From: Camellia lanceoleosa | Taxonomy: Eukaryota; Streptophyta; Magnoliopsida; Ericales; Theaceae | DNA length: 64,000 bases | Direction: 5' to 3' | Assembly: GCA_025200525.1 (NCBI GenBank) | Contig: CM045762.1 | Coordinates: 125,927,752-125,991,751, forward strand | Shown: positions 1 to 64,000 of the stretch, in pieces | Layout of the letters: every line of letters starts with the position of its first letter | How positions within the stretch are numbered: position 1 is the stretch's first letter | The notes under the pieces: model-generated | Database searches by the model: none | Seen by the model: the letters and a program-made list of their open reading frames with translations, nothing else | Told to the model about the DNA's origin: nothing | Made by a program: the position numbers and the translations under genes

Positions 1-555
1 TTTTGTTATATTAAGAAAACATCTTTTTATTTTATATTTTTTTATCACACAATATTTTTTTGCATTTCTTTGGTGATATTAATTCAAAAGGTTCATTTGG
101 AGAGTTCCACGTGTAAGTTGTAAGGATAAAGATAATTATTTGTGGTGTTTTCTTACTTATTTTCTACAATAGCTAATTACTTACATTTATCTAATAGTAA
201 ATGTCGAATTTCATATATAATTTCTAATTGATTTTCTTAAGATTTTTCTTTAGTTCTTTTAATAACTTGATTATTGCATTATTTTATTCAATTATTATTT
301 GTAGTGAAATACTATTATTTAAATTATTTGATTTATTTTTTTATTATATCTAATGCTCATATATTTATATTGACATAACTGAAAAAATAGACTTTGAGAC
401 TAATTCTAAACACACGTAATTTTACAAAACATTTATATTTTGTAGAGATTATATAATTATGCTAATAAGAAAATAGGGTCTTATAGTAATTAATAGAACT
501 TCTGGATTTATAATTTATTTCTATATTTCCTTGAAGGACTAAATTGATTTGGAAC
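1..555. other. AT-rich intergenic spacer
   Basis: Strongly AT-rich sequence with many poly-A and poly-T runs. I see no ORF of note, no RNA gene and no clear repeat structure here. Confidence 0.6.
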
Positions 556-770
556 TAAGCCCTCGTTTGGGATGCAACCTATTAGCTAAAATAGTTAATA
601 AGATAAAATATCACATTTAAACAACAATTATTTTATTTTTTTCTCTCACAATTATGAAATCAACTAAAAAAAAATTAAAACAATAAAAAACACAACTTTT
701 TTTTTACTAAGTTAATAATCAAATAGCCAAAAAATAAAACTAAAAAAAACTTATTCAAAACGAAGGCCAA
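556..770. mobile_element. Candidate hAT-like MITE
   Basis: A short AT-rich stretch begins with GCCCTCGTTTGGGAT and ends with CAAAACGAAGGCC. The ends are imperfect terminal inverted repeats (GCCCTCGTTT against GGCCTTCGTTTT). Small non-autonomous hAT elements of plants often start with a CCTCGTTTGG-type end. I could not find a clean 8 bp target-site duplication, so the assignment is tentative. Confidence 0.35.
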
Positions 771-1254
771 CACAATTAGAATTACATGACTAAAATGAAT
801 ATAGCTATAATTCAACCTGGCCTATTTTAGGAAGTAAGTTAAAAGTTAGTTTTTTGATTTTTTTTATTTAAAAAAAACGTATAAAAAAGTAAAGAGGTGG
901 TGCGACATAAAAAAAAAAAAAAAAAAAGAGGACAAAAAACCAATAAGTTGACTTTTAACCTACATGCGAAAAAGGAAAATTTACCTATAAATACTATATG
1001 GGAGAATGTTGATCCATTTAGTTTTAAGAGTTTTTTTATAAATTAATTAGTCATTTTTATTTTAAAAAGTTGTATTTATTTGATCTGGTGCCGTTTGAAT
1101 TTAAGTGAATGCCCTTTTGTGATTTATTTTTTCAGTTTTCTGATTCTTTTTTGGAATGAGAATAGAATAGTGTGGTGTGGAAGATTTTTTTTTTTTTTTT
1201 TGGAGAGATTGGTGATTGAAATGTTGGTTGTCGGGCGTGAAAATCTACATTTAT

Positions 1255-1760
1255 ATTAGTATAGTTTTCTGGCATTACATTGAAGTATTACATTAGAGTA
1301 TTATGTTAGAAAAATTGCACTAAGGAGTTTTTGTGTATGATGTTGATTGGAGTGTTATGTTAAAAAGTATGCTAAGAATTTTTTTTGAAATGTTACGTTG
1401 TTACGTTTCAGAAAAGTACTGTAATAACTTTTTGTGTGTTATATTGATTAGAGTACTATGTTTGGGAAAAATACACTAAGGAACTTTTTTGAAATGTTGT
1501 GCTATTACGTTTCAGAAAAAGTATACTAAGAAATTTTTTAGTGTATTATATTGGAGTATTACGTTTTTGGAGTGTTACATTTGCGAAAAATATATTAAGA
1601 AATTTTTGTGTGTTACATTGATTGGGGTATTACGTTTGAGAAAAGTACACTAAGGAGTTTTTTTAGTGTATTACATTAGAGTGTTATATATTTGAGTATT
1701 ATATTGGAGTGTTGTGTTTGAGAAAAATACACGAATTTTTTTTGAAGTATTACATTTAGT
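1255..1760. repeat. Degenerate tandem repeat upstream of the Rab gene
   Basis: The phrases GAGTATTACGTTTGAGAAAA and TACACTAAGGAGTTTTT recur many times in diverged form, giving an irregular tandem array of about 500 bp. The units vary in length and have accumulated substitutions and indels. It lies about 570-1080 bp upstream of the Rab start codon. It has no coding potential. Confidence 0.6.
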
Positions 1761-2083
1761 AATTTCAACACTATGAAAAAACCTACATTTATCCCTTAAT
1801 AGATAACACACACATTTATATTTGGCCATTCATATAATTCACACTAGAATGAGATTTTTGGATCTATAAGAAAAAATAAATTACCAAACAGTTAATAAGA
1901 TTACTATTTAAAATTTATTGGTATTAGGCCAAATAATAATTAATCTCAAAATTTCTACCAAAATTTTTATCAAAAGTGTGGGACCCACACAATGTAAATC
2001 CTATATGAATCCTACGACCATGTAATATATTTAGTAAAATTTTTGATAAAATTTTTAGAGTATCTAATATTTTTATTTTTTAA

Positions 2084-2332
2084 TTGTATGGCAAACGTAT
2101 TGCCTCAACACCACTAAACAACTTCTCGTCAAACGCAGCGCGAAAGTGCGTGACCATACCTCACCTCACGGGTCCACTATTAACGCACTCTGTCTCTCTG
2201 CCTCTGTGCCAGCCATTTTCCCTTCCTTCTTTACTAACTCCCTCTCTCTCTCTCTCTTTCTCTCCTCAGTCGTTCGTACCCAAATCTAGAACTGAAATCA
2301 ACCACACTCTCTCTTTTTCTCTGTTTCTGTCA
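2084..2332 (+). promoter_or_regulatory. 5' leader region of the Rab gene with CT microsatellite
   Basis: The reading frame is open upstream of the Rab start for 83 codons. This stretch is low-complexity, contains a CT-rich run near 2235-2275 typical of plant 5' UTRs, and shows no Rab-family residues, so I treat it as leader rather than coding. I see no convincing TATA box at the expected place; AT-rich sequence around 2040-2085 could serve. Confidence 0.5.
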
Positions 2333-2666
2333 ATGGATTCCTCAGATGACGAAGGAGAAGAGTACCTCTTCAAAGTAGTCATAATCGGAGACTCAGCAGT
2401 GGGCAAGTCCAATCTCTTGTCAAGGTACGCTCGAAACGAGTTCAACATGCACTCCAAGGCCACGATCGGAGTAGAGTTCCAGACTCAGAGCATGGACATC
2501 GACGGCAAGGAAGTCAAGGCCCAGATTTGGGACACCGCCGGCCAAGAACGCTTCCGCGCCGTCACCTCTGCATACTACCGCGGCGCTGTCGGTGCCCTCA
2601 TCGTCTACGACATCACCCGCCGCACCACCTTCGACAGTGTCGGCCGCTGGCTCGATGAGCTCAAAA
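2333..2666 (+). CDS. RABA5C: RABA5c-like Rab GTPase, exon 1
   Basis: First exon of a Rab11-clade (RABA5) small GTPase, a membrane-traffic switch of the trans-Golgi/endosome system. The start [14 protein letters not shown] gives the family's usual short acidic N-terminus. Visible motifs are the P-loop GDSAVGKS (residues 19-26), switch-I threonine in KATIGVEF (about 42-49) and the G3 motif WDTAGQE (66-72). The exon also contains the RABA-typical run [17 protein letters not shown]. It encodes 111 codons plus one base and ends at a good donor (AAAA|GTAAGT), a phase-1 position matching the acceptor at 15745/15746. Plant RABA genes usually have one intron near this place, but a 13 kb intron is exceptional. 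The RABA5c assignment comes from residue pattern; RABA5 paralogs are possible. Confidence 0.9.
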
Positions 2667-4899
2667 GTAAGTCCTGCTTTTTACATAAATCCAACTCTTT
2701 CTTAATTTTTGTTTTTGTTTTTGATTGATGAGGAAATGAAATGTGGGGAAAAGGAAAGAATTGGAAATGGAATTTGGGTTTTTTTATTTTTATGTTTGAT
2801 TTGGGTTGAATCATCAAACCCAAAATTCAAAATTTTTAATTAGTTAAGATGTAGTGATTCATAACTTGAGTGAGAAGCCAAGCATGGAATGATGTTTAAG
2901 TATTGTCATGATTTGATAGGATTGGTATTCTTAATTTGAATTTTTTCCTTTAATGCTTGTCCTATTCTTTAGTTGTTTTGTAATGGTATGGTTGGAGTTT
3001 TTTTAAAATGTATTGACATTGATTGGGTTATTCGTCATAAAAGTACTCCTAATTTAAAATATATGAATAAGTTTTATCGGGCTCACTTACATCACATCAA
3101 GTTTATCTACGCATTACGTTCAAAATTGGGCACTATTTTTGGATATTTTTGATGAGTTCGTAGCAATTTATCTTTATGCTTGGATTTCTTGTTTATTTGG
3201 TATAGTTTTAAGATGTTTTGGGCAAGTAGATCTGGCGTGGATGCCAACGAACTGTTTAGTATTGCTGTGTCAAAAGCCACTTTTGCTTTTGCAATAGAGC
3301 AAATATGGCTGGCCCCAATAGAAAGGGTAAAATGAAAACCCAAAAAAGTATGCTGGTATGATTGCTATTCTTTCACCTTTTCTTGAAAGTTTGTCGGGCT
3401 AAAAGTACTTTTGGAGGGAGAGATGATTTTCAGTCACTACTTTTTGAACCCAAATTTTACTTCATTCAAAACCTGTTCTCATTTGTTAGTGAGTTATATT
3501 ATATGGATCGCTAGTAAATGATAAATATGGTTATTAGTATAGAAAATGGACTTGCCTTTTCTTCCTTCTTTTTTATTTGGGTATGCCGCTCTGCAAGCAA
3601 GGAGCCAGGGAACCAAATGGGCTGTGGTGATGTCAGAATTTGCACCTGTTTGTATCTATTTAGTCATCAGTTCACCTTCTCTTTTCTTCCAAGCAACTCC
3701 AAGTAATGTTTCCACGTCTGACGTCTTCTAGTCCCCGTTACCCATCTCCTTGGAGGGTGGGATATTTATTTTATTTTATTTTTGATGTTTTGTACATATT
3801 GCTTTCTCCAAACCTTGCTTTGGAGGGAGTCTCGAGCATTAAGTCACCTTTTTTGTGTGTGGATGTTTTGTAATTTTGTAACTTGAAACAATAAGGTTGA
3901 TTTCCTACATATTCTGGAATTTCTGTGCACAGTATTTACTTCTCTAACCATTACTTTAGAGAGAAGCTATCAAGGTTCATAATGTCCTTGCAACCTATTT
4001 TCCAATATTGCTGTCAATTATGTAACAACTTGAAAGCAAAAATTGTTTTCATCATAGTTGTCAAATTGAGATACCTATTGTGTATTGTTTTTCTTTGTTT
4101 CTAAATTATGTATTGTAAGATTTTTTAAACATATTTAAATGTAGGTAGAAAAATCAATGTAAATGTAAAAAAATCTTGAGAAAACAAAACACTAAACAAA
4201 TATGATCAGTAAAATTAAAAAGTAAGGCTACTTAAATTAAAGATATGCATGCATCAATACTTAATGTATATAAAAAGCAGAGCATAGTTAAAATATTTAT
4301 GACAAAATATATTAACACTTGACTACGTTATTACCTTCAAAATTTTCTCATTCTTAATATTATTGTGTAATATGTTCTCATATTGTCTTTACTCACCATT
4401 TAAGTTTTAATATTTACTTCACAACTTTTGTTATCAAATAGTTTGTCCGTAGTAGAAAGTTTCATAGTTTAACCGATGTACATAGGCAAAAATCAATGGC
4501 ATAAGATACTTAATACCATCCAAGTAGATATTTGTCCAAAAAAAGACAAAATAAAAAAAAAACCCTTCTCATAATAAGATATTATTGAAAAATTTTAACA
4601 ATATTTATTTACATAAAATAAGTAAATTTTTTTTTTCCCCCTCTCCAAAATTGCTATAGAAATTTAAGTATTCGTGTATCGTATGTATGGCTTCATGTTC
4701 CTTGTATTGTATATTGTATCATGTATCATATATGTATCATAAGATACATTTAACTTAATATATGTATTAATGATACATATCTATTTGTCTATAAAATTAT
4801 TGAATCGTATGATATGTATTGTTAATAATAAGCTATGAAACATTGGTCTTTGACAAACATATCATACCTGTACCAAATATTGGTACTTTGCATGGTACT

Positions 4900-6360
4900 T
4901 TTGCATACGTTTTGGGTACATAAAACACATCCTATTTTTTCTTCTTAATTTTTGTCGTAACCCAGAGGTACTAGTATACCCCCAAGCCATACCTAAGTGG
5001 GTATAGTATTTTCTTCTATGAAAGGATGAACTTGGTTTTATTTGATTTGATTTGATTTGATTTTTTATTTTTTTTTATGTGTATCATGGTTTTGAAATTA
5101 AGTTTATTTTTGTAAGTTATTTAATATGATGACATTTAATTTTGTGTATACCTTAGTTTTGGTATTAAATGTGAATTGTAGGTTGTGTCTTAACCAACTA
5201 AACCATTTAACTAGTTATTGCATTACTACAAATTAAAAATAAATATTTTGTTACGAACGTACCTTTTTTTTTTGGGGGTGAATAGTTACGAACGTACCTA
5301 GTCATACCTGTGCCTGACTTTTTTTAAAAATTTTTTTACTACTGCAAATATGGCCTATCTATAAACCTGGACATCTCTGAAGGTAATGTGTATGGTGTTG
5401 TGGATTGCATGTTGGGCGTCGGACACCGCAGTGACCGTTTTTTACTAGCGCTTGTATTGTATATGTACATCTATGAGCATGGACATCTCTCTGAAAGGTG
5501 TGTAATGGGTGTTTTGGATGAGGGCAGCGTCGGACACACGGTGGACACGTGTTGGACATTCTACCTAACATGCCCCCTTTGTTTTTTTTTGAATTTTTGT
5601 AGCCGGACACCCTTGGACATGTTATGGACATGTTGAAGACAGAGAGAAACCCTAACCCAGGAGACAGAGAGAGAAACCTAACCCATTGAAGATAGAGAGA
5701 GAGAAACTTGTTGAAGCCCTAGATCGAGATATGTTATTCCAATCTGTGTGTTCGACTTTCTCTCTCCCCCTTTGTTTGGTGCTCTTTGTTCATCGTCGAA
5801 CTTGTTCATCTTCTTCGACTCTCTCTCCCTCTATTCGGTGCTCTCTGTGCTTCATTTCTTTCATCTCTCTCTCTCTATTTGTTTCTCTTGTTTGACGCTC
5901 TCTTCTTTTTTGTTCGACTCTCTCTCCCCTTTTCGTGTTACTGTTCTCACCCTTTTTGTTTTTTGACCTTTTTTTGTTTTTAGTAATAAAAAGAACCTTT
6001 TTTCCCCCTCTTTTACTTTTTTCTATATTTTTTAATATTCTTGTTTGCTAAACATTAAGATGTAGAATAAATTATTTTTATTTGTAGAAAAAAAAATTTA
6101 ATTTGGGCATGATATTTGGTATTAAAGTAAATAAATAAATAAATAAAAATAATATATAATTTTTAATTTTACATATAATAAATAAAAAAATTATATATAT
6201 TGAGTGTGTCCCTAGTGTGTTGTGTCTCTCATTTTTTTTTAAATTTGTGTGTCCACGTGTTCTTGTCGTGTCCCGTGTCCGTGTTTGTGCTTCATAGGTA
6301 CTAGTACTGGTACTTGTACCCATACCGCACTCATATTTCATAGATTGTAAGATATTGACA
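4900..6360. repeat. Candidate unclassified dispersed repeat in the intron
   Basis: This stretch differs from the surrounding AT-rich intron. It has repeated GGACAT and CGGACAC words near 5370-5640, a pyrimidine-rich tract with TCTCTCTC runs at 5750-5950, and GTGTCCGTG-type words near 6250-6290. Both ends contain GGTACTAGTA-like sequence (about 4965 and 6296). The layout suggests an old transposon, perhaps hAT-like, but I could not delimit inverted repeats or a target duplication. Confidence 0.3.
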
Positions 6361-6927
6361 ACATTCTCAAATTGACTAGGTTTCCCATGTGGGATTTGAA
6401 CAAATCCCGGTAACGGGTTTTAGAGGAATTGATCGAATCATTCAAATCGTGGTACACAACATTTTTATCTCTAGTTTTGGACCAATCATTTTCTATCCTT
6501 TTCTTACTTCTTCCAAGTGCTTCTGCTGAAGATTTAAGTTTCTTCCCTTGAGTGTATTAGTTTGCTTGTCCCATGTTATGAATGAATAGTAGATTGCATT
6601 TTGTGTAATGGTGTTTAAAGAATATATTGTCTACAATATTGAACTACAAATTTTCTTTTTTTGAATGTATTCACTTGTGGTGTAATCGCCAACATGATCA
6701 AATTTGTCCAACCGAAAATCATATCATGAATCAAAATTCTAATTTTGCAAATTGTGAATTGTAAGATTTGGCACAAACTATAAAAGATGATGTAAACAAT
6801 CACATATGCGAAAAAATAAAATAAAATAATCTTGGCACATGTTATACAATAATTCTTATATGAGGAGTAAGGACATGATTACACTGTTTAATTGCAAAGA
6901 CATTGCCTTCATAACAAGAGATGTGGA

Positions 6928-7566
6928 TCTAAATGCCATGAACCAGAATTATTTAAGAATCATAATCTAGTGATCCATATCTTTTTGGGCTTCTCAACTT
7001 CGTAAGCATGAGTCCTTTTTTAAGGTATTCTTATTGCATAAAAAAATATTCCTTATGCCTTGTGCATCAAGAAAATTGGTCTTTAAAGTGGATAGAAAGA
7101 GTTAGTCGTGTGGGTTTTGCTCATAGTTTTAATTCATAGCAAAGAATTTTAGGTTCGTATGAGGGAAGCGGATGACATTGTGTTTGATAATGTAGGTTTT
7201 ATTGATTTGCAGAGAAAAGTGACTGAAATGATTTTGGACAATATTTTAAATATGATTTGGGGTTAATTAAAAGCCAATAAGTATGGGGGAAACTAAGAAA
7301 CTTTGAGATAGCAATTTAGAGGTTCCTAGACTTCTTCGGAATCTAATAGGCTCTAGCTTAGAAAAAGGGGCTACAAAATTTTGACTAATCGAAACATTCT
7401 AACCTTAATAAAAATCACATGTGACGACCCAATAAATTAAGTCAATGTCTAGTACATTAGAAAATTACCTGATGACTACTCTTGGTTGCTAAAACTTGAT
7501 AATTTACAAATAAATATATGGAGCAACTATATTTGTTAAATTGAGCATTGAATGCTGAATCAATAA
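6928..7566. repeat. Left host direct repeat flanking the viral insert
   Basis: About 639 bp beginning TCTAAATGCCATGAACC and ending GAATGCTGAATCAATAA. It is repeated in the same orientation at 11246-11883 with roughly 15-17 substitutions seen by eye. It appears to be intron sequence rather than viral: it has no viral ORFs and matches the base composition of the intron. The two copies bracket the geminiviral inverted repeat exactly, so the duplication probably arose with the integration. Confidence 0.9.
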
Positions 7567-7592
7567 TCTAGTGATCCGAAACGCAGAGTTCT

Positions 7593-8015
7593 ACACAGTC
7601 GACCAGCCCCTGTTTGCCAGAACTAATCAAGAAGAGGCATCGCAATGAGAAGAAGAAGGCCCAACGCAGGAAGATATTCCACTTCCAATGCGGCTGTTCG
7701 ATATTTCATATGAACGGATGTATCGAACCACATCCACTGGAGAGAGAAGATGCTGTCAGGGGTCTTCTATGACACTTTGAGGAACTCGATGTGGTTCAGA
7801 GCCGTAGACATGTCCATGCCAGGGAATCAGGGGGTATACAAGATAGAATGCCTGTTCAACTACAACCTCTGGAAAGCACTGGGAGTCTGGACGTTCACCG
7901 CGACACTGTATACATGGCTGACATACAGTGGTCGCAAAAGCCTAACGGAGAATGTATTTACCTGGCTTATTGCACGCAGGATGACGAAGACATTATCCAG
8001 CTTTGGGATTATTAG
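7593..8015 (+). pseudogene. Geminiviral TrAP (C2)-like fragment, left arm
   Basis: The frame ending at 8015 shows a basic stretch followed by CGCSIFHMNGC, the cysteine/histidine pattern expected of the transcriptional activator protein zinc-binding region. The C-terminal tail is acidic (QDDEDIIQLWDY), as in a C2 activation domain. It overlaps the REn-like frame in a different phase, which is the normal geminivirus arrangement. It is broken: the 5' end is lost at the arm boundary and there is an in-frame TGA at 7770-7772. The other arm does not share that stop but ends about ten codons earlier. It is a fossil with no expected function. Confidence 0.75.
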
Positions 8016-8118
8016 CCCTGTAAATTATTGTCTCGCACTGACCATTGTACTCGACGAGATTTCATATTATGTAAAAGATTGGCGGTGGAAAAATATTTAT
8101 GTACATTTTCACGATTAA
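7750..8118 (+). pseudogene. Geminiviral REn (C3)-like ORF, left arm
   Basis: A 122-residue open frame with features of the geminivirus replication enhancer: an N-terminal GVFYDTLRN stretch, an FNYNLWKALG core and the following aromatic-rich segment WTFTATLYTWLTYSG. In geminiviruses this protein binds Rep and boosts viral DNA replication. Length is close to the usual ~130 residues, and it overlaps the TrAP-like frame in another phase. An in-frame TGA at 7711-7713 lies just upstream, so the N-terminus here may be shortened; the right arm has no stop at that codon. Family assignment is by pattern recognition, not a search. Confidence 0.75.
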
Positions 8119-8435
8119 ATAATAAAATGTTAAGATATATTTAATTAATTTGATTATTGTTTTGGATCATCAACAATAATATAAATTGGCCCAATTACAG
8201 TCTACTAAATTAGGAGGCCCAATTACAGTCTCCCAAATGAAGAGGCCTAGTATTAATGTTTTTTCATAGGCCCTTCAGACTTAGGCCCATCAAAACTATG
8301 AAAGAAGTGGACACTAGAATGGATCATATTCGGGGCGGCCAAGTATTCCAATATAATACACAACAGGACAGAACTACAACACATTTGAACAAATTATTTT
8401 ATTGAGGAATAGTAACAATTATACAATTATGATAA
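8119..8435. other. Region where the viral coat protein gene is missing
   Basis: In a geminivirus the convergent ends of REn and of the coat protein gene would meet here. Only about 317 bp separate the REn-like stop from the virion-sense ORF, and none of the three minus-strand frames shows a coat-like sequence. The stretch instead has two copies of a GGCCCAATTACAGTCT-type phrase and further GGCCCA words. It may be a deletion scar or rearranged viral sequence. Confidence 0.5.
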
Positions 8436-8792
8436 TTAGGAAATTGTATCACTGTTCCTAAGTCCACAGCCGGATTTTGACACATCTTCTTCATCCACAG
8501 TTACGCAACAGATCTCAGCGGCAGGGTGTGTGTCTGCACATCGCTCCATTGTCTGCATGGATGGAGCCATCGCCTGGGTTTTTAATTTGGAAACCACTTT
8601 TAGATCGGTGAATAGAGCATCTTCTTGCCGCTGTAAGGCGTTGATCAGCCGGATTAAATTTTTGCCGTTCTCCTCGCCGACGACAAATAAGGACCAGTGC
8701 AACAACAAAAGATCCGGCTCGTATTTTAAAATCAACCGCCTAAATTGTCTTAGATCTCCGAGATCCATTGCAAAATTATTCAAAATCCCCAA
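8436..8792 (-). pseudogene. Virion-sense ORF in the V2 position, left arm
   Basis: A 118-residue ORF on the strand carrying the TAATATTAC origin, directly downstream of the intergenic region and divergent from Rep. Geminiviruses have the pre-coat/V2 movement and silencing-suppressor gene in this position. The protein has a basic/hydrophobic N-terminal half (DLRQFRRLILKYEPD, FVVGEENGKNLIRLIN) and a polar tail. I see no diagnostic motif, so the call rests on position and size. The right-arm copy (10047-10238) is truncated. It could equally be a fused or degenerate V-sense frame. Confidence 0.45.
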
Positions 8793-8947
8793 TTATTTTA
8801 GATTAAATAGTTTCCCGTTTGTGCTTGCCTTTTTAAATCTTTTAATTCTGGCCGCAGATTTGGGAGCGGAGCGGAGCCCTGTAGCCGACAACACGGCACC
8901 AAATGCGGAATGGAGCACCAATCAGGGGACGACACGTGGTGCGGAGG

Positions 8948-8977
8948 GAGCGTCCCAGTAATATTATGAGGACGCTC
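8948..8977 (-). promoter_or_regulatory. Geminivirus origin stem-loop, left arm
   Basis: On the minus strand the nonanucleotide TAATATTAC (8958-8966) lies in the loop of a hairpin whose stem is GAGCGTCC/GGACGCTC. This is the hallmark rolling-circle origin nicked by Rep. A TATA-like ATATATAAG follows near 8987-8995 on the plus strand, upstream of Rep, as expected for the intergenic region. Confidence 0.9.
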
Positions 8978-9082
8978 TTGGGATCATATATAAGTCACTT
9001 CCTCACTCTCTTATACCAGTAAAGTTTTTAGAGAGTGACTTGCGTCATCTGAGAGAGTGAGTGACGTCATTGAAAGTGAGTT

Positions 9083-9664
9083 ATGGCCTCAATGTGACGT
9101 CGTTTTAGAGTTCAAAACAAGAACATTTTCCTCACATATCCCAGATGTTCTTTACCTAAAGAGAGATTGTTAGAGAAAATTAGAGAGTTGTTCATTAACA
9201 GGCCACCAAATTATGTGAGGGTTGCACATGAATTACACGAGGACGGTGAACCACATCTACATGCTCTCGTCCAATTTCCATACCGTTTTCAAACACAGGA
9301 TGAACGGTTCTTCGACGTTACTCATGATCACACTAATCGCCATTTCCATCCAAATATACAAGGGGCCAACAACCATCAGGCAGTGCTGGAATACATTTCC
9401 AAATACGGGGATTACACGGAATGGGGTGAATTCTGTCAGAGGGGCCGCTGCGCTAACCAGGACAACAAAGAAAATATATACCACGAGGCTCTTGCAACCG
9501 GAAGCAAAGAAGAAGCTATGGCATTGGTAAGAAATGGTGATCCCAAATGTTTCTGGTTGAATTACGACAAGTTGTCATCTAATTACGACAAGATTTCATT
9601 TACTCCACCGTTACTGTATATTCATCAATTTACAGATACAGTGTGGATCGTTCCAACTCTCTAA
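9083..9664 (+). pseudogene. Geminiviral Rep N-terminal domain, truncated
   Basis: Rolling-circle replication initiator, N-terminal HUH endonuclease part. The three family motifs are visible in order: FLTYP (motif I), HLHALVQF (motif II, metal-binding histidines) and YISKYGD (motif III, catalytic tyrosine). In a live virus this domain nicks the origin and starts replication. Two breaks are evident. There is a TGA at 9095-9097 four codons after the likely ATG, a codon at which the right arm differs. The frame also stops at 9664, just after it runs into the right inverted arm, so the oligomerisation and helicase parts are absent. Codons between 9191 and 9653 exist only once, in the loop. Confidence 0.9.
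9191..9653 (+). other. Single-copy loop of the viral inverted repeat
   Basis: A 463 bp spacer between the two arms, made entirely of Rep coding sequence including motifs II and III. It is the only part of the insert that is not duplicated, and it would be the loop of a transcribed hairpin. Confidence 0.85.
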
Positions 9665-9866
9665 TTTTCTCTAACAATTTCTCTTTAGGTAAAGAACATC
9701 TGGGATATGTGAGGAAGATGTTCTTGTTTTGAACTCTAAAACGACGTCGCATTGAGGCCATAACTTGCTCTCAATGACGTCACTTACTCTCTCGGATGAC
9801 GCAAGTCACTCTTTAAAAACTTTACTGGTATAAGAGAGTGAGGGAGTGACTTATATATGATCCCAG

Positions 9867-9897
9867 GAGCGTCCCTATAATATTACTGGGATGCTTC
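9867..9897 (+). promoter_or_regulatory. Geminivirus origin stem-loop, right arm
   Basis: A second TAATATTAC (9878-9886), now on the plus strand, in the loop of a hairpin starting GAGCGTCCC. The right stem has one substitution (GGGATGCTTC), so pairing is weakened compared with the left arm. Confidence 0.85.
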
Positions 9898-10046
9898 CCC
9901 CGTGCCACGTGTCGTCTCCTGATTGGTGCTCCCTTCCGCATTTGGTGCCGTGTTGTCGGCTACAGGGCTCCGCTCCCAAATTTGCGACCAGGATTAAAAG
10001 ATTTAAAAAGGCAAGCGCAAGCAGAAAACTATTTAATCCAAAATAA

Positions 10047-10238
10047 TTGGGAATTTTGAATTATTTTGCAATGGATCTCGGAGATCTAGGACAATTTAGG
10101 CGGTTGATTTTAAAATACGAGTTGGATCTTTTGTTGTTGCACTGGTTCTTATTTGTCGTCGGCGAGAAGAACGGAAAAAATTTAATCCGGATCATCAACG
10201 CCTTACAACGGCAAGAAGATGCTCTATTTGTCGGTTAG
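10047..10238 (+). pseudogene. Virion-sense ORF in the V2 position, right arm, truncated
   Basis: Copy of the 118-residue ORF of the left arm. It starts with the same MGIL and matches it closely over the first ~60 residues, then ends early at a TAG at 10236-10238. Downstream sequence still aligns with the left arm copy, so this is a simple premature stop in a fossil gene. Confidence 0.6.
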
Positions 10239-10720
10239 AAAGTGGTTTCCGAATTAGAAACCCAGGCGATGGCTCCATCCATGTAGACAATGGAGTGATG
10301 TGCAGACACACATCCTGCCACTGATATCTGTTGCGTAATTGTGGATGAAGAAGATGTGTCAAAATCCGGCTGTGGACTTAGGAATAGTGACGCAATTTCT
10401 TAATTATCATAATTGCATAATTGTTACTATTCCTCAATAAAATAATTTGTTTAAATGTGTTGTAGTTCTGTCCTGTTGTGTATTATATTGAAATACTTGG
10501 CCGCCCCGAATATGATCCATTCTAGTGTCAACTTCTTTCATAGTTTTGATGGGCGTAAGTCTGAAGGGCCGATGAAAAAACATTAATACTGGGCCTCTTC
10601 ATTTGGGAGACTGTAATTGGGCCTCTTAATTTAGTAGACTGTAATTGGGCTCATTTATATTATTGTTGATGATCCAAAACAATAATCAAATTAATTAAAT
10701 ATATCTTAATATTTTATTAT

Positions 10721-11246
10721 TTAATCATGAAAATGTACATAAATATTTTCCCACCGCCAATCTTTTACATAATATGAAATCTCGTTGAGTACAATGATTA
10801 GTGCTAGACAATAATTTACAGGCCTAATAATCCCAAAGTTGGATAATGTCTTCGTCATCCTATGTGCAATAAGCCGGGTAAATATATTCTCCGTTAGGCT
10901 TTTGCGACCACTGTATGTCAACCATGTATACATTGTCGCGGTGAACGTCCGGACTCCCAGTGCTTTCCGGAGGTTGTAGTTGAACAGGCATTCTATCTTG
11001 TATACCCCCTGATTCCCCAGCATGGACATGTCTACGGCTTTGAACCACATCGGGTTCCTCAAAGTGTCGTAGAAGACCCCTGACAGCATCTTCTCTCTCC
11101 AGTGGATGTGGTTCGATACATCCGTTCGTATGGAATATCGAACAGCCGCATTGGAAGTGGAATATCTTCCAGCGTTGGGCCTTCTTCTTCTCATTGCGAT
11201 TCCTCTTCTTGATTGGTTTTGGCGAACAGGGGCTGGTCGACTGTGT
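10721..11246 (-). pseudogene. Geminiviral REn (C3)-like frame, right arm
   Basis: Minus-strand copy of the REn-like frame, ending at 10721. It shows the same core (CLFNYNLRKALG and the aromatic TFTATMYTWLTYSG segment) with about a dozen substitutions relative to the left arm. The open frame runs to the arm boundary at 11246 and on into host flank, so the predicted N-terminus beyond the REn homology is not viral. It lacks the TGA found upstream of the left copy. Confidence 0.7.
10860..11246 (-). pseudogene. Geminiviral TrAP (C2)-like fragment, right arm
   Basis: Minus-strand frame overlapping REn in another phase, with the same cysteine/histidine-rich region and a tail containing VQLQPPEST. 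It does not carry the internal TGA of the left copy but ends at a TAG (10860-10862), about ten codons before the left copy's end. The 5' part is missing because the arm begins inside the gene. Confidence 0.65.
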
Positions 11247-11883
11247 CTAAATGCCATGAACCAGAATTATTTAAGAATCATAATCTAGTGATCCATATCT
11301 TTTTGGGCTTCTCAACTTCGTAAGCATGATTCCTTTTTTAAGGTATTCTTATTGCATAAAGAAATATTCCTTATGCCTTGTGCATTAAGAAAATTGGTCT
11401 TTAAAGTGGATAAAAGAGTTAGTCGTGTGGGTTTTGCTCATAGTTTTAATTCATAGCAAAGAATTTTAGGTTCGTATGAGGGAAGCGGGTGACATTGTGT
11501 TTGATAATGTAGGCTTTATTGATTTGCAGAGAAAAGTGACTGAAATGATTTTGGACAATATTTTAAATATGATTTGGGGTTAATTAAAAGCCAATAAGTA
11601 TGGGGGAAACTAAGAAACTTTGAGATAGCAATTTAGTGGTTCCTAGACTTCTTCGGAATCTAATAGGCTCTAGCTTAGAAAAAGGGGCTACAAAATTTTG
11701 ACTAATTGAAACATTCTAACCTTAATAAAAATCACATGTAATGACCCAATAAATTAAGTCATCGTCTAGTCCTTTAGAAAATTACCTCATGACTACTCTT
11801 GGTTGCTAAAACTTGATAATTTACAAATAAATATATGGAGCAACTATATTTGTTAAATTGAGCATTGAATGCTGAATCAATAA
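11246..11883. repeat. Right host direct repeat flanking the viral insert
   Basis: Second copy of the ~638 bp intron segment, starting immediately after the viral arm (TGTGTC|TAAATGCC) and ending CAATAA before unique AT-rich sequence. It is about 97% identical by eye to 6928-7566. Differences are scattered substitutions and one or two single-base indels. Confidence 0.9.
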
Positions 11884-12179
11884 ATATTGAGTTATAATTT
11901 ATAAAATAAATATATAATAATATTTAAACAATTAGATATTAAAAAGGTTATAAACATGAGAAGTTTAGACATAAATCAATGAATTGAATGATGAATATAT
12001 GGTGAAACAGGTAAGACACTTTTCTCCATAGTAAGAGATTTGGGTCCAAGCCTCAGCATGATCCATGAATGCAGATTACATTATTGATTATGCTATGATT
12101 TATGATAATCCATGGATACATTTACTGTATAAGTTAAAGCAGTGCTGTGAAAAGTGAGCTAAGGTAAAGGGGCTGAAGC

Positions 12180-13840
12180 GACATGAAGTGGAGAAGCGTG
12201 GCTTAAGCGAGAAAAGTGCTTGCCTCAAGCCTTGCCGTGAGGTGGGGGCTCTTATTTATTTATTTATTTATTTTGTGTGTGTGTGTGTGTGCACATGCGC
12301 TTGTGTGTATCCAAAATTATCTTTTGAGAATCTGGGCAAGTCAGCAACTGTTCTCTGTAGGTAGATCACCGTATAAAGTTTGTGTTTTTGTTGGATTTTG
12401 ATACTTGGGATGTTGGATTTTTATGTTTTTAGTAAGGGCTAATTACACAAACCTCCCTTGATATTTTGACAAATACATGGACCTCCCTTACTTTAGCTAA
12501 CAATATACACAAGCCTCCCCTTGGTTAATTTGTCATCATATTTTAACATTTAAATGCCAAAATTACCTTTGCAGATCTTGTAACCAACACTCTTTCACAA
12601 CCAGACACCTCCATCCCATATTCTACCATTCCCATGGCCAAACACCTCTCTCTCTTTCTCTCCTCCCAGTGGTCATGACTCATTTCACACAATTATCAGA
12701 TTCCAGCCGAAACAAGGTATGAGATCACAACTCTAGGTAACGAAATCTGAGTAGAATAACCTAGAATTAATCAAAAAGTGAACATGAACAGCGCGGAGAT
12801 TGCATCTCTCAGCCGATGTTCCAGTGGCCATGTCCATAGAATGTAGAAAAGGATGGGTTGTGAAGAATCAATGAATAAATCCAGCCACTGCCGTATTGTG
12901 TGTATGCATATGTGTGTGTGTGTGTATATATATAAGTTCATATTGTCACTATTTGAGAAATATATCAATTAATAGGAAAATTTATGGGAAAGGAAATGAG
13001 CCATTGATACTTGCTAGGCTGGTGGAGACGTTTTTGAAAATTCTGTGTGTTTGGGAGTGGGAGGAGGTTATGGTTGTGTTGTGGTTAGAGTATACAAAAT
13101 GACCAAATGTTGGGTCTCAATTACTGTTATAGAGAGAGAGAGAGACATACACACACACACACAGAGACAGAACATACCCACCATCATGTACACATTTTGG
13201 GTCATCATACATAACCCACCCACCATTATATATACACCGAACATGACCCATTGGTATAGGAAGTTAACCCACAATGTAGACAAATTCTGCCATGGCCACT
13301 GTCAATTGTGGGTTTTCTTTGTTTGGCCTGAAGTTGGGGAAATTAATAAATGAGTAATTACAACTGAATATTTTTTAAGGGTAAAATAGTAAGTTTACCA
13401 TTTTTGTTGCTTAACGTCACTTGAAAGTTCTGGCAACAGAGGTCAGTGCAAATTCAGAAATCACAGGGGTGGCTGCTGTGATTGTCAAATACCTCAGAGT
13501 AATTAACCCTTTTATTATGGTTCTTGGAAATACTGAAGTTCTTGTCCAGACTATTTATTTTTTAAGAAATATCTTTGTCTTGCCTCGCCTCATCAGCTCA
13601 TGCTTAGGCCTTAGGAGGCCATTTCACCTCAGTTCGCTTTTTGCCTATCTACTAGCCCCGAAAATGAATGGCGCTCAAGTGCGCGACTTATACCCGGCCG
13701 TTCAACGAGAAAACTTTATTAGCCATGCATCGACAACCCTTGGGCAAGGCAAGGCAAGGCAAGGCAAACCCCAAACACGTCTTGCATTGGCCACACATTC
13801 GGCTGATGAAGGTCAGACTCTGGCTTGGCTTCGCTGAAGT
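12180..13840. repeat. Microsatellite-rich repetitive part of the intron
   Basis: Contains (TTAT)n at about 12252-12272, (GT)n at 12274-12291, (TG)n near 12907-12925, (AG)n at 13131-13145, (AC)n at 13149-13162, and five GGCAA units at 13743-13767. Words such as CTTAAGCGAGAAAAGTGCTTGCCT near 12210 (first 20 bases typical of dispersed plant repeats) and CTTGCCTCGCCTCATC near 13580 suggest old transposon sequence. I could not define an element. Confidence 0.45.
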
Positions 13841-15745
13841 AGCCCAAAGTCACATTCCTTGCAAGGCCATTAGCATTTCGACGACATTGGACAGTGTGGA
13901 TACAAAAAGTTATATTTAAAATTTAAAATTCCAAAGTGAGATATTTCAACACAATTGGCATTCATATATGATACTACAACCATCACGAGATTGACAATTT
14001 CACGAGTTGCAATTCTAACATTTTTCTTTCATACAAAAGCCAAATTCTATAAAAAAACAAAAGTAGACCAACTTCAATTTCAAATATAAATCAATAATGT
14101 ATCAAAAAATTCCATTTAAATACAAAAATTGGGATCTGAAAACTCAAAACTTTTAGAAGTTTTGAGTATTTGTTTTTCAATTTCCATAAAAGCAGCCAGT
14201 CATTATATTTTTATAACTTGAGTAATCTAAATACTCACTCAAATGGCCCACAGTACCCAAATCACCACAAATTTTCAAACCTTTGGCTTGTGCCTTCAAG
14301 ATATTACTTTTGAATCAATTTAGTGTATTGGAACAAAGTATGCCATACTTGTCACAAATCGCACGATTTTTCTGTGGTTATTGCTTCTGTTGATTTACCC
14401 TAGATACTTTAAAATTACTTGGTGTAGTGAACTGAATCATGTGGCAAGTATTTTGAATTGTTCGATTCGGATTAGCATCAGCATACTACTTTAAAATTGA
14501 AAAGTAACTCAAAATTAAACCTAAACATTGTTAAACATTGTTCAAGGTGTTCTCCATATGAAATCCCAAATTTGCCATTGGTCTTTTTTGCATAATTTTA
14601 TTAGTTACTTGTAGGAATTTGATCATACGCACAGTAAACAAGAAATATTTTTTCAGATTAAGCGCCTACTTGGCTCCTTTTCCGATTTTACTCTGGGTAG
14701 CAATGGTAGTTTGTCAAAAGACTATGTTTCAGGTTTTGTGGTGTGTGGGTTCTAATATTGTATGTGTTAGAGTTCATTGCTTTCTTCTGACCTTCATGTA
14801 TAAAGGACAGCTTTATTGATTGTTGGTCTATTAACATGGCCTCATTGTGGCTGAACAACATAAATTGTTTTGTTCTGTTTGTATTATATTTATGCAATTT
14901 ATATTCTATTGTTTTTGATTTGCTGATCGCACATAGTACACACTTGCCCTGCTGTGATATAAATTGATTACGCCAAATGGGACATGGTTCTTCTATAAGA
15001 ATGTCTATTTTATACTATACAACTACACATACACAAGCATAGTTTCGGGTATGGAGAATGAACATCGGTCTTCTCTTAAGGAATTACGGGCTGCTAGTTG
15101 TTGACATATTAAAACGAGGATAGCCCATTTTCCAAGAGTCTTTTATGGCTATTTGTTGGATTTCTTTCATAGTTGAATGTCCAAATTGAGGCAAGTTATA
15201 AAATTTGTAATTTACTTCCAACCAATTGATGAAAGAAAAAAATCGTCAAGAAATTAATTTTTAATTGATAGTTCAATCACCAGAGCTACACCACATTACA
15301 AATAGTATTAGTAACATATCAGGACTCAAAATACTATCTAAGAACACAAATAATCCAAATGTTTAGAAAAATGCAGCTAGATATTGTGATGTTCACTGGA
15401 GTTCGTAAATATCCCCATTGCATTCTTGTACTTCCTGTATTAATAAAGCGCCTTTCTTATGATCCTCTGGCATTATATTAGCCAGAGGTGGAACTAATTA
15501 TAATCAGGTATCAATGGCAACTGATTGGGCAGGAAATAAATGTTGCATAGTTTTCCCATATTGGGTGAACTATCTGATCTCCATACAGGTGATTTTCCAA
15601 GGAGATTTTCAAATATATTTTTACATTTTTTTAAAAAATTTTATGTAAGCAAAATATGTGCTTGTTTTCTCTGTTGTTTATCATCCTTTCAAAATGATTT
15701 GGATTTGGATTTCTCACAATTGAAAGTACAATGAACATTATGCAG

Positions 15746-16055
15746 CTCATTCTGATACAACTGTGGCAAGGATGTTGGTTGGGAACAAATGTGATTTGGA
15801 CAACATCAGGGATGTAAGTGTGGAAGAAGGCAAGAGCCTTGCAGAAGCGAAGGATTGTTCTTTATTGAGACATCTGCCCTGGATTCCACGAACGTTAGGA
15901 GAGCTTTTGAGATTGTTATCAGGGAGATCTATAGTAATGTCAGTCGAAAAGTTTTGAATTCAGATTCATACAAAGCTGAGTTGTCTGTCAATAGGGTAAG
16001 CCTCGTAAAAGATGGAGCTGATGGATCAAAGCAAGCTTCATGTTGTTTGAGATGA
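15746..16055 (+). CDS. RABA5C: RABA5c-like Rab GTPase, exon 2 (frameshifted)
   Basis: Second exon. It opens with [16 protein letters not shown], giving the G4 motif NKCD (about residues 125-128), and continues [11 protein letters not shown]. At about 15849-15850 one base is missing relative to an open frame: the following sequence resumes one frame over as [12 protein letters not shown] (the G5 motif) and runs through [14 protein letters not shown] to the C-terminal ASCCLR, whose paired cysteines are the geranylgeranylation site. With the shift as written the product would end at 15957 after about 181 residues, losing G5 and prenylation. With the downstream frame the total would be the family's usual ~214 residues. 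A G-run error in the assembly and a true null allele are both possible. Confidence 0.85.
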
Positions 16056-16205
16056 GACCGTTTCTGTTTTTTCATTTTAGAGATGAGTTGTCAAGGACTT
16101 TCTCAAATGTACTTGATTTGTTTTACCTGAATATTTCCAGAGTGGTTCTTTATTCATAAAATAAGATAATCGATTTGATTTTATTTTTTTGGTGTTCTGG
16201 ACTGT

Positions 16206-16211
16206 AATAAA
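16206..16211 (+). terminator. Candidate polyadenylation signal of the Rab gene
   Basis: AATAAA about 150 bp after the Rab stop codon, in a T-rich context (TTTTATTTTTTTGG upstream). It sits just before the antisense Copia fragment, so the 3' UTR is probably short. Confidence 0.45.
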
Positions 16212-16241
16212 CCTATATGTTTTAATTTGATATAGTGAAGC

Positions 16242-17240
16242 TTACAAATGTTCGTAATTTAATGTACTAGTAGTTTGTCCAACTGACAGAAGTTTAATAG
16301 GAAAAGAGGGTATATGAAGAGCTTCTGAACTAGGAAGACTTTGAAAGAAATTGACTTCACCATAACCGAGAATAGGAATTGAAGTACCATCAGCAATAGA
16401 GATAAATTTTGAATTAACATGTGATGTGAAATCCAATAATTAGTCTGGATTATTGGTCATATGATCTGTAGCACTAGAATCTATGACCCAAGTATGGTGA
16501 TTAGAAGCTGAAGAGAGGAAAGCACAGACATCAACTGCAACTTGAGTAGAGGAAGCAGGGTAACAGGAAGCAAGATTTGAGGAAATAGGTTCAGAAGGTG
16601 AAGTTTCTGATTTATTCATTTGTTGGAGAAGCTGAGTGAGTTGTCCAATTGAAGTAGAGGTACCTGCAGTCACAATATTGGCTTTATCGAGTTGAGGTTC
16701 AAATGGGGATGATGAATCGAGCATGTATCTCATGTTTCAGTTTATTACAATAACTACATCAAACAGATTGTCATTGACCTTTAGAAAAACCCTGACCTCT
16801 ACCAATAACATATTTTATGTCACCACGTTTCTTGTCTATCACAAACGCATGTATGTAAGCCAAGTCAAAATATGGCTTAGAATCAGGGACAAACTTAGAT
16901 TCAACAACTATTTTTTTTCTAGTTTCTTCATTCTGAATATTAGAAGAAACTGTAGTAAAAGAAGGCAAATCAATACTCATTAGCATAAGACTTCAAAGAC
17001 TCGTACTCAGGTTTCAAACCAGTAATTAACTGGAATATCTTGTATCTTCTGCCCATTTCAAGAGAATTTTAGGACGATATAAGGCTAGTTCATCCCACAT
17101 ACCTTTCATTCGTCCAAGATGCTTAGTAAGGGTTTATCACCTTCAATGACTTTGGCAATATCTAGTTTCAATTAAAAAGTCCGTGCAACATTGTTTTTGG
17201 TTACCATATATGCATACTGAATCCCGCACTAGATGAAAGT
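16242..17240 (-). pseudogene. Degenerate Ty1/Copia gag-protease fragment
   Basis: Read on the minus strand from right to left it shows a Copia-type gag: a MWDELALYRP-like stretch encoded near 17085, then LPSFTTVSSNIQNEETRKKI (16771-16986). A zinc-knuckle remnant CSYCNKLKHE near 16740-16765 follows. Next comes the aspartic protease region WVIDSSATDHMT (16440-16733; the usual DSGA is DSSA here). A segment ending LLSVGQ, typical of the pre-integrase part, completes it. Stops and frameshifts separate the pieces, and reverse transcriptase is not present. It inserted or was left just 3' of the Rab gene, on the opposite strand. No LTRs were delimited. Confidence 0.8.
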
Positions 17241-17278
17241 GGGTCAGAGCTTTGCAATTGAATGGACTATCTAGGAAC

Positions 17279-18072
17279 TGAGAACTTGCAACACAGAACA
17301 GCTTCAAAGCTGCTCAGCCGAGGTTGGCCGAAAAACCCCTCTGGTGTGGGAATAAGCGATCGGAGAAGATAAAAAACTCTCTCTAGGTGTCGAGAGAGGA
17401 AAGGAAAGAGTGTATTCAGTTGTGTTTAAGTGAGTAGAGTTGTCATGAGATGAGTTCCATACTTTCAATGTGAAGAGAGTGAGGCTTATATAGAAGACTT
17501 TGTTTGCCCGAGATGGTTTCATGGAGCTTTGGTGCTTCAAGGCTTCCTTAGCATTGCTCAAGGTAGGGGACCACTAGGTAGTTTATGATGGATCCATGTG
17601 CTTATTATAACCATGCATATAACAGATCACATTCCCTTAGTTAATTATTTCTGTGATTCTAGGGGGAGGGGACCAACTGAGGTGACAGCCTTCATATTCA
17701 TGCATTCATAGCTTCCACGTTGTTCCCTCAGCTCGATATTGTTGTGCCTCGGCTCGGCCTTTTGTAAGACTATTTGTAGAGATAGGCTGGCCCATTTGGA
17801 TATCTTTTTGTGGGCTTGACCCACTTTCGTTCAGATGATGGGTTCAGCCCATCAGTTCAGTCCATGGATTAAGTCTAGCAGCTCGGCCCAGCCCAGCATC
17901 ACGGCTTGGACTGGCCTTTCCACTGTGAGTTGGGCCTAAGTGCTTAAGGACATGGGAAGACTGCTCTTTATAGAGATGGGCTTAATTGGCTGGCCTACAC
18001 ATTCATCTGACCTACTTGGATTTGGGCTTAGTGGATTGGATCGGCCCAAGGCTTGGATCCGACCCGTTTATA
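17279..18072 (-). mobile_element. Candidate 3' LTR of element B
   Basis: The interval holds a minus-strand promoter-like TATATAAGCC (about 17486-17495). Its right end adjoins TTGCCCCTTC, which on the minus strand is a polypurine tract (GAAGGGGCAA), as expected next to a 3' LTR. The left boundary is guessed from TGAGAACTTGCAACAC at 17279. Terminal dinucleotides are not clean and the partner LTR is not in view, so boundaries are approximate. Confidence 0.4.
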
Positions 18073-18202
18073 TTTTGCCCCTTCATTTGCCCTCTAGCTC
18101 GTGCTAAGGTTCCCCTTGGGAGGAGCTACTGTTCAATGTCCCAATTGTCGCGTCACTTCGGTTCTGCTCCATCTCAGCCTTGGTAGTGGTTTGATCCTGA
18201 CA

Positions 18203-18331
18203 CACGTGCTCTGCATGCGTCCTTTCATGGTGACACGTGGCAACATGGTATTGGTGTGCAGAGATAATGCGCTGATTCCATACAGAGGGATGCGATTTTG
18301 TACCATCGCACCAGTCGAGGGTCATAAATAC
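18203..18331 (+). promoter_or_regulatory. Candidate promoter of the antisense extra gene of element B
   Basis: Two G-box cores CACGTG (18203-18208 and 18234-18239, the second as ACACGTGGC, an ABRE-like form) lie about 85-120 bp upstream of a TATA-like CATAAATACC (about 18323-18332). This precedes the plus-strand reading frame beginning at 18673. The arrangement looks like a self-contained promoter oriented opposite to element B. Confidence 0.5.
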
Positions 18332-18672
18332 CCTAAGGTTGTCTTTTCAAACCCTTCGACTGCTCCAGGTTTTGAAATCCCCAAAACCCTTTTCATTCTT
18401 TCTTCCTAGTTCTGAAGGTGCCTCATTTCGATGCTCACCGTTGTTACCGTTGGTTCCAGATGTTGCCGTCCTCCTTTAATTCCAGTTTTCAAGACCTTCG
18501 TTCTTTGTCGTCCTCTTGTCAAATCACTGTAATTTCATTTGAAACCCTTATTTTCTCTTACTTTTCTATTTATCGCCATTGCCGGCCCTTGTGCCACTGT
18601 TTCCGACGACTGGTGCTATTTCTCCGTCTTTTACTTAGTTCGATTCCGTCTTTGCCCTTCTAGGTCTAGATC

Positions 18673-20764
18673 ATGGGCAATTTTCATGCATTGGTTGATA
18701 CTCCTAAAGCGATGGCCATGTTCTGTTGGGACTACGGTATTTCAGATGACGTTACCCTTGCGTTGGCTAAAGTTGATGCCAAGTGCATGGGTACAAGGAA
18801 TACTGTTGCGTTCCCTGTTGCTACTATTGTCAAAGGGGCGGTTCAGTTCCCTTTGGACCCATTGGTCTGTCGTTTCTTGTACCAAGTTTAGCTTACCCTA
18901 ATGCAAGTTTCTATGAACCCGTTCTGTGTTGTTTGTAGCATTTTTGCTCTAAAAAGGTGATTAGGCTTGAACTTGGATATCTGGCACATCCTTGGTTGTT
19001 ATACCCTTTTTCATAACAAAGACCATAGTACCTATTACCTTCGCATCCATTTCGTTGACTCTCACCTGGTCATTGGCTTACCTGATTCTAATAAGCACAA
19101 TGATGACTTCCTCTAAGTTGGCGGCCCTTCCGAGACTGAGATCTAGTCCGAGAGGATGCCCCATAAAGATGGCTACCTAGGTCTGAATCCTTTGTCTTGG
19201 TATTTCTATACTTCTACTTTTGATTTATTGTTCTGTTTGAATGTCGTGCTAATATTGTTCCCTGTTTCTGGAGAATCTTCTTGTTATCAGAGGAGGCCGA
19301 CCCGTGAAAACACTAAAGCAATTAAGGCCATACTAAGGTACAAAAAGAGATCTGCCCCTGAGTTGTTGGAGTACTAAGTTACCTACCAAACTATTATCCC
19401 TAAAAGGGCAAGACTTGCTGCATTCTTGCTTGATTCTGATACTGAAACAGACACTCTCTCTGCCCCTTTGATCACCAACCGTCGTCACAGCAGTAGCCTG
19501 TCTACTGAGAGGACCCCTTCTCCTATCCCCATTTTCATAGGAGGCGGATCAATGTTGAACAGAATGGTGCTTGTAGATTTGGAGGCTGAGGCCTTTGGTT
19601 CTTTTTTAGCTTTGGAAACCCCCACGATGAGAGTTGAACCAAAAAGTCTAATGGATATGAAGTTGGAAATGGGGGCTGTTAGCCCTTTTGTTGTTGTTCT
19701 TGAACCTGACACCTTGATTGTTGAAAGGGGAAAGAAAGACTGGTAAAGCTAAGGTCGGTGAGGCTTTTGAGGAGCCCATTGTAGATAAATCCTGTGAATG
19801 TTAGGAATTGCCCATGTTGCATTAGGGTAGACCCATTTCTATTTCTAATTCTGTTGTTGCATCTAAAGATCTCGCTTTTGACCAGTGGACATGGCGAATC
19901 ACAATGGACCTTGTGATATTCCAATCTTGAAGGGAACTCTTCAAATGATGACTGATGTGAGTACCTCTGTATTTTCTTTTTTGTTCCTTCTTGTCAGTAT
20001 TGTTTCCTTTCTCTTAATACCTTTTATTGCTGCAGTGCATTCAAAGGATACATTTGTCCATTACCTGTGCTCAAGCATTGGAGAAGGCCGTGCTGGAGGC
20101 TACTATGAGTGTTGAAAGGTTGACAACGAGTCTTGAGGAGGAGGGTCGTAGAACTGCAGAGAGAGAGGTCTTTCGTTTGAATAAGGTTACTACCTCCGTT
20201 GAGAAATCCAAAGAAGCCGCTGTTGGGGCCCAGGCCCAGCTTGAGGGAAAAGTGGTTGACTAGGAGGCAGTTATAGCAGTGATGGTAGCTAAGCGCTCAA
20301 CTCTGGAAGCCAAGTACTGGCAGTAGGGCTAGGATGAAGCTGGAGTTTCCTATAAGGAAGATGTGTTGGTACTACGCGACAAGCTTTTCCTTAAAGGCTA
20401 GAGAAGTGCCCTAACTGCTGCCTAGGTTCCTGAGGGGTCTCCTTTGTTCCAGGAAATCCCCGTTCCCTCCAAATCCTTGAGCCTGAAAACTGCTTCCACA
20501 CCTACTACTTCCACACCTACTACTCCCCCGTCAAAGATCTCTCCAAGTACTAGTATTACAAACAAGACTCCAGAGAGTGAAGTTGCCAACAAGACAGTGT
20601 ATGCTGAAGAAGGTGGGAACCTAGAGATTGAAACTGCAGAGGAGGTGGTCAAGGAGGTTCCTATTTCCCAAGATATTGGAGCTACTTATGCTTTTCCTCC
20701 CAGAGAAGATTTGGACAAGACTGTGAACCCTACTTGTGAGATTCCTTCTTGCAATGAAAGTTGA
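18673..20764 (+). pseudogene. Antisense extra ORF of a Gypsy element (PF04195-like)
   Basis: The frame starts MGNFHALVDTPKAMAMFCWD and continues with VAFPVATIVKGAVQFPLDPLV, then LDIWHILGCYTLFHNK and YYLRIHFVDSHLVIGLPDSN. This is the pattern of the so-called gypsy-type transposase domain found in extra ORFs of plant retroelements. A proline/serine-rich middle (19426-19746) follows. A small intron is apparent (GTGAGT at 19957, TGCAG ending 20035), after which CAQALEKAVLEATMSVERLT predicts a coiled coil. The C-terminus is Thr/Pro/Glu-rich and ends at 20764. Several stops and frame changes break it. It lies opposite in strand to the integrase remnants at 21855 and 39589, the antisense extra-ORF position known in Tat-lineage elements. 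Confidence 0.65.
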
Positions 20765-21450
20765 AGTGATCTTTGAAACAACTTGAAGTTTTTTACATTT
20801 TTGTTTTTTCCTTCCTTTTGCTTTCTACTGTATTGGAGCTTGGTCTTCCTGACAAGTTGCCACTATCATGATTGCCAAGACAATTTTCTTATTTTTGTTG
20901 CTGTTTGTGAGGCCAGCTGTGCCTTTGTTGGATGATGATATTTTTTCTTTGATTTTGTAATCTGATGCTTTCTTGCTTCTATGAATGAATGTTATTTGTA
21001 CTGTTTGCCCCTGGTCGAGCACTATTGGGACCTTCGGGCCAAATAGCTACTCGGTCTGGTTATGCAATATGCTGCATGGTTGTGCTTGTATTGTAATCGA
21101 AGGAGAGTGACTTAACTAGGTCCAGGTAAGTTCTAAAAAAATAATTGTTTGCCCCCACCAGAAGCTAAGTAAGATTGGTACTGAAGATCCTGCTTTCTGG
21201 CAGAACCACTTAAGTCTGTTCCAATTCTATTTGTATGTAGCAGTACTGAAATGTTGATGTACTTGTACTTAAGAAAGAGAGTTGTGACTTTGAAAATTCT
21301 GTGATTTCCATAAAAGAAATGATCAGTTGAAAAATTCGTTAGTGTGGTTTCCACCAAGCAATTCTACTTGGCTAAGTTCCATTTTGGTTGCCAAACATTA
21401 CTCCACCAAGCAATTTCACCTGGCATGTTTGAGTGTGAACCAAAACCAAA

Positions 21451-21580
21451 TTCCGTTCGGTTGTTCCAAAGCTAATTCCGTTTGGTAAAAACCAAAGCTA
21501 ATTCCGTTTGGTAAAAACCAAAGCCGATTCTGTTCGGTTGAAATCGAAGCTAATTCCGTTCGGTTGAAACCAAAGCTAAG
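21451..21580. repeat. Five-copy ~30 bp tandem repeat
   Basis: The phrase AAAGCTAATTCCGTTTGGT recurs about five times with small changes (CGTTCGGTTG, CGTTTGGTAA), giving a unit of roughly 27-31 bp. It lies between the antisense ORF and the integrase remnant of element B, in its non-coding 3' part. The rest of 20765-21854 shows nothing recognisable. Confidence 0.7.
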
Positions 21581-21854
21581 TCAAAAAAATCACGTCTTGA
21601 CTTTGCTAAAATTTGTTCATTCCCAATGAAGCTTAGTCTGAGAGTTTATCGCTAACTCTGCTTTAGTTCAGGATCATCTTTACTTTGAACTATGCCCCCA
21701 GAACTTGGATCTTAAGGGCTAGGTTAATTATTAATCTGCTCTGGCCATAAGGCTGTACAGGTGCTGGAAACAAAAGTTCAAAGAAGCAGGGAGACTTTTC
21801 TATTAATCAAAAGATAAATGCCATTACACTTGATAGATACTTTGGGGCGATAGT

Positions 21855-21958
21855 CTATTGATAGTACATCTTGAGGTTTGCTATATTCCAGGACCGAGGT
21901 ATGACTTTGCCCTTGAGATCGTCTAAGTAGTATGCTCCATTTCTAGTAACGATTGTAA
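21855..21958 (-). pseudogene. Integrase C-terminal tail of element B, part 2
   Basis: On the minus strand this reads as a Gypsy integrase tail, with RNGAYYLDDLKGKVIPRSWN followed by a short segment to a stop at 21855-21857. It continues directly, after removing element A and one CCTTG, from the minus-strand frame at 39589-39840. Element A therefore landed inside this coding region. Confidence 0.75.
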
Positions 21959-21963
21959 CCTTG
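21959..21963. repeat. Target-site duplication of element A, left copy (CCTTG)
   Basis: CCTTG immediately left of the TGTAGC end of element A; the same five bases follow the other end at 39584-39588. Confidence 0.9.
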
Positions 21964-24900
21964 TGTAGCTTGCTTTTCGTGTTCCTCGTAGGGGTTTAGC
22001 CTCCTTGGATATGATAGCCCTACAGTTTGGACTCCCGTGGTTCTGAATCTGTTTTCACAAGTGCAATGTGAAACAAAAAAACACAAATGAAAGTCCAAAT
22101 CTAGCAAATCTTTGAAACATCGATTTACAATCAGAAATTCCAAAAATGGACTGTATTACCAGATTTCAGAGTCGCCACCTAAATATTTTTGGGAAAGCCA
22201 AAGGCCACTTGTCCGTCATAACCAAAGTGTCTTGGCTCGGGTATTTAGGTATGAGGGGAAGGTCATGAATTAAGCATCCCACCCACCCGATCAAAGATTG
22301 GCTTCTACTAATCATGATGTGATTTTTTATGTACATTATATGCTCTTGTTCTGATTGTTAATGCTAACTTACTATGTGAGGCACACAAGTATAGACAAAG
22401 TCACCCATTTTGGAATGTTTTGATTTCATGTTTGTTTGAAAAGAATTTTGAATATGTGCTATTTGAAAAAGCAAGCTCATATGTACATTTGTCAAAATCA
22501 TTCCAATTTAAGCAAAATAACCTTAATCCACCAGCATTTAATGAGGCATATCAAATAAGCACTTAGCCTCATAGTAATATGCTTGATATGATAACATAAA
22601 CATACATACAATATGCTAAAGCAAAAAATACTCACCTAGTACTCAATCGAGGCAAGCCAAAGAGAAGAAAATAATTAGAAAAATGCATGCTCTAATATGC
22701 AAATGACTAATGCAACACAAACATAATGCAACTATGAGGTTTGGTTTATTTAACATGACATATGGATCAATTCAAGGCATATGGTAGCGCGTGTATTCAA
22801 GCAAGAAATAATCGATGTTTATCAAGTATGATGAGCCAAATCCTAATATATGCAAAAAATGGGTGCAAGCCATGGTAATAATATGAAACCAAAAATATGA
22901 TACTACGTGTAGCTATAGTAAGCAAGTAAATAAAAGGAAGAAAAAAATGGGGGTTAGAAGACATACAAAATATTACAAGTGTTACACATTTGCCCTCGCA
23001 CAAGAGGGTCCGAATGAATTTCCTAATTAACTACTTATTATAACACAATTGAATGAATTAACTAAATTTAACTAGCTATTACAAATTCAAATGAAGCTAA
23101 CTAATTAGTGGCAACATACTAATATTAAAGCATTAATTTAATAGACTAGAATGGGAGGCGATGAGTCATATGTGAGCAACCAAGAACATCCTCCTAAAAA
23201 CCTCTCTATTTGCTGCCAGAATCTGTTTTATTTGCAGTTAGAAAATTATTCTTTTTTGGCCTCAAATTCTTCTCTATTCTGCCACAAAAATGCCATTACC
23301 TATACAAAAAAAGGTGGTCGGTTGGCCTTGGAAAGTGGTCGGCTGGACATCATGGTGGCCAACCGACCACTATTTTTGGGGATTACTCTGCTGCAACAGA
23401 GCTGAAACAGAGCAAAAACAGAGTGTTTCCAGGAGATGTTTATCCTCTCTGCCCTTTCCTATCATGAGGATGATCAAGGGAGGAATAGAATAGGTTCACA
23501 AATAATCAATTTTCGCACGTTTGTTACGTGATGATCTTAGAACCGATAGAACAAAAGCTCAATAAAATGAAATAAAAGACCAATAACACCTTCTCTCTAT
23601 CATGGAGTTACCTCAAGAAAATGGGTGGACATTGCTTCTTGAATCATTGAACATCACTAAAGAGTATGCAATAAGTTGAGACACAATAGGTTCAATATAA
23701 TGTCCGATTGAACCTAACTCAATTTTATTATCTTTTTTTTTTTTTTTACCTCTTTTATTCCAATTTTATTAGCTTCTTTTACATTACCTTTCCAACTTTG
23801 ATCTTTTCTTTCTTTTTTGTCCAAGTGATAATTACGTCTATTGAGTCCAAAAAGTGATAAAAAGTATCAAGCATTGACTTAACCCGAGAAATGAGCTTTT
23901 CAAGTCCTTTTCTACGGGGGAAATTATAAAGGAGGAATCAAACTCATTTATGAGCGATAATGAATTCGGAGTCAAACCCCAAAAGGGGCGATAATGACCC
24001 TAAATCTAAACCCGATAACAAGCTATAATGAAACCTTCCTTTAGGATTTCCAAGGGTATAAACCAGAAAGTTAGTCCTTTCGAAGTAAATGCACCAGTGA
24101 TGAAGAGAAATGTCAAACAAGAGATTGTGCTTAGCATGAGAGAGATGCGATGCCTTGGTAATGAACCTTCGAAGAGATTAAACCATTAAGCATGAAAAAT
24201 CTCTTTCTTATGTTTTGAACAACGATCTTTTGTTTGACTCAACTCTTTATCAAAATAAACAAAGAATGGAGGGAGGTTGCAAAGAAGATTATGAAAAGGT
24301 GATTACAATAGTATGAACATGTATGAAAGCTATGAAAAGGTGCAAGAAAAGACTATCAACTCAAATGGATTGAAGGCTATATCCATGAGGACTTGCAACA
24401 AGACATCTACAATATTCAAAGCATAATTTAACACGCAAAATAGTACTAAAACATTGCTGAAAATCAGGTTTTTGAGGTGGAAAAAGTGAGGAAAAATAGG
24501 CTAAAGCTAAGAAATTTCAAACAACCAACAAGCCTAAGGAAGGGTGTCTAACCCCTCCTCTTTTTTGTGACTTAAAATCACATTTTTAAGTTTAAAAAAA
24601 CTCTGAAAAATAGTGCGAAAAAGCAAAGAAAATGGATAGCGAAAGATGGTACAAAAACTCAAAGATTACCCTTTAAAGAGAGGATGATATTCTAGTTCAC
24701 AAGCCACAAGTTGAACACTCTCAAGAGCTGAAATTTGTGTTCAAGAATCTCAACAAAAGACCTTAAGTTTAGGCTTAGGAAGTGTATGTATAGTATATGT
24801 ATATTGCAAGAGAGGAAGGAAGAGTGCTTGGCAAGTCTTTGGCTCTTGGAAAAATTTTCTAACCCCAAACCCTTAAGAGAGGCCTTGTATTTATAGAAAA

Positions 24901-25253
24901 ACACCTTCTCACATCGAAAATATCTATAATGAGACAGCTGGTGCAAGGCATGGTTATGGGGACAACTGGCTGTCTTAAAAAATCTACTGTCGCTGAACAT
25001 GGCCTGCCGGCTAATATTTTGTACGGCCTACTCATTAATTGGCTGACCTACCAATTTAATTGGCCCACTGCTCACTGAGTGGTCTGGGTAAAAAAAAGGT
25101 TTTGGTCCCAATGGGGTAGAAGGCTTGGGTTTAAAGTTCGAAACCGAATTCTTTTGCTGAAGATTCGAACCATTTTCATAATGTAACTTTCATCATCGAG
25201 TGTTTGAATTGAGGCGCCTAAGTCTTAGGAGCGGTCAAAATGGGGTGTCTACA
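21964..25253 (-). repeat. 3' LTR of element A
   Basis: About 3.29 kb, starting TGTAGCTTGC and ending GGGGTGTCTACA on the plus strand. Read on the minus strand it has a U3 of about 360 bp and then CTATAAATAC (24887-24896) as TATA box. It contains a ~94 bp segment (about 23305-23398) with a perfect 14 bp inverted repeat that the 5' LTR lacks. The phrase AGAGTCGCCACCTAAATATT near its left end is shared with all other LTRs of this group in the window. Confidence 0.9.
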
Positions 25254-25266
25254 GTTGCCCCTCTTT
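25254..25266 (-). promoter_or_regulatory. Polypurine tract of element A
   Basis: AAAGAGGGGCAAC on the minus strand, directly abutting the 3' LTR. This is the primer for plus-strand DNA synthesis during reverse transcription, and it fixes the orientation of the element. Confidence 0.85.
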
Positions 25267-26794
25267 AACAGAGCTTGAAGTCATGAAATGACGTGAGTGA
25301 ATGTCAAAGCTCGAAGACGACCAGGACAGAGAGAGTTAGAGAGAAATTTTGTTCTTGATAGCTAGAAGAGAAGAGAAAAGAAAGAGAAATAGGAAGAAAA
25401 TAAAATAGAATTCATGTTAATCCTTTTGGACGTAAGACTTGGGCAAACAAACAAAATGCAGATGTAGTTAGTTGAACCCGAGGGTTGCCTACATATCCCT
25501 TTGCAAGGAATCAAACCAGCGCAGTTTGGGGATAGGATGCAAATGATATGCAATGATCTAATCAAAACCACGAGCAGTGCTTACCACACAAATATCATAA
25601 AAGAATGGAGACGCAAATCAAACTACGTTTAACATAGAAAAGGTGTCGACACCCTCAAACCATAATTCTTGTGGAATAGGTGCGTACATATGCAGAACTA
25701 TGCCTTTCCCAGAAAGAATACAAGTAATAGGGTGGTATGATATAAGTGAGGAATGATTTGCTGGGAAAAGATAATGATCCTAAATGCTAAATGCAAAAAC
25801 ACAAAGTACGATGCAATGGATACAATGGATGAAGTGAATAAGCGGTGCAGGCCAAACTACATTTTACCTAGAAAAAGGTGTGGACATAAAAAAAAACCAC
25901 GTCTAACACAGAAAAGGTAGTGAAACTCTCACACCACAATTCTTGCAGAATAAGAGCATACACATGTAGAGCTATGTTTTAATGTGAAAAGTATGAGCAC
26001 ATGCCAAACTAAGCTTAACATGGAAAGGATGCAGGTAATAAAATGGTATGACGTAATGGGTGTAATGGATAATGTAGTAGATGCGTGCGATAGATGCTAT
26101 ATGCAATGCTATAGAGGTAATAGATAATAAATGTGATGTAGCAGTTGGGAAACAGTGCTTTAGAAAGTACCTTATAGGGGTAATTGGCGAGGTCTTACCT
26201 TATGCTGCTGGGGCTCTTCCTATTCTTCTTGGTTTGAAGACTTCTTGACTTCTTCCTGTATCTTGCGCTTCCAAACCATAGGTACTACTTTTCTCCCTGG
26301 TTATGTTTGCAATTTTCCCTATTCTCCAACTGGATGATAGACTAGGTTGGTTCTATATCTAGAATTGAGGTGCCTACAAGCTACCTCAATCTATGGGGCT
26401 GTCATATAGATTTCAAGTCGAGGATACACCCTTGGGTATTTAAACTAGACTTTCGTCTCAGAAATTCCAAACCTTTACGTTCTACGAATCGCCATTCGAA
26501 CTCTAGTTTCCACTGTCTCAGTTGGTCTCCTAGGAACTCACTACAAACATAGTTAGGTGGCTATACTAGACTGCTTGAAATCATTCAGGCATGACAAACA
26601 CCAAAGGAATTGCACCTTTAGAGGATTTAAGGTCACTTAGACCCATGTTGGGGATTAACGCTCTTCGAACATTAAAGGGGTAAACAAGTTTGATATTTGA
26701 TTTGAAATTGGACTTATGCATACTAAGCTGCCGGAAAGTTTTAAAAAGTGGTTGTGTAATGATGATATGCAGCACTATGCAATGGGATGATGAT
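25267..26794 (-). other. 3' non-coding region of element A
   Basis: No coding sequence. The stretch 26330-26650 aligns by eye with 53860-54170 in element G over phrases such as CAATCTATGGGGCT, GGGTATTTAAAC and GGAATTGCACCTT. This shows that A and G belong to one family or share a 3' module. Confidence 0.7.
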
Positions 26795-26992
26795 AAAGGT
26801 ACGGTGGGAGCAATATGTGGATGGAGATGCACAAGATAGTGCGAGTGAGTGCACAAGATAGTACGATGTGGGCACACAAGATAGCGTGATGCAAGGTGCA
26901 CAAGAAAATGCGATGTGGGCGAATACACAAGACAGTGCTGTGTAGGTGCACAAGACAGTGTGATGCAATGTGAATACACAAGACAATGCAAT
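26795..26992. repeat. Tandem array of element A, left part
   Basis: Diverged copies of a GTGCACAAGACAGTGCGAT unit (about 20-27 bp). The array is continued at 30031-30450 on the other side of element C, which inserted into it. The long reading frames on the minus strand here are by-products of the repeat period. Confidence 0.85.
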
Positions 26993-27973
26993 TGTGATAA
27001 CCTTGCTCTGTGACATACTGTTAATCATTAATTATACTTGTGATTATATGCTTGCTGTGAATTTGAATGCTAATCATGTGATTATATGTGAATTTGAAGT
27101 TATATCTGTTCACTGTAGAGAAATCTGTTCCATTTTCTGTTAGAATTTGAAATTAAGGGCTATAGATGCAACAGAAACTAAAATTGACTGTATTATTGTG
27201 ATTAGCATGATTTTTAGAGCCTATGGTGAGGTTTAATTAAAAATTGATTTGGATCAAGATAATTAGATTAAATTAAATGTGGTTCATTAATCTTTAAGTG
27301 AGTTTGATTAGTTTAAATTAATCAACTAGTATATATATTTGAGCTAAGCACACTTAAGCTCACAATATGAGCTCAAAGATCTGAAAATACACTAGAGAGA
27401 GAGAGAGAGAGAGAGAGAGAGCCGATTATAGAGAGAGGGAAATTTGAAGATTTTAGCTCAAAGCTTAGAGAATTGAAGAGCTAGACTCTAGAACTAGCTA
27501 GAATTTGGAAGATTGAAGCTTCTAAGTAAGTAATTAACTCTTAATTCATGAGTTAGAGTTTGTAATTATGTGAATTCAAACTATATATGAAGCTAAATAC
27601 ATGAATTAAGCTTAAATGGAGGAATTTGATATCAGTATAGACATGCATGCATGGATTCATAACAATTTCTCATGTTTGAGCATAAACCTTAATGATCATG
27701 TTAAATTAAGGGTTGTTTAACACATGCATGCATGAATTGTTAAGTTTTGAAAGCCTCGAAGCTTGTAAATGCATGATAAAGAACATGGATTATAATTATA
27801 CAAACTTTTCGGTTCAAAGTTTGTTGAATCCATGGAATTTTGAACTATAGTTGAAGTCATCTTCAAATATATGTATTTGGGGGTGTTCTTGCATATTTGA
27901 GTGCGTTTAGCACGAAATTGGACCTTTGAATGTGTATTTAAAGTTCAAACACAATTCTAGAAATTCTAGAATT

Positions 27974-28206
27974 CGACCTATCCGCTCAAGTGAAGAAAGT
28001 CTCGCTCGAGCGTAAAAATTCAGCTCCCAGAAGTTTTACAGAGAATTGCACGGTAGCTCGAGCGGGAAAACTTGCGCTCGAGATGACCTTGTTTTGCAAT
28101 ACTCATCGCTTGAGCGAAGAATGTCTCGTTCGAGCGTAAAAATTATGCAACCAGTACTTTTACAGAGTTTTACAGACTGCTCAAGCGACAAAAGCTGAGC
28201 TCGAGC
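27974..28206. repeat. Cluster of CTCGAGCG palindromes in LTR C
   Basis: At least eight copies or decayed copies of CGCTCGAGCG occur here, for example CGCTCGAGCG near 28003 and AGCTCGAGCG near 28053. Variants such as CGCTTGAGCG, GCTCAAGCG and CGTTCGAGCG look like CpG decay products. The cluster lies about 640-870 bp downstream of the TATA box. Confidence 0.75.
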
Positions 28207-28589
28207 GGAGTGCCCTATTTCAAAAACTTTTGAAAAGTTGTTTTATATTCCAATTTCTGTTCTTTTCCATTTCTGAGTATTCTTAGGCACACATTGAGCA
28301 TCCTAAATGAATTAAAGGGCACAAAAGAAGCCTAAGAAAGTTGAGTTAACTAAAGAATGGATTGAATTGTATTATGACCCATTGTGTTATGAATTATGTA
28401 GGGTCAAGTGCAAGGACGAATCAAGCATTGGAACACTATGAGTAATATCTTAGTAAAGATATTTTTGTGTATACATTATTTTCTAAATGTTACCTCTGTG
28501 ATAAGTTTCTAAACTTCTGAATTAATACTGTGAATGAGTATTCTATCCACTTGATTCGCAATGAAGTATGCGAAGTGATTGATGTATGA

Positions 28590-28960
28590 TTACGAAATGG
28601 GCCCAAGGCCATTCGGTTTATTTGAAGATGATATGAATTGGGCCTAAGGCTGTTTTGTATAACTGTTAGATGGGCTAAAGGCCATTTTGAATAAGGAATT
28701 GATTGGACCTAAGGTCATTTTGAATATGAAGACAAATGTGAACATGATCATGGATCTAAAAGTGCGCAAAAATGTGAATATGAATTGATTGGACCCATGG
28801 TCGTTTTGCATACAATGGACCCAAGGTTGTTTTGTATATGAACTGGACCCAAGGTCGTTTTGCTTATAATGGACCAAAGGTTGTTTTGTAAATACGAATT
28901 GGACCTGTGGTCATTTTGTATATGGATACGATATATGATATATTGGACTAGAGATCATTT
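28590..28960. repeat. Tandem repeat in LTR C
   Basis: About ten diverged copies of TTGGACCCAAGGTCGTTTTG with spacing of roughly 28-40 bp. They create spurious minus-strand reading frames. Confidence 0.8.
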
Positions 28961-29509
28961 TGCATTGACATCAATCAATAAGTTTAGTTTATGAATTATG
29001 ATTAAATGAATCTCATTCATGAACTCCTTTACTTTGGTATTATTCACTAGGTGTTCGCTCACTCTTTATTTGTATGTAGGTGAGCAGCAGGATGTCCAAC
29101 CCCAGCCCCAGTGAGTTATAAGAAACCGAGTTTTGAGGAGTCAACCAAGGTCGCCTCACGCAAGAGGCTTTACTTTTGTTTTGCTTTTACTTTTGTTCTT
29201 TTATGGTCATGTATGACCAAATTTGTGTATAACCTTGGTTTTTGTCAATATTGACTTTTGAATGATCCTGGACTTATGTAATACATACTATGGATGTTTG
29301 TATAGTGTGAGTTATTACATATATATTGAAAGTTTTTGGTTAAGCCATATATGCACAGCTCATTGGACAATCTTTACAAGTTCTGCTTCCGCATTATGGC
29401 CCCTTATTATTAAATATGATTTGATTTCTGATTGAGGCTGTAGGTAATCTCATGATTACTAGCCGGTTATGACTCTAACCCATAGGGGCGGGTTTAGGCC
29501 ATGACAGAG

Positions 29510-29521
29510 TGGTATCAGAGC
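29510..29521 (+). promoter_or_regulatory. PBS of element C (tRNA-iMet type)
   Basis: TGGTATCAGAGC three bases after the LTR end, the standard initiator-Met tRNA primer-binding site of many plant Gypsy and Copia elements. It is the only PBS in this element. Confidence 0.9.
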
Positions 29522-29748
29522 ATGAGTAATAACTCACACACTTGTTCCAATGAGCAATAGAGTGTCTAGAAAAGATCTAAGTTGCATTCATATGATAAAT
29601 ATATGCTTGAATGCATTGAGAAATTGCTAAGTGATTTGAAGTATGCAACTATATGATATATAACTGTTGCCTAATTGTATGAATGTGCTCTTTTTGTACA
29701 TGAATATTGTGTATATCTTCTGTATGAATTATAATGCAAGTCTCATTA

Positions 29749-29880
29749 GATGATGGTGAGGACAAGAGTCGATGAGCTAGAAGAATCCTCCATTGCTCGG
29801 CTAAACCGAATGGAGAGAATGATGCAGGACATGGCAGAAACACTAAGGCAACAATAGTAGTGGCAACAACTGCAATCCCC
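29749..29880 (+). pseudogene. Gag N-terminal remnant of element C
   Basis: A short frame beginning MMVRTRVDELEESSIARLNR followed by MMQDMAETLRQQ and a stop. It has the charged, helical look of a Gypsy gag N-terminus and lies where gag should start after the PBS. Sequence downstream to about 29975 is broken by stops, and everything else in the element is gone. Confidence 0.5.
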
Positions 29881-30030
29881 ACCTCCGGTACAACCTATAC
29901 CAGATTTTGCAAAATGATGACCGAATAATAGCCCTTACTAAAGAATTCAAGAAAATGAAGCCACCACTGACTCTTACGATTACTGACTAGTTATGACTCT
30001 AACCCATAGGGGCGTGTTTGGGCCATAACA

Positions 30031-30450
30031 GCGATGCAGATGAATGCACAAGATAGTGCAACGTAGGTGAATGCACAAAACAATGCTGTGTAGGTGCACA
30101 AGACAGTGCGATGCAAGGTGAATGCACAAGACAGTACGATGTGGGTGCACAAGACAGTGCGATGTAGGTGCACAAAATAATGCGATGTAGGTGCACAAAA
30201 CAGTGCGATACGGGGTGCACAAGACAGTGTGATACAAGGTGAATACAGAAGACAGTGCAATGCAGGTGTACAAAACAATGTGTTACGAGGTGCAGAAGAC
30301 AGTGTGATACAAGGTGAATGCACAAGACAATGCGATGCAAGATGAATGCACAAAACAACGCGATGTAAGATGAATGCACAAAATAGTGAGATGTAAGATG
30401 AATGCATAAAACAATGTAATGCAAGTGTACAAGATAGTGCATCACGTACC
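30031..30450. repeat. Tandem array of element A, right part
   Basis: About 17 diverged copies of the CACAAGACAGTGCGATGYAGGTGAATG unit (first half shown in shorter form at the left part). Its minus-strand frames of up to 168 codons, rich in His, Cys, Ser and Leu, are repeat artefacts. Confidence 0.85.
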
Positions 30451-33012
30451 TTATGGAATAAGTGTAGGGCAACTTGCCACAACTTATTAAAATGCAACTG
30501 AGAAATACTGCGGAAGGTAACTTAACGAAACACTGTTATTACAAGTACAGAACAAAGTCAAGAACAGAAGCAACCAATCATGCAATTCAAATCAACTAGA
30601 GTGTATTAGCATTGCATATATAATCCAAAACACATGTATTAATCAAAGGGAATAGAGCAATCTTAAGAGAGTTTTGAAATGGTTGGAGACAACTTTCGAA
30701 AGCTGAATCATATCAGAATCATCATAGGGGTGAGTTACCCTAACCCAAGGGAAAATGCCTAACAAATGGCTTTGAGTTTATTGAGAGAAAGGTTGGGTTC
30801 ATGCCCCTTGTTCAATTGATGACCTGGTCAAATGCACTGAAAATTGCCCTTAGTGTCCAATCACTGGCCACTGTTGTCAAGATTATGCAGGCACATGTGA
30901 TACGGATTATCAGATCCTAGAACAGTTGCCAACCAATCAGACTTATGCTTTCTTTCTGTCCCAGCATGTTGAGAACTTCCATTAGTCCCCTCCAAAGTAG
31001 TGACAAATTCCTCACATACATTTTGTAATGATCATGAACGCGATGCCCCTTGTATGGGCACTCTCAGTTTGTTTATGAATTCCACACATGGACTTGTTTT
31101 CGAGTTTGGAGCGAACACTCATGTATGGAATTTTGACCATACACTCAGTTGAACTTGAATGATAGACGCACTATGGTGACTCGATGAAGAGCGCAGACTG
31201 AGACAAATACTGGGCATGACACAAAAGACCTTACAACTGACCTGAAAGCAGAAAAAGACTCAAGGTGACTGATCATTCATAGTGCCCCTAGTATTAATTA
31301 TGCTTCCTTTAAAACTCAATTTCACAAAACCTGAGTTTTGGTTCCTTTTTTACTCAAGTTAGAGATTCTACTGATAAGTTTAAGTATTGAAAATTTCTCC
31401 ACTTGTTGATTCAAGCTAGTTCTTTCTTACCCAACGTAAGTATATGATATGCATAGCAGTCGGTATAGCTCATGGATTGATGTGAAGCTGATAATGTGAA
31501 TTAGGTAAGATGATCCGGTTGAGATGAATGAGATGGATATGGTTGAGACCGAACTTCAGGATGAAGTTGCCTACATATCCTAAGAATGGGAATCAGGTCA
31601 ACGTAGTTCATGGTTGAGGTTTACTCGGGTGTTGACACTCTCCTTTTGAGCTCTAGCTTTTGCTAAAGCCGCCATTTCAGTTTTCAACCTTGCGAGCTCT
31701 ATTTATTTGATTTCTCATTTTTCATGCTCTAACTTTTGCCTATGTCGCCCTTTCGAGTTTTCAACCTAGTGAGCCTCTCAAGGATAGCGTTACAACTTTT
31801 GTGGTGAATTTAATCAATAGTCATCCTTGCCCTAACATTGAAATTGGCTTCACCTTGATTTGAGCTTGGTTTTCCATTCCCTTATGCATGTCTTATTCCT
31901 TTTCTTTCACTCCATTTTCAAAGTTGGTTCTTCTCATGGTACTTCCTCACATTAGCCTCCCTGGATTCAGACAAAAGTTCATTTCCTCACAGTTGGTTAG
32001 ATTTTCTTCCAATGAATACCCTTGGCTTGATGGTTGACTTTTTTTTCCTTTTCTTTTTCTTCTTCTCTTTCTTCTTTTTTCTTTTTTTTCCTGTTTCTTT
32101 TCTTTTCTTTCCTTTTTTTTGGGGGGGGGGGGGGGGGTGGGGACGGTTCTTTTTGGTTTCTTTTATATATTTATTTTTTGAAGTAATGAAAACACCAAGG
32201 GGAGAAATTCTATGATTGTGAGGTTTGAAAGCCGTCTTATGCATGCCAAAATGATCGCCTAAAGGTGAAGATAATCCCCAGGACAGTGTAGAATACTACA
32301 CACAATTCTGAACCTATCTTGGCAAGTTTGCAAATGAAATAACTTAAAATTTTGAACTCATGAAGGACATTGCATTGATAAGTCAGAATCCACTCAAACC
32401 ATTTGGGTGCTCCTTCTTAACACTCAAACTTATTAACATAATCTCATTCAAAAAATAAATTCAAAGCTTTTCCTATTTTAAAAAGGTCACACATGAATTA
32501 TTATAGGCACGATAAAATAATCCAAAAACTTCACTCCTGCTTTCTTATTGAAAAGAAGACAAAGACATAAGGGTACACGAGAGTGACTCAAAAGACAACA
32601 CTCAACTAACACAACGACACAAAAAAGAAAATAAGACTCAATACACAACTCAACTATTTGCAGGACACAACTCAAAACAAAATCAGTACTCTTGAGACAA
32701 AAGGGGTTTTCACTCTCTAAGTCTATCTACAGAATTCAAAAAAACTTCAAGTAGCCCATGGGAGGGTCCAAACCTGCCTTCAATTCAGCAGTACGAGACT
32801 TTCAAACTGAGTCTCACAGATTGAGCCTCACAATTACCCCGGTTGTCCCCACAAATCTTTTTGACTATGCTAGCTATGGTCAAGGTTGTTTGTTGGCAAC
32901 CCATGGATGGGATTTATGTTATGGAGTGGCAATCTATTGTAATCAGGAAGAGGTTTATTGACAGCTTTGGGATTTTCAGGTGGGGAGATGATCTTTTTGT
33001 CAATCAGGCCTT
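30451..33012. other. Unassigned interior of element A
   Basis: No convincing coding sequence on either strand. The stretch contains a pyrimidine-rich tract (about 32038-32120) followed by 17 consecutive G (32121-32137). The rest is unremarkable AT-rich sequence. In an autonomous relative, pol would lie between gag and the 3' region, so this may mark the site of its loss. Confidence 0.5.
32038..32146. repeat. Polypyrimidine tract plus G17 run
   Basis: An ~80 bp T/C tract leads directly into 17 G and a further GTGGGG. Such strand-asymmetric sequence can form triplex or quadruplex structures and is often mis-sequenced, so the run length is uncertain. The lysine-rich minus-strand ORF across it is not a gene. 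Confidence 0.8.
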
Positions 33013-33267
33013 GAATTCATGGCAAAAGTGAAAGCAACGGTCAGTATGGTGATCGTACTACTGATGGAATGTGCAATATTGGGTAGGGTCATGTCTAGGT
33101 GGGAGAGGGTTAGGGAGAGGTCAAGGATTGAGAGGTTTGAGATACCCTTTCTCCATCAGTACCTTCAAGGCGAGGGTTGGGTTCATATGGAGATGTGTGA
33201 AGGTTTGTTTTTGGGAGGAGGAAGCATCAGTGTTAGAAATATTGGCAAATGGGTTGGCGGGTGTTGG

Positions 33268-33800
33268 CTAGGTATGCATGGGCTTGGGACTGGAATTAGG
33301 ATCGGTGTTTCTGGTAAAACATTTCTTTTCATTGTTTGACCTTCCCTTGTTTGCCAACTTGTGATTCAAAATACCCTCAACATGGCTTTTCTCATTGAAT
33401 TCATCCATAGTAACCCTCACTTGAGCATTGGTGTGTTGAATGGTGAAAGTTTCATCGACAACCTTTTCAACAATTGCAAGGACTTGCCATTTGTTTAGGC
33501 CTTTGGTCCTTAGAGCTTCGACAACTCGTCGGAGATGTGCACAAGGGTCAATAGTCACCCCACACTCATTTTTCCTACTTGCTTCAGCCCTATCAAAGAG
33601 TCGGACCATATATGGTTGATCATTGTGTCTAATTGCGTTACCCTTCTATTATCACCACCAGTCTTCATCACACTTCCGATTTTGGGTTGACCCATTCCAC
33701 TTTTAGTTTGTTCCAAGATTGGAGAATTCTTTGGTATAAAATTCCCTGTATAAGGTGTGGTAAATGACGGGGTCGAAACCCCAAAGGTCAAATCTGCCAC
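33268..33800 (-). pseudogene. Unrecognised ORFs downstream of gag in element A
   Basis: Two overlapping minus-strand frames cover this interval. One (33555-33800) is Pro/Thr/Ser-rich and starts MADLTFGVSTPSFTTPYTGN. The other (33268-33609) contains CGVTIDPCAHLRRVVEALRT and a stretch with EKVVDETFTIQHTNAQVRV. I recognise no domain. They follow the gag C-terminal remnants in element order and may be the tail of gag, the start of a lost pol or an extra ORF. Composition is more protein-like than that of the surrounding shadow frames. Confidence 0.35.
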
Positions 33801-33806
33801 TATTCC

Positions 33807-35360
33807 TTAAAGGTCTTCAATCATTTTTAACATCTCAGTAGTAGTGGGTTTAGCCATTTGGCACTCTTGGTGTATCCAAACCGGATTGGGTGTATCTATC
33901 ATGCACAAATCGGTGTCTTTGAAAATAAACACCTTTGGCCTTGAGGGATGGGATGGAGTGATATATACTGGGGCTGAAGGTAGGAGGTAGTGTATGGATG
34001 AGGTTAAGGTGAAGAGGAGGTACTCGGTCATGGATGGGAAATGGATTAGTAGTAACATTGGGTTCTTAAGGTGTAGTTATCGTCTGGTCGTCAATGAGAT
34101 TTGGAACCTCATGACAAAGGCGGTAGCAATGATCAGTGCCATGACCGCATTACTGATGCTACGCACAATATTTGGTGGGGTTATATCTAGCAGGGAGTGG
34201 GTCAGGAAGAGGTTGGAGATCAAGGGGTTTAAGATACCCTCTTTCTATCAGGACTTTTAGTGCACTGGTTAGGCTCATATGGAGGGGGGTGAAAGTTCTG
34301 CCTTGAGTTCAGGGTTAGGATGACTGTTTGTGGGTTGGTATTGGCAAAAGGGTCGGCAATTTTGGGATTAGTGGCAATGGTATTGATTTCAATGGGTTTA
34401 GGAATAGTGCTATGCTAGCATTGGTACTCTTGGAAAACACCCCCTTGTTGGTTCGATCGTTCTTTGGATAATTTCCTTCTTGAAAGTGCTCTCAATCTGA
34501 ACCCCCAATTCATGTAAAGCAGTGAAGGTAGATAGTGGCATGACTATCATCCTCTGTAACATGTCTGGTTCAAGGTTCTAAACTACTAAGCGAATCTGTT
34601 CCTTCTCTGAAGGCCTGTTGGTCATTCGTGCAACCTTCGCCCTCCATTTCGTAACAAAGTCTATGAAGGGTTCTTCGGGATTTTGAGAGGTTGCCTCCAG
34701 TTCGTTGATTGTTACCTCCATCTGAGTGTTGTAGAAATACTGATTAACAAATCCCTCAGATAGTTCTTCCCAATTCTGCTTGGTTAAGTCCTCTAGGTTG
34801 GCATACCAGGTGGTTGCTACTTCCGATAGAGTCGTCTCGAACAATGACAGTTTCTGAGCCCATGTCAAGCCCATTGGTTTCAAGACATTTGAGAAGAGAT
34901 GGATGTGGACAATCAGATCCCCACTTCTGTCGAATCTATCAATTTGCGGCATCTTAAAGTTCTGTGGTAACCTTACAGAAGCCTCCGTGTAACCATCCTC
35001 GATGTCTAGGATTGAGTTAGATGCTTGAGACTTTTTAAACATTTTTTAAAGCTGAGTGACTTTTATCCTGGCGGGATCAAAATCATGGAGAGTTCCCCCA
35101 TAGGGCTACACCAGAGGCTTGAAAGCTCGAGCTTGAGCTAACATCTTTTGGAGATTCGGAGCTTGGAGATTTTCAGCTAGCGGAGGTAGATCAAGGTTCA
35201 GCGGGGTAGCCGGGACTAGATGTGTGGTAGGTGCCCCAGATGGGCATTGCATTTCAGAAATTGTCTCATCCTGCATGGCAATTCTCTAGTTTAGTGTATC
35301 AATTGTTTTTTTAAAGGCTGTTATCATGGCTATAACTTCTTCTGGACTCTGTGCCATCAT
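33807..35360 (-). pseudogene. Gag of element A (Tat/Ogre-type)
   Basis: The frame likely begins at 35360 with MMAQSPEEVIAMITAFKK. The best part (34578-35042) reads MFKKSQASNSILDIEDGYTE and continues FKMPQIDRFDRSGD, QNWEELSEGFVNQYFYNTQ and FIDFVTKWRAKVARMTNRP, the retrotransposon gag core. After an in-frame stop at 34578 homology goes on as DMLQRMIVMPLSTFTALHE. Further downstream a TNPFPIHDRVPPPH-like segment near 34010-34040 marks the C-terminal region. The order and wording match the gag of element H at 62596-63215. Multiple stops show that it is dead. Gag would form the virus-like particle. Confidence 0.8.
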
Positions 35361-36400
35361 AGGTCTGCTGAGTTGGCCATTAGGGAAATGTATTGGTGTA
35401 ACTTGAGAGCTGACTAACAAGGATTTTGACCCGGTTACACTTGATGTATCTGAACTAGATTAGTCTAGATGGGTTTGAATGGATTGGACTTTTTAGAATG
35501 GGTCTTTTGGCATTAGATGGATCCTTTCTAAGTTGGCCTTTAGGGATCAGATGGACTGGACCTTTGTTGAGTGCTTTTTTTTGTTTTTTGGTTTTTTGGG
35601 ATTGGATGGACTATGATGGGTTAAGGCTTTTAGGGTCGGATTAGGTTGGGTCTTTGCTGAGTTAGGTATTGCTCCTTCTTTGGCTCAAACAAACCTAGCA
35701 TTAAAAACAAATGCCTTATCAGATCAGGATACTAGGTATGCTGGTCAAGACAAAGCAAGATATAATTTTTTTGGCCCTGGTTCTGGTCTTGCTGAAAATT
35801 CACCCATATCAAACACAAACCCCTGGATTTTGACCCAAATTACGATTCTGATATAACCCTCAAGTTTTGAAAGGAATGGCCTCAATATTAAGACTCTCCA
35901 AGGATTGCATCACACATTGCCAAAGATTTCACATTTTGCACAAAAGCACTCAAAACAACCCTATGAGAGGTTAGGGTTTCCCTGTCCTAACTTTGGCATG
36001 ATCTAGAGTTCCACTATTCAAACAAGTGGTTTCATAACATCCTGAATATAAGAGAGTATCCTGTCTTATTTTTGGATGGTCACTAGAGCTCATAACATGT
36101 AGTATGCCGATTGGTCCAAAAGGGTACCTTAGTAAGATTACCTAATATACCTCTCACACCTAACAGCGAGAAGTGAAAGGAGGATCAAGCGGTACGACGA
36201 TAATCTAGATCCAAGGGTTGTGTTTCCAATATGGTAGAGCCCACGATCGGCCGTGCTTTTGGCAAGCTTTATAGGCAAGTCGCCCAAGAATAGTAGATGG
36301 AAAACACAATGACCAAAGAGTACTTTGCAAATACAAATGCAAAGAACATATATATGTAGATAAAATATCACATTATGAAGTTTAAGTCAAGTTTTCTAAA

Positions 36401-36418
36401 TCCCCAGCAGAGTCGCCA
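36401..36418 (-). promoter_or_regulatory. PBS of element A (tRNA-Arg type)
   Basis: On the minus strand TGGCGACTCTGCTGGGGA, five bases after the end of the 5' LTR. It is complementary to a tRNA 3' end ending in GTCGCCA. A tRNA-Arg primer is characteristic of Ogre/Tat elements. Confidence 0.85.
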
Positions 36419-36423
36419 GAAAT

Positions 36424-39400
36424 TGTAGCTTGCCTTGCTCCTCGGAGGGGTTTAGTCTCCTTGGATACAATAGTCCTACAGTTCGGATTCCCGTGGTTCT
36501 GAATCTGGTTTCACAAGTGCAATGTGAAACAAAGAAACACAAATGAGAGTCCAAATCCTGCAAATCTTTGAAACATTGATTTATAATTAGAAATGCCAAA
36601 AATGAATTGCAATGACAGATTTCAGAGTCGCCACCTAAATATTTTTGGAAAATTTAGGAAACCCATGACTCGTGCCAAAGGCCACTTGTCCGTCATAACC
36701 AAAGTGTCTTGGCTCGGGATTTTAGGTATGAGAGGGGAAGGTCATGAATTGAGCACCCCACTCACCCGATCAAAGATCAGCATCTACTAATCTTGATATG
36801 ATTTTTTATGTACATTATATGCTCTTGTTCTAATTATTAATGCTAACCTACTATGTGAGGCACACAAGTATAGACTAAGTCAGCCATTTTGAAATGTTTT
36901 GATTTCATGTTTGTTTGAAAAGAATTTTGAATATGTGCTATTTGAAAAAGCAAGCTCATATGTACATTTGTCAAAATCATTCCAATTTAAGCGAAATAGC
37001 CTTCATCCACCGGCATTCAAAGAGGTATATCAAATAAGCACTTAGCCTCAGGGTAATATGCTTGATATGGTAACACAAACATGTATGCAATATGCCAAAG
37101 CAAAAATGCTCTCCTAGTACTCAACCAGGGCAAGCCAAAGAGAAGAAAATAATAAGAAATATACATGCTCTAATATGCAAGTGACTAATGCAACACACAC
37201 AAAATGCAACTACGAGGTTCAGTTTATTTAACATGACATATGGATCAAGTCAAGGCATATGGTAGCACGTGTATTCAAGCAAGAAATAATTAATGTTTAT
37301 CAACTATGATGAGCCAAATCCTAATGTATGCAAAAATTGGGTGCAAGTCATGGTAATAATATGAAACCAAAGACATGATACTGCGTGCAACCATAGTAAG
37401 CAGGTAAATAAAAGGGAGAAAGAAATGGGGGTTTGAAGATGTACAAAATATTACTTAATTAATTACTTATTATAACACAATTGAATGAATTAACTAAATT
37501 TAACTAGCTATTGCAAACTCAAATGAAGCTAACTAATTAATTACAACATACTTAATATTAAAGCATTAATTTAATGGACTAGAACGAGAATCGAGGAGCC
37601 ACGTGCGCGCAATCGAGAACATCCTCCTGGAAACCTCTGTGTTTGCTGCAAGAATCTCTTCTGTTTGCAGCCAGAAAATTATTATGTTTTGGCCCTAGAT
37701 TCGGCTCTATTCTGCCACAAAAATGCCACTGCCTGTACAGCTGAAGCAAAGCAAAAATAGAGTGTTTCCAGGAGATGTTTATTCTCTCTGCCATTTCCTA
37801 TCGTGAAGATGATCAAGGGAGGAATAGAATCGGTTCAAAAATCATCAATTTTCGCATGTTTGTTGCGTGATGATCTTAGAACCGATAGGACAAAAGCTCA
37901 ATAAAAATGAAACAAAAGACCAACAACACCTCCTTCTTATCATGGAGTTACCTTAAGGAAAGGTGGACATTGCTTCTTGAATCATTGAACATCACTAAAG
38001 AATATGCAATGAGTCAAGACGCAATAGGTTCAATATAACGTCCGATTGAACCCGACTCAATTTTATTACTTTTTTTTTTGGATCTCTTTTATTCCAATTT
38101 TATAAGCTTCGTTTACATTACCTTTCCAGCTCTTATCTTTTTTTCATTTTTTGTCCAAGTGATAATTACGTCCGCTAAGTCCAAAAAGTGATAAAGAGTA
38201 TCAAGCATTGACTTAACCTGAGAAATGAGCTTTTCAAGCCCTTTTCTATGGGGGAAATTATAAAGGAGGAATCAAACTTATTTACGAGCAATAATGTATT
38301 CAGAGTCAAACCCGAAAAAGGGCAATAATGACCCTAAATCCAAACCTGATAACAAGCTATAATGAAACCTTCCTTTAGGATTTCCAAGGGTCTAAACCAG
38401 GAAGTTAGTCCCTTCGAAGTAAATGCACCGGTGATAAAGAGAAATTTCAAACAAGAGATTGTGCTTAGCATGAGAGAGATGTGATGCCTTGGTAATGAAC
38501 CTCTGAAGAGATTAAACCATTAAGCATGAAAAGTCTCTTTCTTATGCTTAGAACAACAATCTTTTGTTTGACTCAATTCTTTATCAAAATAAATAAAGAA
38601 GGGAGGGAAGTTGTAGAGCTGATTATGCAAAGGTGATTACAATAGTATGAACATGTATGAAAGCTATAAAAAAGTGTAAGAAAAGACTATCAACTCAAAT
38701 AGATTGAAGGCTATATCCATGAAGACTTACACAACACGTCTACAATATTCAAAGCATAATTTAACACCAAAAACAACACTAAAACAATGCTGAAAATTAG
38801 GTTTTTGAGGTGGAAAAAGTGAGGAAAAGTAGGCTAAAGCCAAGAAGTTTCAAATGACTAACAAGCCTAAGAAAGGGTGGCTAACCCCTCTTCTTTTTTG
38901 TGACTTAAAATCACATTTTTAAGCTTAAAAAATCTTTGAAAAATAGTGTGAAAAAGTAAAGAAAAGAGATAGTAAAAGATGGTACAAAAGCTCAAAGATT
39001 ACCCTTTAAAGAGAGGATGATCTTTTTGTAGTTGAACACTCTTAAGAGCTGAAATTTGTGTTCAAGAATCTCAGCAAAAGGCCTCAAGTTTAGGCTTAGA
39101 AAGTGTATGTATATTGCAAGAGAGGAAGGAAAGGTGTTTGGCAAGTCTTTGGCCCTTGGTAAAATTTTCTAACCCCAAACCCTTAGGGGAGGCCTTGTAT
39201 TTATAGAAAAACACTGTCTCACATCGAAAATATCTGTAATGAGACTGTTGGTGCAAGGATGGTCATGGGGACAGCTGGCTGTCTCAAAATATCTGCCGTT
39301 GCTGAACATGGTTGGCCGGCCAATATTTTGTATGGCCTACTCATTAATTGGATGGCCTGCCAATTTAATTGGCCCCATTACTCATTAATACGCCCCGTTG

Positions 39401-39583
39401 CTCACTAAGTGGTCAAACTAAAAAAAGGGTTTTGCTTCAAATGTGGTGGAATGCTTGGGTTTGAAGCTTGAAACTGAATTCTTTTGCTGAAGATTCTAAC
39501 CATTTGCATAATGTAACTTTCATCATCGAGTGTTCGGATTGCGACTCCCAAGTCTTAGTGGTGGTCAAAATGTGGTGTCCACA
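36424..39583 (-). repeat. 5' LTR of element A
   Basis: About 3.16 kb, TGTAGC...GTCCACA on the plus strand, colinear with 21964-25253 but shorter by the ~94 bp segment around 23305-23398. On the minus strand the TATA box CTATAAATAC is at 39197-39206, about 380 bp from the LTR start. Divergence from the 3' LTR is appreciable by eye, indicating an old insertion. Confidence 0.9.
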
Positions 39584-39588
39584 CCTTG
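39584..39588. repeat. Target-site duplication of element A, right copy (CCTTG)
   Basis: Matches 21959-21963 exactly. Beyond it the interrupted integrase frame of element B resumes. Confidence 0.9.
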
Positions 39589-39837
39589 TAAGGCCCCTCC
39601 TAGTTAGGTCCTAACTTTCCATTGCCAGACACCCATTTGTGATCCATGACTTTTCACCAAATGTAAATTGTCTTGGGAGAACTTTCTTGTTGAAACTCTT
39701 GATAAGTTGCTGTTGATAAGCTACAAGTTTGATCAGTGCTGCTTCTCTTCGGCCTTCTGCCATGTCCAAGGCCTGTGCAATAGCTTCTTCATTATTTGCA
39801 TCTTCGAACAGTTCTAACCGGATGTTGGTGTGAGACC
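39589..39837 (-). pseudogene. Integrase C-terminal part of element B, part 1
   Basis: The minus-strand frame contains EAIAQALDMAEGRREAAL and LVAYQQQLIKSFNKKVLPRQ, the conserved region between the integrase core and its C-terminal tail in Gypsy elements. It then continues toward element A with a single in-frame stop (about 39607-39609). It is truncated on its upstream side at about 39838 by element D. The other half is at 21855-21958. Confidence 0.8.
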
Positions 39838-39849
39838 TGAGTTTTTCGG

Positions 39850-40078
39850 ACAGCTCGAGCGATGCTTTTGTCGCTCGAGCGTAGATCTCCAGCTCCTAGT
39901 AGTTGGCAGTTTTGCAGGCGGATCGCTCGAGCGAAGAAGTTGTCACTTGATTATAGAATGTTTGCTCCCAGTAATTTCATTGTAGCTTTGCAAAACTTCT
40001 GGGACCTCTCATTTTTTGCTTGAGTGACCCTTCCAAATTTGTGCTGTTCACTTGAGCGAATGAAGTTGCGTTCGAGCG
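39850..40078. repeat. Cluster of CTCGAGCG palindromes in LTR D
   Basis: Contains AGCTCGAGCGATG, CGCTCGAGCGTAG and GATCGCTCGAGCGAAG, plus decayed forms CACTTGAGCG and GCGTTCGAGCGG. It is the same motif as in LTR C, although the two LTRs otherwise look unrelated. Here the cluster lies upstream of the CT-rich leader, that is in the presumed promoter half. Confidence 0.75.
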
Positions 40079-40135
40079 GTCAGTTGGGACAATAGATTTT
40101 AAAAGTCGATCCTTACATATTTTTTTTCCACTTTT

Positions 40136-40222
40136 CACACACACACACACACACACACACTCTCTCTCTCTCTCTCTCTCTCTCTAACTCTATTTTTTCG
40201 ACAACCCTAGCCCTCTCACCTA

Positions 40223-40263
<41 letters not shown>
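40136..40263. repeat. Microsatellites (AC)n(TC)n and T39
   Basis: Compound dinucleotide repeat followed 40 bp later by a long T homopolymer, separated by CTATTTTTTCGACAACCC. Lengths are likely unstable and assembly-sensitive. Confidence 0.9.
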
Positions 40264-40269
<6 letters not shown>

Positions 40270-41356
40270 CTACCTAAGATCCACCTAAAAGCCTTGAAGG
40301 AAAGTTGAAAGGAGGCTTAGATCAACATTTTTACCAATTGTTTCTTGAGCTCATCAACATTTCAAGTGTGGTTCTCAAGCCTAGCTTCCTATTTCGAGGT
40401 AGGGGTGTCTTTAACTCATTATATCTTTTATTTGAAATACTTTTGTGGTAGTTTCATTAGCTATTCAGGTTAGATATATATATGTTTGTATATGTATAAA
40501 TTGTGTTGCTAGTAAGTGATTTTGGAAAGATGTGGCGATACTTTGTAATTATGGATGAAATCATGTTTATTATTGAAGATTATAGAAGTGATGATGAGAG
40601 TTGATCTCCAATTTGTACATGAGAGAGAAAACCCTAATTTTCCTTAAACCCTAACTTTGAGACTTATTCAATAAAGAGGGGTTTTGCTTAATTGGTTTAA
40701 AAAATATGAAATTGAATGTATTTACCTAACTCTAAGGATAGAATGTAAGATTTGATCTCTTCCCCTATATAAACCTTGATGATAAGGAGAATTGCTTAGG
40801 GTAAACTACCAATAGGTCATAATAGTAAGACTTAATTCCTATCAAGTCCTATTGAAAATAAGTCTTGGTAAAATTGTCGCTAAAAATATATTTTTTTTGG
40901 GCAATTTTTTACATACATCGCTAAAAATTGACAATTAGTGACTTTTTTTTTTGTTATGATTTTTATAAATTGTCGCTAAAATTTATAATTAATAACATTT
41001 TTTTATTAAATTTTTTTTATAGGACCTATTAGACAATAAATCTACTTATTAGGATCTATACGTAAGTATCCCAATTGCTTATAAGGCATCCTTCGTTATT
41101 GATGTGAGAAATGTTGAATTGTTATAATTTGGAATTATTATAGGGAAATTCAAAGGTTTTCCAAATTCATGCATCATATGCATCTTACATTCTCTCTTGG
41201 CATCATAATGAAATGAAGGTTAAAGGGTTGTAAGGAGGTAAATTGTCTATGAGTCCGAGTAGTGAGTCTAGTTGAGTTGAGTTGTGTATTGTAATTAGTA
41301 CCTGCGCGGGGAGTCAAGGTGCCCAATTGTCCTGTTTGTGCATATAGCTAGACGAA

Positions 41357-41530
41357 GGTGGGAAAATGTTTTTGGGTCTTTACGAGCCCATAATTTCTAG
41401 AGCCGGCAAATGTGGAAAAACATGGTTTTGGGTGTCCACGTCTCCGCTATTTCTGGAGCCGACAAATGTGGAAGGGAAAATGTTTTGGGTGCCCATCGCT
41501 CCCCCGTCTCTGGAGCCAGCAAATGTGGGA
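41357..41530. repeat. Three-copy ~60 bp tandem repeat in LTR D
   Basis: Each unit contains GTGG.AAAA..GTTTTGGGT, a CCCAT or CCAC phrase, and TCTGGAGCCGGCAAATG. The three copies are diverged by roughly 15-20% by eye. Confidence 0.75.
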
Positions 41531-42186
41531 CTATTTTCAGCATACAAAACTATAACTATATATATATTCTTTGACTTTTGGGCTCCTACTTGGGATGTCA
41601 TAGTATGTTTACCACTCGAAGTGAATGTGGAAGATAGAACAAAGTTCATGCATTGCATCTTTTCTTTTACCTAGATAAACATAGTACCCATCTTCATTTC
41701 CATATTTTCAATTGTTGCATTGCATGATCATGAGTCTTTCAATTGGCTATATAACTTATTAAATTCATCACCTACTGAGTTTACACTCACCCCAAAAGCT
41801 AACAAAACGAAGGTGATGTACCCATTAAATGATGGCATTCGTAAGAAAGGATACTTTTGGAGCTTGATGACATATCTAATGGAGTTTTGTTGGGTTTTGG
41901 CTATTATAATTGTAATTAAAAGTTGATTTTGTGTGTTAGTGTGGGAAAAGCATATTTTGGAAGGGGGGTCCATTTTGGACTTGATTTGTTTCGTATATGT
42001 TCTTATCTATTGAATTGTTTTTCTTGTCGGGGATGTAATGAGACAATATTGTAACTTTTGGGAAATAGTTCAATGAAAATGAATGCTGTGATTGTGTACT
42101 TTGTTTATTCTCTTAATTATGCATTGTGTGTTGGTAATGCTTGGAAGAACAAGATCTAGAAGGGTTCTTTCTAGAGCGTTACAAAT

Positions 42187-42198
42187 TGGTATCAGAGC
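42187..42198 (+). promoter_or_regulatory. PBS of element D (tRNA-iMet type)
   Basis: TGGTATCAGAGC just after the LTR, marking D's orientation as plus strand. Confidence 0.9.
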
Positions 42199-42578
42199 TA
42201 ATCGGGTTGAATACCCGAGCTACAATGGAAATTTGTTGTGTTAGTGGGGATGCTAATTTTTCTTGTGTGTCTTATCTGTTTATGTGGGTACGGAGTTAAG
42301 CTCTTAGGATGTGACTTATACCTATTGCAATCATTGAAATCCTTTTGGAAGGGCACTTGATCAATGCTTTTTCCATTAGGAAATCTTTGAGTACCACGGG
42401 ACTAGTCAGAGTCGTGGGAGAGTAACTCATGTATGCTCTCTGTGTTTATATGACTATGTGGTGTGTTTTACATGATATAGACACTTGCATAGGTGTATAT
42501 CTAATTTGTGTGTAATGTGTGAGTTGGTTGGTGATGCAGGCTTTGAGTTAATTCATTCTTTCCTTATCTTTATATAGG

Positions 42579-43725
42579 ATGTCGCGACGAGGAAGAGGAA
42601 GAGGTTGAGATAGGCCTCGTAGAGGTTGTCAGGATATGCTGGCACAACAAGATCTCCGTTCCCCAGAAGAAGGGGCGGGACAAAATGATGCGGCTCTTCC
42701 GTTGGCCCAAGATGTGATGTGGGCATTAGTTTGGGAGATGGCAGGGGCTCTTCGTGAGTCCATGGAGATACTCTGAGCTGAGCAAGCAGAGAGGACAATT
42801 GAAAAGGAAACCCGAGTTTCCTTCTTGAAGAAGGAATTTTTTTCATTCTAGCCCTGCCAAGTTTAGTGGTGGGCCTAACCTAATGAAGGAAAACGAATGG
42901 CTGGAGCAGATTATTAAGTTAGTGGAGATTCTAGATATCCATGATGGAGAACTTCGGGTGGCATTGGCGGCTTATCAGTTGAAGGGGGAGGCTAGTCAGT
43001 GGTGGAAATCAGTGAAGCATAGAGTGGAGCATACCTGGAAGGCATTCACTCACGTCTTCCAAGAGAAATTTTTGCCTCCCACAGCAAGAGAGAGGTTGAG
43101 AAAGCAATTCGAAGACTTAAGGCAATTAGACACACCAGTGGTGGAATTTGAGGCCACTTTTACTAGTTTGGAGCGTTTTGCACCCGAGCTCCTAGCAACC
43201 GAGGAGTGTCGGTGTTTGGAATTTGAGAAGAGACTAAGGTCTAAGATCTTGATGAAAGTGATGGGCAATATGTATCGGGAGTATGATAGATTGGTGGAGG
43301 TTGCAACTCTTGTGGAGATTATGCTTGAGGCTAAAGAAGTGAGGCAAAAGCACAAGAGGCTGAGTTACACCAAATCTAAGGGTGATACGGGGTCTTCTAA
43401 GAGATCTATGGGTTCTTTTTCTTCATATTCCCAGTCCACACCCTAGCAAATCAAATCATCGGGGTCTGTTTCTATGAGGAGTTTAGGGAGTGCGGGTCCC
43501 TACCATGTTACTTGTTTCAGTTATGGCCAACAAGGTCACAAGGCATCTGATTGCAAACAGAATCCAAGTCACCAATAACCAACAGATTCTCAAGGGTAAG
43601 CCTAGAGAAGGGGCCAATTGCCTACATGCTACCATTGTGGGCAATCGGGCCATATGAAATGATCTTGTTCACAATTGGTTGGAGTGGGGAGTACTTCGAG
43701 ATCTTGAAATTCTAGGGGGCATCGG
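42579..43725 (+). pseudogene. Gag of element D with zinc knuckles
   Basis: The likely start is MSRRGRGRG at 42579, in a frame soon broken by a stop. The best open part, 42883-43446, begins MKENEWLEQIIKLVEILDIH and continues LKGEASQWWKSV, FQEKFLPPTARERLRKQFED and VVEFEATFTSLERFAPE, the classic Gypsy gag core. Downstream there are two CCHC-like knuckles: CFSYGQQGHKASDC, where the second Cys is Tyr, and CYHCGQSGHMK followed by a stop. After removal of solo LTR E the frame continues at 47915-48015 with NYQPVQSGQTSR. Several stops make it a pseudogene. Gag packages the element RNA. Confidence 0.8.
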
Positions 43726-46700
43726 TGTAGACACGCCCCGAGGGCTTTGCTACTATAGTTCGGACTCAAATGTCACGGTTCTGAATCTAATCCCGCAAAG
43801 TGGAATGCGAGAACGATAAATCACCAAAGAGTCCAAATCTGACAAATCGTTTTGGAAAACTGATTTTTAAGAAAGAAGTGCCAAACATGGACTGCTTTGC
43901 CAGATACAGAGTCGCCACCTAAATATTTTGTTTTGGGGGAATTTAGGAAACCCTGACTCGTTGCCTAAGGCCATATGTCCGTCATCACCAAAGTTGCCTC
44001 GGCTCGGGAACGTGGTACGATTGGGGAAGGTCATCTATGAGCACCCCTGCTCGCCTGATCCGAAGATCGGCCTGTACTAAACATGATATCTTGTTTTTGA
44101 AAACATATGCGTTCTTATTCTGGTTATTAGCTAGAATTACTATGTGATGCGCACAACACACAAGTATAGACTAGATTGCCTAAGTTGGAACAAATCATCT
44201 CATCTTTGTTTGTTTGAAAATGGTTTGAAGGTGCTACTCGCAAGTAGGCTAAGACGTGGATTTGCCACCCTCAAGTGGGCTTTAGAAAACATGATTTTGC
44301 CACCTTAAGTGGGCTTAAAAACTCGTATTTCGATGAATTGTTCCAATTCAAGTAATCTAACCTTCACCCACAAGCATTCAGGTAGTTACATCACATAAGA
44401 AAATAGCCTCATGGCAAGCATGCTATCATGGCAACACTCACACTTATGCAAGATGCTAAAGCATAAAAGCTTATCTAATACTCCGATCCAAAACAATAGC
44501 TAATTAGTAATCAATGCATGATCCTAGCTATGTTAAGATGCCTAATGCAACATATGCAAAATGCAACTAGAATAGGCTCGACTATCTAAGAATGGCATGT
44601 GAAATGCGGCAACTCGATACACGTTATTCAAGTTGGAATTGAAATACTATGCAGTTAGTATGATGCACCGGGCCCGGTGTATGCAATACAAATGAATGAT
44701 GCAAACATACGAGCATAAGAATGCTAATTGAAACATGACCTAGAACTAACCATTGAAAGCAGATAAGTAAAAGGGAGAAAGACGTGGGGTTGGAAGACAT
44801 TCACACACTCATGCACATTTATTACAAAATTGACCCTCTCGACGGAGGGTCCGAAAGACAACACTTAACTAATTAAACAAATTAATTAAGCTACTAAAGC
44901 GGTAAAGAGGCCTTGGAAAGAGGGACAAATGCATGCATGCTCAGCTCCGCTCGAAAATCTATCGCCATGCTCATGCTGCCTCTGTTTACACTGCGCTGCA
45001 CCTCTGAAAACTACACGAGTCTCAAGGATGCTTCTGAATCACCTTCTGGGTGTTGTGAGAGGCCATCGGCCAAGTGAAAAGGCCATCAACCAAGGGGAAC
45101 TGGTCATCGACCAAAAATGGGGCTCTCGGCCATAAATTTGTTGCCGACCGGCACTGAAGATGGCCGACCAGCCATCTCTTCCTGCAGAATGCTATTTTGC
45201 TGCAGCAGAGGACAAACAGAGTATGGCAATGCATTTTCAAAGCAATGTGTGCACAACCACCCTTCCTATCATGTCATGAACTCAAGGGAGTATGATTCTC
45301 GACCCTCGGGCCATCAATCACGTATTTCAATGGATGATGGCCAAAGGAGCCAAGTGTGAAAATCAATATGGAATGAATGCACAAAACACATGAAGGCCTC
45401 ACACTCTATCATGTTGGATTAAGAGCGTCGGCGACTAAGGATTGAGGCACGTTTCGTCACTTCAAGTACAAACGTTCCTCGCTCCTCGTGTTTGGTTTGA
45501 TACTCCAAACCAAACACAATGTAATGCAAGCAAGTATGCCAAATACAATGCAACATGGAAATGCAATGCTATGTAACTCAAACATGCCAAATGCAATAGG
45601 ACTCGAGCGTGCACACAAGGCTAAGGTAACAAGCATGCCAAATGCAATGCAACCTAATCAAGCGTGTGACAAAATGCAAACTAGCAAGCATGCAAAATGC
45701 AACCTAAACATACAAACATGCAATGTAATAGGCATGCGACAACATGCAATGCGATAAGCATGCGACGACACACAAACCGCATGATCCATGGACTTACACT
45801 AAAAATGGATAGGCCTCAGCCACACCAAAAACAGTGGCCAAAATGATGAGGTGATAAAATGAAATGCACAATGAGCATGCACATGCAATGGTCCAAGAGT
45901 TAAGGCATAAGGTCACAACATCCAAACATGAGCGGGGGGTGACAATCATGGCTGTATGGTGACACCATAACCTCTGAAATTATGTTAAGAGTGATGCCAA
46001 ATTAAATACATAACACAAGTAAGGCATGCTAATGGACTTTAAGTTCAAAGCTAGCCAAGGTACTTGAACCATGGCCATATCAACCAAGCCCCAAAGGACC
46101 AAGGTGACCCCAAACAATCCCAAGGCAGGCCAAAACAAGGCTAGAACATGCATGGGATGAGGCCAAAACATGCTAGAAAGGTGAGCACAAAACAAGACGC
46201 ATACAAGGCGAAAAGGGGCAATTGCACTACACCTATTACAACCAAAAGTGGCATGACTTAGGCCAATAAAATCAGAGTTATGGCATGTTAGAATGAGCCC
46301 AAAAACCCACTTAGATGGCATCCCAAAGGCCTAAGTATGATGGCATGCGCAATGACCTATTCTTAAGGCATGAAACACAAACTATCCAAAGCATGGAATA
46401 GGTGATAAATAAAAGTGTGTGACCATGAAACATGGACTGAAATCACATTTCACACGATGCCAAATCATGAAAATACTTCAAGTAATACATGCTAATGAAC
46501 TCAAGGCACAAAGCTTACAAGCTAGAATGAACCAAGGCTATGCAAAACAATGCATGCATGACCAAGACAACATCGAATAGAGTTTAATCATGGTAAAACA
46601 TGAGGGAAAGCTCCTTGGAGTCGAGCCAAAACATGCAAGAATAGTGGTCCAAACACAAGATGCATGTTATGCAAACATGCAAGATTACTCTACAAGTATG

Positions 46701-47909
46701 TGAAGCATGCAAGATGCCATCAAACCAACATGGAATAGAGTTAAGGCAGGTCCTAAAAGTCACTAAAAAGTTCTGAAATAGAACCAAGACATGCTAATTA
46801 AACATGCTAACATTATGAGCCATTTGTGTTAGCAAATGAGAGACAAGGAGAGGGGGGGTGTCCCTCTCCTATACAAGACTCCAAAACCACTTCTCCACCA
46901 CTGAAAATCCTCTGGATTTCAGTGGTGGGAAGGTCAAAATAAGATGATCCCAAAGCTCAAAAGTAAAGGCACAAAACAAGGCCAAACAAGGCCTAAGACG
47001 GGGTAGACAACCCCCAACCAAAAAGTGACCTTAAGAAACTATAACAAGCATACAAAATTAGAACTTTTTGTAGTTTAGAGTCAAGCTTGAAACAATATAG
47101 AAGTGTGTGTAAAAGCTTAAGCAAGAATGGGGTATCTAAAGTTTAGAATCTCACCTTTGAAGAACAATTTCAAGAACACAAGACCAGCAACTCTCTCTAA
47201 TCAAAACCAGCTCAAGAACCTTAAAACCAACCTCCTAGTACCTCAGCACACAAGGATGGTGTAACTCTAGGTGTTCTAGTGCAAAAGTATGGACAAAATG
47301 CACTTTAGAACACAAATACACACACAAATGTAGAGAGAGGGAGATATAGAGATAGATAGATATATCACTTCTCCTCAGATTTTTTTTTTGAACCCCTGAG
47401 AAGGGAGGAGGAGCTCCCTTCTTATAGGAATCCAATTCCAAGGCTTCTTGGAGAAGCTAACACAAGGTGCAAATCCCTCCATACACGTGTATGGAGGGAA
47501 GGAATTGTGCATGCCAGTTGTGACAGCTAGCATAAAATATCTGCCAAAAGTAGATGGAAAGGGGTCGGCCAGAAAATATGGCCAATTAACCAACAAAGGT
47601 GGCCGGTCAACCAAAAACAGTGCCGATCGGCCAACACCTTTGGCCGATGACGAGAAAAAGAGGCCGATGGCTTCATGTCTTAGCCGATGGGTTGAGGAAA
47701 TGGCCAACAAGCCACCCTCTTCCCGTAAAAGCAAGAACACAAGTGTTTGGTCCACAACCAAGCACAAAACAGACAAGTTGAGGGATCTTGAGGCAAGGCG
47801 CGCGACCGAGACCTTCGGGAACTCAAAACGAACACGAACATGGATGATCATCGAGTGTTCAAACGATGATGTCCAAGTCTTGAGGACGGTAAAAAATGGG
47901 GTGTCTACA
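43726..47909 (-). mobile_element. Element E: solo LTR of the Tat/Ogre-like family
   Basis: A 4.18 kb LTR, TGTAGACACG...GGTGTCTACA on the plus strand, with the perfect target duplication ATCGG on both sides (43721-43725 and 47910-47914). There is no internal sequence, so it arose by recombination between two LTRs of a full element. On the minus strand a CTATAAG box lies at about 47422-47428. CpG-rich clusters of the GGCCGACCGGC type are at 45058-45172 and 47570-47700. No coding sequence; the 170-200 codon frames near 47400-47980 are not genes. Confidence 0.9.
46895..46928. repeat. Hairpin in LTR E
   Basis: CCACCACTGAAAATCC pairs with GGATTTCAGTGGTGG around a TCT loop, with one bulged A. It lies about 500 bp downstream of the LTR's TATA box in the transcribed direction, at the place where LTR G has an 18 bp hairpin. 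Confidence 0.8.
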
Positions 47910-47914
47910 ATCGG

Positions 47915-48015
47915 TCTGGCCAAGGCCATAGACAGAATTACCAACCGGTTCAGTCTGGGCAAACATCGAGGGTAGTGCAAGGGTCCACTTCAGCATAATC
48001 AACATAACCGTCCAA
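47915..48015 (+). pseudogene. Gag tail of element D after solo LTR E
   Basis: About 100 bp that continue element D on the far side of E, reading NYQPVQSGQTSRVVQGSTSA in one frame, a Gln/Ser-rich linker typical of the gag C-terminus. It is cut by LTR fragment F at 48016. Confidence 0.6.
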
Positions 48016-48863
48016 TGTAGCTCGACTTTTTCATGCCCTCTCTCAGAAAACGAATAAGCCCTATAGTATCGGACTCTCACGGTTCTGAATCTGATCTCCT
48101 AAGTGCAATGTGAAATAGATAAACACCAAAGAGTCCCAATCCGACAAATCTTTTGGAAAATCGATTTTGAATCAAAAAATGCCAAAAATGAACTGTTTTG
48201 CCAGATACAGAGTCGCCACCTAAATATTTTTGGAAAATTTAGGAAACCCATGACTCGTGCCAAAGGCCACATGTCCGTCATCACCAAGATTATCTCGGCT
48301 CGGGAACTTAGGTATGAGAGGGGAAGGTCATGAATTGAGCACCCCCACTCGCTCGATCAAAGATCGGCCTCTACTAATCATGATATGAATTTTATGTACA
48401 TTATATGCTCTTATTCCACTTTATTAGGCTAGTATTACTATGTGATGCGCACACACACAAGTATAGACTAACTTGCAAGGATTGGAACACTTGATTCATG
48501 TTTTTTTTGAAAATTGTTTCGAAATATGTACCACTTGAAAAAAGTGGTCGCATATGAACATTTACTCAAATTATTCCAATTCAAGCAATTAGCCTTCATC
48601 AATAGGCATTCAAGTAGTTTAACACTTTAGCACTTAGCCTCATGGCAAGCATGCTAGATATGGAAACACTAACATACAATGCAATATGCTAAAGCGAGTA
48701 AAGGCTCACCTAGTACTCCAAGCCAAAAAAGATGAAAAAGTTAGAAAGATGCATGATCCTAACTATGTAATATGGCTAATGCAACACATGCGGTATGCAA
48801 TTGCTAGGCTTGACTACTAATATGGCATATGATTTAAGTTGATAGCATACAGTCTAAGCATGT
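48016..48863 (-). mobile_element. Element F: LTR fragment of the Tat/Ogre-like family
   Basis: Begins TGTAGCTCGACTTTTTC and carries the family's AGAGTCGCCACC phrase near 48210-48222, matching the left ends of the A, E and G LTRs. After about 850 bp it is interrupted by element G. Its continuation would lie beyond G and H, outside the window, so it could be a solo LTR or part of a full element. Confidence 0.75.
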
Positions 48864-50149
48864 TGTAGCACGTCCGGCGGAGGGACGTCGCTACCTCGCG
48901 CTACAGTTCGGACTCTTCTTTTTTGTTTGTTGCGGTTCTTAAATCTTGAACCAAAGAGTCCAACTCTGGCAAGTCGTTTTGAAGAAAAACAGATTTTTTG
49001 AAAAGTAGTGCCAAACAGGGACTGCTTTGCCAGATTACAGAGTCGCCACCTAAATATTTTTTAAAATGGAAAATTTAGGAAACCCTGACTCGGTGCCGAA
49101 GGCCACATGTCCGTCATCACCAAAGTGGTCTTGGCTCGGGAGCTTGGGTACGATCGGGGAAGGTCAGCTATGAGCACCCCCTTTCGCCCGGTCCGAAGAC
49201 CGGCCTCTACTAACCGTGATATCCGTTTTTGAAAACTTTATGCGTTCTTATTCCGGTTATTAACCTAGAATTACTATGTGATGCGCACAACACAAAAGTA
49301 TAGACTAGATCGCCTAACTTGGAAATAAACATTGCATATCCGTTTTGTCTCGAAAAACGTGTTGGATTTTGCTACTCGCAAGTATGCTAAAATACGGATT
49401 TCAATGAGTTGTTCCAACTCAGGCAATCCAACCTCCACCCACAGGCATTCAAACAGTTTATCATGTAAGCATTTAGCCGCATGGCAAGCATACTGTCATG
49501 GAAACATTCACACGCATGTGATATGCTAAAGCATAAATACTTACATCGTACTCCGTGCCAAAACAAGGAACTAGTTAGCAAACATGCATGACCTAGTTCA
49601 TGTTAAGTGGCTAATGCGACACATACAAGAGTGTAATCTAAACAAGCTCGGCTAACCCTAAACATGGCACATGAGATGCAATGACTATCACGTATTCAAT
49701 TTGGAATTGAAAGTACGATGCGGTTTGCATGATGTGCCGAGCCCGATGTATGTAAACAAATGCATGAATGCACGCATGCATTGCATAAGGTATGCTAAAA
49801 TAGACGTGCCCTAATCTACCATCGAAAGCGGGTAAATAAAAGGGAAGAAAGAAATGGGGGTTGGAAGACATACACCCACTCACCCACACTTATTACAACT
49901 TTGCCCTCGCTCGGAGGGACCAAAAGAATAATACAAATTAATTAACTACGCAAGCTAATTAATTATTACAAATTAACTAAATTAATTAACAAATTAACTA
50001 AGTTAATTAAAGCAGTAAACGCCTCGGGAAGAGGGCTCAAATGTAGCGCGCGCTCGGAATTGGCTCGGAATCGTACTGCCATGCACGGATTGCCTCTGTT
50101 TCCCCTGCTATCCACCTCTGAAAATTACCAAAATCCCAGGAGTGCCTCT

Positions 50150-50282
50150 CAGAGCACTGGAGATCACCACCGGCTGGGGTAGAATACCACCGGCTGAAGG
50201 AGGAGGCCACCGGCACAGAATTGTTCCATCGGCTGGGAAAACACTGCCGGTCGGCACTAAAAAGTGCCGGTCGGCACAAAAT
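50150..50282. repeat. Downstream GTGCCG/CCGGCTGG motif cluster of LTR G
   Basis: On the plus strand the order is CACCACCGGCTGG, ACCACCGGCTG, CCACCGGCAC, CCATCGGCTGG, CTGCCGGTCGGCAC (50244-50257), GTGCCGGTCGGCAC (50264-50277). This is the reverse complement, in order and sequence type, of the cluster at 52319-52410. Confidence 0.85.
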
Positions 50283-51615
50283 GTTCTGCAGATCCTGCAA
50301 CTTACAGCAGCAGAGGACAAACTATGCATGGCAAGGCAATTCAAAACATGTATGCACAAAACACATCCCACATCATGTTAATGACTCAATGGGGGTATGT
50401 GCCTCGATTCCCGGACCACCAATCACGCATTTCCATGCATGATGGCCCTAAGAACCAAGAGTACAAATTTGATTTCAAATGCATGCAAATCACATAGGCA
50501 CAAAAGGGTGCCAAACCTCTATCAAACTCACTTCAAGAGACTTGGCATGCATGTCAATGTGATGAAGCCCTAAGCATGTTAACTAGGCATGCAACATGGA
50601 CTATGCAATGCATTTATGCAAGCATACAAACAAGCATATAAGGCAAGCATGAAAACCAATGAAATGATAGACTTAGACATGAATTAGGCAACTCAAAAAT
50701 GCCTAAAATCAGTAGCCAAAATGCCTACAATTGGGGACTAAACACACACACACACATGCACATGTTAAGGTACCAAACCCAAGGCAAAAACAAGCAACAT
50801 TCAAGCACACTTAAAGAGGCCAAACATGGACAACTAACATGCATTAAAGGCTCTGGAATTCATGCAAAAACATGATGCTAAATCATGCAATGAAGCATGC
50901 CAAACAAAGCATGCAAATGGTCTTAGGCTTAAGGCAAGCCGATGGGGCTTTGAACCACACCTATGCAAGGCAATTATGGCATGCACTTAACAACTCAAAA
51001 CAGATTTTTAGCATGTCAAAACAAAGCCAAATGGCTACTTAGATGGCATCTAAGAGTCATTAAGTCAAAGGCATGCATTGAAGCCAAAACAAGGGGCATG
51101 CAACACATGCTCCTAAAGCATTAACAAGGCCACTAAGGCAAGCATACAAGCACACCAAGGGGACTGAAATTGCATGGCAAGTATTTAAACCACCAAAATA
51201 ATACGAACAACGCATGCTACACATGCACACACTTGAGACCAACAAGCCACCATACAAAGGAGCTATATTAAACATGCTAAAATCAAACCAAATAACTATG
51301 GTCAGACCTAAAACATGTTAAAATAAGCACAAAAGCTTCATGAATCAAGGCCTAAAACATGCTGAAAATGAAGGCATACAACCTAGTGCATGTTAAGGCA
51401 TAATAAGGCATTACAAGGCAACTATGCTAAGCATGCATAAGGGACCTAAACCAACTTGAAATCATGTTATAACATGGCAATATAAGCATGGAAAACAAGT
51501 CAAACGTGCTCAACACACACTCAAGCATGAAGCTCCATAAGGAAGCAAAGTTTGCCCTTTTCAAGGACACCAAGGAGAGGGGGTGACCCTCCCCTTTTTG
51601 AGACTTCAAGGCATA

Positions 51616-51657
51616 CTCTTCACCACTGAAATCCCTCAAGATTTCAGTGGTGAAGAG
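51616..51657. repeat. Perfect 18 bp hairpin in LTR G
   Basis: CTCTTCACCACTGAAATC (51616-51633) pairs perfectly with its reverse complement at 51640-51657 around a six-base loop. It lies about 510-560 bp downstream of the minus-strand TATA-like box. Confidence 0.95.
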
Positions 51658-52318
51658 ATCCTATCACCAAAATCTCGGATCTCTCACAAAATAGCACAAA
51701 AAGTGACCTTTTCAAGGCCTAAGGGTGGTCAAACCTACCCAAACCACTAAACACTCTTAATATACAACAAAGAGGGTTAAAAATCAGAACTTTTTTGTGC
51801 CAAACACTAAGCTCAAAAACTGTTTTAAAGCAAGTAAAAACAAGGTACAAGAATGGGGTAAAAAGGGAGTTAAGTTCTTACCCTTGTAGCCTTCTTCAAC
51901 AAAGATGGTGTGATGGCTTCTTTGAGCTTCAAACCAACTCCAAAGCTTCAAAACAAACCTCTGGACCCTCAAGAACCAAAGGAAGGTGAAACACTAGGTG
52001 CTTGTGTGCAAAAGTGTGAACTAAAGCACCTAGTGTACTAAATAAGCAAGAAAGGAGAGAGATAAGATAGATATATGATCTAACCTAAAACCAGAGCTTG
52101 GTCTCTCTCTAAAATGGCTGAAACCTCTTAAGAATCCCAACCCTAAGCCAAGAAGAAGAGCCTTCCTCTTATAGAACTTGTAAGACTTACAAGCTAAGCA
52201 AACAAGGGCTCATCCCTCCCTACACCTGTATGGAGGGGAATAATAACACCTTTTACGAAAATATCTCGAAAGCAAGTGCACAATGTCCGTGGCAAAAATG
52301 TCATTTTGACAAAATAGA

Positions 52319-52410
52319 GTGCCGACCGGCACAAAATAGTGCCGACCGGCACAATATAGTGCCGGTGGCAACTACAGCCAGCCGGTGGCCTCTAGCCACA
52401 GTCGGTGGTG
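52319..52410 (-). promoter_or_regulatory. U3 motif module of LTR G
   Basis: Two exact GTGCCGACCGGCAC motifs (52319-52332, 52339-52352), then GTGCCGGTGGC, AGCCGGTGGCC and AGTCGGTGGTG. Each GTGCCGACCGGCAC is a pair of inverted GTGCCG half-sites with a 2 bp spacer and contains GCCGAC, the core of the plant DRE/C-repeat element. The module lies about 150 bp upstream of the LTR TATA-like box in the transcribed direction. Confidence 0.6.
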
Positions 52411-52619
52411 TGTGGGAATGCCTCACAAAGCATTCCCTGCCCCTCTAAGGCGAAACACAGGTGTCTGGTGCAAACCGACACAACGGTCAAGTCCGGAGGT
52501 CCCGAGGCAAAGCGCCATGCCGAGAACTCCGAACTCCAAACGAACACACACATGGATGATCACCGAGTGTTCAAGCGGTGACGTCCGAGTCTTGAGGCGG
52601 TCAAAAATGGGCGCTCTGA

Positions 52620-52631
52620 TTGCCCCTCTTT
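52620..52631 (-). promoter_or_regulatory. Polypurine tract of element G
   Basis: AAAGAGGGGCAA on the minus strand next to the 3' LTR end, the same tract as in element A. It shows that the sequence to the right is the 3' internal part of G. Confidence 0.8.
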
Positions 52632-54287
52632 GTGAACTCGAAAGTCATAATAATGACGGAGTGAATGTCAAAGCCGAGAGGCGACCCATTTTGACAAGGT
52701 CAAGACTTGGACAAACATACAAAGCGCAAATGGTTGAACTCGCAAGGCGCCACGATCCCTTTAGGAATCAAACCGGTAGTTCAAGCACAGCATACAAGCC
52801 GCAGATAAGGTATGCGCCCAAGGCGGGGGCAAAATGCAAGACAATGCAATGAGCCGAGCATAACTTATGATCATGCAAAGGAAGTCGTAATGAAGCATGC
52901 ATACAAGCGGTTATAAGCTAGCATACGCCAATCACTACAATGCAGAAGGATGTAAGAGAATTATGCAATTCTCAAAAGCGTCTCACGCGGAGGATACAAT
53001 ACTGCGGCTCGTCCGGTTGCACCGGCCTCAAATGAATCAGACATACAATATCGTGCTCGTAAAGAAAGCAAACTTAACAGGTACAATATTGTTAGCAATA
53101 TGCATGTCATGCAAAATGAATGCAAGATGATATGCAATATGTACAAAACAATGTATGAATAACGTAAATGAAAATGCAATGCAACTGAAACTATATGCAA
53201 GGCAAACTACATGCAGGGCAATTGAATCATGATTCAAACCGGAATGGTTCGAAACCGCACAAATGTCAAATAGATTGATGGAGGTGACAAGTCCGTCTCC
53301 CATAGAACGATGTCTGATCTATGAGTACTTCGCACGGACACAAGAACAAGTGTTGGGTGGAATGACATAAGTGGAAACGACATTGGGGAGAATAATGTTC
53401 CTAATGCCGGACGCAATGACTACACTACAATGTAATGGAAATGGATACAATGGATATGGCACGCGGGCCAAACCGTATTTTGCCTAGGAAAGGCATGTAC
53501 GCATACAAACCGTATCTATCACAGAAGCGGTGCCGCTACCCTCAAGGCTCGGACACAAAAGCTCGACAACTGTGTTTCGACACGAAAAATATGGGCACAT
53601 ACCAGACCAAGCTCAACAAGGAAAGGTGCAAGCCATAGATGGAGGTGATGCAATGGATGCATGCAAGCTACAATGCAATGGATATGGATGTTTTACAGAA
53701 AATGCATGATATATACACTATATTACAATGAAATGCAGGACATATGCATGGGTTTTTTCTTTTTTTTTGAAATGCATGACATATGCAGTATTTACATGAT
53801 GCATGACGATGCACGATGATGCAATGGCTACGATTGACTTTCCTATCTTACCAACAAGGCGATATACTAGGTCGGTTCAAGATTATCCAATTGAGGCGTA
53901 AACACGCCTCAACCTATGGGGCTTCCATACGATTTCAAGCGAGGGTACACCTGGGTATTTAAACCAGACTTTAGTCTCGGAAATTCCGAACCTTTGCGTT
54001 CTAGGCATAAGCCGTTTAAACTCTAGTTTTCACCACCCCAGTTGGTCTTCTAGGAACTTACCGCAAACCCAGACAGGTGGCTTTACCAGACCACCGAAAG
54101 TCGTTCGGGCACGACAAATACCGAAGGAATTGCACCTTCAGAGGATTTAAGGTCTCCTAGACCGTGCGTGTTTAAGGTCTCGCCAGACCAGCGGGCAACA
54201 TTACACAACACTCTAAGTGAGTGTGATGCGAATGAGACACGCCTGCGGATGCAAATGGGGCAAACGAGACGCGCGTGCAAGGAGGTG
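52632..54287 (-). other. 3' non-coding region of element G
   Basis: No genes. Several phrases match the corresponding part of element A (compare 53860-54170 with 26330-26650, and 52631-52700 with 25262-25330), so the two elements share a long 3' untranslated module. Confidence 0.7.
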
Positions 54288-54555
54288 CGCATGCCTCAAA
54301 GGATGGAAAATGAAGTGCAATGAGGTACACGTGCCTCGAGACGCGATGAAATGCAAAATGAGGCACACATACCTCATTCGAAGGAAAATGAAATGCAAAA
54401 CGAGGCACACGTACCTCAAGATGCAATGAAATGCAAAATGAGGCACACATACCTCATCTAATGGAAAATGGAATGCAAAACGAGGCACACGTACCTCGAG
54501 ATGCAATGAAATGCAAAATGAGGCACACATACCTCATTTGATGCAATGAAATGCA
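54288..54555. repeat. Tandem array of element G
   Basis: A ~64 bp higher-order unit made of two ~32 bp halves, GAGGCACACGTACCTC...AATGAAATGCAAAA and GAGGCACACATACCTCAT, repeated about four times. The array sits about 1.7 kb from the 3' LTR, close to the position of the unrelated array in element A. Reading frames across it are artefacts. Confidence 0.85.
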
Positions 54556-54828
54556 AATCCCAAGGGATGTGCAAGATGGCGCGATACAATGCGCCGGACA
54601 ATGTGATGGATGCATGCAACGCACACGGGGTAACTTTTGAATCTTGTAAAAGACAAAAGGATACAAAAGGATACAATCTTCGCTTGAATTTGAGCGTCAC
54701 GCACAGTAGAGACGGTCCGAAGTCAAAACGGAGGCCGGTTGAGCATGGGGGATGCATTTTCTTGTACTTTATTGATCTATGGAGACCCAAGACCCCTCAT
54801 CTTGCCTAAAAACATCCTTGGGAGCACC

Positions 54829-54969
54829 ACCGGCTGGGTGGGGTGGTCACCGGCTGCCACCGGCTGCCTAAACTCATCCATCGGCACAAAAAAGTGCGAA
54901 GGCACAAAAAGTGCCGGCCGTAAAATGCCCGATCGGCGGTTGCCAATTTTCCACGGGTGTTATAAAATA
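54829..54969 (+). promoter_or_regulatory. Promoter of the antisense mobile-domain gene
   Basis: In plus-strand order: CACCACCGGCTGG, TCACCGGCTGCC, ACCGGCTGCC, CCATCGGCAC, AGTGCGAAGGCAC, AGTGCCGGCC, then TATAAAATA at 54961-54969. A CT-rich leader (CTCCTCTCTCTCTCTAG) follows. The motif order and orientation relative to the TATA box are the same as in the U3 module of G's own LTR, which drives transcription from the opposite strand. Confidence 0.65.
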
Positions 54970-55326
54970 GGGCACCTAAACCCTATTTTCTTACTTCCAC
55001 ACCGCCGAAAACTCCTCCTCTCTCTCTCTAGAGTGTTTTCCTTTCGATTTTTCGCCGATTTCTCCGCGTTTCACGCCCATTTTCTCGTCGGATTCGCGAT
55101 ATTCTTCGCGTTTCGGACATTTTCGACCGAACAAAACCTCGTTTCAGTGCACTTTTCGCCGTTTCTGCCTTTTTGGGACTTGTTCCCCTTGATATTCTCT
55201 ACATTTCCGTGCATTTTCCTCTTCCGGCCTTCCCGGCCATTTCCGACCCTCTCGGGGTTGACTTCGATTGACTTTTTGATTCGACCCATTTTTCTTCTTC
55301 CGGCTATTTTTCTCATCTCCATTGCT

Positions 55327-56843
55327 ATGGCCGATGATATTCCACACGTCGGGACTCCCTCGGACCGCGAGATGGATCCCAGGGTCGAGCTCACCGCGAG
55401 CGGCGTCCGCCGACGGCGACCTACCAAATGGCCATCCACGTGCTTCCGCCAGACGGACTCCGCCACTTCCGCGGCTTCGACAGGGCTTTGGACCCGGAGC
55501 TTCTGCTGCGTGAGCCGGCCACTCATTTGTCCTTTGGCGCTTCCGAGGTAACACCCTTATCTTTGCTTTATTTTTTGTAATGTAGGATTTCCTGTCAATT
55601 GCCGTAGCTAACTGAACCCATTACCTGTTTAGTTCTGATGTACTGTACTGGAGTTGATTGTAGACAAACTCATAACTGACATCTGTTTAGGACCGACGCA
55701 CATGCACACACACTGCACTAGCCTTAATTACCCATATACACGGCACACACTGTATTCCACTGCAAATTCACCGACACCCGGTACTTATTTGAATCTGAAA
55801 GCATATTGTATGCCGTATTTAAACTGAACCACACAAAGCACGTTGACGCATCATACGTTGTAGTTCACCTACTGGCACACTATAACCCGATATCTGCTTG
55901 AATCTGAAAAATGTACACACATGTACCAGTATCTTGACCCTCACAAACACACTGACACATCACAGGCCGTAGTCCACCGCAGTACACTGAAACCTGACAT
56001 TTGCTTGCATCTGAGAAACGTACACACGTGCACCATGTTTATACTGCACCACTCAAAAACACACTGACGCATCACATATTGTAGTTTACTGTAAGCACAC
56101 CGGCACTCGGTTTCTGTTTGAATTTGAAAAACGTGCATGCATGCTAGATTTGTATCGACTTTAACATGTTTCCTCAGAACTGTACATTTCATATTGCTTT
56201 GCAACCATTTGTTTGTAAACAGGGAGATTCCCATACCATCCGTGGGTATGGGAACGTTTTGGCTCGAGATTGGTACGCCGAAGCCGCTCGACGCCAAGCG
56301 CATTGTAGATCGGGCCTTGGCACCTTCGCAGGGACTCCCGTGCTCTCTTGCAGACCTCTTCTTGCCGCCCTGGCAGAGAGGTGGTGGGACACCACCGATT
56401 CATTTCACTTATCAGCGACTGGGGACATGACGATGACCCCTTACGACTTCTCGATGCTCACCGGCATCGGGGTGGGGGGTGACCCGATCCCCTTCGATAC
56501 AGACATGGATGAGTGGATTGCCGCCGATTCACTTGCTTTCGGTGGCGCCGCCACTTGCTCGTCTGGTTCGTCGCTACTCTGGTTCGAGGTGCGATTCGAG
56601 TGCAACGCGTCTTTGTGGACGCAGCCCGATGACCCAGAGGCCGCCGAGAGATATGCACGTGGCTTCCTCATGTTCTTCTTGCCGGGACCACTCTGTTTGC
56701 CAAGGCGAACACAAGGCTCCTCTGCTTCAGCGCTTTGGTGGACGCCGAGAGGATTGTGCAAGATGATCGGGGCTTTGGCCACCCTTTACGGTTATATGAG
56801 CTCAGTCTCTCGTGGTAGTGGACAGCTGCTAGGAGGCTACTAG
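55327..56843 (+). pseudogene. Plant mobile domain (PMD) gene, antisense ORF of element G
   Basis: Exon 1 starts at ATG 55327 (MADDIPHVGTPSDREMD). A frame change after about 35 codons leads to a segment reading FDRALDPELLLREPATHL and a donor GAG|GTAACA at 55548. The intron ends AAACAG at 56222. Exon 2 (56223-56843) contains PVLSCRPLLAALAERWWDTT and DMTMTPYDFSMLTGIGVGGD, the hallmark W-E-R-W/F-H-L and DxxxLxG pattern of the plant mobile domain (PF10536). It ends with LYGYMSSVSRGSGQ...GGY and a stop. The domain is shared by MAIN-like host proteins and Tat-element extra ORFs. A region around 56690-56750 seems frame-disturbed. It runs opposite to element G and has its own promoter upstream. Confidence 0.75.
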
Positions 56844-57013
56844 CGAGCCTGGGAGGTACGTCTTCTCCTCTACTTTACATTTATGCTCTATACTTTTCAG
56901 ATTTGCACACCGCACACATAATCGTAGTTCAGATACTGCATACACGGCACACACATACTCCGCTTTAATCGGCTGCACATCGCTCACATTGACACTGCCA
57001 CAAACAACACATC
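56844..57013. other. Remainder of element G before H
   Basis: After the mobile-domain stop the sequence (GCACACCGCACACATAAT and similar) resembles the intron of that gene at 55680-56120, suggesting that a further intron begins here. It is cut by element H. Confidence 0.45.
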
Positions 57014-57892
57014 AGTAGACACCCCATTTTTGACCACCCTCAAGACTTGGGCATTCTTGATGGTTTGCTCGGTGTTGAGAGATGTGCAGGCAAGATTCAA
57101 TTCCTTCGGAAAGAAGAGAGGCAAATCTTCCCAAACACTTTGTTTAAGGGTTTGGAGTTGAAGAAAAGAGGAGAGGAGGGGAGAAAATAGGTTGGAGAAG
57201 AAGTTCGCCATGAATCCAGGTAGAAGAACATCGAGCAGCCCTCGCTGAATCGGGCTTATTCAATTGCATACTTGGAGTTAAGCTATGAGGCCACCATCGT
57301 TGGAAAGAAGACTTCCGGGGCTTCACTTTGTACTCAAGAATCTCCCAAAGCCAAGTCCGGGTGGAGAAGATATGTTGGGTTGAAGCAGGGGATCATCCCG
57401 GTTGGATCGAGTCTGCGCGACTTCACGGAAAAGGGCATAACTTTTTGTACAGGAGGAATTTTGATGCAAGGTTTGCTCCATTGGAAAGCTAACTTCCGGG
57501 GCTTCGATTTGCATACCCACCGGCCATGTTTTGACCAAGGAATCATCCATCGGAACTCTATTTAGCCGACCGGCTGAAAAGAGTGCCGACCGGCCCTTTA
57601 TTTTGGACAATGATCGAATCTTCTGGCCGGTTTGAACCCTTTGCACCCCCCAAGCTTGGTGCATGCCAGCTGTGCCAGCTGGGATGCACAGAACTCGACC
57701 CACGTGCATACATATGCCTATTTTGCATCCTTTTTGCACCTTTGGACCCAATTTGGTGCACCCTTTGCTCATGGCTTCTTGAGGAAGCCTTGACCCCTTG
57801 TCTTGGCTTCCCCAAGCTTCCCTTACAAGCCTTGCACCCCCTTGACCCTTTTTCTTTAACTTAGCCTCTAAGTTTAGTGCATATACTTGCCT

Positions 57893-57900
57893 ATATAAGC
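57893..57900 (+). promoter_or_regulatory. TATA box of LTR H
   Basis: TATATAAG in GCCTATATAAGCACCTCTCC, about 880 bp into the LTR and followed by a pyrimidine-rich start region. It is the strongest core-promoter match among the LTRs here. Confidence 0.75.
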
Positions 57901-58257
57901 ACCTCTCCTCTCCCTTGAGCAAGGGTTGGAAAATCTGAGCAAGAAAACCAGAGAATAGATATATATATCTAACATATATATCTACAATCACATATCTCTC
58001 TCATCCAACCTCCAAACACCCTTGTTCTTGGGCCATTCCTTCACCAACCCATAGCACAACACCATCACTTCCATTTCCAGCAACTTGGAGGTCATTTGCA
58101 GAGCTTAGGAGCACCAAAACTTGGTCCAAGACGTGCTGGTTTGTTGGTCTACAAGGGTAAGCACACTTTTTCCCAAAACTAGCATTTTCTTGGTTCATAT
58201 CTAAGCCATAGTTGCATGTATTTTTGAGCTTCGATGTAAACTACAAAGTTTCTTGTT

Positions 58258-58291
58258 TTGAGCCCTTCTTCAACATTGAAGAAGGGCTCAA
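58258..58291. repeat. Perfect 15 bp hairpin in LTR H, first copy
   Basis: TTGAGCCCTTCTTCA and TGAAGAAGGGCTCAA flank the loop ACAT. It lies about 360 bp downstream of the TATA box, so the LTR RNA could fold here. Confidence 0.95.
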
Positions 58292-58577
58292 TACTGTTGG
58301 GGGTCTCCATGTAGTACTTACCATTATACCCCCTCTTTGGCCCCCACTTTTGCATGCTTTGTTAGCCTACCATGCTTCTGTTTTTGGGTCTTCGACAGGC
58401 CTGAAGAGTGTCTTATTTTGACCTCCTCTACATGTCTCATGAAGGGTATTTGGCTGTTTGATGATTGCATACAGCACCTATCTCAATATCCTCTTGTATG
58501 CCATGTTTCTTGCATAGAATATTTGGCTGATATATGATCTGTTTTGGGGCTTGACATAAGCTGTAAGTAGGCTTATT

Positions 58578-58611
58578 TTGAGCCCTTCTTCAACATTGTT
58601 GAAGGGCTCAA
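58578..58611. repeat. Second hairpin in LTR H
   Basis: The same TTGAGCCCTTC/GAAGGGCTCAA outer stem with an altered inside: TTCAAC pairs with GTTGAA around ATT. The surrounding sequence also resembles that of the first copy, so this is a diverged ~320 bp tandem duplication. Confidence 0.85.
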
Positions 58612-59901
58612 CATTTTTTGCATACTCCATGTGCTACTTGCTTTGAAATCCATGTGATTTACCGTAATCTTGCATGCTTTGTTAGCCTATCTTGCTTTTG
58701 TTTTTGTGGCTTGACATAAACCGGAAAAGTGCTTGTTTTGTCATGTATAAGATCTGTTTTTAGTTGTTTAGGCCATCCATGACATGCCTTATATAGCCAC
58801 TTTGCATTTTGGCTTGCTAGCCTTAAGTGCATGAGTATATAGCATGTGTTGCTTGCATCATTTTAGTGGTTTGGAACCATCTAGCATGCTATTTCAGTCC
58901 CTTTGGTGTGCTTGTATGCTCACCTTAGTTGTCTCTTTAGTGCTTTAAAAGCATGTGTTGTATGCTCCATGTTTTGGCCTTAATGCATACCTTTGAATTT
59001 GAACCATCTAGATGCCATCTAGGGGGTCCTTTGGGCTCAGTTTTATGTGTTAAAACTCTGATTTTTATTGCTTAAGTATTGCCATGTGTGGTTGTACTAA
59101 GTGTGGTTCAAAGCCTCATTGGCTTGCCTTAATGCTTGGACCATTTGTATGCATGCTTAGCCTACTTTGTTGCTTGGTTTGGCACCATGTTTAGCATGAT
59201 TTTCAGAACTTTACAATGCATGCTCATAGTCTATATTTGGTCTCTTTAAGTATGCTTGAGAGTTGCCATGTTTATGCCTAAGTGTTGGACCATAATTGTA
59301 TGCATGTGTGTGTGCATTCTAGCCTTCATTTTTGAGCATGTTGGCCACTGCTTTTAGGCTTGTTTGGGGCAGCCTTATCTAGTTTAAGTCCATTCCTCCA
59401 TGTGTTGTAGCATGCTTACTTTGTATGTTGTCACATACTTGGTCCCGTTTGCATGATGTTGCATGCTATACATTGTTCTCAACATGTTGCTCTTTGCATG
59501 TTTGATATATTTGCATGCTTGTTCCATGCCTTGCATGTTTGTTTGTCTCGTTGCATGCCTAACATATAATGTTTACTTACATTACCATGTTGCATACCTA
59601 GCTTCACATGCTTAGGATTGCCTTGCATGAGCATGCATACTTAGCCTCTTGAAGTGAGTGTGATAGAGGTTAAGTCCCCTTCATTGGATCATTTGCATTG
59701 CATTTCATCCCATTGAAAGTGCACAACTTGGTTCTAGGCCATCACGCATCGAAATGCGCGATTGGTGGTCCGAGAACCAAGGACTATACTCCCTTGAGTC
59801 ACAAATATGATAAGGAGTATGGTTGGTGCAAACATTTGTCCCAAAATTCCATACCATGCAATCGTTGTCGCTCTTTGTCAAAACATCTCTCGCAGAATTT
59901 A

Positions 59902-59992
59902 GTGCCGACCGGCACTCTTTAGTGCCGACCGGCACATTTTTTGTGCCGATAACTTCCATTGCAGCCGGTGGGAATGTCTTCCAGCCGGTGGC
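59902..59992. repeat. Downstream GTGCCG motif cluster of LTR H
   Basis: GTGCCGACCGGCAC twice, 20 bp apart, then GTGCCGATAAC, CAGCCGGTGGG and CAGCCGGTGGC. In LTR sense this is the same order as the downstream cluster of LTR G read on its minus strand. Confidence 0.85.
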
Positions 59993-61344
59993 ACTCAGCA
60001 GCACACAAGGAAGGTTTCCTGAGACTTTGGCAATTTTCCAGGGAGGCAGGACAGTGAAACAGAGACAGCAATGGCATGGTGCGGACTTTCCAGGCTAGTC
60101 GGATCCGAGCATGCGTGCATCCCTCTTCCCGAGGCCTTTTACTGCTTTCAGTAGTTTAATTAATTTGTTAATTAATTAAGGGTCTGTAATAATTAATTAG
60201 CTAGGATAGTTGATTTATTATTTGGGACTGTATATTATTCTTTTGGTCCCTCCGTGTGAGGGCGAATTTGTAATAAGTGTGGGTGAGTGGCATGTATGTC
60301 TTCCAACCCCCATTTCTTTCTCCCTTTTATTTACCTGCTTATAATGGTAGATTAGGGCATATTTATTTTAGCATACCTTATGCTATGCATGCGTGCATCC
60401 ATGCATTTGTTGACATGCATCAGGCTCGGCACATCATACAAACTGCATCGTACTTTCAATTCCAAATTAAATACGTGTTATTTGTAGCATTCCATATGCC
60501 ATGTTTAGGATAGCCGAGCCTGCCTAGATTACATCTTTGCATGTGTTGTATTAGACATTTCAGTATGCTTAGGTCCATGCATGGATTCCTAATAAGCTTC
60601 TGTTTTGGCTTGGAGTACCAGGTGAGCTTTTATGCTTTAGCATATCGCATGTGTGTGAGTGTTGCCATGATAGCATGCTTACCATGAGGCTAAGTGCTTA
60701 TGTGATATAGCTGCATGAATGCCTGTGGATGGAGGTTGAATTACCTAAATTGGGACAACGCATTAAAACTGTGAGTTTTAAAGCCCACTAGATAGTGGCA
60801 AAATCGTCTTTTCTAAAAGCCCGCTTAAGAGTGGCAAACACGCATTTTAGCCTACTTGCGTAGTAGCAAATCATTTTCAAAACAAACATGTGGTGTTTTG
60901 TTCCAACTTAGGCGATTTGGTCTATACTTGTTTCTTTGTCATAACATAGTAATTCTAGGCTAATAACCGGAATAAGAACACGTAATGTTTTCAAAATCGG
61001 ATATCACGGTTAGTAGAGGCCGGTCTTCGGACCGGGCGAGAGGGGGTGCTCATAGCTGACCTTCCCCGATCGTACCCAAGCTCCCGAGCCAAGTCAACTT
61101 TGGTTATGACGGACACGTGGCCTTCGGCACCGAGTCAGGGTTTCCTAAATTTCCCATTTTAAAAAATATTTAGGTGGCAACTCTGTAATCTGGCAAAGCA
61201 GTCCATGCTTGGCACTTCTTTTCAAAAATCAGTTTTTCTCAAAACGATTTACCGGATTTGGACTCTTTGGTTCAGATTTAGAACCGTGACACAAAAAGGA
61301 GTCCGAACTGTAGCCGAGGTCCCCCGCGGACGTGCTACAGTTTC

Positions 61345-61362
61345 TGGGGACTCTGCTGGGGA
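61345..61362 (+). promoter_or_regulatory. PBS of element H (tRNA-Arg type)
   Basis: TGGGGACTCTGCTGGGGA, five bases after the LTR end. It differs from the PBS of element A at one position (TGGC to TGGG). Confidence 0.85.
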
Positions 61363-62264
61363 TTTTAGAGAGCTTGACTCGAACTCGTGATATCCTGTTT
61401 TGACTACACTTATGTGTTTCTTTGCATTGCATGTGCATTGGTGCGCCTAGGACACCGTGTTGGCCATCTGCTATTCTCGGCGGTTTCTTTGGAGGCTTGT
61501 CTTGTCAAGGCATGACCATAAGGTGACCGGTTGCGGCTCTGCCAAGATATGGGAACACAAACCCCGGTTTTACCGGCACCCTTGACCATTCGACCTAATG
61601 CATATTCGGATCCATAGTGACCATTCCAAACTAGGACAAAGGTTGCTTACCCGATATAGGTTGTTTGAAACCGCTGCGTGCGTAGTGAAACCCTAGCTCC
61701 TGACAAAATAGGACAGGGAAACCCTACCCCAACATAGGGGTGTTTTGGCTCTCTTTTACTTGCTATGTGCTTTTAGAGTGTACCTCTACAGGAACGCATA
61801 TACCAGTTTGCGAGTCTGGGTATCCGGCCTGAGGGCACCAATATCAGTATTTTGGAAAATCAGTTATATCTGCGGGTATCAGATTCAGATTTGGGGCAGT
61901 GATTTCGGGGAACAGGATCGATAATAGAATCTGATCGTTCACTTTGCTTATATCCATTCCAGTGAAATTGGGCTGAGATGCTGTCTGTTTTCTCTTTTGC
62001 TAGGTAGTCCCGGAATCATAGCTTCAGAAGGCCCCGATATCCCTCGGGTACATTGGACTAGTGCTGATAGACTTTGTTAGGTCAGAGATTCAGCTCAAGG
62101 GCAATCGGTTCCTTTGCTAGAGGTAGAGTAAAAAGGGCGATTAGGCATGGATCACCAATTCAATTACGGATCGCTGACCCTTATCTACCAGATCGATGGA
62201 CAATCGGGCCGAGGTCTCGCTTTTATCACAAGGATAGATATACTCTATTCAAGTTAGTCAGAAT
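61363..62264 (+). other. Leader of element H
   Basis: Region between PBS and gag. I see no reading frame of note and no extra ORF upstream of gag. It contains host-like low-complexity sequence only. Confidence 0.6.
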
Positions 62265-63640
62265 ATGGCAGGGATGGAGGAGATGATGCGTCAACTCCAA
62301 GAAAGTATGAAACTCATGCAACAAGACGCTGTCCGCCAAGCGGAATTTTCAGCAAAGAAGTCAATCATGGCTCGGCGGCCGAGCTCATCACCACTGCAAC
62401 AAAAGCGGTAAGGCTCGCTTCACAACAAGTTCCTCCCCGAGGAGCTCCAAAGACTGGGAGACGCCAAATGTCCAGGAAGGTACAGACATTCCGGTAGGGC
62501 CGGCTCCGCCCCCAATTTTACCCCAGTTATCAAAAACACCCACCAACCTACCGGACTCTCCCTTCGAGTTCGAGACGGATCCCACAGCACTGAAGTTGAG
62601 CAAGCTTGAAAAGCTGTTCAAGAAATCCCAGGGAGTCAAGACCATCCCTGACATTGAAGATGGATACACGGACACAGCTGTGACATTGCCGGATAGGTTC
62701 AAGATGCCTCACATCGACCGTTTTGACGGGTCGGGAGATCCCATGGTCCACTTAAGTTTGTTTTCAGATGTTCTGCGCCCGATGGGCTTGACAAGATTAC
62801 AGAAGCTCTCCTCTTAGCAGACCTGTCGGTGCATCGCGCCATCCGCACGCCAAATTAGAAGACTCTGAAACGGTTGGGAGGAGATGTCCGAGGCCTTCGC
62901 CGCTCAATATTCCTACAATACCAGATCGAGATCACAACCCGTGATCTTGAGACAACCAGCAAGAGCCGAAGAGGGCTTCTCGACTTTGTAACCCGTTGGA
63001 GAGCCAAAGCTTCTTCGATGACCACCAGGCCGGTCGACAAGGACCAGATACGGATGATTGTGCGCAATCTCCAACCCAGGCTGATGCAGAAGATGATTGT
63101 CCTCCCCCTACCCACCTTTGCAGACCTCCACGAGATTGGGGTACAAATCGAGGACGCTATAAAGCAAGGCCTTATTGACCAGGAGAAGGAGCAAGCTAGG
63201 GGGCTTTTCCCTTGATTCAAATACGACCACCAGTGGTGATGCAGCTGCAAGATCATCTGAAGTGGGCATGGTCACCAACACCACATCACAAAAAGCTACC
63301 CCATTCACCGGTGCGTCCGGAAGTAGTTCACAGAAAACTAAATATCCACCTCGAGTCAAGAGGGTTTTCACCCCACTTCATATGCCTTTGTCAAAGGCTC
63401 TAGAGGTCTTAATCCGGAAAGGACATCTGAAACCATTGGAACAACGGCCTTTACGATCCTCTCCTCCAAAACATGACCGAATCCAAGTAATCAGGCGTAC
63501 CATCAACAAACCGGTCATGAGACCGATAATGCTGCGTCATACGCTTATGATGTACAAGATTTGTTTGACAACAACATCATCACCGCACCACCAAGAAGGT
63601 CTATCGCCACCGGGTCGATGAACTTGGGGATAATACGATA
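62265..63640 (+). pseudogene. Gag of element H (Tat/Ogre-type)
   Basis: Starts MAGMEEMMRQLQESMKLMQQ at 62265, a helical N-terminus, broken by a stop near 62411. The core is in two frames. At 62596-62817 it reads KLEKLFKKSQGVKTIPDIED and MPHIDRFDGSGDPMVHLSLF. At 62874-63215 it reads QIEITTRDLETTSKSRRGLL, FVTRWRAKASSMTTRP and MIVLPLPTFADLHEIGVQ. The C-terminal part includes FTPLHMPLSKALEVLIRKGH and, after another frame change, a VQDLFDNNIITAPP-like end. It matches the gag of element A segment for segment. At least four disruptions make it non-functional. Confidence 0.8.
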
Positions 63641-64000
63641 TGATCGAGGATGAACCACTGCGGCAACACTCGCTTTACTCAGATGTGGCGTTTGGCACGC
63701 ACTACTTTGAGCATTTGCGAATGCTAGTTTTGTACTTTCTGACTTGGGTATTGAGCTAGTTCTATTGTTTTGTTTTGAGTCTGTCTCTTTGTTTTGAGTC
63801 AGTCTTTTTGATTAAGGTCTGTCTTTTTGATTGAGGTCTGTCTTGTTGTATCGAGTCAGTCCTATTATATAGGAGTCGGGTGATTCCGGGGATATTACCT
63901 CGAATCTTACTATTTTGTTTTGTGTTTGTCTTTTCACTTTCTTTTGAGTCTGTTTCTGCCGAGGAGCCAGTTGTGCCAACAGATTTTGAATGGAACAGCA
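63641..64000 (+). repeat. Post-gag region with TTTGAGTCTGTCT repeats
   Basis: From about 63770 to 63860 and again near 63915-63955 the phrase TTTTGAGTCTGTCTCTTTG and variants (GATTAAGGTCTGTCTTTTT) recur every ~27-30 bp. No protease or reverse transcriptase sequence is visible before the window ends. Confidence 0.6.

Follow-up and report, generated by a model that had tools for sequence, protein, structure and literature searches.

An intron of a RABA5c-like gene in Camellia lanceoleosa holds a geminivirus fragment laid out as an inverted repeat, and in the arms of this repeat one DNA strand has decayed more than the other, in a manner that may record transcription of the host gene. The best explanation overall, to which we give an even chance, is that a tea-lineage geminivirus fossil would have arrived in one insertion event and diverged in place, with sense-direction transcription of the hairpin leading to siRNAs and methylation and these in turn to the strand bias. 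The window, meaning the whole stretch of DNA that was analysed, is 64,000 nucleotides long (contig CM045762.1, positions 125,927,752 to 125,991,751, forward strand) and its features are collected in Table 1.

Table 1. Features of the host gene, the bracketing repeats and the viral insert, in window coordinates.
Feature	Position	Strand	Evidence and remarks
RABA5c-like exon 1, coding part	2333..2666	+	100% identity with tea P0081 across 114 residues (2333-2674, running beyond donor); donor GTAAGT
RABA5c-like intron holding insert, 13,079 nt	2667..15745	+	canonical ends GTAAGT...ATGCAG
Direct repeat of intron DNA, left copy, 639 bp	6928..7566	+	97.8% identical to 11246-11883
Stretch between left direct repeat and aligned left arm, ~26 nt	7567..7592	+	unaligned between two BLAST matches; TrAP-like frame begins 7575
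Left arm of inverted repeat	7593..9190	+	complementary-sense viral genes on +; 93.9% to reverse complement of 9654-11246
REn-like ORF, left arm	7714..8118	+	Pfam Gemini_AL3 E 3.1e-6
Virion-sense ORF, left arm	8436..8789	-	one relative, P0200, 64% over 71%
Origin-type stem-loop, left arm	8947..8976	-	nonanucleotide TAATATTAC; read from sequence
Truncated Rep frame	9098..9661	+	Gemini_AL1 E 2.8e-40; start in left arm, remainder mostly loop; 91% to tea P0001
Loop, single-copy, 463 nt, Rep	9191..9653	+	between arms
Right arm of inverted repeat	9654..11246	-	BLAST self-match and alignment
Origin-type stem-loop, right arm	9866..9895	+	nonanucleotide TAATATTAC; read from sequence
REn-like frame, right arm	10721..11266	-	Pfam Gemini_AL3 E 3.3e-9; stop-to-stop, extends 20 nt into direct repeat
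TrAP-like frame, right arm	10860..11246	-	Pfam Gemini_AL2 E 2.1e-9
Direct repeat of intron DNA, right copy	11246..11883	+	one base in common with right arm
RABA5c-like exon 2, coding part	15746..16052	+	tea P0081 and P0082 as comparison

Inverted viral arms of ~1.6 kb around a 463-nt Rep loop had been proposed for this region in the first-pass annotation, as had a hairpin-capable layout within a host intron, and both are correct, with arms and loop lying where it placed them, inside a canonical intron whose removal preserves the Rab frame across the junction. Exon 2 in this assembly carries a 1-nt frameshift near 15840, a position at which the two tea proteins are intact, and because of this the activity of the Rab copy is uncertain. 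Neither this frameshift, the ~26 nt at 7567-7592 nor the 639-bp direct repeats were part of that annotation.

The arms had also been said to contain TrAP, REn, the intergenic region and the start of Rep, which is borne out by the Pfam matches and the origin stem-loops; the Pfam scan took in eight ORFs, with the left-arm TrAP frame lying outside those eight. Each arm carries in addition one virion-sense ORF that had escaped the earlier description, and a Pfam search with the ORF at 8436-8789 returned no match. No coat protein was found in the insert, the reading frames are all truncated or broken and an early stop lies directly upstream of the Rep frame. The insert combines what is looked for in an endogenous geminivirus (EGV): a geminivirus-like Rep, integration into a chromosome (in an intron of the host, with duplicated pieces of that intron on either side) and an origin stem-loop in each arm.

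Seven tea EGV proteins are 73-91% identical to the Rep fragment over 99% of its length, P0001 being the closest, and the fragment groups in a clade with all seven (100/98). Named exogenous viruses reach 38-46% over at least 80% of the fragment (nine matches), with three further matches to named exogenous viruses at 47-50% identity covering only 49-63% of it. The heritable antiviral memory suggested in the first-pass annotation finds no support in these matches, the named exogenous viruses being so much more distant from the fragment than the tea proteins. The insert is best read as the remains of a geminivirus belonging to the tea lineage. Two short ENA contigs, P0009 and P0010, match Rep at 78-80%, and a close living viral relative may exist should these be virus rather than tea transcripts. 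Scans of viral-contig DNA with alignment A1 and with the Rep of the window gave 299 + 3 pattern matches and confirmed 0 relatives, so the exogenous-virus matches rest on protein identity.

The alignment of one arm against the other spans 1593 columns, of which 1496 are identical, a match for which chance is ruled out (BLAST E = 0.0), and the differences consist of 81 transitions and 16 transversions (97 bases) with one 5-nt gap. They are spread unevenly, with 28/526 in TrAP/REn, 49/782 in the spacer, 17/185 in the intergenic region and 3/105 at the Rep start. The adjoining ~26 nt at 7567-7592 are probably viral in origin. With arms of 1.6 kb and a loop of 463 nt this is a long viral inverted repeat with a short spacer, and a sense transcript is predicted to form a duplex of 1555 pairs (-2822.9 kcal/mol), an antisense transcript one of 1516 pairs (-2692.3 kcal/mol).

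The 639-bp direct repeat has just two copies within the window, and these bracket the insert. Transversion divergence is similar for the arms (16/1593) and the direct repeats (6/638; p = 1.0), both counts being small, and since it is similar the arms and the direct repeats are probably of similar age; transition divergence is far higher in the arms (81/1593 vs 8/638, p = 6.5e-6). Dating with K = 0.0223 and assumed rates of 5.6e-9 to 1.3e-8 gives 0.86 to 2.0 million years. LTRs follow a TG...CA rule at their ends, and an LTR retrotransposon carrying viral DNA was rejected as the repeat begins CTAAATG and ends CAATAA. Inspection by eye at 6927 / 11884 found no matching short target duplication.

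It is in the transitions that the strands differ. Those of the C-to-T type between the arms fall 60:21 toward the sense strand of the gene (p = 1.7e-5), and this is seen in each arm taken separately (27:8 and 33:13) and along the alignment, with 14 of the 16 blocks of 100 columns biased toward the sense strand, none the opposite way and a block-bootstrap 95% interval for the biased fraction of 0.65-0.82. When the same transitions are sorted by viral strand they divide 40:41, without bias, and therefore the bias tracks the locus and not the virus. The polarised codon differences (n=16) comprise 14 C>T or G>A changes and 2 transversions, and there is no excess at third codon positions (REn 9/5/7). 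A point against transcription as the cause is that a 3:1 C-to-T bias would probably be well above what ordinary transcription produces. By context the bias is 16:4 in CG (p 0.012), 14:6 in CHG (p 0.12) and 30:11 in CHH (p 0.004), with changed sites more frequent in CG plus CHG (40/459) than in CHH (41/852; p = 0.008). Strand-biased methylation in CHH is an effect of DRM2, and as a sole cause it was rejected, because CG and CHG lean alike, the latter not significantly alone.

A strand bias at p < 0.1 is absent from all 31 of the window's other repeat pairs, for which reason a replication-strand bias was set aside; these pairs overlap each other and, with 30/31 of them located outside the Rab gene, carry no information on transcription. 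The flanking direct repeats, which are likewise intronic, have a sense-strand bias of only 5:3, and the loop, where the bias would also be expected if transcription alone were its driver, has 9 changed residues of which 5 are uninformative, the remaining 4 (1 for, 3 against) being too few to decide. That the favoured strand is the plus strand, the Rab sense strand, carries a 50% chance of coincidence. The strand bias fits in-place decay at a locus with sense-direction transcription, and it gives indirect support for a possible transcription through both arms.

It might instead be supposed that the insert is an inert fossil that shares the methylation and silence of other tea EGVs and gives negligible hairpin RNA, with the bias produced by another strand-specific process at the locus. 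The broken reading frames would suit this, as would the report that the majority of tea EGV loci are heavily methylated and may be transcriptionally silent (PMC7758297), and we consider it possible, if on the unlikely side; it leaves the sense-strand bias without a cause, and a replication bias should affect the other pairs in the window, which it does in 0/31 (all save one outside the Rab gene). An improbable alternative is that the duplex is useful and the locus a maintained source of RNAi, with selection purging changes that break pairs and letting G:U-compatible ones stay. In the sense transcript 60 of the 81 transitions do keep a G:U pair, and of the two duplexes the sense one is predicted to be more stable, yet pair-breaking changes are not depleted (37/1593 against an expected 10/638, a figure that takes half of the 8 direct-repeat transitions; p = 0.33), nor are transversions, the wobble class being raised instead (60/1593 vs 4/638), and selection on single mismatches across a 1.6-kb duplex would be hard to believe.

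The greater overall divergence of the arms (93.9% identity against 97.8% for the direct repeats) could also mean that each derives from its own viral genome, the two being related but already diverged when joined. Equal transversion rates, the lack of a third-position excess and a bias that follows the strand of the locus and disappears by viral strand all speak against such an origin, and the outer viral ends lie no more than 26 nt apart, which on an assumed 2.7-kb circle has a probability of ~2% by chance; we regard it as highly improbable. An assembly artefact is unlikely as the source of the inverted layout. The frameshift of one base in exon 2 of the Rab gene points to leftover base errors. 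A fold-back copy is expected to be near-identical, and the 97 base differences, the 5-nt gap, the single-copy loop and the diverged bracketing repeats argue strongly against a fold-back read; an artefact of this kind, or a mis-join of haplotypes, is barely credible.

Under the preferred explanation, a fragment covering TrAP, the origin and part of Rep would have entered the intron as an inverted duplicate, with insertion and the 639-bp intron duplication probably being one repair-type event, judging from the anatomy. The arms would subsequently have diverged in place, for which three tests provide support. Transcription in the direction of the gene would put both arms in the pre-mRNA, where they have the computed capacity to form a hairpin of ~1.55 kb, and Dicer-like enzymes may, on precedent, cut this to siRNAs by which methylation of the insert and of related EGV copies would be maintained. 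The methylated sense strand, repeatedly exposed as the non-template, would then gain the C-to-T-type changes seen there at ~3x the number on the other strand. A tentative and rather unlikely extension is that the insert was transcribed along with the host gene through most of its existence (~1-2 million years at assumed plant rates), with hairpin siRNAs methylating it and its EGV relatives and the facing arms serving as an internal record of the direction of transcription. If so, the control for each cytosine sits on the other strand and unequal decay reports strand exposure.

RNAi in plants is already known to be fed by viral inverted repeats, in one case from an RNA virus (PMC6256188) and in another from caulimovirids (PMC10377300). 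No earlier case of an endogenous geminivirus with an inverted layout inside a host intron was found in the literature searched, and PMC9124383, in the part available, touches on inverted repeats only in its reference list. New here are the bracketing direct repeats of 639 bp, the similar transversion divergence of arms and repeats, and the sense-strand transition bias. The locus makes the proposal of protective siRNAs from EGVs testable at one well-defined site, and comparing the strands of facing arms offers a simple, self-controlled look, from sequence only, for past transcription of an inverted repeat.

The tea EGVs of Clade 2 and 3 share the host of the insert and its closest Rep relatives are tea proteins, but they are described as clusters and co-transcripts with a host gene (HSP70), with no intronic inverted repeat in the portion available, and the words "inverted" and "hairpin" are absent from the main text (PMC7758297). 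They are methylated in CG, CHG and CHH (Sharma 2020, PMC7758297), and siRNA defence is raised there as a hypothesis. Yam EGV1, for which 21, 22 and 24-nt siRNAs are reported (Filloux 2015, PMC5014472), likewise has Rep and REn without a coat protein and an origin stem-loop, but is arranged in direct tandem repeats and TrAP was not found in it; the single Dioscorea protein used for alignment shares 37% identity with the insert Rep. Sirtrons (Chen 2011, cited in PMC5260113) are also plant host introns that act as sources of small RNAs, but these are rice introns, with no virus named in the citing passage.

The inverted repeat of CMV RNA1 endogenous to soybean is, like the insert, a near-complete viral inverted repeat with a ~0.5 kb spacer in a plant genome and a proposed hairpin precursor, and siRNAs of 22, 21 and 24 nt have been sequenced from it (da Fonseca 2016, via PMC6256188); it differs in coming from an RNA virus, in its plant-derived spacer and in its position downstream of a Copia promoter. 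The tomato TSAs are again a rearranged endogenous virus in inverted-repeat form believed to give hairpin transcripts, in their case a caulimovirid, with 22-nt DCL2 siRNAs and silencing in trans demonstrated (Valli et al., via PMC10377300), whereas the insert, in this as in the soybean comparison, is known from its sequence. Given these inverted repeats, derived from CMV in soybean and from a caulimovirid in tomato, the production of siRNA from the hairpin is plausible by analogy.

The inverted arrangement of the geminivirus insert stands as the first-pass annotation described it, with two arms facing each other across 463 nt of single-copy Rep sequence. The arms are identical at 1496 of 1593 aligned columns (93.9%). 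They differ by 81 transitions and 16 transversions, and a single 5-nt gap interrupts the alignment. The content proposed for the hairpin, TrAP, REn and Rep, was recovered as Pfam matches when eight ORFs were scanned, the Rep catalytic domain with an E of 2.8e-40, REn on both sides of the loop and TrAP on its right side, and none of the eight gave a coat protein match. Each arm carries one origin stem-loop, Rep is truncated where the arms join, and an early stop near the Rep start is present in the left unit and absent from the right. A virion-sense ORF, likewise present in each arm, is without a Pfam match, the sole relative found being P0200 (64% identity over 71%), a 99-aa protein on a 531-nt contig, for which Pfam likewise gave no match.

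Features of the insert, its host intron and the rest of the window
Feature	Positions	Strand	Remark
RABA5c-like intron	2667-15745	+	canonical ends
Intron pieces	3222-3326 and 3582-3728		used as coding exons by tea gene models P0081 and P0082
Direct repeats	6928-7566 and 11246-11883		intron DNA
Left arm	7593-9190	+	
Spacer repeats, one per arm	8188-8243 and 10590-10645		28-nt unit twice in tandem, carrying GGCCCAATTACAGTCT
Virion-sense ORF	8436-8789 and corresponding right-arm stretch	- (left arm)	directly beyond origin, usual V2 / coat protein place
Rep loop	9191-9653		
Duplication in Rep loop	9560-9601		21 nt, tandem
Right arm	9654-11246	-	
Rab exon 2	15746-16052	+	1-base frameshift near 15840 in this assembly
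Retrotransposon gag / Ty3 capsid ORF and ORF with plant mobile domain match slightly below cut-off	42829-43443 and 56148-56840		

The placing of the insert within a Rab intron is also upheld, as the Rab frame is kept across the splice junction, and the exon 1 region is 100% identical over 114 residues to the tea Rab-type protein P0081. The frameshift in exon 2 is to be read as a base error, as an allele or as the mark of a pseudogene copy. P0081 and a second tea protein of this type, P0082, are intact at that position and both include pieces matching intron 3222-3728 (82-96% identity), which means that other tea assemblies have the Rab locus, or a close copy of it, in intact form. Direct splicing of exon 1 to exon 2 gives back the usual Rab sequence, thus the two tea models are probably wrong.

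On either side of the insert are 639 bp of intron DNA that are 97.8% identical; an LTR-type element was considered and rejected, the direct repeats having no LTR-type ends. The outer viral ends of the two arms fall at most 26 nt apart, provided 7567-7592 is viral, and two unrelated molecules would produce ends this close in about 2% of cases, assuming a 2.7-kb circle. The simplest reading is a single repair event at a widely staggered break, which would have taken up the fragment in inverted form.

Transversion divergence is 16/1593 in the arms and 6/638 in the direct repeats (p = 1.0, with small counts), and transitions are more frequent in the arms (81/1593 against 8/638, p = 6.5e-6), also per C/G-bearing column (81/701 against 8/205, p = 7e-4). 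Per site the arms have changed at 20/229 CG, 20/230 CHG and 41/852 CHH positions, with CG and CHG together changing faster than CHH (p = 0.008). When codon differences were polarised by comparison with tea relatives and P0200, 14 of 16 were C>T or G>A, two were transversions and none was T>C or A>G, with polarity not assignable for 18 more. There is no third-codon-position excess in TrAP-only (3/3/1), REn (9/5/7) or Rep start (1/1/1) codons, and the differences are unevenly spread along the arms (28/526 in TrAP/REn, 49/782 in the spacer, 17/185 in the intergenic region and 3/105 at the Rep start). Overall, the differences match what would be expected of methylated non-coding DNA decaying in place; methylation of tea endogenous geminiviruses (EGVs) in all three contexts is described in section 3.9 of PMC7758297.

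This decay is biased by strand. Because the arms face each other, a plus-strand C of one arm has its minus-strand counterpart in the other, and base composition and context nearly cancel (plus/minus opportunities CG 115/114, CHG 116/114, CHH 442/410). Plus-strand C/T-type differences outnumber G/A-type by 60 to 21 (p = 1.7e-5; 0.0005 corrected for 32 pairs), the bias is found within single arms (27:8 and 33:13), by context it is CG 16:4 (p 0.012), CHG 14:6 (p 0.12) and CHH 30:11 (p 0.004), and 14 of 16 100-column blocks lean with it and none against. Sorted by viral strand the transitions are 40:41, so the bias is a property of the locus, at which the Rab gene has the plus strand as its sense strand. 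Among the window's 32 repeat pairs measuring 150 nt or more the arms alone reach p < 0.05, p being above 0.1 in all 31 others, many of which overlap mutually and of which the direct repeat (5:3) is the sole one within the Rab gene.

In the RNA hairpin of a sense transcript the 60 changes retain a G:U pair and the 21 disrupt pairing (computed pairs kept are 1555 in the sense duplex and 1516 in the antisense), as might be left by selection purging mismatches from the duplex. Pair-breaking classes are not, however, lowered in the arms (37/1593 against 10/638 in the direct repeats, p = 0.33), and it is the wobble class that is raised (60/1593 against 4/638, p = 1.5e-5), the direct-repeat class counts being expectations, half of 8 transitions per class, from DNA of different base composition. 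For this reason deamination of the exposed non-template strand is preferred over selection on pairing: cytosines would deaminate faster on that strand and leave a plus-strand C-to-T excess, and faster deamination of the non-template strand in E. coli is recounted in a passage of PMC2927911, a vertebrate paper. The loop offers only four informative residues for plus-strand C-to-T, one for and three against; it lends the deamination reading no support, and with so few residues it does not refute that reading either.

The Camellia sinensis proteins LOC114259583 and LOC114315647 share 91% identity with the Rep fragment, which in a 22-row tree groups with seven tea proteins (support 100/98), deeper branches showing no resolution. 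Together with the Rab match to P0081, this places the window in tea or in a close relative. The best named plant beyond Camellia is Coffea canephora (51%), and named exogenous geminiviruses reach 38-46% where at least 80% of the fragment is covered (9 rows) and 47-50% at partial coverage of 49-63% (3 rows). The short contigs P0009 and P0010, at 80% and 78%, may represent tea transcripts or may be of another kind. Judged from protein identity, putative siRNAs would be likelier to act on the insert they come from, and on tea EGVs related to it, than on the named exogenous viruses.

The word "virus" is absent from the main text of the tea phasiRNA paper, and the open papers searched gave no precedent for an intronic EGV inverted repeat with direct-repeat brackets and strand-biased decay. 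Endogenous viral inverted repeats that supply plant RNAi are already a known kind. A sense transcript would contain 28 stretches of perfect pairing, each 21 nt or longer and together 921 nt, which, by analogy with the CMV-derived inverted repeat of soybean and the caulimovirid areas of tomato, would suffice for Dicer-like enzymes.
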